A model generated the notes under the pieces. The model did not search any database, was not told the DNA's origin, and was given only the letters and a program-made list of their open reading frames with translations. Below are positions 1 through 64,000 of a DNA stretch of 64,000 bases, one piece after another. Numbering within the stretch: position 1 is the first letter of the stretch; each line of letters begins with the position of its first letter. Origin of the DNA: Haloarcula halobia (GTDB lineage Archaea; Halobacteriota; Halobacteria; Halobacteriales; Haloarculaceae). Location: the NCBI RefSeq assembly GCF_029338255.1, contig NZ_CP119787.1, forward strand, positions 124,001-188,000. Direction: 5' to 3'. A program made the position numbers and the translations under genes.

Positions 1-1104
<1,104 letters not shown>

Positions 1105-1150
1105 CTAAGCCGCTACGTCACGCCGCGCGCGGTGCGGCGACGTCCCGGAA

Positions 1151-1462
1151 TCAGGACGTGGGCTCCGGGGCGTCGACCAGCACCTCGCCGTCGCCCGAGA
1201 CGCTGACCTCGAAGCCGTCGTGGGGGAAGGTTACAGTGCAGTCCGCCGCGGACTCGCCGTGTCGAACCAGCGAATCCAGCGCGTCGGAGTCGACGGTGTC
1301 ATAGAGGGGTCCGATCTCGTCGGGCTCACAGTCGGCGGCGTCGGCCAGGAGTTCCGCGACGGCCGTACTCGGGTCGACGGCCGACCAGTCGAAGCGGCGG
1401 CGAGTCAACTGCCCCGTTTGAGCCGCCTCGTCCGCATCAACTCCGACGTCACTTGTGCTCAT
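1151..1462 (-). CDS. HalOD1 output-domain protein
   Basis: A 103-residue acidic protein whose C-terminal 70 residues match the halobacterial output domain HalOD1: a helical segment with SAVDPSTAVAELLADA, then PLYDTVDSDALDSLV, then a short beta hairpin ending GDGEVLVD. HalOD1 is usually fused to response regulators in haloarchaea but is also common as a stand-alone small protein; its ligand is unknown. An AGGTGA Shine-Dalgarno-like stretch precedes the ATG, and an ACTATATGA TATA-like element lies about 40 bases upstream. A second HalOD1 protein lies at 30399-30677. Confidence 0.8.
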   Translation of the reverse strand: MSTSDVGVDADEAAQTGQLTRRRFDWSAVDPSTAVAELLADAADCEPDEIGPLYDTVDSDALDSLVRHGESAADCTVTFPHDGFEVSVSGDGEVLVDAPEPTS

Positions 1463-1662
1463 TTCGTCGTCACCTACGTACCACTACCGGCCGGGAGCTC
1501 ATATAGTCTCCCCATCATTATCGATATGTGAAACGGCCGACAGAAATAGCAGCGTGAGAATAGCGGCCCCGAAACAGGAGTATTCGCCGAACCCCGGCTC
1601 CCGTTCGCTGCGTCGGGGACGACCGGTGCGCGGATCGACGGCCGTGTCGCTGCCCGCGCGAC

Positions 1663-2808
1663 CTACAGGCCGGCGACGTCTTCGATGGCGTCCGTGAGCG
1701 CCTGGATGCTCTCGACGGTGTGTTCGCCCATGTGACCGATGCGGAACGACTCCTCGCTCAGGTCGCCGTAGCCACTGGAGAAGACCATGTCGTACTTCTC
1801 GGAGACGGCGGCCGTCGTCGCTGCGACGTCGATGTCGCGGGTGTTCTCGACGCAGGTGACCGTCTGGGACTCGTAGCCCGCCTCGGGGAAGAGGCCGAAG
1901 TGCTCGCGGGCCCACTCGCGGGTGTACTCGGCCATCTCGCGGTGGCGCCGATCGCGGGCCTGGTGGCCCTCCTCGAGCATGTGTTTCATCTGTTCGCGGT
2001 AGGCAAGCATGAGCGGGATGGCCGGCGTCGAGTGGGTCTGGCCCTTCCGGTCGTAGTAGTCCAGACAGCGCTGGAACCCGCCGTACCACGACGCGGACTC
2101 TTTGTCTAGTTCGCGCTCGTAGGCGGCGTCGCTGACCGTACAGACCGCAAGACCCGGGGGCATCGCGAAGGCCTTCTGCGTGGAGGTGAAGATGCAGTCG
2201 ATGTTGTGGGCCTCCACGTCGATGTAGTCCCCGCCCAGACAGGAGATGGCGTCGACGACGAAGTAGGTGTCCGGGTAGTCACCCAGCAGGTCGCCGATCT
2301 CCTCGATCGGGTTGCGCACGCCCGTCGAGGTCTCGTTCATCACCGCGCCGACGGCGTCGTAGTCCTCCGATTCGAGCGCCGCCTGGATGTCCTCGGGCTT
2401 GACGGCCTCGCCCCACTCGTACTCGATGCGGTCGACGTCCTTGCCCAGGCGCTCGGCGACGTTGGCCTGCCGCTCGCTGAACGCGCCGCTGGTCGGGACG
2501 AGCATCTTCTCGTCGACGAGATTGAGCGTCGTCGCCTCCCAGAACTCGGTCCCCGACGCCGTGAGGACGATGACGTCGTCGTCCGTATCGAGGAACTCCT
2601 TGGTGTCCTCGACGATGGTGGTATAGAGGTCGGTCATCCGGTCCATCCGGTGGCCGAACATCGGCTGGGCCATCGCCTCGATGACGTCGTCGCGGACCTC
2701 GGTGGGGCCGGGGAGGTACAGCGTCTTCTCGGGATAGTCGTCGGTATATTCGCGTTTTTCGGTCACGGGTGACACCTCGGTACCTGAACTCTCGTAGCCA
2801 GATGGCAT
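1663..2808 (-). CDS. Class V aminotransferase (alanine/serine-glyoxylate type)
   Basis: A PLP-dependent aminotransferase of fold type I, class V (the serine-pyruvate / alanine-glyoxylate group). The N-terminal LPGPTEV motif binds substrate. ASGTEFWEA lies at the PLP-phosphate loop, VVDAISCLGG carries the PLP-pyridine aspartate, and STQKAF carries the Schiff-base lysine. It is 381 residues from the ATG at 2808. An in-frame GTG at 2766, with GAGGTG six bases upstream, gives MTEKREY, which I recall as the usual N-terminus, so the shorter form (367 residues) may be the true one. The in-frame extension upstream of 2808 overlaps the next gene and is not coding. Confidence 0.9.
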   Translation of the reverse strand: MPSGYESSGTEVSPVTEKREYTDDYPEKTLYLPGPTEVRDDVIEAMAQPMFGHRMDRMTDLYTTIVEDTKEFLDTDDDVIVLTASGTEFWEATTLNLVDEKMLVPTSGAFSERQANVAERLGKDVDRIEYEWGEAVKPEDIQAALESEDYDAVGAVMNETSTGVRNPIEEIGDLLGDYPDTYFVVDAISCLGGDYIDVEAHNIDCIFTSTQKAFAMPPGLAVCTVSDAAYERELDKESASWYGGFQRCLDYYDRKGQTHSTPAIPLMLAYREQMKHMLEEGHQARDRRHREMAEYTREWAREHFGLFPEAGYESQTVTCVENTRDIDVAATTAAVSEKYDMVFSSGYGDLSEESFRIGHMGEHTVESIQALTDAIEDVAGL

Positions 2809-2831
2809 GGTAGTTTTGATACCGGCGCGAG

Positions 2832-3323
2832 TCAGGCCTCGAGACGACCCCGAATTCTGCGGGCAGCGAAGAGCAGGAGGGCGGCGTAGACCACCGGGCC
2901 GACGAGGACGCCCACTCCGACGGACCGCCCGCCGAGTGCGGCGACCACCCAGAGGGCGAATGGCGCGAGCGCGAGCAGCTGGACGCCGCGGTCGACGGCG
3001 TCCGCGAACGTCTCGCGCTGGGCGGCCAGATACCCGACGGCGACGACGGCGACCAGGTACAGCAACGTGGTCCCCGGCGGCGAGACGACCGGGAGCGTGA
3101 ACAGGGCGACGGCCCCGAGCACGATGCCGGCGGCCGACGGGCCGTACTCGCTGTCGCCGACGACGACCAGGACGTCGTCCGCGTCGCCCCGCTCTAAGGC
3201 CGACGCCAGGTCCGACCCGCCCGCGTCGACCGGCTCCTCGAAGTCCGCGCCACAGTGCATACACCAGGTGGCCGTCGAGCTCACCTTCTCGTTACAGTGG
3301 GGGCAGCGAGGGTCAGGGCGCAT
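2832..3323 (-). CDS. Zinc-ribbon membrane protein
   Basis: 163 residues from the ATG at 3323. The N-terminus has a zinc ribbon of the CPHC...CMHC type (about residues 6-26). A hydrophilic linker follows, and then four hydrophobic stretches that look like membrane helices (from about AAGIVLGAVALFTLPVV onward), ending in an arginine-rich tail. This architecture is common in haloarchaeal proteins of unknown function. It lies 23 bases upstream of the aminotransferase start on the same strand, so the two may be cotranscribed. A longer in-frame start at 3428 was rejected because the extension is basic and unlike haloarchaeal protein. Confidence 0.75.
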   Translation of the reverse strand: MRPDPRCPHCNEKVSSTATWCMHCGADFEEPVDAGGSDLASALERGDADDVLVVVGDSEYGPSAAGIVLGAVALFTLPVVSPPGTTLLYLVAVVAVGYLAAQRETFADAVDRGVQLLALAPFALWVVAALGGRSVGVGVLVGPVVYAALLLFAARRIRGRLEA

Positions 3324-3518
3324 CACCAGTCCTGTCGGTCGACGGGAAGTTAGCCGTTTGGGTTCCCCGTCCGGGGGGTCGCACACTCGGCGATGGACTG
3401 CAAGGGGACCTGGTAGCGAGACGGGCACCGAATACGGCCTGACCGGCGCAAGTGCCCACAGCAGGCCGTCAGCGCCGGTTTTCCACGCTCAGGCCGTCCG
3501 CGTTATGTTCCCCGGTCA

Positions 3519-3527
3519 CTTATAATC
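3519..3527 (+). promoter_or_regulatory. TATA box of the kaiC-LOV kinase operon
   Basis: CTTATAATC is centred 26 bases before the ATG at 3549. This is the spacing at which an archaeal transcript would start at or next to the start codon, so the operon is probably leaderless. Confidence 0.6.
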
Positions 3528-3548
3528 ACAGACGCCCTTGGCGCCCCT

Positions 3549-5027
3549 ATGTCCACCGAGGGGCTTTCCAAGATTCCATCCGGGACGCCGGGGCTCGACA
3601 GCGTGCTGCGGGGCGGGGTGCCGGAAGCGCATACGACAATCGTCTACGGCGGTCCGGGGACGGGAAAGACGATCCTCGCGCTGCAGTACCTCGCCGCCGG
3701 CGGGGACGGCCTGTACGTCGGCTTCGAAGAGCGAGAGCGGGAACTCCGACGGAACGCCGCGGCGCTCGGCATCGACCTCTCGGACGTCCGCATCCTCGAC
3801 CTCAGTCCGAAGGGCGAGCAGTTCTTCACCGACGAGTCCTACACCGTGTTCCCGACCGAGGAGGTCGACGGCGAGGACCTGCTCGACCGGATCGCGTCGG
3901 AACTCGAGACGAGCGACGTCGACCGCCTCGTCGTCGACCCGCTCTCGGAGCTCCGGGCGCTCCTTCCCGACGACTTCCAGTTCCGACGCAAGATAACGTC
4001 GCTGTTCAACGCCCTCACCAACCGCGGCGTCACCACGGTCTGTACCGCCCAGCCACCGGCCGACCCCGACGGCGACGACGACCTCCAGTTCCTCGGGAAC
4101 ACCGTCGTCGAACTCCGGCGGACGACCGAGCAGCGGACGCTGGAGGTGACGAAGTACCGGGGTTCGGGGTTCGCGTCCGGCGTCCACACCTATCGCATCC
4201 ACGCGGGCACCGGCGCCCGCGTCTACCCGAAACTCGTTCCGGGCGACCACGAGCAGACCCACGAGCGCGACCAGCTGTCCTCGGACGTCCCCGAACTGGA
4301 CGCCCTGCTGCACGGGGGCATCGAGCGCGGGTCCGTGACAGTCATCTCCGGGCCGTCCGGCGTCGGGAAGACGACCACCGGGTCACAGTTCGTCCAGGCC
4401 GCCGCGGACAGGGGCGAGCGGGGGCTGGTCTACCTCTTCGAGGAGCTCCGCGCGGACTACCTGTATCGGTCGACTGCGCTGGGCATGGAGCTGGAATCGT
4501 TCGTCGACGCCGGCGAGCTCGAGGTCGAGGAGGTGGAGACTCTCACCCGGACTCCCGACGAGTTCGCCGCGCACGTCCGGGAGGCAGTCGAGGAGCGTGA
4601 CATCGGGTTCGTCATGCTCGACGGCATCGCGGGCTACCGTCAGGGATTGCGCGGCGAGGAGTCGACGGCGGCGCTGACCCGGGAGCTACACGCGCTCTGT
4701 CGATACCTGAAACGGATGGGGGTGACCGTCGTGCTCATCGAGGAGATCCAGTACGTGACCGGCGAGTTCTCGCCGACGGCCCACGAGATCAGCTATCTGG
4801 CGGACAACATCGTGTTCCTGCGCTATCTCGAGACGGAGGGCCGACTGGAGAAAGCCATCGGCGTCCTGAAGAAGCGATACGGCGGGTTCGAGAAATCGCT
4901 GCGGTGGTTCTCCATCGAGTCCGGGGAGGGCCTGCAGGTCGGTGAGGCGCTCGCGGGGTACCAGGGGCTGTTGACCGGCATCGCCGAACCCGTAGACGGG
5001 CAGGACAGCGACCCGCCACGGGAGTAG
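3549..5027 (+). CDS. KaiC-like two-domain RecA-superfamily ATPase
   Basis: A 492-residue protein with two KaiC/RadA-type ATPase domains. Domain 1 has Walker A GGPGTGKT at residues 34-41, the paired glutamates of GFEER at 60-61 and a Walker B ending DRLVVD at 130. Domain 2 has Walker A GPSGVGKT at 268-275, LFEEL and VMLDGI. I do not see the cyanobacterial KaiC phosphorylation-site segment in domain 2. In haloarchaea such proteins accompany signalling genes and are expressed in a light/dark-dependent way in some species. The gene sits 8 bases before a LOV-domain histidine kinase, so the two are one operon. The function is likely signal integration; the partner is inferred from position only. 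Confidence 0.88.
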   Translation: MSTEGLSKIPSGTPGLDSVLRGGVPEAHTTIVYGGPGTGKTILALQYLAAGGDGLYVGFEERERELRRNAAALGIDLSDVRILDLSPKGEQFFTDESYTVFPTEEVDGEDLLDRIASELETSDVDRLVVDPLSELRALLPDDFQFRRKITSLFNALTNRGVTTVCTAQPPADPDGDDDLQFLGNTVVELRRTTEQRTLEVTKYRGSGFASGVHTYRIHAGTGARVYPKLVPGDHEQTHERDQLSSDVPELDALLHGGIERGSVTVISGPSGVGKTTTGSQFVQAAADRGERGLVYLFEELRADYLYRSTALGMELESFVDAGELEVEEVETLTRTPDEFAAHVREAVEERDIGFVMLDGIAGYRQGLRGEESTAALTRELHALCRYLKRMGVTVVLIEEIQYVTGEFSPTAHEISYLADNIVFLRYLETEGRLEKAIGVLKKRYGGFEKSLRWFSIESGEGLQVGEALAGYQGLLTGIAEPVDGQDSDPPRE

Positions 5028-5035
5028 GACCACAC

Positions 5036-7207
5036 ATGGACCGGAACAGTAGCCCATCTGACACGAAAGTCGGCCTCGATATCACTCGGGACCGGAATCG
5101 TGAGTTGCTCGAGAAGCTGTTCGAGGCGTGTGACGTCGTCGAGTTCTCGGGTGCCGTCCCGGACGGGACCGACGTGTGCATCGTCGACGAAGCCGCCATA
5201 GGGCGGTCACCGGGGCGGTTCGAGACGTGGCAGACCGAGCAGTCGCCGGTGTTTGCCCCGGTGGCGCTCCTGTCTGAGACCGACGACCGGACGTTCGGGG
5301 ACCTGCCGACGTCCATCGATTCCGTGCTGCGGATACCGATGCCCAAGGCGGAGCTCAGCGACCGCATCGACAACCTCCTGCAGATGCGGGACTTCTCGCG
5401 GGAGCTCGTCGCGGAACGACAGCTGACAGAGCTCGTGTTCGAGTCGAGCCCGCTGGCGAAGCTCGTCCTCGACCCCGACGGGACGGTGGTCAGGGCCAAC
5501 CGGCGAGCCGGCGCGCTCTTCGAGTCGACACCGGCGGACCTGGTCGGAACGAAGTACCACGCCGGCAACTGGACGGCGGTCCGGATGGACGGGTCCGAGA
5601 TTCCACGCGAAGAGCGGGCGCTCACGCGAGTCCTCGAGACCGGCCAGTCGGTCTACGAGTACGAGCACGTCATCTCGCGCCCCGGCGAAGACGACATTTG
5701 GGTGTCGGTGAACATGGCCCCGATTCTGGACGAGTCGGGCGGGATAGCGTACGTCGTCGCCGTGCTCGAGGACGTGACGGTACGACACACCCAGGCACAG
5801 GAACGCGAGCGGCAGGTGGACCTGTTCCGGAAGGCCCAGGCCATCGCGAAGGTGGGGGCCTGGGAGTACGACGCCCAGCAGGACAGCGTCTACCTGACGG
5901 CGGAGGTGTACGAAATCCTCGGCCTCGAACCCGGGACCACGCTGACGATGGACGCGATGTTCGACCAGTACAACCCGGCCGACCGAGAGACGGTGCGGGC
6001 CGCATTCCGGCGGGCGCTCGACGACGGTGAACCCTACGACGTGAAACTTCGCGTCGCCGTCGACGACGGGGCGGAACGCTGGGTCCGTACCCGCGGGGAG
6101 CCACAGCGCGAGAACGGCGACGTGGTCCGCGTCCGCGGAACCGTCCAGGACATCACCGAACAGAAACGTCGAGAGGAGCGCCTGCACCAGATGACCGACG
6201 CTGTGGACAAGGCGCCGATCGGGATCGTCCTGAGCGACCCCACGCAGGACGACAACCCGCTCGTCTACGTCAACGAGGGGTTCGTGGAGGTGACCGGCTA
6301 CGAGCGCGAGGCGGCGACCGGCCGCAACTGCCGGTTCCTCCAGGGCGAGAAGACCGACCCGGAGACGGTCGCGCGGCTCCGCCGGAAGATAGACGCCGAG
6401 GAACCGGTCACGGTCACGGTTCGGAACTACCGCGCCGACGGAACCGACTTCTGGAACCGGGTCGAGGTGGCGCCGATCAGGGACGAGTCGGGGACCGTGG
6501 TCAACTTCATCGGCTTCCAGCAGGACGTGACCGAGCGGGTGGAGCGACAGCGACAGATAAAACTGCTCGACCGCTATCTCAGACACAACATCCTCAACAA
6601 GATGAACGTGGTCAACGGCCTCGCCGAGTCGATACAACGGGTGGGCGACCCACCGGTGACGGACTACGCGACCACCATCGAGGAGGCGGGCCAGACGCTG
6701 CTCCAGAACATGGAGAAAGAGCGGGAGGTGACGAAGCTGCTCCGGTCGGACCCGGAGCCGTCGCCGACCGGGCTGATGTCGCTCCTGCGACCGGTCGTGG
6801 CCGAGCTCGCAGACCGGTATCCCGACGCGACCATCGGCCTGTCGGGTCCGGAGTCGGTGACGGTCACCGGGATAGCCGCCCTCGAACAGGCGTTCAAAGA
6901 GCTCGTCGACAACGCCATCGAGCACAACGGCAGCGCGTCACCGACGGTCGAGGTGACGGTCGACCCCGGGCCCGACACCGTCAGCGTCCGGGTGGCGGAC
7001 GACGGCCCCGGCATCCCGGAGATGGAGGCCGACGTGCTGCTGGACGCCGGTTCGGAGAGCGAGGTGTACCACGGGAAGGGGCTGGGGCTCTGGCTGGTCT
7101 ACCTGGTCGTGACCCGCTCCGGTGGCAGCCTCGAGTTCGACGCCCCGGACGACGGCGGGGGCGTGGTCGTGGTCGAACTCCAGCGCGCGGACGAACCCGC
7201 CGGCTGA
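5036..7207 (+). CDS. LOV/PAS-domain sensor histidine kinase
   Basis: 723 residues, soluble, with no membrane helices. Residues 1-125 look like a receiver-type fold without a clear phosphoacceptor. They are followed by two PAS domains (about 128-250 and 260-378) and then a LOV-type PAS (about 385-500). The LOV-type PAS has the flavin-adduct motif GRNCRFLQG with Cys432, Asn464 and Asn474 in the RADGTDFWN region, and Gln495/496 in FIGFQQD. The kinase core has the haloarchaeal H-box YLRHNILNKMN (His517) and HATPase motifs ELVDNAIEHNG, DDGPGIP and GKGLGLWLV. No receiver output follows, so the response partner is encoded elsewhere or is the KaiC-like ATPase upstream. Blue-light sensing is inferred from the intact cysteine. 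Confidence 0.92.
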   Translation: MDRNSSPSDTKVGLDITRDRNRELLEKLFEACDVVEFSGAVPDGTDVCIVDEAAIGRSPGRFETWQTEQSPVFAPVALLSETDDRTFGDLPTSIDSVLRIPMPKAELSDRIDNLLQMRDFSRELVAERQLTELVFESSPLAKLVLDPDGTVVRANRRAGALFESTPADLVGTKYHAGNWTAVRMDGSEIPREERALTRVLETGQSVYEYEHVISRPGEDDIWVSVNMAPILDESGGIAYVVAVLEDVTVRHTQAQERERQVDLFRKAQAIAKVGAWEYDAQQDSVYLTAEVYEILGLEPGTTLTMDAMFDQYNPADRETVRAAFRRALDDGEPYDVKLRVAVDDGAERWVRTRGEPQRENGDVVRVRGTVQDITEQKRREERLHQMTDAVDKAPIGIVLSDPTQDDNPLVYVNEGFVEVTGYEREAATGRNCRFLQGEKTDPETVARLRRKIDAEEPVTVTVRNYRADGTDFWNRVEVAPIRDESGTVVNFIGFQQDVTERVERQRQIKLLDRYLRHNILNKMNVVNGLAESIQRVGDPPVTDYATTIEEAGQTLLQNMEKEREVTKLLRSDPEPSPTGLMSLLRPVVAELADRYPDATIGLSGPESVTVTGIAALEQAFKELVDNAIEHNGSASPTVEVTVDPGPDTVSVRVADDGPGIPEMEADVLLDAGSESEVYHGKGLGLWLVYLVVTRSGGSLEFDAPDDGGGVVVVELQRADEPAG

Positions 7208-7345
7208 CGCCTCGAGCGACACGGAAGTGTAAGCGAGAGCCGGCGTCGGGCGGCCTGGCGACGGCGTGTCCGGCTGGACTCACGGCCGTGACCGCGACGG
7301 CCCCGACAGGCGCACATTCAAATCCCAGCACGCACAACGGGAGGT

Positions 7346-7942
7346 ATGGACTGGGTCGAACGGGCCGGGGACCTCCTGTACGACGGGGAGACTATCGAGA
7401 CGGAGGTCCGCGTGGGTTCGGGCGGTCTGGTGGTGACGAGTCACCGCGTGCTCGCGTTCACGCCCGACCGCGACGGGCCGAACTACCGTGCCGTCGACCG
7501 GCCGAACGTCGAAGGCGTCGACGTGACGACGAGCGGCGAACCGGCGTTCCTAGAGCAGGGCCTCAAGGCTCTCGTCGCCGGCGTCGTCCTCGTCGCGGCG
7601 GGGCAGTTCGTCAGCTTCGATAGCATGGTCGCGGACGTCTCGGTCGGCGGCGGCCAGGCGGCCAGCGCCGTCGGTATCGGTCAGATGCTGGGCCTGCTCC
7701 AGACCATGCTGACCCTGCTTGCCCAGCTCGACGACCTCATGCAGCTGTTCGGCGGCCTGGCGCTGGCGCTTTCGGCCGTCGTGCTGGCCGTGTACGCGTG
7801 GAGCCGGGAACGTGTGCTCGTCGTGCGCGTGGCCGGCGACGAGGACCTCACGCTGTCGGCGCCCGGGGACGAGGACACCGTCGACCGGATCGGCGCGGCC
7901 CTCCGGCCCGGGGACGCCCCCGCCGACGACCCGCTCCCGTGA
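7346..7942 (+). CDS. Membrane protein, PH-like N-terminus, function unknown
   Basis: 198 residues. The first about 60 residues (LLYDGETIETEVRVGSGG, then LVVTSHRVLAFTP) resemble a bacterial PH-like fold in which the LVVTSHRVL segment is typical. Two hydrophobic segments follow (about 70-92 and 135-155), separated by a Gly/Leu-rich loop (GIGQMLGLLQTMLTLLAQ), and an acidic tail. I do not recognise a precise family. The next gene, uvrC, starts 33 bases downstream on the same strand. Confidence 0.7.
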   Translation: MDWVERAGDLLYDGETIETEVRVGSGGLVVTSHRVLAFTPDRDGPNYRAVDRPNVEGVDVTTSGEPAFLEQGLKALVAGVVLVAAGQFVSFDSMVADVSVGGGQAASAVGIGQMLGLLQTMLTLLAQLDDLMQLFGGLALALSAVVLAVYAWSRERVLVVRVAGDEDLTLSAPGDEDTVDRIGAALRPGDAPADDPLP

Positions 7943-7975
7943 CGTTCAACTCCGCCGAGCGCCAACCCCGGGGTG

Positions 7976-9712
7976 ATGGACACAGCGGCGGTCCGCGACC
8001 GTGCCGGTGAACTCCCCCGCGAGCCGGGGGTCTACCAGTTCGAGACCGACGCGGACCGGGTGCTCTACGTGGGGAAGGCCGTCGACCTGCGGAGTCGCGT
8101 CCGGTCGTACGCCGACCCGCGCGGGACCCGCATCGCGAAGATGGTCGCGCGAGCCGACCGCATCGACTTCGCGGTCACCGACACGGAGACCCAGGCGCTC
8201 CTGCTCGAGGCCAACCTCATCAAGCGCCACCGGCCGCCCTACAACGTCCGCCTGAAAGACGACAAGTCCTACCCGCTGGTGCAACTCACCGACCACCCCG
8301 TCCCGCGAATCGAGGTGACCCGCGACCCCGAGGAGGGAGCGACGGTGTACGGCCCGTTCACCGACAAGGGCCGGGTGGAGACGGTCATCAAGGCGCTCCG
8401 GGAGACGTACGGCCTGCGGGGGTGTTCGGACCACAAGTACAGCACGCGCGAACGCCCCTGTCTGGACTACGAGATGGGCATCTGTACCGCCCCCTGTACC
8501 GGCGAGATCAGCGGGGACGCGTACGCCCAGGACGTCGAGTCGGTGACCCGCTTCTTCGAGGGCGAGACGGGCGTCCTCTCGGACCCGTTGCGCCGGGAGA
8601 TGGAGGCCGCCGCCGCGGCCCGGGAGTTCGAGCGGGCCGCCAACCTCAGGGACAAGCTCGACGCCGTCGAGGCCTTCCACAGCGGCGGGGACAGCGCCGT
8701 CAGCGACACGACCCACTCGGCGACGACCGACGTGCTGGGCGTTGCCGTCGAAGGCGAGAGCGCGATCGTCGCCCGCCTGCACGCCGAGGGCGGCAAGCTC
8801 GTCGACCGCTCGCGCCACACGCTCGAGGCCCCCGACGGCGAGGGCGCCGCGGGCGTCTACCGGGCGTTCATCCCGCAGTACTACGCCGAACGCGAGCTGC
8901 CGGACGCCATCCTCTGTGCGGAAGCCCCCGCCGACGCCGAACTGGAGGGCTGGCTGGAGGACGAGGGCGTGGCCCTGCGGGTCCCCGGTGCCGGCCGGGA
9001 GGCGACGCTGGTCGACCTCGCCCTCAAGAACGCCCGCCAGCGGGGGGGCACCGACGACGGTGTGGGGCGACTCGCCGACGCGCTCGGTATCGCCCGGCCC
9101 GAGCGCATCGAGGGGTTCGACGTGAGCCACGCCCACGGCAAGAGCGTCGTCGGGTCGAACGTCACGTTCGTCGACGGCCAGCCGGAGACGTCGGGCTACC
9201 GGCGGAAGAAGCTCACCGAGCGCAACGACGACTACGCGAACATGCGTGACCTCGTCCGGTGGCGGGCGACGCGTGCGCTCGAAGGCAGGGACGACAGACC
9301 CGACCCGGACCTGCTGCTCATCGACGGCGGCGACGGCCAGCTGGGCGCGGCCCGCGACGCGCTGGCCGAGACGGGGTGGGACGTCCCGGCCGTCGCGCTC
9401 GCGAAAGACGAGGAGCGCGTCGTCACGCCCGACGGGGTCTACGACTGGCCCGACGACGCCGCTCATCTGCACCTGCTCCAGCGCGTCCGGGACGAGGCCC
9501 ACCGCTTTGCCGTCCAGTACCACCAGACGCTCCGGGACGACGTCTCGACGGCGCTCGACGACGTGCCCGGCGTCGGCCCGAAGACGCGGACTCGCCTGCT
9601 CCGGCGCTTTGGCAGCGTCGACGGGGTCAGGGCCGCGTCGGTGGACGAACTGACCGCGGTCGAGGGCGTCGGCGAGGCCACGGCGGAGACGATTCGTACC
9701 CGGCTGGGCTGA
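7976..9712 (+). CDS. uvrC: UvrABC system protein C
   Basis: Makes the two incisions in nucleotide-excision repair. Domains in order: GIY-YIG nuclease (EPGVYQFE through [12 protein letters not shown], about residues 12-35), the cysteine cluster around [27 protein letters not shown] (140-175), the UVR motif for UvrB contact ([12 protein letters not shown], about 220), the RNase H-like endonuclease domain ([12 protein letters not shown], with [12 protein letters not shown] later) and a C-terminal HhH pair ([13 protein letters not shown] and [12 protein letters not shown]). It is 578 residues from the ATG at 7976; a GTG directly before it is also in frame. The partner uvrB is at 26871-28934; uvrA is not in the window. 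Confidence 0.96.
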
Positions 9713-10653
9713 TTCTGTATAGCGGGGAGCGATATATCGCACAGAACGTACGGTCTGCTAGCGAGTGCCCGAATACGACGGATTCGTGGCCCAGAGCCGT
9801 TCTCGGTCCCGATGTTACGCGTCGGCCGGCGGACCACCGCTGGCGGTCCGGCACTTCTCCGCGCACTGACCGCGGGCGTAGACCGGCGGCTGGCCGACAG
9901 GCAGGTCTCGCCGGGATCGCCCCGCTATCGGCGGTCACCCCGGCCACGGCAGGGGCTTCGCTCACCCTGGCCCCACTACGCTCGGGGCGGAACTGCAGGG
10001 CCCGCAGCGAGTCGGGCCGCCGGTCCCGACGCCCCGGAGGCCAGACCGGAGAGACGGCGCGTACACGAAAAGCGACCTCTACCTGTCGGACCTGGACCGG
10101 AGGGACGTTCGGCGCCGGTTCGCTGTGCCACATCCCGAGAGGGTCGTCGACATCGAACGGACTGGCCGTCTGCCGCTGGCCGGGCCGACGGGCACCGCCG
10201 GACCAGACGGGTCGGCCTGTCTCCGGGCGGACGTCGTCTGGCACCGGGGCGGCCACCACCCCGACGACGGATCGGTTCGGCGGTCACACTGTTTCGAGCG
10301 GCGCGAGTGGAGACGACCCGGCGCGCCGCGGGCCAGTCGGCCTCGGTCCCTGTCGGCACACTGCCCGACGGGAGAGCCGTTCGGGCGTGTGGATTCCGCT
10401 CCGATGTCGGTTGGGACGAATTCGCCCGATTTCGGCCAGCAGACACTCCCGGAACCCACAGCTCTGTTACGGGGTGAATCGGGGGCGTCTGACGCTGTAC
10501 ACTTGCAGCCGCTATACGAAATCGCCTGCTGGCCGGTGAGCCCGGACAGAGAACGACCCCGGGCAAGAGCACGCGCGCTGTCTCGAGTTCGGTATCAGAA
10601 CCCCGCGACGGGGGCACCGAAGCGATTTCAACGGCCCCCACCTAGCCACAGCC
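9713..10653 (+). other. 941-base gap with no recognisable gene
   Basis: Open frames run through this stretch on both strands, but their translations are rich in Arg, Pro and Ser and lack the acidic composition and codon pattern of the neighbours, so I regard them as chance. A perfect 12-base palindrome, GCGATATATCGC (9729-9740), lies just after uvrC and could be a TATA/operator element. No tRNA, rRNA or RNase P signature was seen. Confidence 0.5.
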
Positions 10654-11529
10654 ATGCACGCCGGACGACGCCTCGCGATGGCGCTCGTCGGGATTGCGTC
10701 GCTCTGTGTCTACGTGCTGGCGGCGGCAGTCGGCTACCGTCTTGTCGTCGAGCTGTGAGCGCGCCGCCCCTCGCCAGCGGTGGCGGCGGTGGCGATACTG
10801 GCCGGTGCCGTCCTCGTCGGACTGGTGAGTTACTGGGCCGGGACGACACAGCTCAAGCGGTCGCTGGACGCGGTCGAACTCCCCTACGCTCGGGCGCCGG
10901 GCGTCTACCAGCGCCTGGCGTGGCTCAGCGAACGCATGGACGTCCAGACCCCACAGCTGCTCGTCCCCGCCTGCCGGTGCCAAACGCCTTCGCGGTCGGC
11001 GGGACCCAGAGAGCCATCTCGTCGACAGCCGGCTGTTCGGCTTCCTCTCGGGCGACGAGCTGGAGGCGCTCTTGGCCCACGAGCTGGCCCACCTCGAGAC
11101 CCGGGACGCGCTGGTCCAGACGCTCGCCTACAGCCTCTTTCAGAACCTCGTCGGCCTCGTCGTCGTGCTCGTCCTCCCGTTCGCGATGCTGGCCGGCGGC
11201 GTCGCGCGGGCGCTGGCGCTGGTCCGGGGGCGGCCCGACCGGTGGACCGACTCGCTGCTCGGGCGGGTCCAGCGCAACGCACTCGGACTCGTCGGGCTGC
11301 TGGGCGCTGTCCTGGCGCTGCTCGTCCTCGCGTACTCGCGCGGGCGCTGCGGAATATCGAGCGCGCATCGACGCCCGGCCTGGGACTGTTGGCCCCGCTG
11401 TACGTCCACGGCGATGACGACAGCGCCCTGTCGCGGCTGCTCTCGACGCATCCGCCGATGGACGAGCGCATCGACCGACTCCTCGAGCGGACAGAGCGGG
11501 ACGGCGTCCCGATACAGATTCGCCGCTGA
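10654..11529 (+). pseudogene. Decayed M48 (HtpX-like) membrane zinc protease
   Basis: Pieces of one M48-family protease lie in order but in different frames. The first membrane helix (MHAGRRLAMALVG onward) ends at an in-frame TGA at 10756. TM2 and the LDAVELPYARAPGVYQRL segment continue in the same frame. A frame change near 10970 gives VPNAFAVGG, and another near 11000 gives LFGFLSGDELEALLAHELAHLETRD with the HExxH zinc motif. At about 11340 the reading jumps directly from LVLAYSR to ALRNIERAS. The intervening block, which normally carries the third zinc ligand (a glutamate), is therefore deleted and the frame changes again. The tail THPPMDERIDRL is intact. One stop, at least two frameshifts and a deletion make it non-functional unless the assembly is wrong. 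Confidence 0.85.
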
Positions 11530-12453
11530 TCAGGCGGGAAAGAGGTCCCGGAGCGTCGTCCGGAGATCCTCGCTCCCCGGCGTCTGGGGCACCTGCTGGA
11601 CGACGTCAGCCTGGAGCCGTTCGAGTGCCTTCGAGGGCGAGATGTCGTCCAGCAGCGGACCGTACTTCAGCGCTACCCGCGGCGAGACGTCGAACAGCAA
11701 GTCGCGCTTGCCGACCAGCGAGTGCGTTATCGAGAGCGTCTCGACGGCCCCGGAGACGAACGTCTCGCGTGCCACCGCCGACCCCGCGTCGATGGCCTCC
11801 GACAGGAGTGTCTGGAGTTCCCCCTCCCGGTCGTGGATCGCCGGTGGGTCGTCGAGATAGGTCGTCCCGTCGGGCAGTTCCGGGAGCATACCGCGACGGG
11901 GGGCATACGAGAGGACGGCGCCGGCGAGCGGCGTGGTCGAATCCGGGAGGGGCACGTCCAGGCGCTTCGACGGGCTGGTGTCGGTGAAGACGACGATAGC
12001 GCGGGCGGGCTCGCCCGAGATGGCCTCCCGGTCGTCGGTCGCGGGCCGTTCGTAGCCCCGGGTGACGGCCTCCCGGAGCGTCGGCGGGACCGGACCCGTC
12101 TCCCCCCGGAGTTCGACGTGCACGACGACCGGTCCGCTGGCACTCGCTTCGAGTATCGTCCAGAGCGTCGGCACCGAATCCCGTGCGCTCGTCGACAGCT
12201 GGTAGCACGGGCCGCCGACCTCGGCGGCCAGCAACCTCGCCAGCGCGCTGCCGTGCCACCCGGTCAGGTCAGCGACGTAGAACCACGGCAGGGGGAAGAC
12301 CGGTCCGAAGGCCGCATCGCCCGCGTCCGGGTCCAGCGGCGCCGGGACCAGGTCGAGGTACGCCGTGAGCGACGCGCGCTCGGGGGCGAAGTAGTCACCA
12401 GCGCCGTCGGGGAGCGACGCGTCGAGTCGGCAGTGGGCCGGAACGGTGGGCAT
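11530..12453 (-). CDS. Haloarchaeal protein of unknown function
   Basis: 307 residues, acidic, without membrane helices or a signal peptide. I recognise no domain. Visible features are a hydrophobic strand pattern alternating with helices in the first half (PVVVHVELRG, RAIVVFTDTSPSKRLDVP), resembling an alpha/beta fold, and a C-terminal helical region (RLQADVVQQVP). The start is the ATG at 12453. The stop abuts the end of the decayed protease on the opposite strand, so the two are convergent. Confidence 0.7.
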   Translation of the reverse strand: MPTVPAHCRLDASLPDGAGDYFAPERASLTAYLDLVPAPLDPDAGDAAFGPVFPLPWFYVADLTGWHGSALARLLAAEVGGPCYQLSTSARDSVPTLWTILEASASGPVVVHVELRGETGPVPPTLREAVTRGYERPATDDREAISGEPARAIVVFTDTSPSKRLDVPLPDSTTPLAGAVLSYAPRRGMLPELPDGTTYLDDPPAIHDREGELQTLLSEAIDAGSAVARETFVSGAVETLSITHSLVGKRDLLFDVSPRVALKYGPLLDDISPSKALERLQADVVQQVPQTPGSEDLRTTLRDLFPA

Positions 12454-12625
12454 GCCCCGTGGTTCGCCGGTCCCGGGGAAAACGGTGCTGGCTCGCTGGC
12501 GTCCTCGACAGCCGCGGTGGCGGCCAGAATGATAGATTCAATATAGCAGATAGAAGTTTATCGAGAGAACGGTCCCAAAACTTGGTGAGCAAGTAGAAGC
12601 GCTCTATTTCGTCGAATCGGCCCTC

Positions 12626-13465
12626 TCAGCCCTCGTCGACTCTGCGAATCAGTTCTGCGACGCGGTCAGGTCGTTCCCGCGGCGCCCAGTGACCACAGTC
12701 CTCGACGACGGTCAGCGTCGCGTCCGGGACACGGTCGGCGGCGCGCTCGGCCCACGAGACCGGGAACAGCTGGTCGTCGGCGCCGTGGACGAAGTGCGTC
12801 GGCACCGAGACGTCCTCGAAGCGGTCCGGAAAGGTCGTCCGGTAGCCGTCGCGGGTCACCTCCGCGGCTCTGAACCGTCGGAACGCAGCCCCCGCCGTCG
12901 GCCGCTGTACCTCCGCGAAGACGGCGTCGACGGCGGCGGCCGGGAGCGCATCCAGGTCGTGGACGATGCCGCCCAGGCTGGCCCGCGTGAGGCCGCGGCT
13001 CCGCCGAAAGAGAGCGATGGCGAGCCTGTTCAAGACCTGCACGCGGGCGAGCAGGTACGAGAGGCGACCGTTCGGAAGGTCGGCACCCAGTCCGTATGCG
13101 TCGACAGGGACCAGCCCAGCCACCGCGTCCGGCCGGTCGAGTGCGACCTGGATGGCGACCCCGCCGCCCAGCGAGTGACCAACCAAGGTCACCGGGGCAA
13201 GGCCCAGTCCGTCGAGGACGCCGGCGACGACGTCGGCGTGGCGCTGGACCGAGTACGGGCCCGGGGGCAGGTCGCTCTCGCCGTACCCGAGCAGGTCGGG
13301 GACGACCACGGTCTGGTCGGCCGCGAGCCGGTCGACGACCGGTGACCAGGTGACGGCAGCCGCGTCGATGATGCCGCCGTGCAAGAGGACGACCGGCGGC
13401 CCGTCGCCAGCAGCGAGGTAGTGGATTCGGTCGCCGTCGACCGTGACGGTCGCGTCGGAGTGCAT
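12626..13465 (-). CDS. Alpha/beta hydrolase
   Basis: 279 residues with a complete alpha/beta-hydrolase catalytic set: HGG oxyanion region (VVLLHGGIID), nucleophile elbow GHSLGG, acid in HGADDQLFP and histidine in DCGHWAPRE. The cap region (about 135-205) is arginine-rich and helical, as in esterases, haloperoxidases and epoxide-hydrolase relatives. The substrate cannot be told from sequence. It is monocistronic as far as can be seen. Confidence 0.88.
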   Translation of the reverse strand: MHSDATVTVDGDRIHYLAAGDGPPVVLLHGGIIDAAAVTWSPVVDRLAADQTVVVPDLLGYGESDLPPGPYSVQRHADVVAGVLDGLGLAPVTLVGHSLGGGVAIQVALDRPDAVAGLVPVDAYGLGADLPNGRLSYLLARVQVLNRLAIALFRRSRGLTRASLGGIVHDLDALPAAAVDAVFAEVQRPTAGAAFRRFRAAEVTRDGYRTTFPDRFEDVSVPTHFVHGADDQLFPVSWAERAADRVPDATLTVVEDCGHWAPRERPDRVAELIRRVDEG

Positions 13466-13842
13466 GGGTGACCGTGGACGCGCGACACCGAAGCGTTTTG
13501 GGCGATACGGGCGCGCTCGGGCAGTTTCGGTGGCGAATCTGTGCCTGTGGGAATTTCGACGATATATTTTATTTCGCTATACCAAATCGGGTTCAGTGGA
13601 AGTTGTCTATTTGCGCGGGCGAGACGGTGGCGCGTGTCAGGGGGCGTTTCCACGTCGTGGCCGCCAGGAACCGGTACGGACTCCTGTTGTATACCAGGCG
13701 GTTCGATGCCCGACGGGTTATCTGTCTCAGGACGTGGACGCGTGCCGGACCGATGGCGGACCGCGGCGAGTCCCTGCTCGTCGACCTGGCCTGACCCGAG
13801 TTCGGCACACGGTTTTTCAATTGTGAGCGGAGTACGGCCGGT
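13466..13842. other. 377-base divergent intergenic region
   Basis: The region lies between the divergent hydrolase and membrane-protein genes. It has an AT-rich core around 13555-13585 (a run with ATATATTTTATTTCG) in an otherwise GC-rich stretch. GTTTTTCAATTG just upstream of 13843 is a plausible TATA region for the membrane protein. No gene is supported: the open frames here are basic and lack haloarchaeal composition. Confidence 0.45.
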
Positions 13843-14934
13843 ATGAGCGACAGTGATGGAAGTCGCCCGAGCGACACGATGCGGGAGCGCGTACCGGAGA
13901 ACAGTCGGAAGTTCTGGTTGCTGTTGAACGCGAATCGATGGCTGGTCGCCGCTGGAATCGCGGGCGGCGTGTTCCTCGCACTCGCCATCATCGGGCAACT
14001 CCACCCGACCGGGACGCCGGCGCTGTTCAACCAGGCGGACCCTATCGAGACGCTGTTCCAGGGGCTGCTCACGTCAATCATCACGGGCGTCACGCTCGTG
14101 CTCACGCTCAGCCAGCTCGTACTCTCCCAGGAACAGGGGCCGGTCGGGGACCAGCGCGAGCGCATGGAGGGCGCGATGGCGTTCCGGAAGGACGTCGAGG
14201 ACGTTATCGAGGAGCCCGTGAGTCCCGCCCAACCCTCGGCGTTCCTCCGGTCGCTGGTGAAACTCACGAAGCGACACGCCGAAGCCGTCTCGGACGCCGT
14301 CCAGGACATTGACGACGAAGCCCTCACCGATCAGGTGGCCGCGTTCACAGAGAACGTGAAGGGGAATGCCGACGCCGTCGAGAACGGTCTCACGGACGCC
14401 CAGTTTGGGGAGTTCGACGTGGTGTTCTCCGCGCTGAACTACAACTACTCGTGGAAGTTGTACGCGGCGCGCCGCATCCGCGCGGAGAACGAGGACGTGC
14501 TCACCGAGGACGCCCGCGCGGCGTTCGACGAACTCATCAACGCGCTCGAACTGTTCGGGCCGGCACGCGAGCACTTCAAGACGCTGTACTTCCAGTGGGC
14601 GCTCATCGACCTCTCCCGGACGATGCTGTACGCGTCCATACCTGCGCTCTTCACGGCGGTCGCGGGCATCGTCTACCTCGAACCGACGCTGTTCCCGGAG
14701 ACCGTGTTCGGCGTGCGCACGCTCGTCGTGGTGGTGAGCGCGGGCGTCGCCGTCTCCCTGCTACCGTTCGCGTTCCTGTTGTCCTACATTCTCCGCATCG
14801 TCACCGTGACGAAGCGCACGCTCTCCATCGGGCCGTTCATCCTCCGGGAGACCGACCGGTCCCGCGACCTCGACTGGGGCGAAACCGAAGCGAAGAGCGG
14901 GGAACACGCGGACGTTGGGGATGAGAGTGAGTAG
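13843..14934 (+). CDS. Four-helix membrane protein of unknown function
   Basis: 363 residues. A helix pair lies near the N-terminus (WLVAAGIAGGVFLALAII at about 31-50 and a segment around TSIITGVTLVLTLSQLVLS at about 78-98). A long soluble helical middle of about 180 residues follows, then a second helix pair (MLYASIPALFTAVAGIVYL and VVVVSAGVAVSLLPFAFLL). The tail is acidic. The pattern of two hairpins around a cytosolic helical domain occurs in haloarchaeal proteins of unknown role; no catalytic motif is visible. Confidence 0.75.
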   Translation: MSDSDGSRPSDTMRERVPENSRKFWLLLNANRWLVAAGIAGGVFLALAIIGQLHPTGTPALFNQADPIETLFQGLLTSIITGVTLVLTLSQLVLSQEQGPVGDQRERMEGAMAFRKDVEDVIEEPVSPAQPSAFLRSLVKLTKRHAEAVSDAVQDIDDEALTDQVAAFTENVKGNADAVENGLTDAQFGEFDVVFSALNYNYSWKLYAARRIRAENEDVLTEDARAAFDELINALELFGPAREHFKTLYFQWALIDLSRTMLYASIPALFTAVAGIVYLEPTLFPETVFGVRTLVVVVSAGVAVSLLPFAFLLSYILRIVTVTKRTLSIGPFILRETDRSRDLDWGETEAKSGEHADVGDESE

Positions 14935-15161
14935 CGTGGATATCGGCCGTTCGCTTGACCAAGCGATCGTTCTCGTAACCGAGGCCGCGTCGATCACGTC
15001 TTCGAACTCAAACCCCGACGTCTAATTTGCCTACGGAATGTGGAGGTCCTATTGACAGTAGTCGATCACCCGCGAGTCCTATGGATGGTTTTAGTAAAGG
15101 GAACGAGATGCATAGCTATGGACACACTACAATCGAACGGCAGTCCGTTCCGGGAGTACCG

Positions 15162-16493
15162 ATGGTAAACGTCGCGCTCTCAGTGGGACAACTGGTCTTG
15201 GCGCTGTTCCTCGTGGTTCTCAACGGCTTTTTTGTCGCTGCAGAGTTCGCCTTCGTTCGGATCCGGGGGACATCGGTTGACCAGCTCGTCGAGGAGGGGC
15301 GCCCGGGTTCGGGGGCACTCCAAGGAGTGATGACCAATCTCGATAACTACCTCGCGACGACGCAACTGGGCATCACCATCGCCTCGCTCGGGTTGGGGTG
15401 GGTCGGCGAACCCGCCGTGGCGGCGCTCATCGAACCCGTACTGGAACCGATTCTCCCGGCGGGACTCATCCATCTCGTCGCGTTCGCAATCGGCTTCAGT
15501 CTCATCACGTTCCTCCACGTCGTCTTCGGTGAACTCGCGCCGAAGACGCTCGCGATCGCCCAGACCGAGCGACTCTCGCTGTTTCTCGCCCCGCCGATGA
15601 AGTTCTTTTATTATATCCTCTATCCGGGAATTGTGGTCTTCAACGGGGCAGCCAACGCGTTCACGCGGTCGCTCGGTGTGCCGCCCGCTTCCGAAACCGA
15701 TGAGACTCTCGGTGAGCGAGAGCTCCTCCGAGTACTAACACGGTCGGGCGAGGGAGGGGACATCGACGTTGCGGAAGTGACGATGATCGAACGGGTCTTC
15801 GATCTCGACGACATCGTGGTTCGGGAGGTCATGGTTCCACGACCGGACGTGGTGAGCGTTCCGGCCGATGCTCCCCTCTCCGACCTCCAGTCGATAGTCC
15901 TCGAGGCTGGTCATACGCGCTATCCAGTCCTTGCTGCCGACGACGGCGACCAGGTGATCGGATTCGTGGACGTCAAGGACGTGTTACGAGCTGAGGTGGA
16001 AGGCGGGGACGCCGAGGTAGTCGGCGACATCGCCCGCGAGATCGTCATCGCTCCCGAGACGATGGCACTGAGCGATCTCCTGAGACAGTTCAGGGAAGAA
16101 CAACAGCAGATGGTCGCAGTTATCGACGAGTGGGGGGCATTTGAGGGGATCGCAACGGTTGAAGACGTCGTCGAGGCGCTCGTTGGAGACCTCCGAGATG
16201 AGTTTGATGTGGACGAGCGTGAACCCTCGATTCGAAGCCGTGGCGATGAGGGGTACGACATTGACGGGAGCGTCCCGCTGTCGAAAATCAACGATATGAT
16301 CGAGGGAGAGCTCACAAGTGAAGAGGTCGAAACGATCGGTGGACTGGTACTCGAGCAACTCAACCGTGCGCCAGAACGTGGCGATCGCGTCGAGGTCGAC
16401 GGATACGTCGTTGAGGTGACGAGCGTTGAAGGGACCCGAATCTCGACAGTCAGGGTCCACGAACGCGAAGAGGATGATTCAGGGGTGGACTAA
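15162..16493 (+). CDS. DUF21/CBS/CorC-HlyC membrane protein (CNNM family)
   Basis: 443 residues from the ATG at 15162, which has GGGAG seven bases upstream; the in-frame extension to 15027 has no such site and is not haloarchaeal in composition. Domains in order: DUF21 transmembrane domain (LNGFFVAAEFAFVRIR, about 15-30, and three more helices up to about 190), a CBS pair (the first around VREVMVPRPDVVSVPADAPL, the second in the 280-340 region) and a C-terminal CorC_HlyC domain (GYDIDGSVPLSKIND to the end). Relatives are linked to Mg2+/Co2+ efflux or Mg2+ homeostasis. Its codon use is less GC-biased than the core genes. Confidence 0.88.
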   Translation: MVNVALSVGQLVLALFLVVLNGFFVAAEFAFVRIRGTSVDQLVEEGRPGSGALQGVMTNLDNYLATTQLGITIASLGLGWVGEPAVAALIEPVLEPILPAGLIHLVAFAIGFSLITFLHVVFGELAPKTLAIAQTERLSLFLAPPMKFFYYILYPGIVVFNGAANAFTRSLGVPPASETDETLGERELLRVLTRSGEGGDIDVAEVTMIERVFDLDDIVVREVMVPRPDVVSVPADAPLSDLQSIVLEAGHTRYPVLAADDGDQVIGFVDVKDVLRAEVEGGDAEVVGDIAREIVIAPETMALSDLLRQFREEQQQMVAVIDEWGAFEGIATVEDVVEALVGDLRDEFDVDEREPSIRSRGDEGYDIDGSVPLSKINDMIEGELTSEEVETIGGLVLEQLNRAPERGDRVEVDGYVVEVTSVEGTRISTVRVHEREEDDSGVD

Positions 16494-16587
16494 TCGGGAT
16501 TCTGATAGCCGGTCGGAGGTCCAGAGACCCTCGACCGGCAGAGTATGAGATTCGCATGAAAGCGAATCGATGGACTACTACGATACC

Positions 16588-16611
16588 AGATACGCGCGCT
16601 GTATGCAGCAG
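16588..16611 (+). repeat. Interspersed repeat, copy 1
   Basis: A partial copy of the roughly 28-base repeat family of the 16.5-24.4 kb zone. It has the AGATACGCG core and the GTATGCAGCAG end, but the GTGCA start is missing. Confidence 0.45.
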
Positions 16612-16751
16612 TGCCTTCTCGAACTACCCAACGTCTGTCAGTACCGGCGTGACCGATACAGAGATTCAATGCAGCACTCGGTTACTGTTGGCTCCACACC
16701 CTTATTGGTGAATCAGCTGCACAGTAAGCCTGCCAATCTATCGGAAGCAAA

Positions 16752-16898
16752 TCATCCATATATTGCCTCACCGAGATTGAATTCTGTTTCACATTCGGTA
16801 CAATACTTCTCAATGTCGTGCACATCTAAGCAATGTGAGTAGCAGTAAATGTCTTCATTCCCGCAATTCGGACATTCCTCAAGTTCTGGGACGACCAT
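16752..16898 (-). CDS. Small zinc-ribbon protein (48 residues)
   Basis: A short acidic reading frame with two CxxC knuckles 22 residues apart: CPNCGNED (Cys9, Cys12) and YCTECETEF (Cys33, Cys36), plus Cys19 and Cys23 in between. Small zinc-finger proteins of this size are abundant in haloarchaea, where some affect growth, motility or biofilm formation. The start is the ATG at 16898 and the stop is the TGA at 16752. CTTATTC just upstream could be part of its promoter. The codon use is AT-rich relative to core genes, like the rest of this zone. Confidence 0.65.
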   Translation of the reverse strand: MVVPELEECPNCGNEDIYCYSHCLDVHDIEKYCTECETEFNLGEAIYG

Positions 16899-17312
16899 GT
16901 TAGAATAAGCATATGCTGCTCTTCCAATAGAGTTACTCTCATCTACACGTTCGTATTCAGACGAGTATTACTCCCGCTGTACTAACCGAATCAGACGGCC
17001 CTGATTCTCGGTGTGTGACGTGCTGCATCCGCGCTCTGTATGCAGCAGACTCCCACAGTTAGTTCATACACCTAGAAGTTCAAACGGTCAATCCGCTCCA
17101 AGCTAGCGGTTCTCAACCTAATAACGACTACTAGTAGTTTCTGAATGTGGAACGCCGTTTCCTGAAGAGTCCCTCTCCAACTACGTGGTCACCACATCGG
17201 AGAACTGCTAGTAGTTCACCACCGGCGACACAGCAAAACCTCACTGAGTAGCTGTCAGGAACGGCATCCAAGATGTAGAGCACTCAAACGTTTCGAGCTG
17301 ATCTGAGATGGT
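16899..17312. other. 414-base AT-rich intergenic region with repeat copy 2
   Basis: No gene is supported. It contains repeat copy 2 (17021-17048) and two related stretches around 17131-17142 and 17204-17221. The second of these reads GAGAACTGCTAGTAGTTC and has inverted ends; they may be traces of a decayed mobile element. Confidence 0.4.
17021..17048 (+). repeat. Interspersed repeat, copy 2 (palindromic)
   Basis: A copy with perfect 8-base inverted ends: TGCTGCAT at 17021-17028 and ATGCAGCA at 17040-17047, around a GCGCTCTGT core. Confidence 0.5.
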
Positions 17313-17906
17313 TTAATTGCCTTGGATGGCATCGATAACCACTGCGCTCACCACGATCGGGTCTATGGGGACCGAACTGGCGTCGCTAATCGTAATCTCG
17401 TATTGATCATTAATTGCAAAATCGCTCTCAATGGTGCCAACGGAATTGCCTTCTGCGTCAGCTATCTCGAACTTGTGGCCGATAAACTGTCCCACTGGCA
17501 GAAGCTTTCGCCCCACTGTGATGAGTCCTCCACGCGAGCTAATCTCAGCGATAAGAGACTCGTCCTCGGCATCGCGCATTCGCCACGTATCCTGAAAGAG
17601 CGAAAAGTCATTGTCCAGAACGATCAAATCTTCCCCGGTCTGGCTATCTGTCAGCAGGTAATCGCCAGCCATATCCAACGTACCGCTGGCTGTTACAGTC
17701 ACTAACTCATTGTCGTCGTCATCAACAAAGGGAGTTCCACTCTTTCCCTCGTACGTATTATAAGTGCAGCGGAGTATCGTGTCGCCAGTAACATCTCTGG
17801 CTTCGTACTCGGGTCGAAAGTTCTTGTCCTGCCCCGTCTGTTCGACAGTATACTCAGTGCCGGACAGGCCAAGCCCGGAGATCTCGTATTGTTGTAGTGT
17901 TCCCAT
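17313..17906 (-). CDS. LURP-one-related (tubby-like) protein
   Basis: 197 residues, beta-rich, with the features of LURP-one-related/YxjI proteins. The segment with TVEQTGQDKNFRPEYEARD starts the barrel. Later strands include GKLLPVGQ-like RKLLPVGQFIGHKFEIADAE and the GNSVGTIESDF-type strand followed by YEITISDASSVP. A C-terminal hydrophobic helix (PIVVSAVVIDAIQ) would sit in the centre of the barrel. The biochemical role of the family in archaea is unknown. It is flanked by small zinc-ribbon and membrane genes in the accessory zone. Confidence 0.72.
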   Translation of the reverse strand: MGTLQQYEISGLGLSGTEYTVEQTGQDKNFRPEYEARDVTGDTILRCTYNTYEGKSGTPFVDDDDNELVTVTASGTLDMAGDYLLTDSQTGEDLIVLDNDFSLFQDTWRMRDAEDESLIAEISSRGGLITVGRKLLPVGQFIGHKFEIADAEGNSVGTIESDFAINDQYEITISDASSVPIDPIVVSAVVIDAIQGN

Positions 17907-18068
17907 TGCGTAGATGCCATTTGGAAAATGGATAAATCCGGGGTATCCTAGCCGAGGTACTGTGAGTCCGACCAGTAGATTTCGCTTGTTTCAGGCGTTC
18001 TCTGTAAAAACAGTCTGCAAGAAACTGTAGCACCGGGTTTTTACGCCTGTCTATACAGTGTGCGTAAT

Positions 18069-18158
18069 ATGGAAACAATTTATTCTCTTCATTTGGTAGG
18101 AGTCGGAATGGCTCTAACCGGCAGCGTTCTGCTATTTGCCTCGGGGAGCGTGTCATAG
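18069..18158 (+). pseudogene. Small membrane-protein gene cut by the IS element
   Basis: The frame METIYSLHLVGVGMALTGSV onward is a typical start of a small hydrophobic haloarchaeal protein. It reads into the left inverted repeat of the IS at 18146 and stops at a TAG inside that repeat (29 residues). The simplest reading is that the insertion truncated the gene. I could not identify the displaced 3' part to the right of the IS, so it may also be a chance frame. Confidence 0.35.
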
Positions 18159-19208
18159 AAACGTTCTCAGAGAAGGAAGCAGGGTGTTGGAACTGTGTCT
18201 ACGAGCGCCAGCACCCTGCAAGACGTAGCTTCGGTAGACGACTTCTTGAATGTCGCGGCTACCGAGACAGTCCCGCTGTTCGAGCACCTTGAGTTCGAGT
18301 TTCTGCTGAATTACGACGTGTTCGCCCCCGCTTTGAGGGGGCGAACACGAGTGCATCAGCCACCAGACCTCTTTTGCGGCTTTCTGCACTGCTATTACAA
18401 GGACATCTACGGAACGCGTCCGGTTGCACGAGAACTCCAACACGGCCTCGTCTGGTACTACTGCGGACTCGACAAACCTCCATCCAGAGACACGGTTGAC
18501 CGCTTTCTCACCGACCTCGAACACGTCATCGACGATGTCTTCGACAGGCTCGTCGAGCAGGCCGCCTGTCGGGGCCTGCTCGACTCGACGTACTCTATCG
18601 ACTCAACGCACATTGAGGCGATTCAGTACAACGACGCGGCGTCATGGAACTACGATCCAACGGCCGAAGATTACTACTACGGCTTCGGCTGTACGATTGT
18701 CTCAACCGGTCCAAAGATACCGATTGCAGCGGAGTTCACACAGACCAAGCAAGCAGACCAGGAGACGGCGATGCGCGTCACGCGTAACGCGCTCGCCGTC
18801 GATACACCAATTTGGATGCTCGGAGACAGCGCCTACGACGTCCTCGACTGGCACGACCACCTGCTGGCCGCAGGGGTCGTGCCAATCACCCCATACAATC
18901 CGCGAAACACCGACGACCCGAAAGACATCGAGTACAGGGTCGAAGACCGCATCGAGGAACACAGCCAGGACGTACAGCTGAAACAATCCCTCTTGGACGA
19001 GACGTACAACCACCGGACAGGAGTCGAACGGACCAACGACGCAGTCAAGGACTGCGGCCTCGGGCACGTCCGCGCCCGAGGCCGCGTCCACGCACGAACA
19101 GAAGTGTTCCTTGCACTGTGTCTCCGGCTCGTCGTTGCAATCACCAACTACGACCGAGGAAACGAACCGGGCTGTGAGAAGCTATGAGATGGATTCTATG
19201 ACACGCTC
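18146..19208 (+). mobile_element. Complete insertion sequence, 1063 bases
   Basis: Bounded by matching ends: GAGCGTGTCATAGAA at 18146-18160 and its reverse complement TTCTATGACACGCTC at 19194-19208, a perfect 15-base terminal inverted repeat with weaker similarity continuing inwards. One transposase gene fills the element. I could not see a convincing target-site duplication in the flanks. The element looks intact and may be active. Confidence 0.85.
18195..19187 (+). CDS. DDE transposase of the IS element
   Basis: 330 residues, starting with GTG or a nearby codon after the left inverted repeat. The DDE pattern is visible: first Asp in YSIDSTHIEAI (about residue 137), second in MLGDSAYDVLDW (about 214) and Glu in HRTGVERTNDAVK (about 276), followed by a YDRG end. 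The fold and size fit IS4/IS5-superfamily haloarchaeal transposases; I cannot name the ISH subgroup. The frame is intact. It catalyses cut-and-paste movement by acting on the inverted repeats at 18146 and 19208. Confidence 0.88.
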   Translation: MSTSASTLQDVASVDDFLNVAATETVPLFEHLEFEFLLNYDVFAPALRGRTRVHQPPDLFCGFLHCYYKDIYGTRPVARELQHGLVWYYCGLDKPPSRDTVDRFLTDLEHVIDDVFDRLVEQAACRGLLDSTYSIDSTHIEAIQYNDAASWNYDPTAEDYYYGFGCTIVSTGPKIPIAAEFTQTKQADQETAMRVTRNALAVDTPIWMLGDSAYDVLDWHDHLLAAGVVPITPYNPRNTDDPKDIEYRVEDRIEEHSQDVQLKQSLLDETYNHRTGVERTNDAVKDCGLGHVRARGRVHARTEVFLALCLRLVVAITNYDRGNEPGCEKL

Positions 19209-19253
19209 TCTTGTACGCTAGGTTCAACTCTCACAGAACCTGACAGAACCGCC

Positions 19254-19283
19254 GTGCAAGACTCAGAGAGTGGATTCAGCAGA
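19254..19283 (+). repeat. Interspersed repeat, copy 3
   Basis: GTGCAAGACTC start and GGATTCAGCAGA end, 30 bases. It lies 46 bases after the right end of the IS element. Confidence 0.5.
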
Positions 19284-19356
19284 GCGGCCACCACAGAGGG
19301 AGGTTCGTTCGGCACAGGCGGTCCAATTTGCGAGACGAGTGTGTTGGGCCGTTGTG

Positions 19357-19689
19357 CTATCGCCCGATGAGCCCCAGTATCCGTCTGTGAACGTCCTCGG
19401 CTGAGTCGTATATTTCGTCATCAGTTGAAGCGAGTACGTCCTCTAGGGATTTCTTGCCGTCCTGCGTTCCAAGTTCATAATCGCCATAGGCCGCAACCAA
19501 CTCAGTTTTCGTGGCTGGATAGTCGTGCGATGTGAGCCCTACATCAAGATCACCAAGCCCCTCACCAGCGTCGACGCGCATCGGCTCTTCTTCATCGGCG
19601 CGGGTACGTGCCTCCTCTTGCATCCGCTCTCGCTGGCGGCGTTTTTCGTCATCGGCTTGTTCATCTCGGCCCTGTTTATCATCTGCCAT
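19357..19689 (-). CDS. DUF5789-type haloarchaeal protein
   Basis: 110 residues. A highly charged, probably coiled N-terminus (MADDKQGRDEQADDEKRRQR) is followed by a domain with the pattern YPATKTELVAAYGDYELG, then LEDVLASTDDEIYDSAEDV and a basic end. I associate this with DUF5789, a family restricted to haloarchaea. The role is unknown; the fold is probably a small mixed helical domain. It is monocistronic. Confidence 0.7.
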   Translation of the reverse strand: MADDKQGRDEQADDEKRRQRERMQEEARTRADEEEPMRVDAGEGLGDLDVGLTSHDYPATKTELVAAYGDYELGTQDGKKSLEDVLASTDDEIYDSAEDVHRRILGLIGR

Positions 19690-19730
19690 ACACTACGGTA
19701 GGGGATTCAGGCGGATAACAGTAGGGCTAC

Positions 19731-20028
19731 CTATTGGAGATGCGGGTCGAACTTCCCGTCCCGACAGCCCCGGATCTCGAAGCCACTCCCCAGGACGTTC
19801 AGGATCAGGAAAACGACCTCGTCGCCGACGAACGCGATCCCGGCGGCCCTGGCGCTGTTGCTGGTCTTGGGTTCCCACCGCTGGGTGTAGACCTCCTGGA
19901 TCGAGAGGTCTCCCGAGTCGCTAACGGCTCGGGAGCACGACTCATGTAGTTCGCGCGCGGTGTTCGGTGGATTCAGCTACGGTTAGGGTTTCATCCCGGA
20001 CCACCTTCTGGAGGTTCTTGACTCCCAC
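19731..20028 (-). pseudogene. Frameshifted relic of an unidentified protein
   Basis: Two frames join into one plausible acidic protein. The 5' part reads VGVKNLQKVVRDETLTVAES and reaches a stop (TGA at 19945). The 3' part, in another frame, reads RELHESCSRAVSDSGDLSIQ, then EVYTQRWEPKTSNSARAAG and IRGCRDGKFDPHLQ, ending at the TAG at 19731. The switch falls in a CGCGCGCG run around 19953, a typical slippage site. There is no start codon for the 3' part alone. I do not recognise the family. Confidence 0.4.
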
Positions 20029-20072
20029 CAACGCCCACCCTACTACCGCCCGCGTTCCTCCGTTACCTCGCT

Positions 20073-20543
20073 CTACTCGTCGCGCTCGCCAAAGGGTTCC
20101 TCGTTCCGGTCGGAGGCGTCGCGGGTCCGCTGGAGGTAGTTCTGGAGCGTCTCGTGGACGGCCCGGCCGAGGTCATGTAACTCGCCGTTGATGGCCGAGA
20201 CCGAACTCGAATCGAGCGATTCGGTCACGTCGCGCTCGCGCCAGTCCTCAGGCACTGTCGGGGCGTCGAAGCGAAGGTGATCGTCCGTTGGATCACGATA
20301 GAAGTCGAAGGCCTGGAACAGGTCGAGGTCGTCGACGACTCGGACCTTCTCTTTATCCAGGTCCGTGTACTCCGCCCACTCCTCGAATCCCTCACGCCAC
20401 GCGCCTTCTTGGAGGAGGTTCTCGAGGTCCTCGCGGTGGAAGTCCTCGGATCCGAGGGTTTCCGATTCTTCCCAGTCGAAACCGCTCGGTCGCCCCCGGT
20501 TCGAGAGCTCGGGCGGCTCCGGGATGGATACGTCGAGTGTCAT
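20073..20543 (-). CDS. Acidic accessory protein of unknown function
   Basis: 156 residues from the ATG at 20543 (MTLDVSIPEPPELS). It is strongly acidic, has no membrane helices and is mostly helical: a Pro-rich N-terminus, a middle with FEEWAEYTDLDKEKVRVVDD, and a C-terminal helix with LHDLGRAVHETLQNYLQRT. I think I have seen close relatives next to mobile elements in other haloarchaea but cannot name the family. The in-frame extension to 20669 was rejected because its composition is not haloarchaeal. Confidence 0.65.
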   Translation of the reverse strand: MTLDVSIPEPPELSNRGRPSGFDWEESETLGSEDFHREDLENLLQEGAWREGFEEWAEYTDLDKEKVRVVDDLDLFQAFDFYRDPTDDHLRFDAPTVPEDWRERDVTESLDSSSVSAINGELHDLGRAVHETLQNYLQRTRDASDRNEEPFGERDE

Positions 20544-20874
20544 ACCGATAGTAGAGCGGACACGACAATAAAGCCCCGTAGCGATTCCAGGAGAAGGGAG
20601 CCCGAGTGAAGTGGTAATCGATAGATCACTCCTCCCCGACACGCTCCCAGTCCCGGGACGGACAGTCACGGTGACTTGCCTGGTCTGCCAACCGATTCCC
20701 GTGCAAGATTCGCGCTTTCGATGTAGCAGACGCTGAACGGAACCTCAGGCGATCGTCAGAACAGGCGTGGTCGACTTGGAGGCAGAATTCAGCAGATCGG
20801 TAACGTTAGGCAACAGCGTTGACAGTATGATTCGTGGCTAACAATAATAACTCGTGACCCTGTTACTCCATTAC
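20544..20874. other. 331-base intergenic region with repeat copy 4
   Basis: No gene is supported. Repeat copy 4 lies at 20701-20730 and a short partial copy (GAATTCAGCAGAT) around 20787. ACAATAATAACTCG shortly before 20875 is a likely TATA region for the small zinc-finger gene. Confidence 0.4.
20701..20730 (+). repeat. Interspersed repeat, copy 4
   Basis: GTGCAAGATTCGCGC start and GATGTAGCAGA end. It is one of the best-preserved copies with both ends. Confidence 0.55.
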
Positions 20875-21042
20875 ATGGTCAAATGTACTCGATGTGGCCG
20901 TGATGTGGATGACGTTCAAAATATCACGCCAGATGTTATCACGAAAGAACTGATCGACTCGATCGACCACGGCGAAGAAGACCTCGCCGGGGGCGGTATG
21001 GAAGTTTGCGCCGAGTGTATGGATGAATTGAAGGGAGACTGA
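20875..21042 (+). CDS. Small zinc-finger protein (55 residues)
   Basis: An acidic protein starting MVKCTRCGRDVDD at 20875, with a second knuckle VCAECMDELKGD at the C-terminus (CxxC...CxxC). The middle is a helix-rich stretch with ITKELIDSIDHGEEDL. It is of the CPxCG-like small-protein type common in haloarchaea. The in-frame extension to 20854 (MTLLLHY) is less likely, because the TATA-like ACAATAATAACTCG lies at the right distance for a start at 20875. Confidence 0.75.
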   Translation: MVKCTRCGRDVDDVQNITPDVITKELIDSIDHGEEDLAGGGMEVCAECMDELKGD

Positions 21043-21190
21043 AAACAGAGCAGGTATGATTACCGATTATCTCATCTGTACACGGTAGCCTCGGAGAAGT
21101 CCGTAATCGGCATCGTCCGTCTTTGCTACCGCCTACGTCACGCTCCTACTTCAACGGGCAAAGCTGGGTGATGATTTCGGCATGATCTGG

Positions 21191-21219
21191 GTTACAAGAT
21201 CCGTGCCCTGTATGCAGCA
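21191..21219 (+). repeat. Interspersed repeat, copy 5
   Basis: GTTACAAGATCCG start and CTGTATGCAGCA end, lying between the zinc-finger gene and the FNT channel. Confidence 0.5.
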
Positions 21220-21270
21220 TAGAGTCCGAAACGTACCATCGTGCGAGGGTTTCAACAGACTCACTTTCCA

Positions 21271-22113
21271 CTAATCCCCGCCCCGGACAACGTGGCCGTA
21301 TTTCAACAGGGCAACGAACACAACCCCGCCGACTGCGTTTCCCATCGTGGCTAACGCGAGGAACGAGACGTAGTCCATCGCTGATATTTGGGGCGACAGA
21401 AACACGCCGAATAGCACCTCAACGTTACCGGCAATTGAGTGCGGGAGATGGAGGATCCCGATTACCCCCGTGACGATCCAGATAATAATGAGACGGCTTG
21501 TCGTTTCTTGCGCAGCGGTAACCAGCCACGCGAGCAGTCCCATCAGCCACCCCGCGAGCAGGCCAGCGGCGAATAGCCATGTGAAACCATTGTTAACGAG
21601 TGAGAGCGCGATGGTTTCGAAGGCCTCCGGCGAGGCGACACCTAGATCGGGCAGCAGCGTGACGATGAGTGCGACGAACGCCGCACCACCGACGAGATTA
21701 CTGACATAGATCCAGCCCCAGAGACGGCCTAATTCCGCGAGTGACGCTCGTCCGGCGAGAACCGGCATCACGGCGACGGTCGTATGTTCGGTGAACAGTT
21801 CTAACCGTCCCAGGATGACAAAGGTAAATCCGACGGAGTAGACACTCGCAAGTAGCAACTCCGTCCCGAGATCACCATACCCACCCGGTGAGAGGGTGAG
21901 TATCACCGCCATCAATAACGGTCCAAATCCAATATCCAGCCCAGCAGAGAATCCAGACAGTAACAATCCGTTCGTCTCACGGTTGATTTCGTGGAACCCG
22001 CTTTCGATCAACGAATCGAGGACCGCTGTCACTCGCGTTGGATCACCCGTGTCCCTGCTTTCCGGTCCTGATTCTGTCACATACGTTTTCTGTGTCCGTC
22101 GCTGCAAAAGCAT
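21271..22113 (-). CDS. Formate/nitrite transporter (FNT) family protein
   Basis: 280 residues with six hydrophobic helices and the FNT pattern: a conserved N-terminal helix (INRETNGLLLSGFSAGLDIG), a GRLELFTEHTTVAVMPVL half-helix corresponding to the family's selectivity region, and GNAVGGVVFVALL near the C-terminus. It belongs to the YfdC-like side of the family rather than FocA proper. It probably conducts a small anion or weak acid; the substrate is undetermined. The ATG at 22113 is used; the first 25 residues are polar and may be cytosolic. Its neighbours are a universal stress protein and small zinc-finger genes. Confidence 0.82.
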   Translation of the reverse strand: MLLQRRTQKTYVTESGPESRDTGDPTRVTAVLDSLIESGFHEINRETNGLLLSGFSAGLDIGFGPLLMAVILTLSPGGYGDLGTELLLASVYSVGFTFVILGRLELFTEHTTVAVMPVLAGRASLAELGRLWGWIYVSNLVGGAAFVALIVTLLPDLGVASPEAFETIALSLVNNGFTWLFAAGLLAGWLMGLLAWLVTAAQETTSRLIIIWIVTGVIGILHLPHSIAGNVEVLFGVFLSPQISAMDYVSFLALATMGNAVGGVVFVALLKYGHVVRGGD

Positions 22114-22443
22114 AGTGACCGGCGTGAATCAGACGCATCTCCGTGACCCGTTCGGGAGAGCGCTACCCCGACCAAGACAGAATGAACGGCCTCCAGTAAT
22201 AGATACGCGCTGTGTATCTTGCACGGCTTCAGGAAAATGATATAACGTTGTTATCTTGGTTGCTGGGCGGTTTACTCGCAAATCCACGATTGAAGCTACA
22301 CTCCACCCTGCTGTGTGCCTCGTTCGCTGGCGCGCACTGCGGTGCTCCATTAACACGAGAGTTCACGCCTGACGAGAGTTCACGCCCGAAATCACCTACG
22401 TACGTACAGGAGTTCGATAGCCACGAGCCATCTCACAGAACCG
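22114..22443. other. 330-base intergenic region
   Basis: No gene is supported. It holds repeat copy 6 (22202-22224, minus orientation) and a direct repeat in which ACGAGAGTTCACGCC occurs at 22355-22369 and again at 22372-22386. Confidence 0.4.
22202..22224 (-). repeat. Interspersed repeat, copy 6 (inverted)
   Basis: Read on the minus strand: GTGCAAGATACACAGCGCG then TATC. This copy matches the 5' half of the family best and shows that copies occur in both orientations. Confidence 0.5.
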
Positions 22444-23313
22444 CTACTCCCCACGTCCAACCGTGATGACGGGAACTGGTGCAGAGCGGACGGTCTTCTC
22501 GGCGACGCTCCCGAGAAGGATTCGATCGCTCCCGCGTCTCCCTGTCGTTCCCATCACGACGGCGTGGATAGCGTTCGAGTCGATGGTGTCGAGTATCACC
22601 TCGATAGGGGACCCGTGCTCGACGTGCCGGACACTATTCGAAACGCCGCGTGTCTCCGCCTCGGACACGACGTCGTCCACGGCATCGGTCGCTGCCTGTC
22701 CACGTTCCCGTCCCGAGACCGTGGAGCGAACGTCCAGACCCAGGGAGGTATCGTCGACGACAGACAGCACGTGAACGGTCGCATCGAGCGCCGCTGCCAG
22801 GGAGAGGCCATGCTCGGCAGCGTGGGCCGCACCGGCACTCCCGTCGGTCGGTATGAGAATGTTCTCGTAGGGGAACACCAGTTGTTCGTCGGGCTGCATC
22901 CGCGCTGCGATGACAGGGACCGAAGACAGACGGACGACCTTCTCCGTGACGCTCCCGATGAGGTATCGTGACACCCCCTCCCGACCGTGGGTCGGCATCA
23001 CGATCACGTCGTACTCGTATTGCTCGGCGTACTCGACGATTGTCGGCGCTGGATGCCCCTGGACGACGTTGGAATCGTAGTCGATACCGAGTGTGTTCAG
23101 TGTCTTCTCTGCTTCCTCGACGATGTCCTCGCCCTCCTGAACAAGAGCATCAACGACCTCGGTTTCGACGACCGTGACACTATCGCGTGTCGTATCCGCG
23201 ACGAACAGAACGTGGATCGTGGCGTCGGCCCAGTGTGCAATCTCGGCAGCGTGATGTAATGCCTCCGCAGCCCCATCGCTTCCATCGAACGGGAGCAGAA
23301 TGTCCTCGTACAT
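22444..23313 (-). CDS. Tandem universal stress protein (two UspA domains)
   Basis: 289 residues from the ATG at 23313, made of two UspA domains of about 145 residues. Domain 1 has DILLPFDGSDGA, VIVMPTHGREGVSRYLIGSV and the ATP-binding pattern GxxGxxxxxxGS (HGREGVSRYLIGS). Domain 2 has ILIPTDGSAGA and VMGTTGRRGSDRILLGSVAE. Both nucleotide motifs are complete, so ATP/AMP binding is likely. It is thought to protect cells under stress; no specific partner is visible. A decayed single-domain Usp lies directly upstream on the same strand. Confidence 0.9.
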   Translation of the reverse strand: MYEDILLPFDGSDGAAEALHHAAEIAHWADATIHVLFVADTTRDSVTVVETEVVDALVQEGEDIVEEAEKTLNTLGIDYDSNVVQGHPAPTIVEYAEQYEYDVIVMPTHGREGVSRYLIGSVTEKVVRLSSVPVIAARMQPDEQLVFPYENILIPTDGSAGAAHAAEHGLSLAAALDATVHVLSVVDDTSLGLDVRSTVSGRERGQAATDAVDDVVSEAETRGVSNSVRHVEHGSPIEVILDTIDSNAIHAVVMGTTGRRGSDRILLGSVAEKTVRSAPVPVITVGRGE

Positions 23314-23406
23314 GTGCACTGCGAGTACCTACGTGCATCACGCTCAAGTGGTTTGTCACCCACCAGCAGAGGGGTCTCACCTACCACTCGAGTCCGGCTC
23401 CCGAAC

Positions 23407-23985
23407 TCACATCACCGGAACTGGCGACGTTCGGACAATCTTCGCACTTACCCCACCCATCATGTATCGGCTGAGATCAGTCTGACCGAGCGTACCGAGG
23501 ATCGCGAAGTCGATGTCGTGTGCATCGATGTAGTTCCGGATTGCTTTCGACGGGACACCGAATTCGATTTTACTCTCGACGCTATCGACCGTCGCCGCCT
23601 CTGCGGTCTCGATGGCGTCTGCGATGATCTCGTCCGCTGCAATCCACGCCGTCCGTGGGTCGGTATCACGATCAACTCGATGGCTGACTGCGTACGATAC
23701 TCGACAATCGCCTCAGAGGGGTCACCGTGGAGTCCCCTCCGAGATCACGGTGATACCGCGTTCTGTCGCACGCTGTGCTGCTTCGTTCACGACCGCTTTC
23801 CGTCCTGGTCCAGAACGGCACTCACATCCTCTTGTGCTCTGGTAGGGGTGTCGTGCTGGTGTCTACGACATTGAGGACGTGGATCGTTGCCTCGTGCTCG
23901 GAGGCTATCTGGAGAGCATAGTCGAGAACAGCTTCTGCTGGCTCGCTCCCATCTGTGGGAAATAGAATCTGGTCGCACGTAGAAC
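23407..23985 (-). pseudogene. Decayed universal stress protein
   Basis: Usp pieces lie in order but are broken. ILFPTDGSEPAEAVLDYALQ and ATIHVLNVVDTSTTPL are followed by an in-frame stop after EHKRM. Then IVEYRTQSAIELIVIPTHGR appears in one frame, and finally a C-terminal part (ADEIIADAIETAEAATVDSV, then TLGQTDLSRYMMGGVSAKIV) in another, ending at 23407. There is no start codon in front of the first piece. The nucleotide-motif tail is altered (MMGGV). It is clearly a relic of a second Usp gene beside the intact one. Confidence 0.82.
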
Positions 23986-24007
23986 GGTCTGAGAGGATGA
24001 GCGGGCG

Positions 24008-24295
24008 TTACTGACCCTCTGTAGTGATATCCAACGTTCCTTCCTCTGCCGTCTGGGCCTCACGCCACCAGACTAACTCGAACTCGATACTCTGTTTTGC
24101 CTCGGTATCCCCTTCAGACCAGTCTGACTCGCCCTCCAGCTTGAACGTCACCGGGTTCGTCGGGTCCAACTGAACCTGCTGCCTACCGAGTTCGAGTGTC
24201 ACAGCGTCGTCGCCGTCGAGTTGCTCGGCCAGGTCGCGAAGGGACGATGCAATTTCGGACCGCGTTTTCTCGGCTTCAGTTTCGAGTTCTCCCAT
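24008..24295 (-). CDS. Amphi-Trp domain protein
   Basis: 95 residues from the ATG at 24295 (MGELETEAEKTRSEIAS). It matches the amphi-Trp domain: an N-terminal helix, a strand pair VTLELGRQQVQLDP, then VTFKLEGESDW and the terminal SIEFELVWWRE with the paired tryptophans. The family is small, widespread in haloarchaea and of unknown function. The longer frame to 24328 lacks a better start. Confidence 0.75.
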   Translation of the reverse strand: MGELETEAEKTRSEIASSLRDLAEQLDGDDAVTLELGRQQVQLDPTNPVTFKLEGESDWSEGDTEAKQSIEFELVWWREAQTAEEGTLDITTEGQ

Positions 24296-24364
24296 GAATA
24301 CAGATACGCGGAAAGACCCGATAAACAAAGGCGGAGATTCTCCTGCCGGCGGAATCGCTCACCG

Positions 24365-24390
24365 GTGCTAGAGCAGAGATACGCTGCATG
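24365..24390 (+). repeat. Interspersed repeat, copy 7
   Basis: A degenerate copy: GTGCTAGAGCAGAGATACG followed by CTGCATG. It marks the right edge of the zone in which the repeat occurs. Confidence 0.35.
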
Positions 24391-24594
24391 AGACCGGTCG
24401 ATGAGGCATCTCAGTTTTCTTCCGAGCAACAACTCCAGCACGTATGCATTGAGAGCCCCAGTCTCAGCTTCTGGGGTTCAGTAGCCGAACCCCGGCCACA
24501 GTAGAGTCCGACAGTGAGGCGACGAACGGCGACTGGATGTATCAAGCGTCGCTCGCGCGGTCGGCGACGTGGACCGCGAGCGTCGCTGCCGTCG

Positions 24595-25791
24595 TCACTC
24601 GGTGCTCGCCGTCCGGCCGAGCAGCGTCTCGGTGATGGCGTCGGACTGCTGGATGAGCACGGACCCGAGGATGCTCATCACGAGGACGTAGCCGACCGTG
24701 AACGCCGGGAGGACGGTGCCGAGGCGGCCAGTCCCGATGCCCGCGGCGAGCGTCGCGATGACCAGCGAGAACTCCCCGCGGGGCACCAGGCCGATGCCGA
24801 CGCGGAGCGAGCGCTGTCGGGTGAGGTCGTAGACGCGACCCGAGAGGGTGCCACTGACCAGTTTCCCGAGCGTCGTCAGGACGACGGCGACCCCGACGAG
24901 GGTGGCGACGCCGCCGAACAGCGTCACGTCGGTGGCCAGCCCGATGCTGAAGAAGAACACGGCCGCGAAGATGTCTCGCGCGGGGGTCACGATGTGCTCG
25001 ATACGCTCGACGTGCGAGGTCTGGCTCACGCCGGTCCCGAGGAAGAACGCCGCGACGGCCTCGCTGACCCCCAGGGCGAGCGCGGCACCCGCGACCAGCG
25101 TGGTGACGCCGACGATCCGGAGCACGAACAGTTCGTCCGAACGGGTGGCGAACACGCGATCGAGCCAGCCCGCGCCGTACCACGCGACGGCGGCGAGCCC
25201 GCCGAGAAACAGGAACGCGGTCCCGACCGAGACGGCGGCGTCACGGAGCCCCCCGCCGCCGGCGACGGCCGCGAGCAAGGCGAGGTAGACGGCGATGAGG
25301 ATGTCCTCGAAGACGAGCGTTCCGAGGATGGGGCTGGACTCGTCGTTGGCGATCCACCCCTGCTCGATGAGCGACTTGGTGACGACGGCGCTCGAGGAGA
25401 TGTAGACGATCCCCGCCAGAAAGAGCGTCTCGACGATGGTCCACCCGAAGGCGAGGCCGATCGCCGCGCCGACGCCGAAGTTCACGACGAAATCCAGCAC
25501 CCCGATGGTGGTGATGCGGTTGCGGTCCTGCAGGAGCTGGTCGACGCTGAACTCCAGGCCGAGGAAGAAAAGCAGGAAGACGACGCCCAGCTCTGCGAGG
25601 ACCTCGATGAACTCCCGGTCGCCGACGAGCGTCAGGGGCAGGCCGAACAGCGAGGTTGGTTCGTTCGGGCCGATGAGGATGCCCACCAGGATGTACGCGG
25701 GGATGACCGAGAGCGTAGAGCGGGTGGCGAGGGTCCCGGCGAGAGCGATGCCGGTGAGCGCGATGCCGACCTCCAGCAGCAGTTCGGCCAT
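24595..25791 (-). CDS. CPA2-type cation:proton antiporter (KhtU-like)
   Basis: 398 residues, about 12 hydrophobic helices, Kef/CPA2 fold. An N-terminal hairpin (IPAYILVGILIGPNEPT) is followed by the GVVFLLFFLGLEFS helix, the transport core SSSAVVTKSLIEQGWIAND with the motif TLVFEDILIAVYLALL, and a C-terminal helix set with VPRGEFSLVIATLA. It has no C-terminal TrkA-N domain; regulation comes from the separate gene upstream. It exchanges K+ or Na+ for H+, probably K+ by analogy to KhtU. Its ATG shares one base with the TGA of the regulator gene. Confidence 0.88.
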   Translation of the reverse strand: MAELLLEVGIALTGIALAGTLATRSTLSVIPAYILVGILIGPNEPTSLFGLPLTLVGDREFIEVLAELGVVFLLFFLGLEFSVDQLLQDRNRITTIGVLDFVVNFGVGAAIGLAFGWTIVETLFLAGIVYISSSAVVTKSLIEQGWIANDESSPILGTLVFEDILIAVYLALLAAVAGGGGLRDAAVSVGTAFLFLGGLAAVAWYGAGWLDRVFATRSDELFVLRIVGVTTLVAGAALALGVSEAVAAFFLGTGVSQTSHVERIEHIVTPARDIFAAVFFFSIGLATDVTLFGGVATLVGVAVVLTTLGKLVSGTLSGRVYDLTRQRSLRVGIGLVPRGEFSLVIATLAAGIGTGRLGTVLPAFTVGYVLVMSILGSVLIQQSDAITETLLGRTASTE

Positions 25792-26279
25792 CAGTCGCCG
25801 TCCGATTCGACCAGCCCTTCCAGGGCGTCGAGTTCCGCACGGGTCCCGAGCGCGACGAGGATGTCGCCCGACTGGAACGTGTCGTCGGGGCCGGGATTGG
25901 GGATGGTTTCCTCACCCCGCCGGATGGCGATGACGGAGGCCCCGGTTCGCTGTCGCAGGTTCGCGTCCGCGAGGGTCTGACCCTCCAGGGAACAGTCGGC
26001 CTCGACGTCGACCCACTCGATGATGGCGTCACCCAGTGGCACCTCGACGTCGCTCAACTCGACGGGCTGGAAGTACGCCCCCTGGATGATGGCCCCGACC
26101 TCGCGGGCGCGCTGACCCGAGAGGGTGAACAGTCGCTCGGCGTCCGCGTCGGGGCTCGACTTGTGGAAGAACTCCCGTTTGCCGTCGTGGTGCATCACCA
26201 GGACGAGTCGCTCCTCACCGTCGAGTTCCACCTCGAACTTCTTGCCGACGCCCGGGACGTCGGTCTCGTAGACGGTCAT
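25791..26279 (-). CDS. Cation:proton antiporter regulatory subunit (KhtT-like, TrkA-C)
   Basis: 162 residues, close to KhtT in length. The N-terminal about 70 residues (TDVPGVGKKFEVEL) form the KhtT-type domain. Residues about 85-160 form a TrkA-C (RCK-C) domain with SLEGQTLADANLRQRTGASV, IAIRRGEETIPNPGPD and GDILVALGT. It binds a small ligand in relatives (cyclic di-AMP in Bacillus KhtT) and gates the antiporter. It forms a TGATG overlap with the antiporter gene, so the two are cotranscribed and translationally coupled. The start at 26279 was chosen over the upstream in-frame codons at 26294. Confidence 0.85.
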   Translation of the reverse strand: MTVYETDVPGVGKKFEVELDGEERLVLVMHHDGKREFFHKSSPDADAERLFTLSGQRAREVGAIIQGAYFQPVELSDVEVPLGDAIIEWVDVEADCSLEGQTLADANLRQRTGASVIAIRRGEETIPNPGPDDTFQSGDILVALGTRAELDALEGLVESDGD

Positions 26280-26322
26280 ACCAGGTCCACTCACCGGGCA
26301 GAAATAAACGTCCGGGACCCGG

Positions 26323-26784
26323 TCACTCGACCGAGATAATCTCGACCTCGAAGGTCAGCGTCTCGCCGGCCAGGTCGTGGTTGAAGTCGACCCTGACGAG
26401 TTCGTCGTCGACGTGGGTGACGGTCCCCGGGAGACCCTGTTCGGTCTGGATCTGCATCCCCTCGCTGGGCGTGTGGCCCTCGACCATCGCCGCGAACTCC
26501 CCGGCGTCGTACTCGACGACCCGATCCTCGCTTCGCTCGCCGTATCCCGCTTCGGGCGGGATTGTCACGGTGTCGGTGTCGTCCTCGTCCATGCCTTCGA
26601 GGGCATCGTCCAGGCCCTCGATGACCTGGCCGGACCCGACCTCGACGGTGAGCGGGCTGAACTCGCGGGCCGTCTCCAGGCCCACCTCCTCGGCGACAGA
26701 CTCGCGGGAGGTGTCGAAGACGGTACCGTCGTCTTGGCGGCCAACGTACTCGATGGTGACGGTGTCACCTGCTGTGATCGGCAT
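26323..26784 (-). CDS. FKBP-type peptidyl-prolyl isomerase (SlyD-like)
   Basis: 153 residues. The FKBP core VTIEYVGRQDDGTVFDTSRE is interrupted after the flap by an insert-in-flap chaperone domain (YDAGEFAAMVEGHTPSEGM onward). It closes with LVRVDFNHDLAGETLTFEVEI, the SlyD/archaeal FKBP signature. It catalyses cis/trans isomerisation of prolyl bonds and helps protein folding in the cytosol. It lacks the His-rich metal tail of bacterial SlyD. It stands 43 bases upstream of the antiporter pair and may be independently transcribed. Confidence 0.93.
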   Translation of the reverse strand: MPITAGDTVTIEYVGRQDDGTVFDTSRESVAEEVGLETAREFSPLTVEVGSGQVIEGLDDALEGMDEDDTDTVTIPPEAGYGERSEDRVVEYDAGEFAAMVEGHTPSEGMQIQTEQGLPGTVTHVDDELVRVDFNHDLAGETLTFEVEIISVE

Positions 26785-26870
26785 ATCGTCGAGACGCGTG
26801 GCTGGGGGATAAGGAGTCTGGTCGCTGCCCCGACTCCGGGACCACTCCCCCGTCGGCGGCCGGGCGTCGC

Positions 26871-28934
26871 TCAGAACTCCGAGCGCGGCGCGGGAACGCC
26901 GCCGTCCTCCTCGTCACCGCCGTCGAGGTCGAACTCCTCGCGCAGTTCGCGGATGCGGTCGCGGATGTCCGCGGCGAGTTCGAACTCCAGGTTGCTGGCA
27001 GCCTCCTGCATCCGTTCCTCCAGGTCCGCCACCATCCGTTCGGCCTCGTCTGCGTCGGCCGCGCCGTCGCTCGCGACCCCGCTGGTGTCGGTCTTGCTCC
27101 CGGGGAGGTTCGTCTCGCCGACGGCCTTCTCGATGGTCGTCGGTTCGTGACCGTGTTCCTCGTTGAACTGCTGCTGGATGCGCCGGCGGCGCTGGGTCTC
27201 CTCGATAGCGGCGTTCATCGCGTCGCTGCGCTCGTCGGCATAGAGGACGACCTCCCCGTTGACGTTCCGGGCCGCCCGACCCATCGTCTGGACGAGCGTC
27301 GTCTCCGACCGGAGGAACCCCTGCTGGTCGGCGTCCAGAATCGCGACGAGCGAGACTTCCGGGATGTCCAGGCCCTCCCGGAGGAGGTTGATACCGACGA
27401 GGACGTCGATGTCGCCCAGACGGAGCGACCGGACGAGTTCGTGGCGCTCCAGCGTGTCGGTTTCGTCGTGCATGTAGGCGACGTCGACGCCCGCCTCCTC
27501 GATGAACTCGGTGAGGTCCTCGGCCATCCGCTTGGTGAGCGTGGTCACGAGCACGCGCTCGTCGCGCTCGATGCGCTCGTCGATGCGGGCGAGCAGGTCG
27601 TCGACCTGGCCGGTCGCCGACGCCACCTCGACGGCGGGGTCCACGAGGTGGGTCGGGCGGACGATCTGCTCGACGATCTGGTCGCTGTGCTCGCGCTCGT
27701 AGTCGCCAGGCGTCGCCGAGACGTACAGCGTGCGGTCGGTCTTCGCCTCGAACTCCTCGAAGGTCAGCGGGCGGTTGTCGAACGCCGTCGGCAGGCGGAA
27801 CCCGTTCTCCACGAGGCTCTCCTTGCGGGACTTGTCGCCAGCGAACTGCCCGCGGATCTGGGGCAGGGTCTGGTGGGACTCGTCGACGACGGTCAGGAAG
27901 TCCTCGGGGAAGTAATCGAGCAAGGTGTAGGGTGCCTCGCCGGTCTCGCGGTCCGAGAGGTGGACCGAGTAGTTCTCGATGCCCGAACAGTATCCGGTCT
28001 CCTGCATCATCTCGATGTCGAATCGGGTGCGCTCCTCGATTCGCTGGGCGGCGACGGCGTCGCCCTGGCGCTCGAAGTAGCGGATGCGCTGTTCGAGCAG
28101 TTCCTCGATCTCCTCGATGGCGCGTTCGAGGCGCTGTTCGGGGATGGAGTAGTGCTCTGCGGGGTGGACCAGCGCCGCGGGTTCCTCGCGGACGACCGTC
28201 CCCTCCAGGGGGTCGACCTTCAGCATCCGGTCGATCTCGTCGCCCCAGAACTCCACGCGGATGGCGTAGCGGCCGTACATCGGGTAGATTTCGAGCGTGT
28301 CGCCACGTACGCGGAAGGTCCCCTGGGTGAAGTCGACGTCGTTGCGCTCGTAGTTCAGGTCGACCAGGCGACCCAGCAGCTCGTCGCGGTCGATCTCCTG
28401 GCCGACTTCGAGCGAGAGGGACATGTCGACGTAGTTGCGCGGGTCACCGAGGCCGTAGATGGCCGAGACCGACGCGACGACGATGACGTCGTCGCGGGTG
28501 AGCAGGGACCGGGTCGCCGAGTGGCGCAGGCGGTCGATCTCGTCGTTGATGGAGGCGTCCTTGTCGATGAAGGTGTCCGTCTGCTCGACGTAGGCCTCGG
28601 GCTGGTAGTAGTCGTAGTAGGAGACGAAGTACTCGACGGCGTTGTCCGGGAACAGATTTCGAAATTCCTCGTACAGCTGGGCGGCGAGCGTCTTGTTGTG
28701 GGCGATGACGAGCGTCGGCGTCTGCAGTTCCTCGACGACCCAGGAGACGGTGTTGGTCTTGCCCGACCCCGTCACGCCCAGCAGGGTCTGCTTGTCCATC
28801 CCGTCGCGATAGCCCGCGGCGAGTTGCTCGATGGCCTCGGGCTGGTCGCCGGCCGGGTCGAACGGGGCGTCGACCCGGAACTCGCTGTCTGCGTCCGGTC
28901 GGTCGATGGAGAGCGGGCCTCCGGCGTCGGTCAT
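26871..28934 (-). CDS. uvrB: UvrABC system protein B
   Basis: 687 residues. The helicase-like damage-verification subunit. Walker A GVTGSGKT lies at about residue 54. The beta-hairpin region is [20 protein letters not shown]. Motif II is [13 protein letters not shown], and SATPGDYE and [20 protein letters not shown] follow, with motif [11 protein letters not shown]. The C-terminal UVR motif ([20 protein letters not shown]) contacts UvrC. A linker of about 40 residues rich in Ala/Asp/Ser precedes the UVR motif. Complete and intact. uvrC is 19 kb away, and uvrA is not in the window. Confidence 0.97.
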
Positions 28935-28985
28935 TGTGTGGGGGTAGGGCTGGAACGTCTTGAGCAGTACGCTCTCCCGGCCCGG

Positions 28986-29600
28986 TCAGCAGACCGGTTT
29001 GGGGTTGACGCCGAGGTCCTCGAGCGTCTCGAAGAACTCGTCGTAGGCCGCCTCGACGACGGCGGTCGCGCTTTCCCGGGCGTTCGCCCAGTCGTCCTCG
29101 CCGTCGCAGACGGCATCGAGCAGGTCGCTCACGTCCTCGCGCAGGTCGACGACGTCGCCCCCGGCGCTCCGGAACGTGCTCGCCGTCTGCGGGTCGGCCT
29201 GTCCGGTGAAAAAGCCAGTGAGCTGTTCCTTGACCTTCTTGTCGACGAGCGTCCAGGCGACCAGGCCGCCCAGGCGGGCGACGGTGCCCTCGAGGTCGTC
29301 GAGCGTGTCGTGCATCGCCGGCGTCCAGTCGGCGGGCTCGGCGTCGAGACTCGCCAGGCGGCTCTCGGCGGCCTCGGCGGTCTCGGCGAAGAGCGCTGCC
29401 GCCTCGTCGTGCTCCTCGTCGTCGGCCCACGCCGCGAACGTCCCGCTGGCGGCGGCCTCGCGGGCGGCCGCGGCGGCGAAGACGGTGTCTGCGTCCATCT
29501 CGCCCCGCGTGTCGGCGTACAGCGTCTTCGAGGACCCGATACGCGAGAGTTCGGTCTGCTGGTCGTCGGTGACGTCGTCGATGAGGGCCGCTGCGTCCAT
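28986..29600 (-). CDS. Rubrerythrin-like haloarchaeal protein
   Basis: 204 residues from the ATG at 29600. All-helical, with a four-helix-bundle appearance: GSSKTLYADTRGEMDADTVF, then EAAASGTFAAWADDEEHDEA, LEGTVARLGGLVAWTLVDKK and the conserved end FFETLEDLGVNPKPVC. Homologues are usually labelled rubrerythrin family. However, the paired ExxH iron ligands of real rubrerythrin are not clear here, and an iron-redox role is uncertain. It starts 89 bases after the 3' end of rnpB on the same strand. Confidence 0.65.
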   Translation of the reverse strand: MDAAALIDDVTDDQQTELSRIGSSKTLYADTRGEMDADTVFAAAAAREAAASGTFAAWADDEEHDEAAALFAETAEAAESRLASLDAEPADWTPAMHDTLDDLEGTVARLGGLVAWTLVDKKVKEQLTGFFTGQADPQTASTFRSAGGDVVDLREDVSDLLDAVCDGEDDWANARESATAVVEAAYDEFFETLEDLGVNPKPVC

Positions 29601-29688
29601 ACCCGCCACTCCGGGCGGGCCGTGCTTGTAACCATCGCTAGCGTCGCTGTGCGCTCGCCGGATACGGCGTAGACACTCGCAGCGTCGC

Positions 29689-30083
29689 GGCTGAGGGGAG
29701 TAAGCCCCCTTCTGTTCGGGCCGGCATTCGGCTCAGCGGCCACGTCCGAGCGCTCGCGCGCGGTGTCGAACTACCTGTCGACGCGGCCTTGCACCGGTGA
29801 GGATTCGCCGTTCCATCGGTCCGTCGCGAGCGTCGGGCGCCGTCAGGCGGCCAACGGTGGCCCTCGGTGGGTTAACGCTCCGTCGCTTCCGGGGCGTGCG
29901 TGCCACGGTGTGACACAACGCCCCGTCGCTCGGGATCCGCGCACCTCATCGGTCTCGCGACGACGTGTCGTTGCTGTTCCATCGCCGACGGTCTCCCGCC
30001 CCGGGCTTGCGCCCGGTCACCTGTTCGACGGGTGGGGGGACTTTCCTCATGCCTCGCGGCACGGGAGCCGGCCTCCCTCTGCC
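29689..30083 (-). ncRNA. rnpB: RNase P RNA
   Basis: The catalytic RNA for maturation of tRNA 5' ends. Read on the minus strand it has the universally conserved GAGGAAAGTCC (30038-30048) near its 5' end and ACAGAAGGGGGCTTA (29701-29715) near its 3' end, which together form helix P4. The ends pair as helix P1 (GGCAGAGGGAG at the 5' end with CTCCCCTCAGCC at the 3' end, with a mismatch and bulge). A CTTATC TATA element at 30108-30113 places the transcription start at about 30084, matching the P1 5' end. Length is about 395 bases, normal for a haloarchaeon. The exact ends are inferred from pairing. Confidence 0.92.
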
Positions 30084-30107
30084 ACTGCCGAGTAGACGAC
30101 TGGTGCC

Positions 30108-30114
30108 GATAAGG
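30108..30114 (-). promoter_or_regulatory. TATA box of rnpB
   Basis: CCTTATC on the minus strand, centred 27 bases upstream of the predicted 5' end of the RNase P RNA. Confidence 0.6.
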
Positions 30115-30129
30115 CTTGCCACCCACCGT

Positions 30130-30365
30130 TTTCGGCGTCGGGTTTCCTCGCGCTGCGAAGCGGCGCTGCGGGAGTAGCGTGGCGGCTTCGCCGTCACGTC
30201 AAACGGTTGCGGGTCGAAGACCCGCAAACCCGCCCCCTGAAAAACGTGGTCTTACTGAGCGAAGCGAGGCTCAGAAGACGAGCGAAGCGAGTCTTCCGGT
30301 GGCGAACGAGACGGACTCTCGGTCTTCGACCTCGAGTCCGGTGAACCGGCGGCTTCGCCGCCGGA
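30130..30365. repeat. Cluster of hairpins with TTCG/GAA loops
   Basis: At least five hairpins stand close together upstream of rnpB: 30179-30197 (GTGGCGG/CCGTCAC stem around CTTCG); 30207-30227 (perfect 9-base stem TTGCGGGTC around GAA); two around the palindromic unit GAGCGAAGCGAG at 30257-30268 and 30280-30291; and 30346-30364 (CCGGCGG/CCGCCGG around CTTCG). The last may end transcription of a gene; the others have no assigned role. Confidence 0.55.
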
Positions 30366-30398
30366 TGCTGGTTGTAGACCTGCCTGTCCCCGTCGCCG

Positions 30399-30677
30399 TC
30401 ACTCTGCGGACTCGACCACGGTGACCCGCCGGTCGGCCGAGACGGTGACGCGGTAGCCGGCGTAGCGGAAGGTCACCTCACCGTTCGCCCGGTCGCCCGC
30501 GAAGAGGGCGTCGAGCGCGTCCGGGTCGACCACGTCGGTCAGACTCGGAAGCGCCGTCGGGGCCGTCCCCGCCGCCTCGGCGACCGCGTCGACGACCGCG
30601 CGACCCGTCTCGCTGCCCGTTCGGTGTTGCGTCCGTGCTCGCGGTTCCCCCGCCTCGGTCCCCACCTGTGAAGACAT
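30399..30677 (-). CDS. HalOD1 output-domain protein
   Basis: 92 residues from the ATG at 30677. The HalOD1 pattern is [20 protein letters not shown], then [13 protein letters not shown] and the hairpin [20 protein letters not shown]. The start was chosen because TTTATATCC (30702-30710) is centred 29 bases upstream, which fits a leaderless transcript; the ATG at 30686 would be too close. Related to the HalOD1 protein at 1151-1462, but a separate gene, not a recent duplicate. Confidence 0.8.
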
Positions 30678-30701
30678 GACAGACATACCTTATGTTCAAT
30701 T

Positions 30702-30710
30702 GGATATAAA
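30702..30710 (-). promoter_or_regulatory. TATA box of HalOD1 gene
   Basis: TTTATATCC on the minus strand, 29 bases before the ATG at 30677; it decides between the two possible start codons. Confidence 0.65.
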
Positions 30711-30763
30711 ATCGCGTCAGACGGCCGTCAGACGCCCGAATCGTCGCCGGGGTGCTGATCCGG

Positions 30764-32527
30764 TCAGTCGTCCGAGGCGATCGGCTGGCCCTGCCCGTCG
30801 GTCGGCGCGGGCGAAGCGTCCATGTCGTCGTCCTCGGCGTAGGGGTACCACGTCATCTTCGTGTTGTGCATGTACGGATCGTGGTAGTCGGTCTCCTCGG
30901 GTTCGACCAGCTCGGCCAGCGTCTCCTCGTCGCGCGCTTCGACGAAGTCACGGAAGGTCTCGTCGCCGTCGCGGCGTTCCTCGAAGTTCGCGACGAGGTT
31001 CTCGATCGCACCGGGCACCTCGTCGGCGGGGACGCGCATCTTCACCCAGTCGGCGAAGCGCGGGTCGTCGCCCAGGCCGCCGCCCAGGCCGATGTCCAGC
31101 GCCTCGACCGGTTCGCCGTCCTTGCGGGTCTTCATCCCGCGCAGGGAGACGTCGGCGATCTGGGGCTGGGCGCAGGAGGCCGTACAGCCCGAGAGGTGGA
31201 TGTGGAACTCGTCGTGGTCCGCGGGGAGCGAGACGTTGTCCTTGAGCCAGCGGGCGTAGCGGACCTGGCGGTTCTTCGTCTCGACGATGGACAGCGAACA
31301 GAACTCCGTGCCCGTACAGGCGATGGAGCCGCGCATGAACGGCGAGGGGTCGGGCGAGTAGTCCTCGAGCAGCGGCTCTGCGAGGAAGTCCTCGAGGTCG
31401 TCCTCGGGGATGTCCGTGACGATGACGTTCTGGCGCTGGGTCAGGCGGACCTCGCCGGAGCCGTACTCGTCGGCGAGTTCGGCCAGTTCCAGCGTGTCGT
31501 CGGCGCCCATCCGGCCGACGAGGACGTTCAGGCCGACGTAGTAGTTGCCGTCTGGCTGTTCGTGGACGCCGACGTGGTCGTTGTGGCCATCCTGGGTGCC
31601 GGTGTTGTAGGTGTACTGGTCGCGCATGTCCTCGCCCGCGGTGGGCAGTTCGAAGTCGACGAACTCGTCCTGGAGGACCTCGCGCATCTTCTCGGTGCCC
31701 CACTCGTCGACGAGGAACTTGATGCGGGCGTTGAAGCGGTCCTCGCGGTCGCCGTACTCGCGGAAGAGCGCGGACATGCCGTGGGCGACGTCGGCGGCCT
31801 GCTCGGGGGGCACCCAGACGTCCAGCGAGCGCGCGAGCCGCGGCTCCTTCCGGGAGAGGCCGCCGCCGACGCGGACGTTGAAGCCCAGTTCGTCGTCCTT
31901 CTCGGCGGGCTCGAAGGCCAGGTCGTTGATGTCGCCCTGGCCACAGCCCTCGTCACAGCCGGTGACGGCGACCTTCCACTTCCGGGGGAGGTTCGCGTAG
32001 TCGTCGTTGCCCTTGAACGTCTCGTGGAGGTCCTCGGCGACCGGCCAGGCGTCGACGTGCTCGTGTTTGTCCTTGCCGGCGACCGGGCAGCCGACGATGT
32101 TGCGCCAGGAGTCACCACAGGCCTGCTGGGTCGAGAGGCCGACGGACTCCAGTTTGTCGAAGATCTCGGGGACGTCCTCGAGTTTGATCCAGTGCAGCTG
32201 GATGGACTGGCGGGTCGTCCAGTCACAGTAGGCGTCCCCGAACTCGGGGTTCTCGGCGGGGCCCTGTGCGTACTCTTTTGCGACCTCGCCGATGACCTCG
32301 AGCTGGCCCGGTTCGATGACGCCGTTTGGCGTTCCGATGCGCATCATGAAGTACGACTCCTGGCCCGAACGCTGGTGGTACAGCCCCCACCACTTGAACC
32401 GCTCGAACCAGGCGTCCTGCTCGTCGTCCGGGATGGCGTCCCAGCCCTGCTGGGCGAACTCCATGAGGTGGTCGCGGATCTCGGTACCGTAGACGTCGTC
32501 CTTCCAGTGTTCTACCTTGCTCGGCAT
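30764..32527 (-). CDS. nirA: Ferredoxin-nitrite reductase (assimilatory)
   Basis: 587 residues, two nitrite/sulfite-reductase repeats. It reduces nitrite to ammonium with six electrons from ferredoxin, using siroheme and a [4Fe-4S] cluster. The cluster ligands are visible as CTGTEFC (Cys-x5-Cys) and SGCTASC (Cys-x3-Cys), and the siroheme-binding LTQRQN and TTRQS segments are present. An ACGDSWRNIVGCPVAG stretch and TGCDEGCGQ precede the second half; a long acidic middle is haloarchaeal. Sulfite reductases share the fold, but TRQSIQLHWIKLEDVPE fits nitrite reductase of haloarchaeal assimilation. No nitrate reductase or transporter gene lies beside it in this window. Confidence 0.88.
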   Translation of the reverse strand: MPSKVEHWKDDVYGTEIRDHLMEFAQQGWDAIPDDEQDAWFERFKWWGLYHQRSGQESYFMMRIGTPNGVIEPGQLEVIGEVAKEYAQGPAENPEFGDAYCDWTTRQSIQLHWIKLEDVPEIFDKLESVGLSTQQACGDSWRNIVGCPVAGKDKHEHVDAWPVAEDLHETFKGNDDYANLPRKWKVAVTGCDEGCGQGDINDLAFEPAEKDDELGFNVRVGGGLSRKEPRLARSLDVWVPPEQAADVAHGMSALFREYGDREDRFNARIKFLVDEWGTEKMREVLQDEFVDFELPTAGEDMRDQYTYNTGTQDGHNDHVGVHEQPDGNYYVGLNVLVGRMGADDTLELAELADEYGSGEVRLTQRQNVIVTDIPEDDLEDFLAEPLLEDYSPDPSPFMRGSIACTGTEFCSLSIVETKNRQVRYARWLKDNVSLPADHDEFHIHLSGCTASCAQPQIADVSLRGMKTRKDGEPVEALDIGLGGGLGDDPRFADWVKMRVPADEVPGAIENLVANFEERRDGDETFRDFVEARDEETLAELVEPEETDYHDPYMHNTKMTWYPYAEDDDMDASPAPTDGQGQPIASDD

Positions 32528-32621
32528 CGTTAGTCGTATGCCAACCTCTAGAGAGCCACCCTTATACGACGCTCCTTGCCGTCAACCGTCTCCCCCACTA
32601 CCGGAAAACGGAGAATCCTGC

Positions 32622-32963
32622 CTACTCCTCGGGGCGGGCCAGGCGGGTGCGCTTTGCCGGGAAATGGACGCTCTCGGGGACGACACCGTAGAACTCTCCC
32701 GCGTTCGGGTCTACGACGCGGCCGACGGTCAGCCAGTCCGTGACGCCGCTGACCCCACACGCGATACACTGCCCGGCGATACGCGCCTGGATATCGGGGT
32801 GGTCGACGCCGACCTCGACGAATCCCTCGGCGAGGAAATCGGTCGTCTCGCACCCACAGAAGTCGCTCCGTGCCAGCAACCACAGGTCCGAGACGTTCAC
32901 TTCGCGGGCGTCGTTCACCGAGATCCAGGCCCCGTCGTCGAGCTGGTGAACGTCGGTCGTCAT
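32622..32963 (-). CDS. Small cysteine protein near nirA, function unknown
   Basis: 113 residues, acidic, cytosolic. Cysteines occur as CGC (in SDFCGCETTDFLAEG) and CIAC (in AGQCIACGVSG), an arrangement suitable for binding zinc or an iron-sulfur cluster. The WLLARSDF and VHFPAKRTRLARP segments look conserved-type. It lies upstream of nirA on the same strand with a 94-base gap. A role in nitrite reductase maturation or regulation is inference from position only. Confidence 0.6.
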   Translation of the reverse strand: MTTDVHQLDDGAWISVNDAREVNVSDLWLLARSDFCGCETTDFLAEGFVEVGVDHPDIQARIAGQCIACGVSGVTDWLTVGRVVDPNAGEFYGVVPESVHFPAKRTRLARPEE

Positions 32964-33222
32964 TACATCTCATTAGGTCGCCGGCGTACCTTAGCCCGTC
33001 GCCGGTCGCAAGTTTCACCGGAGACCGGGTCGTCCCCCTCCCGTCCCGCGGTGGGTGGCACGCGCTGGCACGCTGAGGGGCGTGCACAAGATAGCGGAAT
33101 CTGTTGCCTGTAGGCCGCAGTGCTGGTCGTTGTTGCAGGGGAGACCGCCATTAAGAGGGACGGGGTGATACAGTGGGACACCAGCGGGTCGGGCCGCGCC
33201 CGGCCCGGCCGAGAGAGCAACG

Positions 33223-33387
33223 ATGACGAAGGCACACCAGACCCACGACGAAACTGACGCCGAGACCGACGCCGAAGCCGAAGCGCCCGCGACCGACCAC
33301 CTCGAGGATGTCGAGGACGGCTGTGGCTGTACCGAGATCTGGGAGCACCTGAGCGAGGAGCGCGAGAGTCCCGCCGCCGACGATTGA
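33223..33387 (+). CDS. Small CGC protein (54 residues)
   Basis: Starts MTKAHQTHDETDAETD and runs through a low-complexity Glu/Asp/Ala tail into a conserved-looking end with DHLEDVEDGCGCTEIWEHLS. The CGC in front of TEIWEHLSEER is the only recognisable feature. I have seen this type of small protein in many haloarchaeal genomes but know no function. It ends 38 bases before the next gene. Confidence 0.6.
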   Translation: MTKAHQTHDETDAETDAEAEAPATDHLEDVEDGCGCTEIWEHLSEERESPAADD

Positions 33388-33393
33388 CGGGAC

Positions 33394-33402
33394 GCTTTTA
33401 TG
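33394..33402 (+). promoter_or_regulatory. TATA box
   Basis: GCTTTTATG centred 28 bases before the ATG at 33426; leaderless start. Confidence 0.55.
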
Positions 33403-33425
33403 AGTCGGCCGCCAACACCGTACTG

Positions 33426-34103
33426 ATGTCAGAGGGGCCAGACGACCACGCGCCGTCGACCGACCGGGAGTCGCCGGTCGGGAAACCGGTCATCCGTGGC
33501 GATCCGACGCTGACCGGCCAGCGGGCCAAGGAGGCCGTCGAGTTCGACCCGGACGACCCCGAGAGTCTCGCACTCGCGGCCGAGACGGTCCGCCGGTTCT
33601 CCGAAAACACCGCCGGTGCCGACGACAACGTCTACATGCTCCGGGGTGCTGCGGCGTGTGCGGCGCTGGTCCGCGGCGAAGGGTCCTACAAGGAGGCCGC
33701 CGCCCGCGCCGGCGGCGACGCGACCGTCTCGTTCATCCGCAAGTGGTCCCGCGTCCACGACCTGCCGCGCTCGATCCGCATCCACGTCGCGAAAGGCGAG
33801 ATCGCCCCGACGGCCGCGAAACACATCGCCCGCGTCTCCGGGGAGGCCCGCCTCCTGCTCGCGTGGGCCGCCCTCGACCACGACCTGACGGTCCGCCAGA
33901 TCCGCGCGGTCGCAAGCAGGGTCAACGACGACGCGTCGGTCGAGACCGCTCTCGCCGAGGAAGGATACACGCTGGGCGAACTCACGGTCCACATCGACCG
34001 CGACGCCTACTGCAAACTCCGCCGCGAGGCGGCCCTGGACGCCACCGACCCGAGTGCCGTCGTCACCGAGTCCCTCGAATCGACGCTCGGCGACGGACCG
34101 TAA
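33426..34103 (+). CDS. Conserved haloarchaeal protein, helical, possible DNA-binding
   Basis: 225 residues from the ATG at 33426. N-terminal PVIRGDPTLTGQRAKEAVEF is followed by a helix-turn-helix-like segment (AALVRGEGSYKEAAARAGGD, then VSFIRKWSRVHDLP) and by a block AKGEIAPTAAKHIARVSGEA, which resembles the central part of ParB/Spo0J-like DNA-binding domains. A C-terminal ribbon with CKLRREAALDATDPS could be a RHH-type dimerisation element. No catalytic residues. A regulator is plausible, but family assignment is from memory and not certain. A tRNA-Lys gene follows. Confidence 0.6.
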   Translation: MSEGPDDHAPSTDRESPVGKPVIRGDPTLTGQRAKEAVEFDPDDPESLALAAETVRRFSENTAGADDNVYMLRGAAACAALVRGEGSYKEAAARAGGDATVSFIRKWSRVHDLPRSIRIHVAKGEIAPTAAKHIARVSGEARLLLAWAALDHDLTVRQIRAVASRVNDDASVETALAEEGYTLGELTVHIDRDAYCKLRREAALDATDPSAVVTESLESTLGDGP

Positions 34104-34137
34104 GGCCTTAGCCGTCTGTCCCCCCAGCGAGTACCGT

Positions 34138-34211
34138 GGGCCGGTAGCTCAGTTAGGCAGAGCGTCTGGCTTTTAACCAGATGGTCGGGGGTTCAACTCC
34201 CTCCCGGCCCG
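34138..34211 (+). tRNA. tRNA-Lys (anticodon UUU)
   Basis: A cloverleaf can be drawn: acceptor GGGCCGG (34138-34144) pairs with CCGGCCC (34204-34210). The D-arm starts GCTCAGTTAGGCAGAGC. The anticodon stem TCTGG/CCAGA holds the loop CTTTTAA with anticodon TTT, and the T-arm is GGGGGTTCAACTCCC. The discriminator is G, CCA is not encoded, and no intron is present. Confidence 0.96.
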
Positions 34212-34332
34212 TGCAGCGAACTGACGAGCGCAGCGAGTCAGTGAGCGAACCGGCAGGAAGGCGTCGAACCAGGAAAGTCGCAGGGTCGAGCGGAGCGAGA
34301 CCATCGTCTTTCCGTTGTTCAACTCCCTCCCC
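34212..34332. repeat. Downstream repeat of the tRNA 3' end, with GAGCGNAGCGAG units
   Basis: GTTCAACTCCCTCCC of the tRNA (34191-34205) recurs exactly at 34317-34331. Between them are the units GAGCGCAGCGAG (34226-34237) inside a CTGAC/GTCAG stem and GAGCGGAGCGAG (34288-34299). No gene is supported from here to 34541. Confidence 0.5.
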
Positions 34333-34541
34333 GTCGTCCTGCGAACGACAGTGAGCAGTGCCGCCGGTACGGAGGGCGTTGAACGCTGGAATGCGCGCGC
34401 AGCGAAGCGAGCACGTCTGCCTCCGGCTCGACTCCCGACAGACGCCGATGGGTCTGTCGACCCCCGCGAACGTGCTGCGTTGTTGGTCCCTGCCGACCGG
34501 AGACCGGACCATTTACCACCGCGTCGGTGGACAGGGCCAGT

Positions 34542-34757
34542 ATGAACCTCCGATCGGAGTACGTCACGGACACGCTCGAACCGCTCGGTGTCGGCGTCGG
34601 GGCCTTTCTGGTCCTGGCGGCGCTAGGGACCATCGCGGGTGCGCCGTGGGCCACCCACGCCAGTGTCGTCTCGGCGGCGGTCCAGGTCGTCGGGGCGGTC
34701 CTGATGGCCGTCGTCGGACTCACCCTCGCCTACGTCAGCTGGACGGGGCGGGAGTAA
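34542..34757 (+). CDS. Small two-helix membrane protein
   Basis: 71 residues from the ATG at 34542: MNLRSEYVTDTLEPL, then two membrane helices (GVGAFLVLAALGTIAGA and VVGAVLMAVVGLTLAYV) and a short WTGRE end. CCATTTACC about 32 bases upstream is a possible TATA box. Conserved-type small protein of unknown function. The in-frame start at 34527 is less likely for this reason. Confidence 0.65.
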   Translation: MNLRSEYVTDTLEPLGVGVGAFLVLAALGTIAGAPWATHASVVSAAVQVVGAVLMAVVGLTLAYVSWTGRE

Positions 34758-34812
34758 GTACGCGCCCGGGGCCGAAAATCGGGAATCCAGCGGCGCTCGA
34801 AACGACGAGTTC

Positions 34813-35673
34813 TCAGCCGCGGGTCGGCATGTAGGCCATCCCGAGGAGCAACACGGCGGCGAGACCGCTCAGGATAGAGACGCCCCAGAGGCCGTTCTTG
34901 CGTTCGTGGAAGTAGTCCTGGCGCTCGAGTGTCGTCTGGTACTCCGGATACTCCTCGACGCTGACGACCTGGACCGTGCTGTGGTCCGGGAAGTGAGCGA
35001 AGTACTGCTGGCCGCTCAGCGTGACGTTGCCGCCCTCGCTGAGTTCGCGCGTCTGCTCTTCGGGGCCGGTCCACTCGAGGGTGGCCCCGCTCCCGGAGAC
35101 GGCGGCGACGGTCGCCTGCTGGGTGCCGCTGTCGGTCGTGACCTCGTAGGTGTCGCCGGGCGAGAACTTCAGTGTCTCGGGCTCGGGGAGCCACTCCTCG
35201 AGGGGGCGAAGCGTCTCGTTCTCGCGGTAGACGACGTACTGGGTCCCGTTCTGGGTCGCCAGCGAGTTCCTGACTGCCGGGTCCTCGCGGAGCAGCCGGG
35301 AGACGTTGAGCTCCTGGCGCAGGGTGACCGTGCTGGTCTCGTTGTCGGTCAGCACCAGGTAGGTCTCGTTCTGGTACGTCGTCGTCGTGTTGTGCTCTAC
35401 CGTCTGGGTGAACCTGGCGGACTCGTTCGTCCAGGCCAGTTCGGCGGCCATCGACCCGCCGCCACCGTGTCCACCGCCGCCGGACGCCATGTGGATGTTC
35501 GATGCCGTGTAGGTCGTCCCGTCGACGGTGAACGTACTCCCGTTGGTCAGTTCGGCGGTCTCGTCGAGGTTCACCTCCGGCCGCTGACTCTCCGCGACGC
35601 CAATGTACGCGTAGGCTGCGACACTGACGACGAGGAAGAACACGAAGTATGCCGCGGCGGCTCGTCGTTGCAT
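34813..35673 (-). CDS. Extracytoplasmic protein anchored by two helices
   Basis: 286 residues. The N-terminal helix (AAAAYFVFFLVVSVAAYAYI) acts as an uncleaved signal anchor. A large acidic, Thr/Asn-rich outer domain of about 230 residues contains a Gly/His-rich loop (ASGGGGHGGGGSMAAE) and many N-x-T/S sites that could be glycosylated. A C-terminal helix (LWGVSILSGLAAVLLLGMAYM) spans back. No enzyme motif is visible; the outer domain is beta-rich. Upstream is the 2-kb gene-free stretch. Confidence 0.7.
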   Translation of the reverse strand: MQRRAAAAYFVFFLVVSVAAYAYIGVAESQRPEVNLDETAELTNGSTFTVDGTTYTASNIHMASGGGGHGGGGSMAAELAWTNESARFTQTVEHNTTTTYQNETYLVLTDNETSTVTLRQELNVSRLLREDPAVRNSLATQNGTQYVVYRENETLRPLEEWLPEPETLKFSPGDTYEVTTDSGTQQATVAAVSGSGATLEWTGPEEQTRELSEGGNVTLSGQQYFAHFPDHSTVQVVSVEEYPEYQTTLERQDYFHERKNGLWGVSILSGLAAVLLLGMAYMPTRG

Positions 35674-37773
35674 ATCCGGACGGTCGGTCGGCGCGCGGTT
35701 TAATGATTACTTTTCGGCTGGACGGTGTAGCGTCGACATCGTCGGTTCTCTGTGCCCTGCCGGGCCGGAGAGGCTCCCTGGACGACGCCGACAGAGGAAC
35801 GTTCCACACTGTACGAGAGTGATCTCTTCCGGGCGCAAGTACATCCAGATCTGCGAACTGTACGGCTATAAGATAGGGTTTAGACGTTTTAGTTACTCGT
35901 ATTCCAAGTTTACGACAGTATCTAGTGTCTAGTCGCCCATAATAAACAGATATAGTTACTATATCGACTCACAAACTCTAGTATTGGATATATTTTCGAG
36001 AAGGTAAGGCTCGAACTGGTAGAAGGCTTCAAACTGCCGTCGTATCGTCTTTCTTTGGTGTTAGAAGCCGCGGAGTAGCAGCAGACGTCGTGCGTCGCCA
36101 GTTTCGGGACGCCGTCGGACAGCTCGACAGATGCTCCGTTCTAGCAGTACCCGACGGCCCGCTGAGTATCGCATGGCGTCACGAACGTGCCGGTCAGCGG
36201 ATACGCGGGGTCCACCCGCGCGGCGAGGAGAGAACCGCCGCCGAGCGCCGCTGGCGTCTCGGCAGCCACGCCCGAGAGCGTCCGACCCGGCACACCGGGC
36301 GAACGGAGAGCTACCCCAGGCTGGTCGTGTCGGCCCCCGAATAGTCGGGGGTCAGTCGACCGACAGGCTGGACCGTGAGGAACGCGATGCCGTCGGACCA
36401 AGGACGGCCGATCGGCCGTCGTGGCACCCTGCGAGCCGTCGGACGGTTCGAACGCAGTTGAGTACCCGGATAGCGCCTCGGACGGCGGCCCGGAACCCGG
36501 AGTGCCAGCGAGAGCCCGTCCGAGCCGGGCGGCCGGCATCCGGAATATCAGGTGCACGACCAGTACTGGCGCTGGGCACCGAGCGAGAGCCCTGCGAACA
36601 CGAGATGGTGTCAGCGGTGCCCGGGAAGAGTAGAGGGTCTACCGCCCCCTCGGAGGTCAAGTAGCCGGCGGGAACCGTGTCCGAACCGGCCGACCGAACT
36701 TTCAATAACAGGCGTACACCCGTTACTATCAGGGTTCAGACGATGCGAGCCGCGACGCGACTGGTCGCAGCTGTCGTTCACCCCAGATGAACGTAATTCA
36801 ATGAAAGATTGTGTCTGATGCGCGATGATGTCAGCAATGATGCGAGTCGAGATCGACCGCGTCCGGGGGACTGCGTCGCAGAACCAGGTGTCAGGGGACT
36901 CTCTGTGGAACCGGCAAGGCTGAGTTGCCCCCGAGAACCCCGCCGTGTACCGAATCGGGCCGGCGATACGGTGCGGGCGCTGAAGATCCCCCTCGTCGGG
37001 GAACGCGAACCGTCGGTCGAGAACCGGCACATCGAGGTCCGGGAACAGTAATCGGACCTGGGAGGTCGTTCTCTCCTTCCACCTGTGAGCATCCTGTGCG
37101 AGCGTCGCGGGACAGTTCCGGGTGGTGCGATTGAGCGAGTTTCGGGCGCGAACAGCGTCGTCACGTCCGCACGACCGACTGGTTTCAACTATTCAACAGT
37201 AGTGAACGGACCGTCGATAGATTCACTGGATTCCGTGCATAGGTGCCCACAGATATCACCAAGTAATCAAATATCGAAATCGTGTTCAGCAGTCCGGAAC
37301 TGCTGTTCGCCGAGACGTCTCGATACTCGACTCGTCGTCCCAACCGATAGAAACACCCGGAGGCGGCGAGTTCGTCCCTCGGTCAAGTCACCGAGAACGA
37401 CACCCCGTCTGAACTGCGCGCACCGCTCGATAGCGCCTTGTCGTCATCTAGGAACACGTTCCGTGCGAAGTGGGACACTGGTATCGGCACGTTCACTCAG
37501 GCCAAACGGGTTATGTTACCGAGTGGCAAGGAAGAGTAGCCGGATGGCTCGGGATTCCCGGACCGTGTGCTCGCGGCTCTCCGGTTCGAATCGACGGGGG
37601 CTCAGGGTGTCGGCCGCGACGTCGTCACCGCGTGAGGACAGAGCTGCCCGGTTCCACTGATTCGCGACGGTTCGAACCGGTTCGTGTCGTCGAGACAGCG
37701 GAGCATCGCCTGCTGGACCATCGTACCACTGGAGCGGTACCCGGCGTGGCAGTCCGGTTACGGGGCCACAGTT
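35674..37773. other. 2.1-kb stretch without recognisable gene
   Basis: Open frames exist on both strands, but their products are Arg/Ser/Pro-rich and unlike haloarchaeal proteins. The part 35860-36010 is strikingly AT-rich (runs such as AATAAACAGATATAGTTAC). The rest is GC-rich. No tRNA, RNase P, SRP or rRNA signature was recognised. It may be decayed DNA or an unrecognised RNA or regulatory region before the catabolic island. Confidence 0.5.
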
Positions 37774-38553
37774 TCACTGGTCGCCTGCGCCCCACGCGTA
37801 GGCCTTCCACCCGCCGTCGGCGTAGAGGACCTCGCCGGTGACGAAGTTCCGCGTGCTCGTGAGGAACTCCGCGCACTCGGCCATCTCCTCGACGGTACCG
37901 AACCGTCCGAGGGGCGTCCGGTCGCGGATGTCGTCGTCGGTGTAGCCCGCCGACCCCTGTGTCTGGTCCGTGATCTCCGTCCAGATGTATCCGGGCGCGA
38001 GCGCGTTGACGTGGACGTCGTGTTCGGCCCACTCGACGGCGAGGGTCCGGGTGAGGTTGTTGACGCCGGCCTTCGACGAGCAGTAGGGGGACCGCCGGTG
38101 GAGACCGCGCGTACTCATCAGGGACGAGATGTTGAGGATGGCCCCACCCTCGCCCTGGTCGATGAACTGCTTGCCGGCGACCTTCGACCCGACGAAGGTC
38201 CCGGTGAGGTTGACGTCCACGATCCGGCGGAACTCGTCGACGTCGAACGACTCTGCGGGGCCGATGGTCGTGATGCCGGCGTTGTTCACCATGACGTCCA
38301 GTGCACCGAACCGCTCGACCGTCGTCTCGACGAGCGCCGACATGGCGTCCTCGTCGGTGACGTCGGCGGCGACGGGGATCGCCTCGCCGTCCGTCTCGTC
38401 GGCGATCTCGGTCGCCGCCGCCGCTGCGCGTTCCTGCGAGCGGGAGTTGACGACGACGTTCGCCCCCTGGGAGGCGAAGTGCTCGGCGATTCCCTTCCCG
38501 ATGCCCGCGCTCGACCCGGTGACGATGGCAGTCTTGCCGCTGAGATGTGACAT
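37774..38553 (-). CDS. SDR-family oxidoreductase 1
   Basis: 259 residues from the ATG at 38553. NAD(P) motif TGSSAGIGKGIA, NNAGITTIG, the SSL serine in LNISSLMS and the YCSSK tetrad (Tyr-x3-Lys). The acidic or basic end of the second strand (SRSQERA) suggests NADP but is not decisive. Relatives include glucose 1-dehydrogenases and 2-deoxy-D-gluconate 3-dehydrogenases. The C-terminal end GWKAYAWGAGDQ is unusual in its aromatic content. It is the first gene of the catabolic island; transcribed toward the gene-free stretch. Confidence 0.88.
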   Translation of the reverse strand: MSHLSGKTAIVTGSSAGIGKGIAEHFASQGANVVVNSRSQERAAAAATEIADETDGEAIPVAADVTDEDAMSALVETTVERFGALDVMVNNAGITTIGPAESFDVDEFRRIVDVNLTGTFVGSKVAGKQFIDQGEGGAILNISSLMSTRGLHRRSPYCSSKAGVNNLTRTLAVEWAEHDVHVNALAPGYIWTEITDQTQGSAGYTDDDIRDRTPLGRFGTVEEMAECAEFLTSTRNFVTGEVLYADGGWKAYAWGAGDQ

Positions 38554-38765
38554 GACATACGAGACCAATTCCTATCGATGCTTGGTTCTATCGGTGTTCC
38601 ATGCAGACGCTTCACGGGGGCGCCGGCGGTCGTCGCGGTCCGGCGGCGGACGCGTTCGACGTTCCCGAGCGGGCACTCGGCCGCGTCCGGGCCGTCTGTG
38701 TGTCCCGAGCCCGGGCGAGGAGCGACGCCGGCGCTCGCGGTGGGTTCTCGAGGTTCCGTCGACCG

Positions 38766-39809
38766 CTACGCCCGGAGTTCGGAGACGTCGAACACCGGTT
38801 TCACCGTTTCACCGGCGAGGAACGCCTCGAACGCCTCGTCGGCGTCGAGCAGCGAGAACCGATCGTCGACGAACGTCGCTGCGTCGACCTCGCCCCGCCC
38901 GATCAACCGGAGGGCGTGCTCGAAGTCCCGATACGTCGAGGCGTAGGAACACTGGACGTCGATCTCACCGCGCACGAGCGGGGAGTACGGCATCGTGGTT
39001 TCGCCGGTCTGCCCGACGAGGACGATCTGGCCCCCCTTGCGCACCGCATCGACGGCCCCGGTGAGTCCGGAGGGATGGCCCGTCGTGTCGAAGACGACGT
39101 CGTACCCGACGCCGTCCGTCAGTTCGTCCCGCCGACCCTCCGCGTCGTCGTCGGCGACGTTGATCGTCTCGAACCCGAGGTCTTCGGCGAGCGGGAGTCG
39201 GTAGTCCGCGTCCTGGCCGACGCCGGTGACGACGACGTCGCCGCCCTGCGCGCGGGCGATCTGGGCCGTGAGGAGGCCGATCGGTCCCGGTCCCTCGACC
39301 ATGACGCGGTCGCCGGCGCGGACCCGCGAGTTCTCGATGACGGCGCGCGCACCGACGCTCGTCGGTTCGACCATCGAGGCGTATCGCTGCTCGACGTCGT
39401 CGGGGACGGGGTGGAGCGCGCGCTCCGGGACGGCGAGATATGGCTCGTAAGCCCCGTCGTGGTCGACGCCGGTGATGACCGCGTTCTGGCAGACGTTCTC
39501 CTCGCCGATATCGCACTGGTAGCAGTCACCACAGGCGCGGATCGGACGCTCGACGACGCGGTCACCGACCGCGAACTTCGTGACGGCGTCGCCGACCTCG
39601 ACGACGCGTCCGGCGTACTCGTGCCCGATGACGGTCGGGAGGTCCATCCGCTCGAAGGCCGACTCGAACTCGTAGATGCCGGCGTCGCTTCCACACATGC
39701 CGGCGTAGTCCACCGCGACGAGTGCCTCGTCGGGGGCCGGGTCCGGCTTCGGTCGGTCGATCAGCTCCATTGACGCGTGACCACGGCTGGTCTTGGCAAG
39801 CCCACGCAT
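38766..39809 (-). CDS. Zinc-dependent medium-chain alcohol dehydrogenase
   Basis: 347 residues. The catalytic zinc site is formed by Cys in GMCGSD and the GHEYAG His/Glu, with another Glu in VVERPIR. The structural zinc is bound by the four Cys of RACGDCYQCDIGEENVCQNA. The NAD(P)-binding loop is VMVEGPGPIGLL. It resembles threonine/sorbitol/galactitol dehydrogenases. The start at 39809 is supported by AGATAATACG (39831-39840), centred 27 bases upstream; the next ATG (39770) would drop the MRGLAKT... segment conserved in such enzymes. It oxidises a polyol or hydroxy acid; the substrate is unknown. Confidence 0.9.
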   Translation of the reverse strand: MRGLAKTSRGHASMELIDRPKPDPAPDEALVAVDYAGMCGSDAGIYEFESAFERMDLPTVIGHEYAGRVVEVGDAVTKFAVGDRVVERPIRACGDCYQCDIGEENVCQNAVITGVDHDGAYEPYLAVPERALHPVPDDVEQRYASMVEPTSVGARAVIENSRVRAGDRVMVEGPGPIGLLTAQIARAQGGDVVVTGVGQDADYRLPLAEDLGFETINVADDDAEGRRDELTDGVGYDVVFDTTGHPSGLTGAVDAVRKGGQIVLVGQTGETTMPYSPLVRGEIDVQCSYASTYRDFEHALRLIGRGEVDAATFVDDRFSLLDADEAFEAFLAGETVKPVFDVSELRA

Positions 39810-39830
39810 ACGGGGACATCAGTCCCCGGC

Positions 39831-39840
39831 CGTATTATCT
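39831..39840 (-). promoter_or_regulatory. TATA box of the zinc alcohol dehydrogenase gene
   Basis: AGATAATACG on the minus strand, centred 27 bases before the ATG at 39809; leaderless. Confidence 0.55.
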
Positions 39841-40055
39841 CTACGGACCCTGCCGGGCGACACGATGGGGGGCCCAGGCGAGTGATACCTCGCGGCGTCC
39901 GCTGGACCGGCGGGTGGAGGTCTCCGGTGGGGGCCGAATGGCGTGGCCCGTTCAGTCCACGCCCGGTCACCGCCGGATTTCGTGTCCAATAGCAGCCGCT
40001 ACGGGTCTGGAACGGCGAAGGGACCCGTCGCTGGGTCGCCGCCGTCGCCGAGCGG

Positions 40056-40904
40056 TTACTCGCCGTCGACGACCGGGTTCGACAGCGTGCCGATCCCCTC
40101 GATTTCGACCTCGACGGTATCGCCCGCCTCGAGCAGTTCAGGCGGCTCGCGGAAGATGCCGACACCGCCGGGGGTGCCCGTCGAGATGACGTCGCCGGGG
40201 CGGAGCGTCATCGCGTGGCTGATGTACTCGACGAGCTCGTAGGCGTCGAAGATGAACTCCGACGTGTTCGAGGACTGCATCGTCTCGCCGTTGACCCGAC
40301 AGGCGACGTCGGTGGCGTTCGGGTCGAAGTCGCCGCCCTTCGTCAGCGCCGGTCCCATCGGCGCGAAGGTGTCGAAGCTCTTGCCGCGGAGGAACTGGCC
40401 GTCCTCGAACTGCGCGTCCCGACCGCTCACGTCGTCGACCACGGTGTAGCCCGCGACGTACGACTCCGCGTCTGCGGCGTCGACGCGGTGGGCCTCCCGG
40501 CCGATGACGACGCCCAGTTCGACCTCGAAGTCGACCTCCTCGATCTCCGGCGGGCGGCGGATCGGCGCGCCCGGGTTCGTCACGGCGGTAGGGGCCTTCC
40601 CGAAGAGGAGCGGCTTGTCCGGGATGGGTTCGTCCTGTTCCTCGGCGTGGTCCCGGTAGTTCATCCCGACACAGACGATCTTCCCCGGTTCGGGAACGGG
40701 GGCGAGCAGGCGAACGTCGGCGACCGGGAGCGTGGTCAGCGCCCCCTCGTCGACGAGCGTCCGGGCGTGTGACCGGTAGCTGTCGTTCGTGATGTCCTGT
40801 AGCGACGGCGGCCCGGCCGGGTGATCGGCCAGTGAGTGGACGTCGTCGCCGTCGAGCACACCCCAGTGGCCGGCACCGCCGGCACTGTATCTGACAAATT
40901 GCAT
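40056..40904 (-). CDS. FAH-superfamily hydrolase 1
   Basis: 282 residues. Fumarylacetoacetate-hydrolase fold: GMNYRDHAEEQ, the substrate/metal block FEVELGVVIGREAHRV (Glu-x-Glu metal ligands), KSFDTFAPMGPAL and the C-terminal TLRPGDVISTGTPGGVG. A divalent metal (Mg2+ or Mn2+) is expected. Members cleave C-C bonds in acylpyruvates or 2,4-diketo-3-deoxy-sugar acids. In this gene neighbourhood a 2,4-diketo-3-deoxy acid hydrolase giving pyruvate and a hydroxy acid is the best guess. It is paralogous to the FAH protein at 50127-50945. Confidence 0.88.
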   Translation of the reverse strand: MQFVRYSAGGAGHWGVLDGDDVHSLADHPAGPPSLQDITNDSYRSHARTLVDEGALTTLPVADVRLLAPVPEPGKIVCVGMNYRDHAEEQDEPIPDKPLLFGKAPTAVTNPGAPIRRPPEIEEVDFEVELGVVIGREAHRVDAADAESYVAGYTVVDDVSGRDAQFEDGQFLRGKSFDTFAPMGPALTKGGDFDPNATDVACRVNGETMQSSNTSEFIFDAYELVEYISHAMTLRPGDVISTGTPGGVGIFREPPELLEAGDTVEVEIEGIGTLSNPVVDGE

Positions 40905-40982
40905 CGCCTAAGCGGAGTCCTCGTTCGTACTTAACCCTTGTTGTGGCAGCAGCATCGGCGCCTCGTCGCTGGAAGGCGAATC

Positions 40983-40991
40983 GTTTTATGA
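40983..40991 (+). promoter_or_regulatory. TATA box of azlCD
   Basis: GTTTTATGA, centred 28 bases before the ATG at 41015; leaderless start. Confidence 0.6.
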
Positions 40992-41014
40992 TAGTACACC
41001 GCGTTGCCTACGTA

Positions 41015-41701
41015 ATGACCGCGCGAGACGACTTCGTCGCCGGGGTGCGGACGATGGCGCCGGTGTTACCCGGGATACTCCCCTTTACCCTGATCTTCGG
41101 CGTCGTCGCGGTCAGCGTGGGGATAACCCCGCTGCAGGCGGTCGCGATGTCGCTGGTGCTGTTCGCGGGCACCTCCCAGCTCGCGGCCATCGAACTCATC
41201 GGCCAGCACGCGCCGGCCGCGGTCGTCGTCCTGACCGTCGTCGTCATCAACCTCCGGGTCGTGATGTACAGCGCCTCGATGGCGCCGTACTTCAGTGACC
41301 TCGGGGTCCGCTGGCGCGGCGTGCTCTCTTACCTCCTCACCGACCACGTGTACGCGCTGGCAATCACGGAGGCAGAGGCCACAGACGGGTCCGTCTCGCT
41401 GCGGTGGTACTTCCTCGGGCTCGGCACCGCCATCTGGGTCGCGTTCCAGGCCGGAACCGTCGCGGGGGTCGTCCTCGGAGCGACGGTCCCGGATCGGTGG
41501 GGACTCGAGTTCATCATCCCGCTCACCTTCCTCGCAATTCTGGTTCCGGAGATGAAAGAGCGGACGAACGCGGTGGTCGCCGTCGCTGCGGGGGCGATCG
41601 CCGTCGTCGGTGCGGAGCTCCCGGTGAACCTCGGTCTCTTCGTCGCCGCCGTCGTCGCCGTGCTCCTGGGGGCCGTGCTGGACGGGGTGAGCGGCGAGTG
41701 A
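41015..41701 (+). CDS. azlC: AzlC-family transporter subunit
   Basis: 228 residues with about seven hydrophobic helices. The AzlC features are LPGILPFTLIFGVVAVSVGI and the FAGTSQLAAIELIG motif, followed by NLRVVMYSASMAPYF. AzlCD exports branched-chain amino acids or their analogues in bacteria. The start at 41015 is fixed by the upstream TATA box; the longer frame to 40943 was rejected. The GTG start of azlD overlaps the TGA of this gene. Confidence 0.88.
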   Translation: MTARDDFVAGVRTMAPVLPGILPFTLIFGVVAVSVGITPLQAVAMSLVLFAGTSQLAAIELIGQHAPAAVVVLTVVVINLRVVMYSASMAPYFSDLGVRWRGVLSYLLTDHVYALAITEAEATDGSVSLRWYFLGLGTAIWVAFQAGTVAGVVLGATVPDRWGLEFIIPLTFLAILVPEMKERTNAVVAVAAGAIAVVGAELPVNLGLFVAAVVAVLLGAVLDGVSGE

Positions 41702-42030
41702 CCCCCTCGTCCGACTGGCTCATCTGGATGGTCGTCGTCGTCGGTGGCCTGGCCACCTTCGCACTGCGCGCGTCGTTCATCTTCCTGTTCGAGCGGCTCG
41801 GCGATCTGTTGACGCGACTCGAACCGGTACTGGACTACGTCCCCGCCGCGGTTCTGGCGGCGCTGGTCGCCCCGAGTTTCGTCGTTCTGGACGGAGCCGC
41901 CGTCGGTGTCGGGAACGAACAGCTCCTGGCCGGCGTCGGCGCGTTCGTCGTCGCCTGGGTGACCGAGAACATGCTGGCGACGATCATCAGCGGGATGGCC
42001 ATCTTCTGGGCGGTCCGGTTTTTGGCGTAG
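41698..42030 (+). CDS. azlD: AzlD-family transporter subunit
   Basis: 110 residues from the GTG at 41698, overlapping azlC by four bases (GTGA). Four short hydrophobic helices in AzlD order: WMVVVVGGLATFALRAS, the block PAAVLAALVAPSF, then GVGAFVVAWVTENMLAT and a last helix GMAIFWAVRFLA. It forms the export complex with AzlC. Placed inside the catabolic island, it may export an amino acid or a pathway by-product; no link is proven. Confidence 0.82.
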   Translation: MTPSSDWLIWMVVVVGGLATFALRASFIFLFERLGDLLTRLEPVLDYVPAAVLAALVAPSFVVLDGAAVGVGNEQLLAGVGAFVVAWVTENMLATIISGMAIFWAVRFLA

Positions 42031-42350
42031 TGGGCCGGCGAGACCGAGCGGGCACCGGTCCGGCGCCGAGAGGCCGTCATCAGCACGAGCAACCCGACGA
42101 GGGCAGTCTCGGGGTCCGACACCGGGGAGAATCGGTGCCCCGCCGCTGGGGAGATGTGACAGTATATCGGTATAGCGGGCGACTCTGGGGACGCCGAGCG
42201 CTCCGGTCGACCGGATACCTTTAAGCGTGGTCACGAATAATTCCCGCTCGTGACCCCACTGATCGACGGTACGAATTGCACGCAGTTGAGTCACCCGCGC
42301 GGTCACGCGGGCACCAGCGGTCCCGAATCGGCAATCACCCACGAACACGC

Positions 42351-43448
42351 ATGACCTACAGAGCAGGCATCATCGGTGCAGGCGGCATCGCGGGAATGGG
42401 TGTGCTGGGCTTCCACGACGACGACGCCATCGGGAAGGAGAAGATCGACTCGAGTCACGCGGGCGGGTACAACAACACCGACGACATCGAACTCGTCGCC
42501 GTCGCCGACGTCGACGAGGAGAAACTCGCCACGTTCGGCGAGGCGTGGGACATCCCCCCGGAACGTCGGTACGTCGGCCACGACGGGATGCTGGCCACGG
42601 AGGACCTCGACGTCGTCTCCGTCTGTACGCCCTCGTTCCTCCATCACGACCACGTCGTCGACACGGTCCGGTCCGAGGCCGACCCCGACGTGATCTGGTG
42701 TGAGAAACCGATCGCCTCCTCGGTGACCGACGCCGAGAACATGATCGAGCTGTGCGACGACCACGGCACGGAGCTCGTCATCAACCACTCGTTCCGGTTC
42801 ACCGACAAGCTGCAGACCCTCGAGGAGCACATGCGCGACGGCGACCTGCTGGGGGACGTTCACTCGGTGGCGACCCAGTTCCGGATGGAGCTGCTCCGGA
42901 ACTCGACGCACCTCCTCGATACGCTCGTCTACCTGCTGGACGCCCGCGCCGAGGACGTGAGCGGGTACATCACGGGCGAGAACCAGGCCGTCGACACGCT
43001 GGAGGCGGGACAGACAGTCGACGACTCGGGCGGCGGCGGCTACGTCGTCATGGACGACGGGACGTTCACGACGATCGACTGTACGCCCCCGCGCGACGAG
43101 TCCTCGATGACGCTGAACTTCATCGGGTCGAAGGGGAAGCTGTACATGAACAACGACGACGGCGAGTGGCGCTACTGGAACCACGACGGCGACGGCTACG
43201 TCGAGGAGTCACTCCCGGGTATCGAGGGCGCATGGACCTGGGAAGACGACTACACGCGCTCCTTTGCAAACGCAGCACAGCACGTCGAGGCGCTGCTCGA
43301 TGGGACGGCGGAGAACCACTCCACGGGCGAGGAGGCCAAGCGCTCGCTTGAGATCATCGTCGGATTCTACATCTCACATTACACGGGCGGCGACGTCTCG
43401 ATTCCGCTCGACCGGCCCCTTCGCGACGTAGAGATCACCTCCTGGTGA
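42351..43448 (+). CDS. Gfo/Idh/MocA-family oxidoreductase
   Basis: 365 residues. Rossmann start IIGAGGIAGMGVLGFHDD (GxGGIA, about residues 6-12). Then VAVADVDEEKLATFG, the cofactor/substrate block EKPIASSVTDAENMIELC with the conserved Glu-Lys, and a C-terminal alpha/beta domain with RNSTHLLDTLVYLLD carrying the catalytic His. NAD(P)-dependent oxidation or reduction of a sugar or sugar lactone is expected; inositol, glucose-fructose and xylose dehydrogenases belong here. The start at 42351 excludes a 75-base in-frame extension. TATA-like CTTTAAGC lies about 130 bases upstream, giving a longer leader than in its neighbours. Confidence 0.88.
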   Translation: MTYRAGIIGAGGIAGMGVLGFHDDDAIGKEKIDSSHAGGYNNTDDIELVAVADVDEEKLATFGEAWDIPPERRYVGHDGMLATEDLDVVSVCTPSFLHHDHVVDTVRSEADPDVIWCEKPIASSVTDAENMIELCDDHGTELVINHSFRFTDKLQTLEEHMRDGDLLGDVHSVATQFRMELLRNSTHLLDTLVYLLDARAEDVSGYITGENQAVDTLEAGQTVDDSGGGGYVVMDDGTFTTIDCTPPRDESSMTLNFIGSKGKLYMNNDDGEWRYWNHDGDGYVEESLPGIEGAWTWEDDYTRSFANAAQHVEALLDGTAENHSTGEEAKRSLEIIVGFYISHYTGGDVSIPLDRPLRDVEITSW

Positions 43449-43532
43449 GAGCCCGGCGCCTCGTCGCCGGTTCCCCGGGAGCGACAACGTCTCCCCGGAA
43501 TCCCTGCACGCAGCGTCGGCTGTATCGGCGGC

Positions 43533-44882
43533 TCAGTGGTCCCGGGGTACCGGCGAGGGCGCGGCGAACGAGCCGTCGACGAATTCGATGGGAGCGGGCT
43601 CCCTGGTGACCTCCAGGTCGGGTCGCCCCCGGGCCTCCTCGACGAGGGCCTCGGAGACGTACAGCTCTTCGAGCCGCATCGTATCGGTGACCCGTGCCAC
43701 TCTGGCGTCCTCGGGACCGACGACGCCGACGGTCGAGAGCGAGGCGACGAGTCCGGCCCGGTCCGACGCGACCGGGGCTGGCACGCGGGTCCCCGGGAGC
43801 GTGCTGGCCGTGATACAGTTGATCAGCGACTTCGAGACGTCCATCGACTCCAGGAGGTCCGCGTGGATCAGGTCTGCGGAGCCGAGCCCGGTCGCGTTCC
43901 CGTGGGAGGGGTCGGTGAGCGACCGGACGTAGATGCGCTTGATGTCGGGCCGGTCGGGTTCCGGTTCGTCGAATCCGAACACGAGCCGCCCGATGACGTT
44001 CGTGTCCATGCCGGAGCCGCTGATGTCCTTCCCCATCTGGTCGACGACGAGGACGTCGAGCTCGTCGAACGGGATCGTGGGCATGAGCTCGTAGGACTTC
44101 TCTAGGAGTTCCGCCTCGCGGTCGAGGAAGCCCGACGGCGGGACGCCCTCGACGATGGCCGTGTCGTCGTGCTGGTCCTCGACGATGGCGACGCCCCCGA
44201 CGACCGGGAGCTCCTCCCGGAGGAGCGTGGATATCTCGGGCAGCATCTCACTGAGGCTCCAGTCGACGGACCACTCGTGGGCGGTCTTGGCGCCGCGTTG
44301 CTTGCCCATCCCGATGACGAGCATCTTCGAGAGCCCGCTCTCGACCGCACCCTGGAAGTCTGTGTGGGCCTTGATTCGGTTGATCGGGAGGATGGCGTCG
44401 GCCGCCGCCGCGTTCGCGTCGGCGACCGCCGGGATGTCCCGTTCCGGCGTCCGTCCGACCTCGACGACCTCCATCGTCGCCCTGACTTCACAGCCGACGG
44501 TCTCCTCGTTGACGCCGAGCGCATCGAGTTTGGCCCGCTGGCCGTCGGCGGTCGCGCCGCCGTGGCTCCCCATCGCGGGGAACACGAACGGTTCGTACCC
44601 CTGCGCCTGGAGCTCGTCGACGACGCCGCGGACGATCGCCGGCAGGTTGTTGATACCGCGACTGCCGACACCGACGGCGACCGAGCCGCCGTCAGGCACC
44701 CCTTCGAGGGCGAGGTCGTCCAATGTGGTTGCCGCGACTGCCGCCACATCGTCGTCGGGGATGGGGTCCGTCTCCCACGTCTGCCTGACGGTCCCCATCT
44801 CCGGGAGCGGGCGGTCGTGGCACGCCTCGAGCACCGTCTCCTCGGGGACCGGATACACGCCGGGCTGGTTCTGGTCGGACAT
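43533..44882 (-). CDS. LarA-like (DUF2088) hydroxyacid racemase homologue
   Basis: 449 residues from the ATG at 44882. Resembles the LarA nickel-pincer lactate racemase superfamily: the N-terminal DUF2088 domain with VGVGSRGINNLPAIVRGVV and MGSHGGATADGQRAKLDA; the central His of INRIKAHTDFQGAVESGLSK; GMGKQRGAKTAH; and the KDISGSGMDTNVIGR segment. Family members racemise lactate, malate or other 2-hydroxy acids using a nickel pincer nucleotide made by LarB, LarC and LarE; these are not in the window. Catalysis here is inferred. A TATA box (GCATTTATCA, 44906-44915) is centred 28 bases before the start. Confidence 0.75.
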   Translation of the reverse strand: MSDQNQPGVYPVPEETVLEACHDRPLPEMGTVRQTWETDPIPDDDVAAVAATTLDDLALEGVPDGGSVAVGVGSRGINNLPAIVRGVVDELQAQGYEPFVFPAMGSHGGATADGQRAKLDALGVNEETVGCEVRATMEVVEVGRTPERDIPAVADANAAAADAILPINRIKAHTDFQGAVESGLSKMLVIGMGKQRGAKTAHEWSVDWSLSEMLPEISTLLREELPVVGGVAIVEDQHDDTAIVEGVPPSGFLDREAELLEKSYELMPTIPFDELDVLVVDQMGKDISGSGMDTNVIGRLVFGFDEPEPDRPDIKRIYVRSLTDPSHGNATGLGSADLIHADLLESMDVSKSLINCITASTLPGTRVPAPVASDRAGLVASLSTVGVVGPEDARVARVTDTMRLEELYVSEALVEEARGRPDLEVTREPAPIEFVDGSFAAPSPVPRDH

Positions 44883-44905
44883 GGCTCGGTAGAGTCGTGG
44901 AAGAG

Positions 44906-44915
44906 TGATAAATGC
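44906..44915 (-). promoter_or_regulatory. TATA box of the larA-like gene
   Basis: GCATTTATCA on the minus strand, 28 bases before the ATG at 44882; it excludes the upstream in-frame start at 44966. Confidence 0.6.
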
Positions 44916-45008
44916 CCCGGCAGGGACGCTGGACGGGGACGGTTCGGGGCAGGGCGACGGCCCCAACGGCCCCGACGGACGCGTCGACGCGGCTACGCAG
45001 CCGCTCCG

Positions 45009-45782
45009 TCAGAAGGCGCTGTCGCCGAAGCCGCCGTCGACCGTGAGAACCTCGCCAGTCACGTAGGACGACGCGTCGCTCCCGAGGTAGATCGCCGCGC
45101 CGACGATCTCCTCCCGGTCGGCGACTCGCCCGAGGGGGGTTCGCTCGTCGATCTCGGCCCGCTTGTCGGTCCCCTTCGCGTACGTCTCGGCGTTCTGGGG
45201 CGTGATGACGAACCCGGGTGCGATGGCGTTGACCCTGACGGTCGGTGCGAGTTCCTTCGCCGACGCGCGCGTGAACGCCTCGACGCCGCCCTTCGCGGCG
45301 GAGTAGGCCGGCAGGTTCGCCATCGCGAGTCTGGCGGCCAGCGAGGAGATGTTGACGACGGACCCGCCGTCGTCCATCCCCGGGACCAGCGCCTGTGTCA
45401 CCGTCCGGACGCCGTCGAGTGCCACGTCGGTGACGAATTCCCACGAGTCGTCGTCGATGCCGAGGACCGTCTCCCGGGAGATGGCGCCCTGCGAGGCGAC
45501 GACCACGTCGATACCGCCGAGTTCCTCGACGGCCGTCTCGCGGACGCGGTCGAGCGAACCGCGGTCGGTCACGTCGCAGGTCACGCGGGCCGTCTGGGCG
45601 CCACGTTCCTCGAGTGCCGCGGCCGTCGTCTCGACGTTCTCCTCGCTCCGGCTCGTGGCGATGACGTCGGCCCCGTCGGCCGCGAACCCGAGCGCTATCG
45701 CTTCGCCGATGCCGCTCGTCCCACCGACGACGACGGCGCGCTTCTCGCTGACAGTCACCGGCGTGTGCTCGTAGTCGACCAT
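45009..45782 (-). CDS. SDR-family oxidoreductase 2
   Basis: 257 residues from the ATG at 45782. NAD(P) site VGGTSGIGEAIA, the VASQG loop in place of the usual NNAG, the NISSLA serine and the AYSAAK tetrad. C-terminal pattern GRVADREEIVGAAIYLGSDAS and GEVLTVDGG are typical of classical SDRs close to KduD and 3-oxoacyl-ACP reductases. The substrate is likely a keto-deoxy sugar acid, by context only. Divergent from SDR 3 across 198 bases. Confidence 0.88.
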   Translation of the reverse strand: MVDYEHTPVTVSEKRAVVVGGTSGIGEAIALGFAADGADVIATSRSEENVETTAAALEERGAQTARVTCDVTDRGSLDRVRETAVEELGGIDVVVASQGAISRETVLGIDDDSWEFVTDVALDGVRTVTQALVPGMDDGGSVVNISSLAARLAMANLPAYSAAKGGVEAFTRASAKELAPTVRVNAIAPGFVITPQNAETYAKGTDKRAEIDERTPLGRVADREEIVGAAIYLGSDASSYVTGEVLTVDGGFGDSAF

Positions 45783-45948
45783 ACGTAGGTCCCGTCGCGT
45801 CCACCCATTACGTTTGTGGACGGTCGATGGTCGACAGGTTCGCGCCGGCCGCTCGAAACCGTCCGGGGTGAATCGTACCGAGGGCCACCGTGAGCGAGGT
45901 GGCGTATCGAGATGGCGGCCCCCCACGTCCCGCCCAGCATAGCGTATA

Positions 45949-45958
45949 GTATTATATG
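45949..45958 (+). promoter_or_regulatory. TATA box of SDR 3
   Basis: GTATTATATG centred 27 bases before the ATG at 45981; leaderless. Confidence 0.65.
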
Positions 45959-45980
45959 TGCTGGCCGAAAATCATGGGGC

Positions 45981-46811
45981 ATGCCAGAGGACCTCACAGG
46001 AGAGACGGCGGTAGTCACCGGATCGAGCAGCGGCATCGGCGCAGCCATCGCGAAGCGATACGCGGCGGCCGGCGCGAACGTCGTGACGAACTCGCGCTCG
46101 TACGACCGGGCGAAGTCGACGGCCGACGAGATCGAAGCCGACGGCGGCGCCGCCATCGCGGTCGAGGCGGACGTGACCGACCGCGACGAGATGGACGACC
46201 TCGTCGCGGCGGCCATCGACGAGTTCGGCTCGGTCGACGTGATGGTCAACAACGCCGGGACGACGGTCATCGACTCAGCCATGGAGATGGACCCGGAGGA
46301 CTGGCAACAGGTCGTCGACATCAACCTCACCGGCGTGTTCTTCGGTGCGCAGGCCGCAGGCAACCAGATGATAGAACAGGAGACGGGCGGCCAGATCATC
46401 AACGTCGGGAGCATCTTCGGCGAGATAGGCGTGCAGGGACGCGCCCCCTACAACGCGACGAAGGGCGGCGTACACAACCTGACTCGAGCGCTAGCCGTCG
46501 AACTGGCCGAACACGACATCGGCGTCAACGCCCTCGCGCCGGGGTTCATCAAGACCGCGATGGACGAACAGACCAGGGAGAGCGACGACGAGGACGAGGA
46601 CGAGGACCCCCCCGACCGGTCGGACTGGCCCTACTACGGCTACGAGGACCAGCACATCCGCAACCGCGTGCCGCTGGACCGCTACGGCTCTGTCGAGGAG
46701 ATGGCGAACTGCGCGCTGTTTCTCGCGGCGGGCGACCACTACATGACCGGCGAAGTGCTGACAGCCGACGGCGGCTGGCTGGCGTTCGGCTGGGGCAGCA
46801 AGGGGACCTGA
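45981..46811 (+). CDS. SDR-family oxidoreductase 3 with acidic insert
   Basis: 276 residues. TGSSSGIGAAIA, VNNAGTTVID, NVGSIFGE and PYNATKGGV give the classical SDR core. Between TAMDEQTRE and QHIRNRVPL there is an insert of about 25 residues, composed of Asp/Glu repeats and then DRSDWPYYGYED, in the substrate-binding loop, where other SDRs have 5-15 residues. The end GWLAFGWGSKGT is similar in style to SDR 1 (GWKAYAWG). The two probably share a substrate class. The leucine-dehydrogenase-like gene is convergent, 6 bases away. Confidence 0.88.
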   Translation: MPEDLTGETAVVTGSSSGIGAAIAKRYAAAGANVVTNSRSYDRAKSTADEIEADGGAAIAVEADVTDRDEMDDLVAAAIDEFGSVDVMVNNAGTTVIDSAMEMDPEDWQQVVDINLTGVFFGAQAAGNQMIEQETGGQIINVGSIFGEIGVQGRAPYNATKGGVHNLTRALAVELAEHDIGVNALAPGFIKTAMDEQTRESDDEDEDEDPPDRSDWPYYGYEDQHIRNRVPLDRYGSVEEMANCALFLAAGDHYMTGEVLTADGGWLAFGWGSKGT

Positions 46812-46817
46812 GCTAGG

Positions 46818-47912
46818 TCACCACTGCGGTTGGCGGCGTTCTGTGACCTTCTTCCGGGCCGAGTCGACGTCCTCGATTCGCTCGCGGGCGATCTCGTTGG
46901 CGATGGCGTAGGTGGGGCGCCCCTCCCGCTCGGCCCGCTCGCCGATGACGACCATCCGGTCGTATATCTCGTCGATCATCGCCCGGGACCTCGTGTGGTT
47001 GTACCCGCCCTTCCGGAGCAGGTCGGTGTCGTCGATGGTGCGGCCGGAGTTGGCGAGGTAGTCCGGCGCGTAGAGGATCCCCGCCTCGTGGAGCATGGTC
47101 CCGTGCTCGTCCTCGTCCTCGAGCTGGTTGTTCGCGGCGCCACAGACGACGTCACACTCGAGGCGCGGGATCGTATCGTCGTTCAGGGCGCCCCCGAGCG
47201 CACAGGGGGCGAGCACGTCGCAGTCGACGTCGAATATCGCATCCGTCGAGACGGTGGTGGCGCCGAACTCGTCTTCGGCGCGGTCGGTCGCGGCCTCGCT
47301 CACGTCGGCGACCGTGATCTGTGTCCCGCGCTCTGCGAGGTACTGGACGAGCGCCATCCCCATCTCACCGACGCCCTGGACGGCGACGTGACAGTCCGAG
47401 AGGTCGCGGTCCTCGTAGGCCAGGTCACAACAGGCCTCCATCGCGCGGACGACACCGAGGCCGCCGCCGTGGAACCCCTCGGGGTGGTCGAACTGCTCGG
47501 GGAGTCCCACGACGTAGTCCGTCTCCATGTTTATCCACCGGAGTTCGCGGTCGTCCGTGCCCACGTCGGCCCCGGTGATCCACCGGCCGCCGAAGGAGTC
47601 GACGATGCGCCCGTAGCTCCGGTAGAGCTCCTCGGTACAGTGGTCGGGGTCGTCGACCCAGATGACCGCCTTCGCGCCCCCGAGGTTGATCCCCGAGATG
47701 GCGTACTTGTAGGTCATCGACCGCGAGAGTCTGAGGACGTCGCGAACGGCTTCCTCCTCCGACGCGAACGCGTAGCGCCGCGATCCCCCGGCCGCCGGGC
47801 CGAGCGTGGTGTCGTGGATGCCGACGAACCCCTTCAGCCCGACCTCGTCGTCCCGGAACGCCTTGAACTCGTTGTGGCCGTATTCGGCCAGCTGGTCTTG
47901 TAGAGTGACCAT
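46818..47912 (-). CDS. Leu/Phe/Val-type amino acid dehydrogenase
   Basis: 364 residues. Glu/Leu/Phe/Val dehydrogenase signature SGINLGGAKAVIW (catalytic lysine in GGAK), substrate region GPAAGGSRR, the second-domain GVGEMGMAL nucleotide loop and a conserved CGAANNQLED. It is shorter than glutamate dehydrogenases and fits leucine dehydrogenase: NAD-dependent oxidative deamination of a branched-chain amino acid to the 2-oxo acid, or the reverse. It lies between SDR 3 and an aldo/keto reductase. Its presence together with AzlCD may point to branched-chain amino acid handling. Confidence 0.88.
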   Translation of the reverse strand: MVTLQDQLAEYGHNEFKAFRDDEVGLKGFVGIHDTTLGPAAGGSRRYAFASEEEAVRDVLRLSRSMTYKYAISGINLGGAKAVIWVDDPDHCTEELYRSYGRIVDSFGGRWITGADVGTDDRELRWINMETDYVVGLPEQFDHPEGFHGGGLGVVRAMEACCDLAYEDRDLSDCHVAVQGVGEMGMALVQYLAERGTQITVADVSEAATDRAEDEFGATTVSTDAIFDVDCDVLAPCALGGALNDDTIPRLECDVVCGAANNQLEDEDEHGTMLHEAGILYAPDYLANSGRTIDDTDLLRKGGYNHTRSRAMIDEIYDRMVVIGERAEREGRPTYAIANEIARERIEDVDSARKKVTERRQPQW

Positions 47913-47977
47913 AGCTGGCCTGCGGCGGGTGGTGGCTTATTTCTTTGCACCCCGTCGGATGACGGGGACCGGTCGGG

Positions 47978-48790
47978 TCAGCGGTTCCAGGGCGCGTACT
48001 CCCGGTCGATGATCCGTCGTTCGCGGTCGATCGAGTCGATGCGAGCGAGGTCGGCGTCGTCCAGGCCGAGGTCCGCCGCGGCGAGGTTGTCACGGAGGTG
48101 GTCGGGACTGGACGCCTTCGGGATGACCGCGACGTTGTCCTTCGATAAGAGCCACGCGAGACTCACCCGGGCCGGAGAGACGCCGTGTCGGTCGGCGACC
48201 TCGCGGACCTCGGGCACGTCGAACACCGCGCCCTGAGCGAGCGGACAGAACGCGACGAGCCAGTAGTCGTGTGCCTGGGCGTCCGCGAGGAGGTCCGCCT
48301 GCTGGAGCAGCGGATGCATCTCGACCTGGTTGGCGAACAGCGGCGGGTCGAGCACCTCGCGGGCGCGTTCCAGCTGATCGGGTTCGAAGTTACACACCCC
48401 GGCGTGACGGATGGTCCCCGCGTCGTAGAGCTCGTTGAACGCCCCCAGCGTCGTCTCCGGGTCGTAGAGGTCGGCCGGCCAGTGGACGTACAGCAGGTCG
48501 AGGTAGTCGGTCCCGAGCCGGTCGAGACTCCCCCGGACGCCCTCGATGACGTCTTCGCGTTCCGGCCCCGGCTTCACCTCGTGGACCGTCTTCGTGGCGA
48601 GAAAGACGTCCTCGCGCGGGACGTCGGCACGTCGGATCCCCTCGCCGACGTACGTCTCGTTCCCGTACACCTCCGCGGTGTCGATGTGTCGGTAGCCGGC
48701 CTCGAGCGCCCGGGACACGTGCTCCACCCACTGCTCCCGGTTCGCTTCGGAGTACGTGCCGAGCCCGATCCGCTGGAAATCCGTGGCCAT
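47978..48790 (-). CDS. Aldo/keto reductase 1
   Basis: 270 residues from the ATG at 48790. Catalytic tetrad visible: Asp and Tyr in HIDTAEVYGNE, Lys in LATKTVHE and His in YVHWPADLYDP. NADPH loop near IPKASSPDHLRDNLAA. AKR5-like size with a short C-terminus. It reduces aldehydes or keto sugars. The in-frame extension to 48895 was rejected: it overlaps the divergent EamA gene. Confidence 0.88.
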   Translation of the reverse strand: MATDFQRIGLGTYSEANREQWVEHVSRALEAGYRHIDTAEVYGNETYVGEGIRRADVPREDVFLATKTVHEVKPGPEREDVIEGVRGSLDRLGTDYLDLLYVHWPADLYDPETTLGAFNELYDAGTIRHAGVCNFEPDQLERAREVLDPPLFANQVEMHPLLQQADLLADAQAHDYWLVAFCPLAQGAVFDVPEVREVADRHGVSPARVSLAWLLSKDNVAVIPKASSPDHLRDNLAAADLGLDDADLARIDSIDRERRIIDREYAPWNR

Positions 48791-48862
48791 ACCCCGACGA
48801 CTCCCGCCACCCTTATCAGCGTACTGACGGGACGTCGTGCACGCGTCGCCCCGGTTCCGTAA

Positions 48863-48871
48863 TGTATATCG
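48863..48871 (+). promoter_or_regulatory. TATA box of the EamA transporter gene
   Basis: TGTATATCG centred 28 bases before the ATG at 48895; it fixes the start codon. Confidence 0.6.
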
Positions 48872-48894
48872 CCGCCCCGTCACTGGTCCCACCA

Positions 48895-49803
48895 ATGAGT
48901 AAGGCGTCGACGACGGGGCTGTTCCTGCTGCTCGGACTCATCTGGGGCGGCTCATTCGTCGCCATCGAGGTCGGACTGGCGGACTTCCCGCCGCTGCTCT
49001 TTGCGTCCTTCCGGTTCTATCTCGCGGGCGCCGTCATGCTCGGCTACGCGGTCGTCTCGACCGACCACTGGCGCCCCCATCGAAACGACGAGTGGCTCGT
49101 CGTCGGCATCGCGGGCGGCCTGCTGATCGCGGGGACGCACGCGTTCCTGTACCTCGGTGTGCCGTACATCTCCGGTGCCGTCGCCGCCATCATCATCAGT
49201 TTCAGCCCGGTGCTGACCGCCGTCTTCGCCAGCGCGCTCCTCGGTGATCGACTCACCGCCGTCGGCCTCGTCGGGTTCGCGTGTGGCCTCGTGGGCATCG
49301 GGCTGGTCAGCCAGCCCGACCCGTCGAACCTGCTGTCGGCGAACGTCGTCGGCGTCAGCCTGGTGTTCGTGGCCGCCACCTTCTGGGCGCTCGGCGCCGT
49401 GCTCACCCGGCCGTTCCGGACCGCCATTCCGGTACAGAGTCTGCAGGCCTGGGCGATGCTGACCGGTGCACCGCTGTTGCACGTGACCGCGATCGCACGT
49501 GGCGAGGCGCTCGCTGCGATCACCTGGACGCCGATCGTCGCGGGGTCGCTCGCGTATCTGGGGCTGATCGCCGGCGCGGTCGCGTTTCTCATCTACTTCG
49601 AGCTGCTCGACCGCGTCGGCGCCGCCGAGATCAACCTCATCGGCTACCTCGAACCGGTCGCAGCGACGGGACTCAGCTACCTGCTGCTCGGACGGGTGAT
49701 CGGCCTGCCGGTCGTCGCGGGGTTCGTCGCGATCTTCGTCGGCTTCGTCCTGATAAAGCGCACTGCGATACGGAAGTCGATCGTCTCGGCCACCAGCCTG
49801 TAG
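48895..49803 (+). CDS. EamA/DMT-family transporter
   Basis: 302 residues, ten hydrophobic helices in two EamA repeats. The first repeat has LLGLIWGGSFVAIEVGL and AAIIISFSPVLTAVFASALLGDRL. The second has LVFVAATFWALGAVLTRPF and LIGYLEPVAATGLSYLLLGRVI. The position of the two E/P motifs (helix 4 and helix 9) is typical. Exporter or importer of small metabolites or drugs; direction and substrate unknown. Divergent from the aldo/keto reductase across 104 bases. Confidence 0.85.
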   Translation: MSKASTTGLFLLLGLIWGGSFVAIEVGLADFPPLLFASFRFYLAGAVMLGYAVVSTDHWRPHRNDEWLVVGIAGGLLIAGTHAFLYLGVPYISGAVAAIIISFSPVLTAVFASALLGDRLTAVGLVGFACGLVGIGLVSQPDPSNLLSANVVGVSLVFVAATFWALGAVLTRPFRTAIPVQSLQAWAMLTGAPLLHVTAIARGEALAAITWTPIVAGSLAYLGLIAGAVAFLIYFELLDRVGAAEINLIGYLEPVAATGLSYLLLGRVIGLPVVAGFVAIFVGFVLIKRTAIRKSIVSATSL

Positions 49804-50126
49804 CCCGGGCCGGCGTCTGTCCGCGAGGTGTCCGTGGGGTCTCCAGACCGAGTCGACGCGTGCGGTGCGACGAGGGACGGACTCGTTCGGTCCGTCCCGC
49901 CAGAGCGCACCGTGCTGTCAAATCGGTATCGTAGCGCGTCGCGCCGCGGGGCGTCACGCGTCTCGCCCTCGTTCCGGGACTGCAGAGGGGGATCCCGCCC
50001 GGGTCATCACACGGGGTGGCCGTTCTCAGTCCCAGGGAATTGCGTGCCGCACGCGAGTTGGTTACAGTAAGTCCACAGTATCCGTCAGCGGGTGAGAGAA
50101 GCCGGCCGGAGGGCCCCGCTCTCCCG
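49804..50126. other. 323-base convergent intergenic region
   Basis: It lies between the end of the EamA gene and the end of FAH hydrolase 2. No gene, terminator with a T-run or repeat was recognised. Confidence 0.4.
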
Positions 50127-50945
50127 TCAGCGAACGACCGACGCGTCCACCGACCCGAACCGGTCCACCTCGGCACGGACGTGATCGCCGGGACGGACGA
50201 CGTGTGCGCCGGGCGTCCCGGTGCTGATGACGTCACCGGGTTCGAGCGTCATCACGCGCGAGTGGAAGGCGACCAGTTCGCGCGGCGGGACGTGCATGTT
50301 CGCGACGACGTTTCGGGCGCGGGGTTCGTCGTTCACGACGGTCCGGACCTCGACGTCCGAGAGGTCCGTCCCCGGGTCCGGAACCGCGATGTGCGGGCCG
50401 AGGACGAGGAAGGTATCGAAGCTTTTCGCCCTGGTGAGAAAGCGCGGATTCCGGCGGAGCACGTCCTCGGCGGTCACGTCGATGACCGGGAGATACCCGG
50501 CGATCACCTCGTCGGCCGCCGATTCGTCGACGTCCCGACAGGTCCGGCCGATGACGACCGCCAGTTCGGCCTCCGCGGTCACGCGGTCGGAGATGTCGGC
50601 CGGCGGGAGACGTATCGGTCCGCCGGGACCCGTCGCGGCCGTCGCCGGCTTGAAGAAACTCGCGGGCTCCGACGGGGCGTCCTCGTCGAGGTCGGCGGCG
50701 TGGTCGGCGTAGTTGAGACCGATTCCGAACAGCTTCCCCGGGTCGGCCAGTGGCGCCCCGACGGTCAGGTGCGCCGCCGGAACGCGCCGGGCGGGCGCCG
50801 TCCCCGGGTCGGGGAGCGTGTCCGGTGCCGTCGGGAGGACGTCCCGGATCGACTCGGCACCGGGAACGGCCGCCTCGAGCGGAACGTACCCCCGGTCGTC
50901 GCCGAGCATGGGGGTGCCGTCGGTGGTGCGTGCGAGGTAGCGCAT
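50127..50945 (-). CDS. FAH-superfamily hydrolase 2
   Basis: 272 residues from the ATG at 50945. FAH pattern: GIGLNYADHAADLDE, metal block AEAELAVVIGRTCRDV, KSFDTFLVLGPHI and EPGDVISTGTPGAHV. Compared with FAH 1, the metal block has AEAELAVV instead of FEVELGVV and the loop before it is longer. Likely cleaves a 2,4-diketo or acylpyruvate-type sugar-acid intermediate. Its start overlaps the TGA of the cupin gene by one base (TGATG), so the two are translationally coupled. Confidence 0.88.
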   Translation of the reverse strand: MRYLARTTDGTPMLGDDRGYVPLEAAVPGAESIRDVLPTAPDTLPDPGTAPARRVPAAHLTVGAPLADPGKLFGIGLNYADHAADLDEDAPSEPASFFKPATAATGPGGPIRLPPADISDRVTAEAELAVVIGRTCRDVDESAADEVIAGYLPVIDVTAEDVLRRNPRFLTRAKSFDTFLVLGPHIAVPDPGTDLSDVEVRTVVNDEPRARNVVANMHVPPRELVAFHSRVMTLEPGDVISTGTPGAHVVRPGDHVRAEVDRFGSVDASVVR

Positions 50946-51295
50946 CACTCCGCCTCCCGGTCGAGCCAGAAGTCGAACGAACGCCCCGGCGCGAAGGCGT
51001 CGATGCCGACCGCGCGGGTCTGGCCGGTGTTCTCGACGCGGTGGCGCTCGTTCGCCTCGAGCCACACCGAGTCGTACGCTTCGAGCGTCACGGCGTCGTC
51101 GTCGGTGACCACCGTGAGCTCGCCGGCGAGGCAGAGACAGACCTGCTCGTTCTCGTGGTCGTGCATCGGCGAGGAGTGCCCGGGTGGCTTCTCGAACCAC
51201 TCGAAGGAGAACGACTCGCTCCCGGCCATCGCCACGCGGCGCCACCCGGCATCCGGCTCGTAGGTCTCGGCGTCGTCGAACGGGACTGGTTCCAT
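50945..51295 (-). CDS. Cupin-domain protein
   Basis: 116 residues from the ATG at 51295. Single beta-barrel cupin with metal motif 1 SSPMHDHENEQVCLCLAGEL (HxHx..E) and motif 2 ANERHRVENTG. Small cupins of this type occur as sugar-acid isomerases (KdgF-like) or as companions of pathway enzymes. KdgF, which opens 4,5-unsaturated uronates, is a single-cupin protein of similar length (about 110 residues), so a KdgF-type role downstream of the GH88/105 hydrolase is an attractive inference. Overlaps FAH 2 by one base. Confidence 0.82.
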   Translation of the reverse strand: MEPVPFDDAETYEPDAGWRRVAMAGSESFSFEWFEKPPGHSSPMHDHENEQVCLCLAGELTVVTDDDAVTLEAYDSVWLEANERHRVENTGQTRAVGIDAFAPGRSFDFWLDREAE

Positions 51296-51472
51296 ACCCT
51301 CTGACTCCGGGCGTGCTGTAATCAAGATTGGTGTTGGTACCACGTCGGTCCCGGTGGGCGCCGAGAGCTGTTCGAGGCGTGGGGACGGCGGGACTGACCC
51401 GTCGGTCGCGTACCGCCGGATCGGCACGCGAACCCGTCGGGGTGTCGTCGGCCTGCTCCGGCACGCCGGTCG

Positions 51473-52477
51473 TTACTGGACCGCCGGCACGACCTCGTCG
51501 CCAAGCCGCTCGATGCACGTACGGACCTCGTCGGCTTCCAGCCCCGGCACGTAGGGGCGCAACAGCACGTGCACGTCGTCACCCAGTTCCTCCTGGAAGC
51601 GACCGACCTCCCGGGCGACCTCGGACGGCGTCCCCACGATCGCCTGCTCCTCCATGTGTCGTTTCCGTTCGGCCGAGAGCTCCTCGATCGGTTCGTCCGC
51701 GGAGTACTCGTCGTACTTGCGCTGCATGTAGAAGAGTGGCTCGCGGAACCGTTCCCAGGCCGCCTCGGCGGAGTCGTCGACGAAACAGTACCGCTGGACG
51801 TACGTGGTGAACTCGCGGTCGAGTTTCTCGGCCTCGCGGAGCCGTCGCTGGTAGCGGACGCGCTTCGTGATCTCCTCGAACGGGAGGGTCTCGGGCGCCG
51901 TCCACCCGTCGCCGAGCATCGCCGCACGCCGGACGGCCGGTTTCGCGGTCCCGCCGAGCGTGATTCTGGGCGGATCGACGGGCTTTGGGGTCACGGTAGC
52001 GTCAGCAGTGACCGAGTGGAAGCGGGGGTCGAACCCGAGCGGGCCGTCGCTCCAGGCATTCCGGGCGACGCGGATCGCCTCCTCGGTCTTGAGGGCCCGG
52101 TCGCGCTTGTCGACCCCGAACTGCTCGAACTCCTCGTCCCGGTAGCCGTTGGTCACTCCGAGCGTCACCCGACCGTCCGAGAGGAGGCTCAGCGTCGCGG
52201 CGTCCTCGGCGACGCGCACAGAGTCGTGCAGCGGCGCGAGTAGCATCGACGTTCCGAGCGAGATGTTCTCGGTCGCCCCGGCGAACGCCCCGAGTGTCGG
52301 GAGGAGACTCGACATGTACCCCTCCGGCGTGAAGTGGTGGGCCGAGACCCACGCGCTCTCGAGGCCGACCTCGTCCGCCGTCGTGACGAGGTCGATCATG
52401 TCGTCGTAGACCGCCGTCAGCGGGCGGTCGTCGTCCGGGTGCTGTAGCCCATTGAACAGGCAAACGCCGATATCCAT
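51473..52477 (-). CDS. LLM-class flavin-dependent oxidoreductase
   Basis: 334 residues from the ATG at 52477. Luciferase-like TIM barrel: SAWVSAHHFTPEGYMSSLLP, LGTSMLLAPLHDSVRVAEDA and DGRVTLGVTNGYRDEEFEQF, then RITLGGTAKPAVRRAAMLGD. It uses FMN with NAD(P)H or coenzyme F420; which one is not shown by the sequence. A C-terminal EEQAIVGTPSEVAREVGRF is the usual dimer region. Leaderless: AGTATAAGC (52501-52509) is 28 bases before the start. Confidence 0.86.
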   Translation of the reverse strand: MDIGVCLFNGLQHPDDDRPLTAVYDDMIDLVTTADEVGLESAWVSAHHFTPEGYMSSLLPTLGAFAGATENISLGTSMLLAPLHDSVRVAEDAATLSLLSDGRVTLGVTNGYRDEEFEQFGVDKRDRALKTEEAIRVARNAWSDGPLGFDPRFHSVTADATVTPKPVDPPRITLGGTAKPAVRRAAMLGDGWTAPETLPFEEITKRVRYQRRLREAEKLDREFTTYVQRYCFVDDSAEAAWERFREPLFYMQRKYDEYSADEPIEELSAERKRHMEEQAIVGTPSEVAREVGRFQEELGDDVHVLLRPYVPGLEADEVRTCIERLGDEVVPAVQ

Positions 52478-52500
52478 AGACGACACCACCGTAGCCATCG

Positions 52501-52509
52501 GCTTATACT
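52501..52509 (-). promoter_or_regulatory. TATA box of the LLM oxidoreductase gene
   Basis: AGTATAAGC on the minus strand, centred 28 bases before the ATG at 52477; it decides against the earlier ATG at 52498. Confidence 0.6.
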
Positions 52510-52628
52510 TGGGGTATGGGTGGAGAGCGCCGTCGAACGGCCACCTGACGCGTCTCGCCGGCTGGCCTCGTTAGACGTTACCGAAAGGGGAACCGATATA
52601 GTCCCGGCTTCTGTTGGACGACTTACGC

Positions 52629-53600
52629 ATGAGCGCAATCGACGTCCTCGTGCTCCGTCAGGAGACCCACGGACTGCCAGTGAGCGACTACGCGGCGGAC
52701 CTCCGCGAGCGACTGCCCGACGCGACTGTGGAGGTCGCTCGGACGCCGAAAGAGGAACGCGACCTGGTCCCGGAGGCACGAGTGATCACGTCCGTCGAGT
52801 TCGACACCGAGTTGCTCGACCGCGCGGAGAACCTCGAGCTGTTCGCGGGCGTCGCGGCCGGCTACGAGCATCTCCCGCTCGACGCGCTGGCGGCGAACGG
52901 GGTCGCCGTGACCAACGCCTCGGGCATCCACGCCCCCAACATCGCCGAACAGGTCATGGGCTACGTCCTCCAGCACACCCGCAATCTCGACGTCGGGCGC
53001 CACCGCCAGGAACGGCGGGAGTGGCGCCACTTCCAGTCGGACGAGCTGATGGGGAGCACGGTCACGATCGTCGGTCTCGGTGCGATCGGCGAGGCCATCG
53101 CCGAGCGCGTCCAGGCGTTCGGCGTGGACACCATCGGCGTCCGCTACACCCCCGAGAAGGGCGGGCCGACCGACGAGGTCATCGGCTTCGACGACGAGGC
53201 GTTCCACGCCGCGCTGGCCGAGACCGACCACCTGCTGATCGCCTCGCCACTGACCGAGACGACGAGAGGGCTCGTCGACGCGGAGGCGTTCAAGACGCTG
53301 CCGCCCCACGCGTACCTGGTCAACGTCGGCCGCGGCCCCATCGTCGACACCGACGCGCTCGTCTCGGCGATCCGTTCGAACTCGATCGCCGGGGCCGGCC
53401 TCGACGTCACCGATCCCGAACCGCTTCCCGCCGACCACCCGCTCTGGTCCTTCGAGAACGTCACCATCACCCCCCACAACGCCGGCCACAGCCCCAAACA
53501 CTGGGCACGCCTCGCCGACATCGTCGCGGGCAACGTGGAGCGACTCGACGCCGGCGCGACTGCCGAGCAACTCGAGAACCTGGTTCAGGCGCCGGAGTGA
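52629..53600 (+). CDS. D-2-hydroxyacid dehydrogenase
   Basis: 323 residues. NAD-binding GLGAIGEAIAERVQAFG, catalytic Arg in VNVGRGPIVD, Glu in DVTDPEPLP and His in ITPHNAGHS complete the D-2-hydroxyacid dehydrogenase triad. It interconverts a 2-oxo acid and a D-2-hydroxy acid, such as glyoxylate, pyruvate or hydroxypyruvate. With the LarA-like protein in the same island, this could connect hydroxy-acid stereoisomers to 2-oxo acids. The CGATATAGT stretch about 33 bases upstream may be its TATA box. Confidence 0.9.
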   Translation: MSAIDVLVLRQETHGLPVSDYAADLRERLPDATVEVARTPKEERDLVPEARVITSVEFDTELLDRAENLELFAGVAAGYEHLPLDALAANGVAVTNASGIHAPNIAEQVMGYVLQHTRNLDVGRHRQERREWRHFQSDELMGSTVTIVGLGAIGEAIAERVQAFGVDTIGVRYTPEKGGPTDEVIGFDDEAFHAALAETDHLLIASPLTETTRGLVDAEAFKTLPPHAYLVNVGRGPIVDTDALVSAIRSNSIAGAGLDVTDPEPLPADHPLWSFENVTITPHNAGHSPKHWARLADIVAGNVERLDAGATAEQLENLVQAPE

Positions 53601-53668
53601 CGCGTCCCGGTCGCAGAGCCCGGCGGTGGACCGGCCCGTCCGGCCCACCACCCTTGTCCAACCACGTA

Positions 53669-53679
53669 CATATTTATCG
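53669..53679 (+). promoter_or_regulatory. TATA box of the aldehyde dehydrogenase gene
   Basis: CATATTTATCG, centred 26 bases before the ATG at 53700; leaderless. Confidence 0.65.
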
Positions 53680-53699
53680 CTCGAAGCTGGACTTTTGGT

Positions 53700-55178
53700 A
53701 TGGTCGATCAGGTACAACTGCCGGGCCACGGTACGGTGCGTAATTACGCCGACGGCGAGTGGCGTGAGGTCGATGGCGACGAGGACCAGACCGTCACGAA
53801 CCCCGCGACGGGCGAGACGCTGGCGACGGTCGCGTTCAGCGACGCGGCGACCGTCGACGACGTCGTCGGGACAGCACTGGACGCGTTCGAGACGTGGAGC
53901 GAGCGCCCCGTCGAGGACCGGATCCAGCCGCTCTTTCGATTCAAACAGCTGCTCGAGGAGAACCAGGACGAGCTCGCCGACCTGCTGGTGAGCGAACACG
54001 GGAAGACCCGCTCGGAGGCGCTCGGAGAGATACGCCGGGGCATCGAGAACGTCGAGGTCGCCTGTGGCATCCCCTCGATGATGCAGTCCGGGACCCTGCT
54101 CAACGCGGCGCCCGACATCGACGAGAGCGCCGTCCGCAAGCCGCTGGGCGTGTTCACGGCCGTCACGCCGTTCAACTTCCCGGCGATGATCCCCCTGTGG
54201 TTCATGCCCTACGCCGTCGCGACCGGCAACTCGTTCGTGCTAAAGCCAAGCGAGCGCGACCCACTGACTGCACAGCGCATGTTCGAACTCGTCGACGAGG
54301 CGGGGTTCCCGGACGGCGTCGTGAACCTGGTCAACGGCGGGGAAGACACCGTCAACGCGTTGCTCGAGCACCCGGACGTCGCCGGCGTCTCGTTCGTCGG
54401 CAGCACCCCGGTCGCCGAGTACGTCTACGAGACGGCCGCCGCGAACGGGAAGCGCGTGCAGGCCCAGGGCGGCGCGAAGAACCACATCATCGTCACGGAG
54501 AACGCCGACCTCGAGTTCGCGGCCGAGAAGACCGTGGGCTCGTCCTTCGCGAACGCCGGCCAGCGGTGCCTGGCGAACCCGGTCGCGGTCGTCGAGGACG
54601 CCGTCTACGACGAGTTCGCGGACCTCGTCGTCGAGCGCGCGGACGCAATGCGCGTGGGGAACGGCCTGGACGACGACACCGACATGGGCCCGCTCGTCTC
54701 ACCGGCGGCCAAGCAACGCGTCGTCAACTACATCCAGACCGGCGTCGAGGAGGGCGCGACGCTCCTGCTCGACGGGCGGGAGACCGACGGCGACGGGCGT
54801 CAGGAGACGTTCCTCGAACCGACCGTCTTCGGCGACGTGACGTCGGACATGACGATCGCCCGGGAGGAGATCTTCGGGCCGGTCCTCGCGCTCGTCCGGG
54901 TGTCCGACTTCGACGAGGCCATCGCGACCCACAACCAGAGTCCCTTTGGCAACGCCGCCAGCCTGTTCACCAACGACGGGGGCGAGGCGCGCCGCTTCCG
55001 CCACGAATCCACGGCCGGCAACCTCGGTGTCAACGTCGGGACGGCGGCGCCGATGGCGTTCTTCCACTTCGGCGGTCGGAAAGACTCGTTCTTCGGCGAC
55101 CTGCACGCGCAGGGCGAGGACATGATCCACTTTTATACCGACAAGACGATCTACATCGAGCGCTGGCCCGACGCCTGA
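53700..55178 (+). CDS. CoA-acylating-type aldehyde dehydrogenase (methylmalonate-semialdehyde group)
   Basis: 492 residues. ALDH fold with the catalytic Cys in NAGQRCLANP. Where hydrolytic ALDHs have the general-base Glu, this protein has QAQGGAKNHIIV; the GGAKNH form is typical of methylmalonate/malonate-semialdehyde dehydrogenase, which transfers the acyl group to CoA. The NAD-site segments PFNFPAMIPLWFMPYAVATG and GFPDGVVNLVNGGEDTV also fit. It would make an acyl-CoA from a semialdehyde. Followed at 59 bases by the iron alcohol dehydrogenase, which could form the aldehyde. Confidence 0.9.
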   Translation: MVDQVQLPGHGTVRNYADGEWREVDGDEDQTVTNPATGETLATVAFSDAATVDDVVGTALDAFETWSERPVEDRIQPLFRFKQLLEENQDELADLLVSEHGKTRSEALGEIRRGIENVEVACGIPSMMQSGTLLNAAPDIDESAVRKPLGVFTAVTPFNFPAMIPLWFMPYAVATGNSFVLKPSERDPLTAQRMFELVDEAGFPDGVVNLVNGGEDTVNALLEHPDVAGVSFVGSTPVAEYVYETAAANGKRVQAQGGAKNHIIVTENADLEFAAEKTVGSSFANAGQRCLANPVAVVEDAVYDEFADLVVERADAMRVGNGLDDDTDMGPLVSPAAKQRVVNYIQTGVEEGATLLLDGRETDGDGRQETFLEPTVFGDVTSDMTIAREEIFGPVLALVRVSDFDEAIATHNQSPFGNAASLFTNDGGEARRFRHESTAGNLGVNVGTAAPMAFFHFGGRKDSFFGDLHAQGEDMIHFYTDKTIYIERWPDA

Positions 55179-55237
55179 ACGGTCGCCACACCGCGGTGTC
55201 CGCAAGTACTAAGCGCTCCTCTGCGTTGTGTCTTCGT

Positions 55238-56470
55238 ATGTCACACTCGAGTCCAGCCGATGGCACTCGCGTCGTCGTCTCGCCCGGGAAGACGGTCCTC
55301 GGCGTCGGCGCGGTCGAGGAAACCGGAGCGTACGCGGACCTCTACGGCACGAAAGCACTGGTCGTCGCCAGCGAAGTCATCTTCGACATCCACGGGGAGC
55401 GGGTGGTCGAGATTCTCGAGGACGCGGGCGTCGAAACCGCCACGTTCACCGGGGTTCGCCCGGACCCGACGGTCGAGAACGTCAGGGAAGCCTACGAGGT
55501 GTGGGAGGAGGAGTCCTGTGACGTCATCGTCACCCTCGGCGGCGGGTCGTCCATCGACACGGGCAAGTCGGTCGGCATCCTCGCGACGAACGACGGCGGC
55601 ATCCGACAGTACGGTGTCGACGAGGCGGGCTACGAGGGCGTTCCCGAACCCATCCCGCCGCTCATCGCCGTCAACACGACCGCGGGGACGGGCAGCGAGA
55701 CCACCCGGACGGCCGTGCTGACCGACGAGTCCACGTCGACGAAGTTCATCATCGTGTCACAGAACATCGTCCCCGACGTGGCCATCGAGGACCCGGAACT
55801 CACCGTCTCGCTCCCGAAGAGTCACACCGCATTCACGGGGATCGACGCGCTGACCCACGCCATCGAGGCGTTCGGGTCGGTCAAGTCCTACAGCGTCACC
55901 GACGAGTTCGCCCGCGACGCGATGCGTCGGATCACGAACTCGCTCGTCCCGGCGTGGGCGAACGGCGAGGACATAGCGGCGCGCACCGAGATGATGATCG
56001 GCCAGTTCAAGGCCGGCAAGGCGTTCGGGAACTCCTCGGTCGCCCTGGTCCACGGGATGGCCCGCCCGCTCGGCGCGCAACTGCACATCCCGCACGGCCT
56101 CGCGAACGGGCTCATCCTCCCGTACGTCGTCGAGTTCTCACAGATGACGAAACCCGCGAAGTACGCCGAGGTGGCACGGATCCTCGACGCCGCCGACGAG
56201 GACGAACCCGACCGGGTCGCCGCGCGGAAGGCCGCCGACGGCGTCGAGGCACTGTGCGAGGACATCTCGCTGACGGGCTACCTCGACGACTTCGGCGAGG
56301 TGCCGTCCCGGGAAGAATATCTCGGCCTGGTACCGGAGATGACCCAGGACGCCTTCGACTCGGGATCGCCGGACAACAACCCGCGGAAACCGACCCACGA
56401 CGAACTGGAAGCCCTGTTCGTGCGGGTGTACGACGACGCCCTCGCACCGGACAGCAGGCGCCGGTCCTGA
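55238..56470 (+). CDS. Iron-containing (type III) alcohol dehydrogenase
   Basis: 410 residues. GGGSSIDTGKSVGI binds the nucleotide. The metal site is Asp and His of GIDALTHAIEAF plus His in VHGMARPLGAQLHIPHGLANG. TTAGTGSETTRTAVL is the family loop. It oxidises or reduces short or sugar-derived alcohols with NAD(P). The start is the ATG at 55238; much longer open frames over it are shadows of the upstream aldehyde dehydrogenase. It forms a tandem pair with the upstream aldehyde dehydrogenase, consistent with alcohol to aldehyde to acyl-CoA flow. Confidence 0.9.
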   Translation: MSHSSPADGTRVVVSPGKTVLGVGAVEETGAYADLYGTKALVVASEVIFDIHGERVVEILEDAGVETATFTGVRPDPTVENVREAYEVWEEESCDVIVTLGGGSSIDTGKSVGILATNDGGIRQYGVDEAGYEGVPEPIPPLIAVNTTAGTGSETTRTAVLTDESTSTKFIIVSQNIVPDVAIEDPELTVSLPKSHTAFTGIDALTHAIEAFGSVKSYSVTDEFARDAMRRITNSLVPAWANGEDIAARTEMMIGQFKAGKAFGNSSVALVHGMARPLGAQLHIPHGLANGLILPYVVEFSQMTKPAKYAEVARILDAADEDEPDRVAARKAADGVEALCEDISLTGYLDDFGEVPSREEYLGLVPEMTQDAFDSGSPDNNPRKPTHDELEALFVRVYDDALAPDSRRRS

Positions 56471-56659
56471 CGCGCCCCGACTCCCGGACGCCGCCCGTCG
56501 AGGATGCGCCTGCGTGTCTCGCAACCGGACGGGCAGATCGGGCCGGGACAGGCCTGTGCTCCCTCTCGCACGTCTCACAGCCACGTCTCCCCCGCTCGCT
56601 GCCCGCGCCGTTCGCGGTCGCTGGCAAGCGGCGGTCGACCGAACCGCGATACACGCGAT

Positions 56660-56669
56660 AGTTTTAATG
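56660..56669 (+). promoter_or_regulatory. TATA box of aldo/keto reductase 2
   Basis: AGTTTTAATG centred 28 bases before the ATG at 56693; leaderless. Confidence 0.6.
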
Positions 56670-56692
56670 AACCGTGCCAAGTCGGATGTCGT

Positions 56693-57679
56693 ATGGAGTA
56701 CGTAACTCTCGGCCAGAGCGACCTCGAAGTGAGTCGCATCGCGCTCGGACTCTGGAACATCAGCGGCGGGTCGGACTGGGACCGGACGGACCGCGACCAG
56801 GCGATCGAGACCATCCACACGGCCGTCGACGAGGGCATCACCTTCCTCGACACGGCGGAGGTCTACGGCGACGGCTACTCCGAGGAGGTCCTGGGCGAGG
56901 CCCTCGAATCGCTCGACAGGGACGACGTCGTCGTCGCGACGAAGGTCTACCAGAACCACCTCTCATACGAGGACGTGAAGGCGTCCTGCGAGGCGAGCCT
57001 CGACCGCCTCGGGACCGACTACGTCGACGTGTTCTACGTCCACTACCAGGACCCGGAGACGCCGTTCGAGGAGACGGCGCGCGCGTTCCGCGAACTGCAA
57101 GACGAGGGGAAGATCCGCTACCCGGCCGTCTCCAACACGGGCGTCAACGACCTCGAGACGACCGTCTCCGAACTCGACGTGGTGGCGAACCAGCTCCCCC
57201 TCAACCTGCTGTGGCGAGCGATCGAGTACGAGGTCGCCGACGCCTGCCGGGACGCCGGCGTGGACATCGTCGCCTACAGCCCGCTCGGGATGGGGCTGCT
57301 CACCGGGAAGTACTCCACCATCGACGAGTACCCGGAGGGGCGGATGCGGACGCGGCACTTCTCGAGCGACCGCCCCGAGGCGAGACACGGCGAGTCGGGC
57401 GTCGAGGACCTGGTGTTCGACACCGTCCGCCGGGTCGAGGACATCTGCGACGAGTACGACCGCGACATCGTGCAGGTCGCGCTGGCCTGGCCGCTCCACC
57501 AGGACGGCGTCGCCTGTGCCATCGCCGGCGCGAGCAGCCCCGAACACGTCAGGGACAACGCGGCCGCCGTCGACGTCGACCTCTCCGACGACATCCTCGC
57601 CGACTTGGACGAGGCGACGGCCGAACTGAAGGAGGCGCTGGGCACGAACCCGGACCCCTGGAACCACCGATACAACTGA
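56693..57679 (+). CDS. Aldo/keto reductase 2
   Basis: 328 residues from the ATG at 56693. Tetrad: Asp and Tyr in FLDTAEVYGDGYSEEVLG, Lys in VVATKVYQNH and His in FYVHYQDPETPFEET. NADPH loop AGASSPEHVRDNAAA. The DPETP after the His is typical of AKRs acting on sugar aldehydes. A sister of AKR 3, 137 bases downstream in the same direction, but not a recent duplicate: the two differ in length and motifs. Confidence 0.89.
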   Translation: MEYVTLGQSDLEVSRIALGLWNISGGSDWDRTDRDQAIETIHTAVDEGITFLDTAEVYGDGYSEEVLGEALESLDRDDVVVATKVYQNHLSYEDVKASCEASLDRLGTDYVDVFYVHYQDPETPFEETARAFRELQDEGKIRYPAVSNTGVNDLETTVSELDVVANQLPLNLLWRAIEYEVADACRDAGVDIVAYSPLGMGLLTGKYSTIDEYPEGRMRTRHFSSDRPEARHGESGVEDLVFDTVRRVEDICDEYDRDIVQVALAWPLHQDGVACAIAGASSPEHVRDNAAAVDVDLSDDILADLDEATAELKEALGTNPDPWNHRYN

Positions 57680-57815
57680 CGCCGTCCGGAGACGAGCGTA
57701 ACTCGCATGTACTGATGACTGACCGGTGGGAGCCACGTCGGCCAGTCGAGCGATGGACGCCGCCTCCCCAGGGAAAACTGTTAACACGAACCGCTCGGTA
57801 GACCGGGTGTACCAC

Positions 57816-58658
57816 ATGACACAGCCACCAACCGTCACACTACCGAGCGGCGACGAACTCCCCATGGTCGGCGTGGGGACCTGGGACATCGGCGGCGACA
57901 CCGTCAAGGGATCCGTCCGCGCCGGGCTGGATGCCGGATACGGGCACGTCGACACGGCAGAGGGATACAAGAACGAGGCGGAGATCGGCGAAGTCCTCTC
58001 GGATTACGACCGCGAGGACGTCTTCCTCACCTCGAAAATCCTGCCCAAGCACCTCGGGTACGAGTCGGTCATCGAGGCCTGTGAGGCCTCGCTGGACAGG
58101 CTCGGTACGGACTACCTCGACCTGTATCTCATCCACTGGCCCAACCCGGCCATCTCGCTGCGCGAGACCATGTCGGCGATGGCGACGCTGCACGACCGCG
58201 GCTGGGTCCGCAACGTCGGCGTCTCGAACTTCTCGGCCTACCAGCTGAGCTGTGCCCAGCACGTCTCGGACGTGCCGGTCGCGGTCAACCAGATCGAGTT
58301 CCACCCGCTGTTCCAGCGGCCGGATCTGGTCGACTACTGCCGCGAGACCGACACCGTGATCGAGGCCGCCGCCCCGCTGGGCCGGACCGAAGTCTTCGAC
58401 CACCCCGTCGTACAGGACCTCGCCGAGAAGTACGACAAGTCCGCCCCCCAGATCGTCCTGAAATGGGAGCTCGAGCGGGACATCGTCGTGTTACCGAAGT
58501 CCTCGACGCCCGACCACGTCCGGTCGAACTTCGAACTGTTCGACTGGGAGATGGACGACGGCGACCTCGAACGCCTGGACGACGCCGACGAGGACGAGCC
58601 CGTCTACGACTTCCCGGCACGCGACTGGAGCCCCTACACCTACGGCATCTCCGAGTAG
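57816..58658 (+). CDS. Aldo/keto reductase 3
   Basis: 280 residues from the ATG at 57816. Tetrad: Asp and Tyr in GHVDTAEGYKNEAEIGEVL, Lys in LTSKILPKHL and His in YLIHWPNPAI. C-terminal LPKSSTPDHVRSNFELF is the usual NADPH loop. It is closer in style to AKR 1 than to AKR 2 (2,5-diketogluconate-reductase-like group). TTAACACG is the nearest TATA-like stretch, about 33 bases upstream. Confidence 0.88.
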   Translation: MTQPPTVTLPSGDELPMVGVGTWDIGGDTVKGSVRAGLDAGYGHVDTAEGYKNEAEIGEVLSDYDREDVFLTSKILPKHLGYESVIEACEASLDRLGTDYLDLYLIHWPNPAISLRETMSAMATLHDRGWVRNVGVSNFSAYQLSCAQHVSDVPVAVNQIEFHPLFQRPDLVDYCRETDTVIEAAAPLGRTEVFDHPVVQDLAEKYDKSAPQIVLKWELERDIVVLPKSSTPDHVRSNFELFDWEMDDGDLERLDDADEDEPVYDFPARDWSPYTYGISE

Positions 58659-58791
58659 CTCACCGCCGCCCGATTCACGCGTCGCCCGACATGGAGCGGC
58701 GGCGTCCCCTGGTCCCGGACCGCCGCACCGCTAGAGGGAACTGTGACCCTCGGCACGCTTTAGTCACGTCACGCAGAAGCAGAGGGTACGC

Positions 58792-59820
58792 ATGACCGAC
58801 GTGCCTTCGGACCTCATCGAGCGAGTGGCAGCACACACCGTCGCGAGAGACATGGAGAGCGAGGAGTGGGAGAAGGGCATCGCCATCCTCGGACTCCTCG
58901 CGACGGGGGACCAGCGGTTCGTCGACGCGGCACGGTCGCTGGTGGACCGTTCGATCGAGACACAGACGAGCGCGGGCCAGTACTCCTACGGGTCGCTCGA
59001 CGTCAAGCCCCACCAGGGCTGGACCGACCTCGAGGACTTCAAGGGCCTCGTCGACCCCAGCGTCATCGGGGTCTCGGTCCTGGAGTTCTACCGCCGAACC
59101 GGCGACGAGGACTACCTCGACTCCGCGACCCGCCAGTACGAGTTCCTCCGCGACGCGCCACGCACCGCCGATGGCGGCATCCCACAGCACAAGGGGGCCC
59201 TGGAGCTCTGGGTCGACACGATCTACGAGATCTGCCCGTTTCTCGCCGCTTACGGTGCGGTGACCGGTGACGAGGCGGCGTTCGACGAGGCGGCTCACCA
59301 GATCGCCGTCCAGGCAAAGCACCTGCAGGATTCCCACACCGACCTGTTCCGACACGAGTGGCGCGAACAGCCCGACACGTTCCCGGAGAGCGCCTTCTGG
59401 TCGCGCGGGAACGGCTGGGCCGCGGCGGGCATCCTCGATACGCTGGAGCACCTCCCGGACGACCACGACGACCGCGAGGAGCTGGTCGATATCTTCCGGC
59501 GACTGGCCGCGGCCATCCGTCCCCTGCAGGACGCCAGCGGCTACTGGCACAACGTCCTCGACGACGACCAGACGCCGCTCGAGACATCCGGGACCACCAT
59601 GTTCGCCTACGCCTTCCACAAGGGATACGAGATGGGGCTGCTCGAAGACGAGGCGTACCTCGAGGCCGCGGACCGGGCGATGGCGGTCTGTACCGGCGTC
59701 GTCGACGACGACGGTGCCGTGCGACGGGTCGCCGGCCCGCCGGGCGGCCCCGATGCGCCCCTCACCGTCACCTCCTACGGACAGGGCTGGTTCCTCAAGG
59801 CCGCCTGCCAGATGGACTAG
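58792..59820 (+). CDS. GH88/GH105 unsaturated glucuronyl/galacturonyl hydrolase
   Basis: 342 residues, (alpha/alpha)6-barrel. Motifs: catalytic Asp142 in LELWVDTIYEICPFL, and WSRGNGWAAAGI (203-209 for WSRGNGW), typical of GH105/GH88. The enzyme hydrates the vinyl ether of a 4,5-unsaturated uronic-acid residue at the non-reducing end of oligosaccharides made by polysaccharide lyases, releasing a keto-deoxyuronate. No signal peptide, so it works in the cytosol on imported oligosaccharides. No lyase lies in the window. CTTTAGTCA, about 30 bases upstream, may be its TATA box. Confidence 0.87.
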   Translation: MTDVPSDLIERVAAHTVARDMESEEWEKGIAILGLLATGDQRFVDAARSLVDRSIETQTSAGQYSYGSLDVKPHQGWTDLEDFKGLVDPSVIGVSVLEFYRRTGDEDYLDSATRQYEFLRDAPRTADGGIPQHKGALELWVDTIYEICPFLAAYGAVTGDEAAFDEAAHQIAVQAKHLQDSHTDLFRHEWREQPDTFPESAFWSRGNGWAAAGILDTLEHLPDDHDDREELVDIFRRLAAAIRPLQDASGYWHNVLDDDQTPLETSGTTMFAYAFHKGYEMGLLEDEAYLEAADRAMAVCTGVVDDDGAVRRVAGPPGGPDAPLTVTSYGQGWFLKAACQMD

Positions 59821-59919
59821 CCGGTCCGGACGTCCGGCCGTCGGCGCCGGTGTCGGTGGTGTCCGCACCGCTGGACGCCGGAACGGCTAAGGGCCTGTGT
59901 AGAGGATACCGGTCATACC

Positions 59920-61125
59920 GTGACAGACGTGAGTACCCGGACAGCCGACGAAGAGAAACTCCTGATGGGGTACTCCGGACGGATGCTGGTCGTGATGTCC
60001 GTCGGGACGATGTCCATCATGGCGGGCCGCCTCGTCATCTCGCCGCTGCTCCCGTCGATAATCGAGGACCTGTCGATCACGCCCTTCGCTGCCGGCATCG
60101 CACTGTCGCTGATGTGGGCGCTCACGGCGACCCTCCAGTACTTCAGCGGCCGGAGCGCGGACGAACTCTCGCGGAAGACGGTCCTCCTGACCGGACTCCT
60201 CGTCGCCGTCGTCGGCCTCTCGCTGCTCTCGACCGCGACGAGTTACCCGCTTTTCTTGCTGGCTACCGCGACGATCGGTGCGAGCGCGGGGATCTATCCC
60301 GTCGCGGCGTACGTCCAGACGACGGACCTGTACGTCGAACGGCGTGGCGCGGCGTTCGGCGTGCTCTCGGCGTCGATGGACCTCGGAGGGGCGGTGGCAC
60401 CCGCTATCGCGGTCGTCGTCCTGACCGTCTGGATCTGGCGGGGCGCCTTCCTCCCGATTCTCGCAGCCGTGCTCGTGGTCATGTTGCTGATGCACGTCTG
60501 GAACCGGGAGGAGTACGTGGTCGAGCGCGTGAACCTGAACATCCGCGAGACGGGTACCCGGATCCTCGGCAAACAGAGCACGCGACGTATCCTGGTGGCT
60601 GCCGGGCTGGTCGCGTTCACCTGGCAGGGGATGGCCAGTTTCCTCCCGACCTATCTCCAGGTGGAGAAGGGGTTCTCGCCGACGGTCGCCAGCGTCATCT
60701 TCACCGGTCTCTTCGTCGTCGGGGCGACCGCGCGGCCGGTGAGCGGGCGACTGGGCGACCGGTACGGCTACCTCCGTATCTCGGTGCTGATGGCGCTCGT
60801 CGGCGCGACCGGCCTCGTCTCGCTGCTGGTCACGGAGTCGTTGCTGGCCGCCGTCGCCAGTACCGCCCTGTTCGGGGCCGGAATCGCCGGCTTCTGGCCG
60901 ACCACGCTGACGATGATCTCGCAGGTGTTCCCCGACGGGAGCATGGGCGGTGACTTCGGCGGGAGTCGGATGATGTACGTCGGGTTCGGGAGTCTCGGGC
61001 CGGCCTACATCGGCTACGTCGCGGGAGAACTGAACTACACGGTCGCGTTCATCGGTCTCATCGGCTGTCTCCTCCTGAGCGGGACCGTCATCTTCTGGCA
61101 GCTCCGCTTCGGGAGCGAGGTGTGA
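59920..61125 (+). CDS. MFS transporter
   Basis: 401 residues from a GTG start at 59920. Twelve hydrophobic helices, with the A-like motif GRSADELSRKTVLLTG after helix 2 and a second GRLGDRYGYLRISV after helix 8. Helix 1 has the segment VMSVGTMSIMAGRLVISPLLPS. Located between the GH88/105 hydrolase and the DapA-like enzyme, so an uptake role for an oligosaccharide or sugar acid is reasonable but unproven. Confidence 0.86.
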   Translation: MTDVSTRTADEEKLLMGYSGRMLVVMSVGTMSIMAGRLVISPLLPSIIEDLSITPFAAGIALSLMWALTATLQYFSGRSADELSRKTVLLTGLLVAVVGLSLLSTATSYPLFLLATATIGASAGIYPVAAYVQTTDLYVERRGAAFGVLSASMDLGGAVAPAIAVVVLTVWIWRGAFLPILAAVLVVMLLMHVWNREEYVVERVNLNIRETGTRILGKQSTRRILVAAGLVAFTWQGMASFLPTYLQVEKGFSPTVASVIFTGLFVVGATARPVSGRLGDRYGYLRISVLMALVGATGLVSLLVTESLLAAVASTALFGAGIAGFWPTTLTMISQVFPDGSMGGDFGGSRMMYVGFGSLGPAYIGYVAGELNYTVAFIGLIGCLLLSGTVIFWQLRFGSEV

Positions 61126-61244
61126 CCCGGGCGACCGGAGAGAGGCGGCGGGACCGGGGAGACGGGGTGACAGCCTCCCCCCGCGTGTTCCCCTCACTTC
61201 TGAAACACGAACGCTGAAGTGTCTGTCGAGCGACGGATGTTACT

Positions 61245-62162
61245 ATGTCACTCGACTTGACGGGTGTCCATCCCGCCCACCTGGTACCGTTCGACGACCG
61301 CGGCGAGATCCACGAGGAGTCGCTCGGCGCGCACGTCGCCGCGTTAGACCGGGTCGACGGCCTGAACGCGATGGTGACCAACGGCCACGGCGCGGAGGTG
61401 TTCGCGCTCTCGCACGACGAGCGCGTCCGCCTCGTCGAGGTCGTCGACGCCAACGTCGGGTCGGGGACGCCGGTCGTCTCCGGACTCGTCGCCGGGTCGA
61501 CCCGCGAGGCCGTCGAACAGGGCCGCCGACTGCGGGCCGCCGGTGCGGACGCGTTCCTGCTGTTCCCGCCACACACGTCGATAAACCACCGCGCCGACGC
61601 GGCGATCGAGTACGTCGAGACGGTCGGGCAGGCGCTCGACGTGCCGCTCGTCCTCTTCCAGCATCCAGTGTGGGCCGGCGGCACGTACGACTCGGACCTG
61701 CTGGTCGAGCTCGCGGGGCTGGATGAGGTCGTCGCGGTGAAAAACGCCTGCTGGGACATGGATCGGTTCCAGGACGACGTCTACGCGCTGGGGAACGCCG
61801 AGGCCGACATCCAGTTGCTCGTGGCCAACGACGAGCACCTGCTTGCCTCGTACGCGCTCCGGGCCGACGGCACGCTGTTGATCCTGGCGGCGGTCATCCC
61901 GGAGCTGATCGTGGACCTCTTCGAGGCCGTCCAGGCGGGCGACCTCGAGGCCGCCCGGGACGCCTACGAACGAGCGGACCCGTTCATCCGGATGGCGTTT
62001 GGCGAGCCACGCGCCGACTCGAACGCCCGGTTGAAGAAGGTCCTCGAGTTGCAGGGGGCGTTCCCGAACGCAGCACCGCGGCCGCCGGCACAGCCGGTCG
62101 ACGACGACGAGGTGCCAGCGATCCGACGGGCGATGGAACGTGTCGGGCTCACCGTGGCGTAG
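61245..62162 (+). CDS. DapA-superfamily aldolase/dehydratase
   Basis: 305 residues, TIM barrel. The Schiff-base lysine is in EVVAVKNACWDMD. The phosphate/carboxylate loop is VTNGHGAEVFALS (in place of the usual GTTGE). The position that is normally a catalytic Tyr (in YNVP of dihydrodipicolinate synthase) reads LFQHPVWAG, so the general acid/base Tyr is missing or replaced. The family includes KDG/KDPG aldolases, 5-keto-4-deoxyglucarate dehydratase and dihydrodipicolinate synthase. In this island a keto-deoxy sugar-acid aldolase or dehydratase is likely. Confidence 0.84.
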   Translation: MSLDLTGVHPAHLVPFDDRGEIHEESLGAHVAALDRVDGLNAMVTNGHGAEVFALSHDERVRLVEVVDANVGSGTPVVSGLVAGSTREAVEQGRRLRAAGADAFLLFPPHTSINHRADAAIEYVETVGQALDVPLVLFQHPVWAGGTYDSDLLVELAGLDEVVAVKNACWDMDRFQDDVYALGNAEADIQLLVANDEHLLASYALRADGTLLILAAVIPELIVDLFEAVQAGDLEAARDAYERADPFIRMAFGEPRADSNARLKKVLELQGAFPNAAPRPPAQPVDDDEVPAIRRAMERVGLTVA

Positions 62163-62186
62163 GCGCCGGGTCACGCCCGCAGGAGG

Positions 62187-62195
62187 ATTTATACG
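62187..62195 (+). promoter_or_regulatory. TATA box of the CaiB gene
   Basis: ATTTATACG-type element, centred 28 bases before the ATG at 62219; leaderless. Confidence 0.6.
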
Positions 62196-62218
62196 TCACT
62201 CGAGAGAACCCGAGTCGT

Positions 62219-63427
62219 ATGTCCGACGCACTCGAGGGAATCACTATCGCCGATTTCAGCCAGATGATGCAGGGGCCGTGGGGGACCATGGCGCTTGCGG
62301 ACATGGGCGCAGACGTGATCAAGATCGAGCCGCTGGGCGGCGAGTACGAGCGCCACCTGCGGGTCGCCGGCGAGATGTACGAGGGAAAGAGCCCCTACTA
62401 CCTCGCGATGAACCGGAACAAGCGGAGCGTGGCGGTCGACCTCAAGGACGACCGGGGGAAAGCGGTCGCCCGTGACATCGTCGCCGACGCCGACGTCGTG
62501 GTCGAGAACTTCCGGCCGGGCGTCATGGAGAAACTGGGCTTTGGCTACGAGGACGTCTGCGAGTACAATCCCGACGTCGTCTACGCGTCCGGGTCGGGAT
62601 ACGGGTCGTCCGGGCCGTACGAGACCCGGCCCGGCCAGGACCTGTTGATACAGGCCATGAGCGGCCTCATGGACGCGACCGGGCGGCGAGACGACCCGCC
62701 GACGGCCGCCGGGACGTTCGTCGCCGACCAGCTGTCGGCCCTCTTTATCGCGCTGCACGTCGTGATCGCGCTCTACCACCGGGAACAGACGGGGCAGGGC
62801 CAGAAGATAGAGGCCAGCCTGCTGAACTCGATGATCGCGGGGATGTGCCAGGAGGTGGCCGCCACGACGAACTTAGACCGGGAGTTCGAGCGGCCCGAAT
62901 CGAGCCTCTCGCACGTCCAGTTCGACGCGCCCTACGGCGTCTACGAGACCGCCGACGGACACGTGGCCATCTCGCTCGGCGACCTCGACGACTTCGCGGA
63001 CGCGCTCGCGGTCGAGGGGCTCGAAACGGACGACTCGCCCGAGGCGGCTTACGAGCGACGCGACGAGATACACGGCATCATCGAGCGCGTCACGCGCGAG
63101 CGCGAGACGGACGCTTTGCTCGACCAGCTCCTCGAGGCGGACATCTGGGCGGCACCGGTCAACGACATGGCGGCGATGATCGACGACCCGCAGGTCCGGC
63201 ACAACGACATGATTATCGAGATCGAGGACCCGGACGTGGGGTCGTTCCAGACGACGGGGTTCCCCGTGGACATGTCCGAGACGCCCGCGAGCGTCGAGCG
63301 CCCGCCGCCACGCGTCGGCGAGCACACGCGGGACGTGCTCACCGAGCTGGGATACGACGCCGACGTGATCGAAGAGCTGGTCGGCGACGACGTCCTCGAG
63401 GCGTTCGAGGCGGAGAGTCACACGTGA
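62219..63427 (+). CDS. CaiB/BaiF-family CoA-transferase
   Basis: 402 residues, class III CoA-transferase. The catalytic Asp lies in RPGQDLLIQAMSGLMDATG. VIKIEPLGGEYERH and LNRNKRS-like MNRNKRSVAVDLKDD bind CoA, and VVVENFRPGVMEKLGFGYED is the family signature. It moves CoA between two carboxylic acids via an aspartyl-CoA thioester. The acceptor may be a pathway acid that then undergoes a CoA-dependent step, linking with the acyl-CoA made by the aldehyde dehydrogenase. Intact, with its own promoter. Confidence 0.9.
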   Translation: MSDALEGITIADFSQMMQGPWGTMALADMGADVIKIEPLGGEYERHLRVAGEMYEGKSPYYLAMNRNKRSVAVDLKDDRGKAVARDIVADADVVVENFRPGVMEKLGFGYEDVCEYNPDVVYASGSGYGSSGPYETRPGQDLLIQAMSGLMDATGRRDDPPTAAGTFVADQLSALFIALHVVIALYHREQTGQGQKIEASLLNSMIAGMCQEVAATTNLDREFERPESSLSHVQFDAPYGVYETADGHVAISLGDLDDFADALAVEGLETDDSPEAAYERRDEIHGIIERVTRERETDALLDQLLEADIWAAPVNDMAAMIDDPQVRHNDMIIEIEDPDVGSFQTTGFPVDMSETPASVERPPPRVGEHTRDVLTELGYDADVIEELVGDDVLEAFEAESHT

Positions 63428-63673
63428 ACCAGGCGGTGACGACCCCCGTCCGTCGAGCATCACCCTGATTGCCACCCGGTGTCCAGTGAGCGCCCCGAGC
63501 GTCGGGAACGGGCCATCGCCAGTGAACGCGTCCCAAATCTACCCGATCGACCCCCTCCCGAGCGAGCCAGATCGGTGGGACACGGCAGACAGAATCCGAA
63601 TCCGAGTTAATATTTCGGCCCTTGGCCCCTGAGGACGGCACCTTCGGCCCAATATATCACTGTAACGGGAAAA

Positions 63674-63681
63674 GATATAAC
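63674..63681 (+). promoter_or_regulatory. TATA box of the lipoprotein gene
   Basis: GATATAAC centred 30 bases before the ATG at 63708. Confidence 0.5.
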
Positions 63682-63707
63682 TATCAGTACTTGGTTGTAC
63701 ACCTTGT

Positions 63708-64000
63708 ATGTCATCTGATAACAACCGCGATGCGAATTCGACCAGTGGTCGGGACAAGAGCTCGACCAGTGGGCTGTCACGCTCGTCGTTCGGTGGACGG
63801 CGAAAGTTCATGAAAGCGACAACGGTCGGCCTCGGGACGCTACTCGCCGGCTGTGGTGGCGACGGTGGCAGTGGCGGCGACGGCGGCAGTGGCGGCGACG
63901 GCGGCAGTGGCGGCGACGGCGGCAGCGACGGCGGCGACGGCGGTGACGGCGGCGACGGTGACGGCGGCTCCACGAACGGTGACCAGGGTGACGACCTCTC
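63708..64000 (+). CDS. Tat-exported lipoprotein, probable solute-binding protein (3' cut by window end)
   Basis: 97 visible residues. A twin-arginine signal (FGGRRKFMKATT, Arg31-Arg32) is followed by a hydrophobic stretch and the lipobox LLAGC with Cys49. After the cysteine comes a linker of GGDGGS-type tandem units (63860-63970), then STNGDQGDD. Haloarchaeal ABC-type binding proteins are typically exported folded by Tat and lipid-anchored in this way, so this is probably the first gene of an ABC importer running past 64000. The mature domain is not visible, so the substrate class is inference from the island context. Confidence 0.8.
   Translation, partial: MSSDNNRDANSTSGRDKSSTSGLSRSSFGGRRKFMKATTVGLGTLLAGCGGDGGSGGDGGSGGDGGSGGDGGSDGGDGGDGGDGDGGSTNGDQGDDL

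Follow-up and report, generated by a model that had tools for sequence, protein, structure and literature searches.

The window analyzed here, a stretch of 64,000 nt from Haloarcula halobia (NZ_CP119787.1, positions 124,001-188,000 of the forward strand), contains a gene for a KaiC-like ATPase followed directly by a gene for a LOV-domain histidine kinase. The locus bears on the question of whether archaea use KaiC-based light or time signalling. Genes were called as stop-to-stop frames, and the features of the locus are collected in Table 1.

Table 1. Features of the KaiC-kinase locus; positions are those of the window.
Feature	Position	Strand	Basis
TATA-like element TTATAAT, putative leaderless promoter	3520..3526	+	Sequence; centre 26 nt 5' of the KaiC ATG
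Two-domain KaiC-like ATPase (CirC class), 492 aa	3549..5027	+	ORF; Pfam PF06745 x2; best PDB match KaiC 8zn5
Walker A of first KaiC domain, GGPGTGKT, residues 34-41	3648..3671	+	Motif; alignment of relatives
Walker A of second KaiC domain, GPSGVGKT, residues 268-275	4350..4373	+	Motif; alignment of relatives
Ser415-Tyr416, aligned with KaiC phosphosites S431-T432	4791..4796	+	PDB alignment; relatives
pREC-PAS-PAS-LOV histidine kinase, 723 aa	5036..7207	+	ORF; Pfam; own alignments
Pseudo-receiver domain (pREC), residues 8-124	5057..5407	+	CheY alignment; AlphaFold2; Foldseek; VIA-align
First PAS domain (PAS_4)	5438..5788	+	Pfam
Second PAS domain (PAS_3)	5888..6145	+	Pfam
LOV domain	6197..6535	+	Pfam; YtvA_fam 1.2e-49 over the domain; PDB alignment
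Codon of putative photo-adduct Cys432 in GRNCRFLQG	6329..6331	+	Motif in sequence
Codon of His517 (LRHNILN), predicted phospho-accepting His in a divergent DHp domain	6584..6586	+	Motif
HATPase_c domain with N, G1 and G2 boxes	6878..7183	+	Pfam; motifs

The two genes form one operon. Both frames begin with ATG and are separated by 8 nt, and a search for a terminator-like site within the operon found none; an Rfam search around it gave no match. Across 97 related loci, A+T content reaches its maximum (0.80-0.81) at positions -27/-26 relative to the start of KaiC, where leaderless transcripts would be expected to show such a peak. Orthologues retain the pair, with the kinase start just past, or overlapping, the KaiC stop, and the closest relatives (L008, L009, L039, L040, and L041) have it as well. 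The first-pass annotation had described a two-domain KaiC-type ATPase with both Walker A motifs intact, followed after 8 bases by a PAS/LOV histidine kinase with adduct Cys432 in GRNCRFLQG, under one leaderless promoter, and on each of these points our analysis agrees with it.

The product of the first gene is matched twice by PF06745 (E 6.5e-67), and its best PDB match is KaiC (E 1.4e-57). Walker A, Walker B, and the catalytic Glu are present in both domains. Among 119 two-domain relatives, the Walker A Lys is retained in 118 in the first domain and in all in the second, and Glu299 is retained throughout. The cyanobacterial KaiC phosphosite segment had initially been reported as not seen; it is in fact present and can be aligned with solved KaiC structures. 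A missing segment is ruled out by the alignment of relatives, in which Ser415 (equivalent to S431) is invariant (119/119), T410 (equivalent to T426) is always Thr or Ser, and position 416 (equivalent to T432) is usually Tyr (106/119). The protein falls outside the cyanobacterial-type circadian KaiC class TIGR02655, with 141 bits against a cut-off of 546, and of the S431-T432 pair of that class it retains the Ser and has Tyr for Thr. KaiB gave no PF07689 match in the genome, in a search that picked up the Synechococcus control genome.

In the product of the second gene, Pfam recognizes three PAS domains and a HATPase_c domain, and the third PAS domain is the LOV domain. Since GRNCRFLQG begins at residue 429, the putative adduct residue is Cys432. 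The best PDB match of the LOV domain is a YtvA-LOV fusion (E 2.3e-38), with which the FMN-contact motifs align. As read from its sequence, the domain carries the GxNCRFLQ motif, adduct Cys, and FMN-contact residues of a LOV photoreceptor and would be expected to bind flavin. The remainder of the protein has the histidine kinase motifs LRHNILN, FKELVDNAIEH, DDGPGI, and GKGLGL and matches PF02518; PF00512 (HisKA) was not matched by Pfam. The His517 motif is conserved in most partner kinases.

That no receiver follows the kinase, as had been remarked, holds for the region 3' of the gene, but a pseudo-receiver (pREC) forms the N terminus of the kinase itself. Alignment of pREC with CheY places I-T-D-S-I where CheY has D-D-D-T-K: Ile16 and Thr17 replace the acid pair, Asp51 is retained, Ser80 follows, and Ile100 replaces the Lys. 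Both acid-pair residues together occur in no KaiC partner of our first set of loci (see below). The AlphaFold2 model of pREC (pLDDT 94, pTM 0.88) has a predicted receiver fold, the fold named in the definition of pseudo-receivers in PMC12632262, and the best structural neighbours of the model are receiver domains (Foldseek; VIA-align Z 14.5). The 50 structural matches listed for pREC do not include the pseudo-receivers of KaiA and CikA. At the level of sequence, Pfam gave no match to pREC of the window and Response_reg is matched by 3 of 68 pREC family members; the family profile matches receivers in the PDB (PleD, E 1.5e-12). What archaeal pseudo-receivers do had not been studied as far as the authors of a 2025 review were aware (PMC12632262).

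To compare gene neighbourhoods across haloarchaea, a check that the first-pass annotation had proposed, the KaiC protein of the window served as the query against 391 genomes of the class. A strict orthologue scan gave only two loci, and whole genomes were used thereafter. The first set consists of 80 neighbourhoods from the best matches together with the window, L008, and L009; the held-out set consists of 34 neighbourhoods that are mostly more distant (37-63% identity, most under 45%). A receiver-like gene adjoins KaiC at 82 of 83 loci in the first set and at 33 of 34 in the held-out set. Under a strict position rule (within 900 bp), this holds for 114 of 119 KaiC copies, with 104 partner genes downstream on the same strand and 10 divergent; L093, where a pREC-LOV-kinase gene lies directly upstream of KaiC, comes in addition to the 114. 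One KaiC copy in L060 reaches the end of its slice, which leaves 118 assessable two-domain copies. A pREC gene is adjacent to 115 of these, the three without one being L098, L156, and one copy in L084, and these counts are not independent, as the genomes were sampled by similarity and share ancestry. The chance expectation, generously estimated with 24 receivers in the genome, is ∼3% per locus. Pairing of KaiC with pREC is the rule across haloarchaea, far beyond chance, and the fact that nearly every such KaiC adjoins a pREC gene suggests that pREC connects KaiC to sensors.

The pairing also holds when pREC is the starting point. A profile of 68 pREC sequences (A1) has one strong match in the window genome (2.7e-31; next 2.7e-4), which lies at its one two-domain KaiC, and the other KaiC-like paralogues of this genome, mostly single-domain, have no such partner. 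In 55 genomes picked by presence or absence of a two-domain KaiC, pREC was found in 29 of 30 with the ATPase versus 2 of 25 without it (Fisher p 4e-12, which is descriptive because the genomes are related), and one of the latter two (G314, locus L163) has a truncated KaiC beside pREC. Of 49 pREC matches in the 55 genomes, 43 adjoin KaiC. Orphan pREC kinases are present at eight loci (L161, L162, L164, L167, L169, L184, L188, and L189), and L170 has a weak orphan match. In a wider sample of the phylum, KaiC lies directly upstream of a pREC gene at L173, L174, and L176, which belong to a family outside Halobacteria; L171, L172, and L175 of the same family are without this arrangement. Gene adjacency as such can also stem from shared expression rather than from docking.

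What is fused to pREC varies among the partners: a histidine kinase, a Bat-type DNA-binding regulator, PAS only, or nothing. Bat-type partners with GAF, BAT, and HTH_10 domains occur at L061, L063, L090, and L112, pREC-PAS partners at L058 and L066, and a stand-alone receiver-like protein at L083. An intact LOV Cys is found beside KaiC at 48 of 118 loci, 46 by alignment plus L093 and L009, the latter with a partner gene split in two frames. At the majority of loci the LOV domain is absent or its Cys is replaced, mostly by Pro (GRNPRF). Mapped on the KaiC tree, LOV presence requires at least nine changes, six of them forced by well-supported branches, and the Cys with its surrounding motif is present in 13 of 14 members of the KaiC clade of the window. 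Our first hypothesis, that LOV is what the pair conserves, was rejected, since pREC is retained where LOV is not; pREC, not LOV, is the constant partner of KaiC. The light-input module proposed in the first-pass annotation is well supported, with the closest relatives keeping the pair and the Cys intact at 48 loci, but LOV is not the constant element of the system. At six loci (L060, L067, L071, L080, L096, and L186), the gene directly upstream of KaiC encodes a canonical REC-HalX regulator, a plausible phosphate acceptor in these relatives; this regulator is missing beside the pair of the window.

Our current hypothesis, to which we assign a probability of roughly 0.64, is that KaiC is a signalling hub of the CirC class docked via pREC to an exchangeable sensor or output module, here its dedicated partner, a soluble blue-light LOV histidine kinase. 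In the LOV domain, blue light would link Cys432 to the flavin, and the adduct so formed would cause a change in the adjacent His517 kinase. The N-terminal pREC would dock the kinase on KaiC, and KaiC, through its ATP or phosphorylation state, and the kinase, through its light state, could then influence each other. Phosphate would carry the signal to a receiver protein whose gene lies elsewhere; in relatives with a pREC-Bat fusion, the signal would exit directly as transcription control. The genes and their operon layout, the LOV Cys, the conserved pairing and co-occurrence, and the predicted fold of pREC are observed; flavin binding, the contact between KaiC and pREC, the direction of signalling, and its target are what we infer.

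The constancy of pREC also bears on a rival explanation, in which an ordinary light-responsive two-component kinase is co-transcribed with KaiC for expression only, makes no contact with it, and is regulated internally by its pREC, compare ShkA and CikA. Some pseudo-receivers are known to inhibit the kinase that carries them (PMC12632262), and the orphan pREC kinases are in keeping with such a role. This explanation is weakened because pREC stays with KaiC where there is no kinase to regulate, namely in the stand-alone, PAS-only, and Bat-type partners. Moreover, pREC lies next to KaiC whether its gene is downstream, divergent, or upstream, and does so outside Halobacteria as well; internal regulation would require none of this. 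We regard this explanation as unlikely. A separate issue is whether the LOV domain of the window is a photoreceptor or instead a redox/flavin or plain PAS sensor. Many relatives have Pro for Cys or no LOV domain at all, and a Cys-less LOV domain can still signal through flavin reduction (PMC4682037). However, the Cys and its motif are intact in the window and nearly throughout its clade, and a LOV domain from haloarchaea is able to go through its photocycle in 3 M salt (PMC12202551), making a sensor of this other kind very unlikely here.

The same genes could also constitute a light-entrained KaiC timer, either a clock or an hourglass, with the pREC kinase standing in for KaiA, KaiB, and CikA. 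In the second KaiC domain, Walker A and the catalytic Glu pair are kept and the Ser at S431 is invariant; cirC knockouts of H. volcanii lose the light/dark rhythmic expression of other cir genes (PMC3941300); and cirC-type loci carry a LOV kinase. Against these points stand the genome without a detectable KaiB, the prevalent Tyr at the T432 position, and the literature searched, in which no free-running rhythm of the window KaiC was found. A timer at this locus is, in our estimate, highly improbable. A broader proposal would make pREC a dedicated archaeal KaiC-docking module for exchangeable sensors and outputs (LOV kinases, other PAS kinases, Bat) and add a KaiA/KaiB-free light-entrained timer in the LOV lineages; in this combined form, we consider it quite unlikely. 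The hub with a pREC-docked partner remains the reading that we prefer. The locus gives KaiC ATPases a defined partner. With it come a candidate photoreceptor through which light could act on the cir genes of Haloferax, a genetically tractable genus, and a possible explanation of what the divergent receiver in Bat proteins does.

The literature searched contains no statement of the KaiC-pREC pairing; Makarova et al. 2017 (mBio) was outside its scope, so priority is not established. As cited in PMC5847659, these authors describe archaeal KaiC-like ATPases as signal-transduction hubs, and to that extent the idea of an archaeal KaiC linked to sensors and receivers is common to both works. KaiC-REC fusions are known in Methanosarcinaceae (PMC5847659), which we count in favour of KaiC-pREC docking. 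The cyanobacterial KaiABC system, with the pseudo-receivers of CikA and KaiA, likewise combines KaiC, a pseudo-receiver kinase, and light or redox input, whereas the window genome is without KaiB, no KaiA was seen, pREC is N-terminal, and T432 is replaced by Tyr. Bat proteins, described by Galperin et al. as having a divergent N-terminal receiver of obscure role (PMC5847659), share with the kinase of the window such a receiver and have PAS/GAF sensors; they end in HTH_10, while the protein of the window ends in a kinase. Published haloarchaeal LOV histidine kinases (PMC4844311, PMC12202551) have the REC/PAS/LOV/kinase architecture and the LOV motif in common with the window; the word "Kai" occurs in neither paper.

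The closest comparison is with cirC of H. volcanii, the only two-domain Cir protein, whose gene adjoins fixL and has orc2 directly upstream (PMC3941300). With any of the tested cir genes knocked out, cirC among them, the other cir genes became arrhythmic, and the neighbouring fixL was called an oxygen sensor (PMC3941300). The published cirC primers match L074, L075, and L102 with 1 and 0 mismatches; none of the 15 Haloferax genomes searched, a sample outside which H. volcanii falls, contains an exact copy of the forward primer. By sequence inspection, an Orc1/Cdc6-like gene lies directly upstream in L074 and L075, and in all three loci a pREC-LOV(GRNCRFLQ)-kinase gene of 858 codons lies downstream of KaiC. 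Based on this synteny and the primer matches, "fixL" beside cirC is very probably a LOV kinase and not an oxygen sensor. The cirC-fixL locus resembles that of the window in having a two-domain KaiC beside a PAS kinase, and identity between the KaiC of the window and the Haloferax cirC-type group is about one half.

Downstream of the window kinase, no receiver gene is found, and the next two reading frames are a small ORF and a gene that looks like uvrC. The orthologous kinase of Halomicroarcula sp. SYNS111 (L009) is split between the pseudo-receiver domain (pREC) and LOV, which reflects either a frameshift or a sequencing error.

Reading frames beside KaiC and pREC genes
Locus	Coordinates	Strand	Feature
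Window	7346-7942	+	Small ORF, membrane-protein-like, no clear family
Window	7973-9712	+	uvrC by appearance
L163 (G314)	4503-4955	+	Truncated KaiC remnant, 151 codons
L009	7473-9675		Kinase in two overlapping frames

An intact pREC-LOV-kinase directly follows the KaiC remnant of L163, where the partner persists and KaiC is apparently in decay. At two further loci, L168 (G332 contig 2) and L166 (G274 contig 2), the KaiC frame is broken into two pieces and the adjoining pREC kinases are intact. LOV-like domains adjoining KaiC carry Pro in place of the adduct Cys (GxNPR) in L049-L051, L053, L057, L059, L062, L065, L073, and L110, and may be a light-insensitive or redox version.

Bat-type (bacterio-opsin activator) regulators, with the architecture pREC-GAF-BAT-HTH_10, are the downstream partners of the two-domain KaiC gene in L061, L063, L090, and L112, which suggests that the unexplained divergent receiver found in Bat proteins and the KaiC-associated pREC are one and the same domain.
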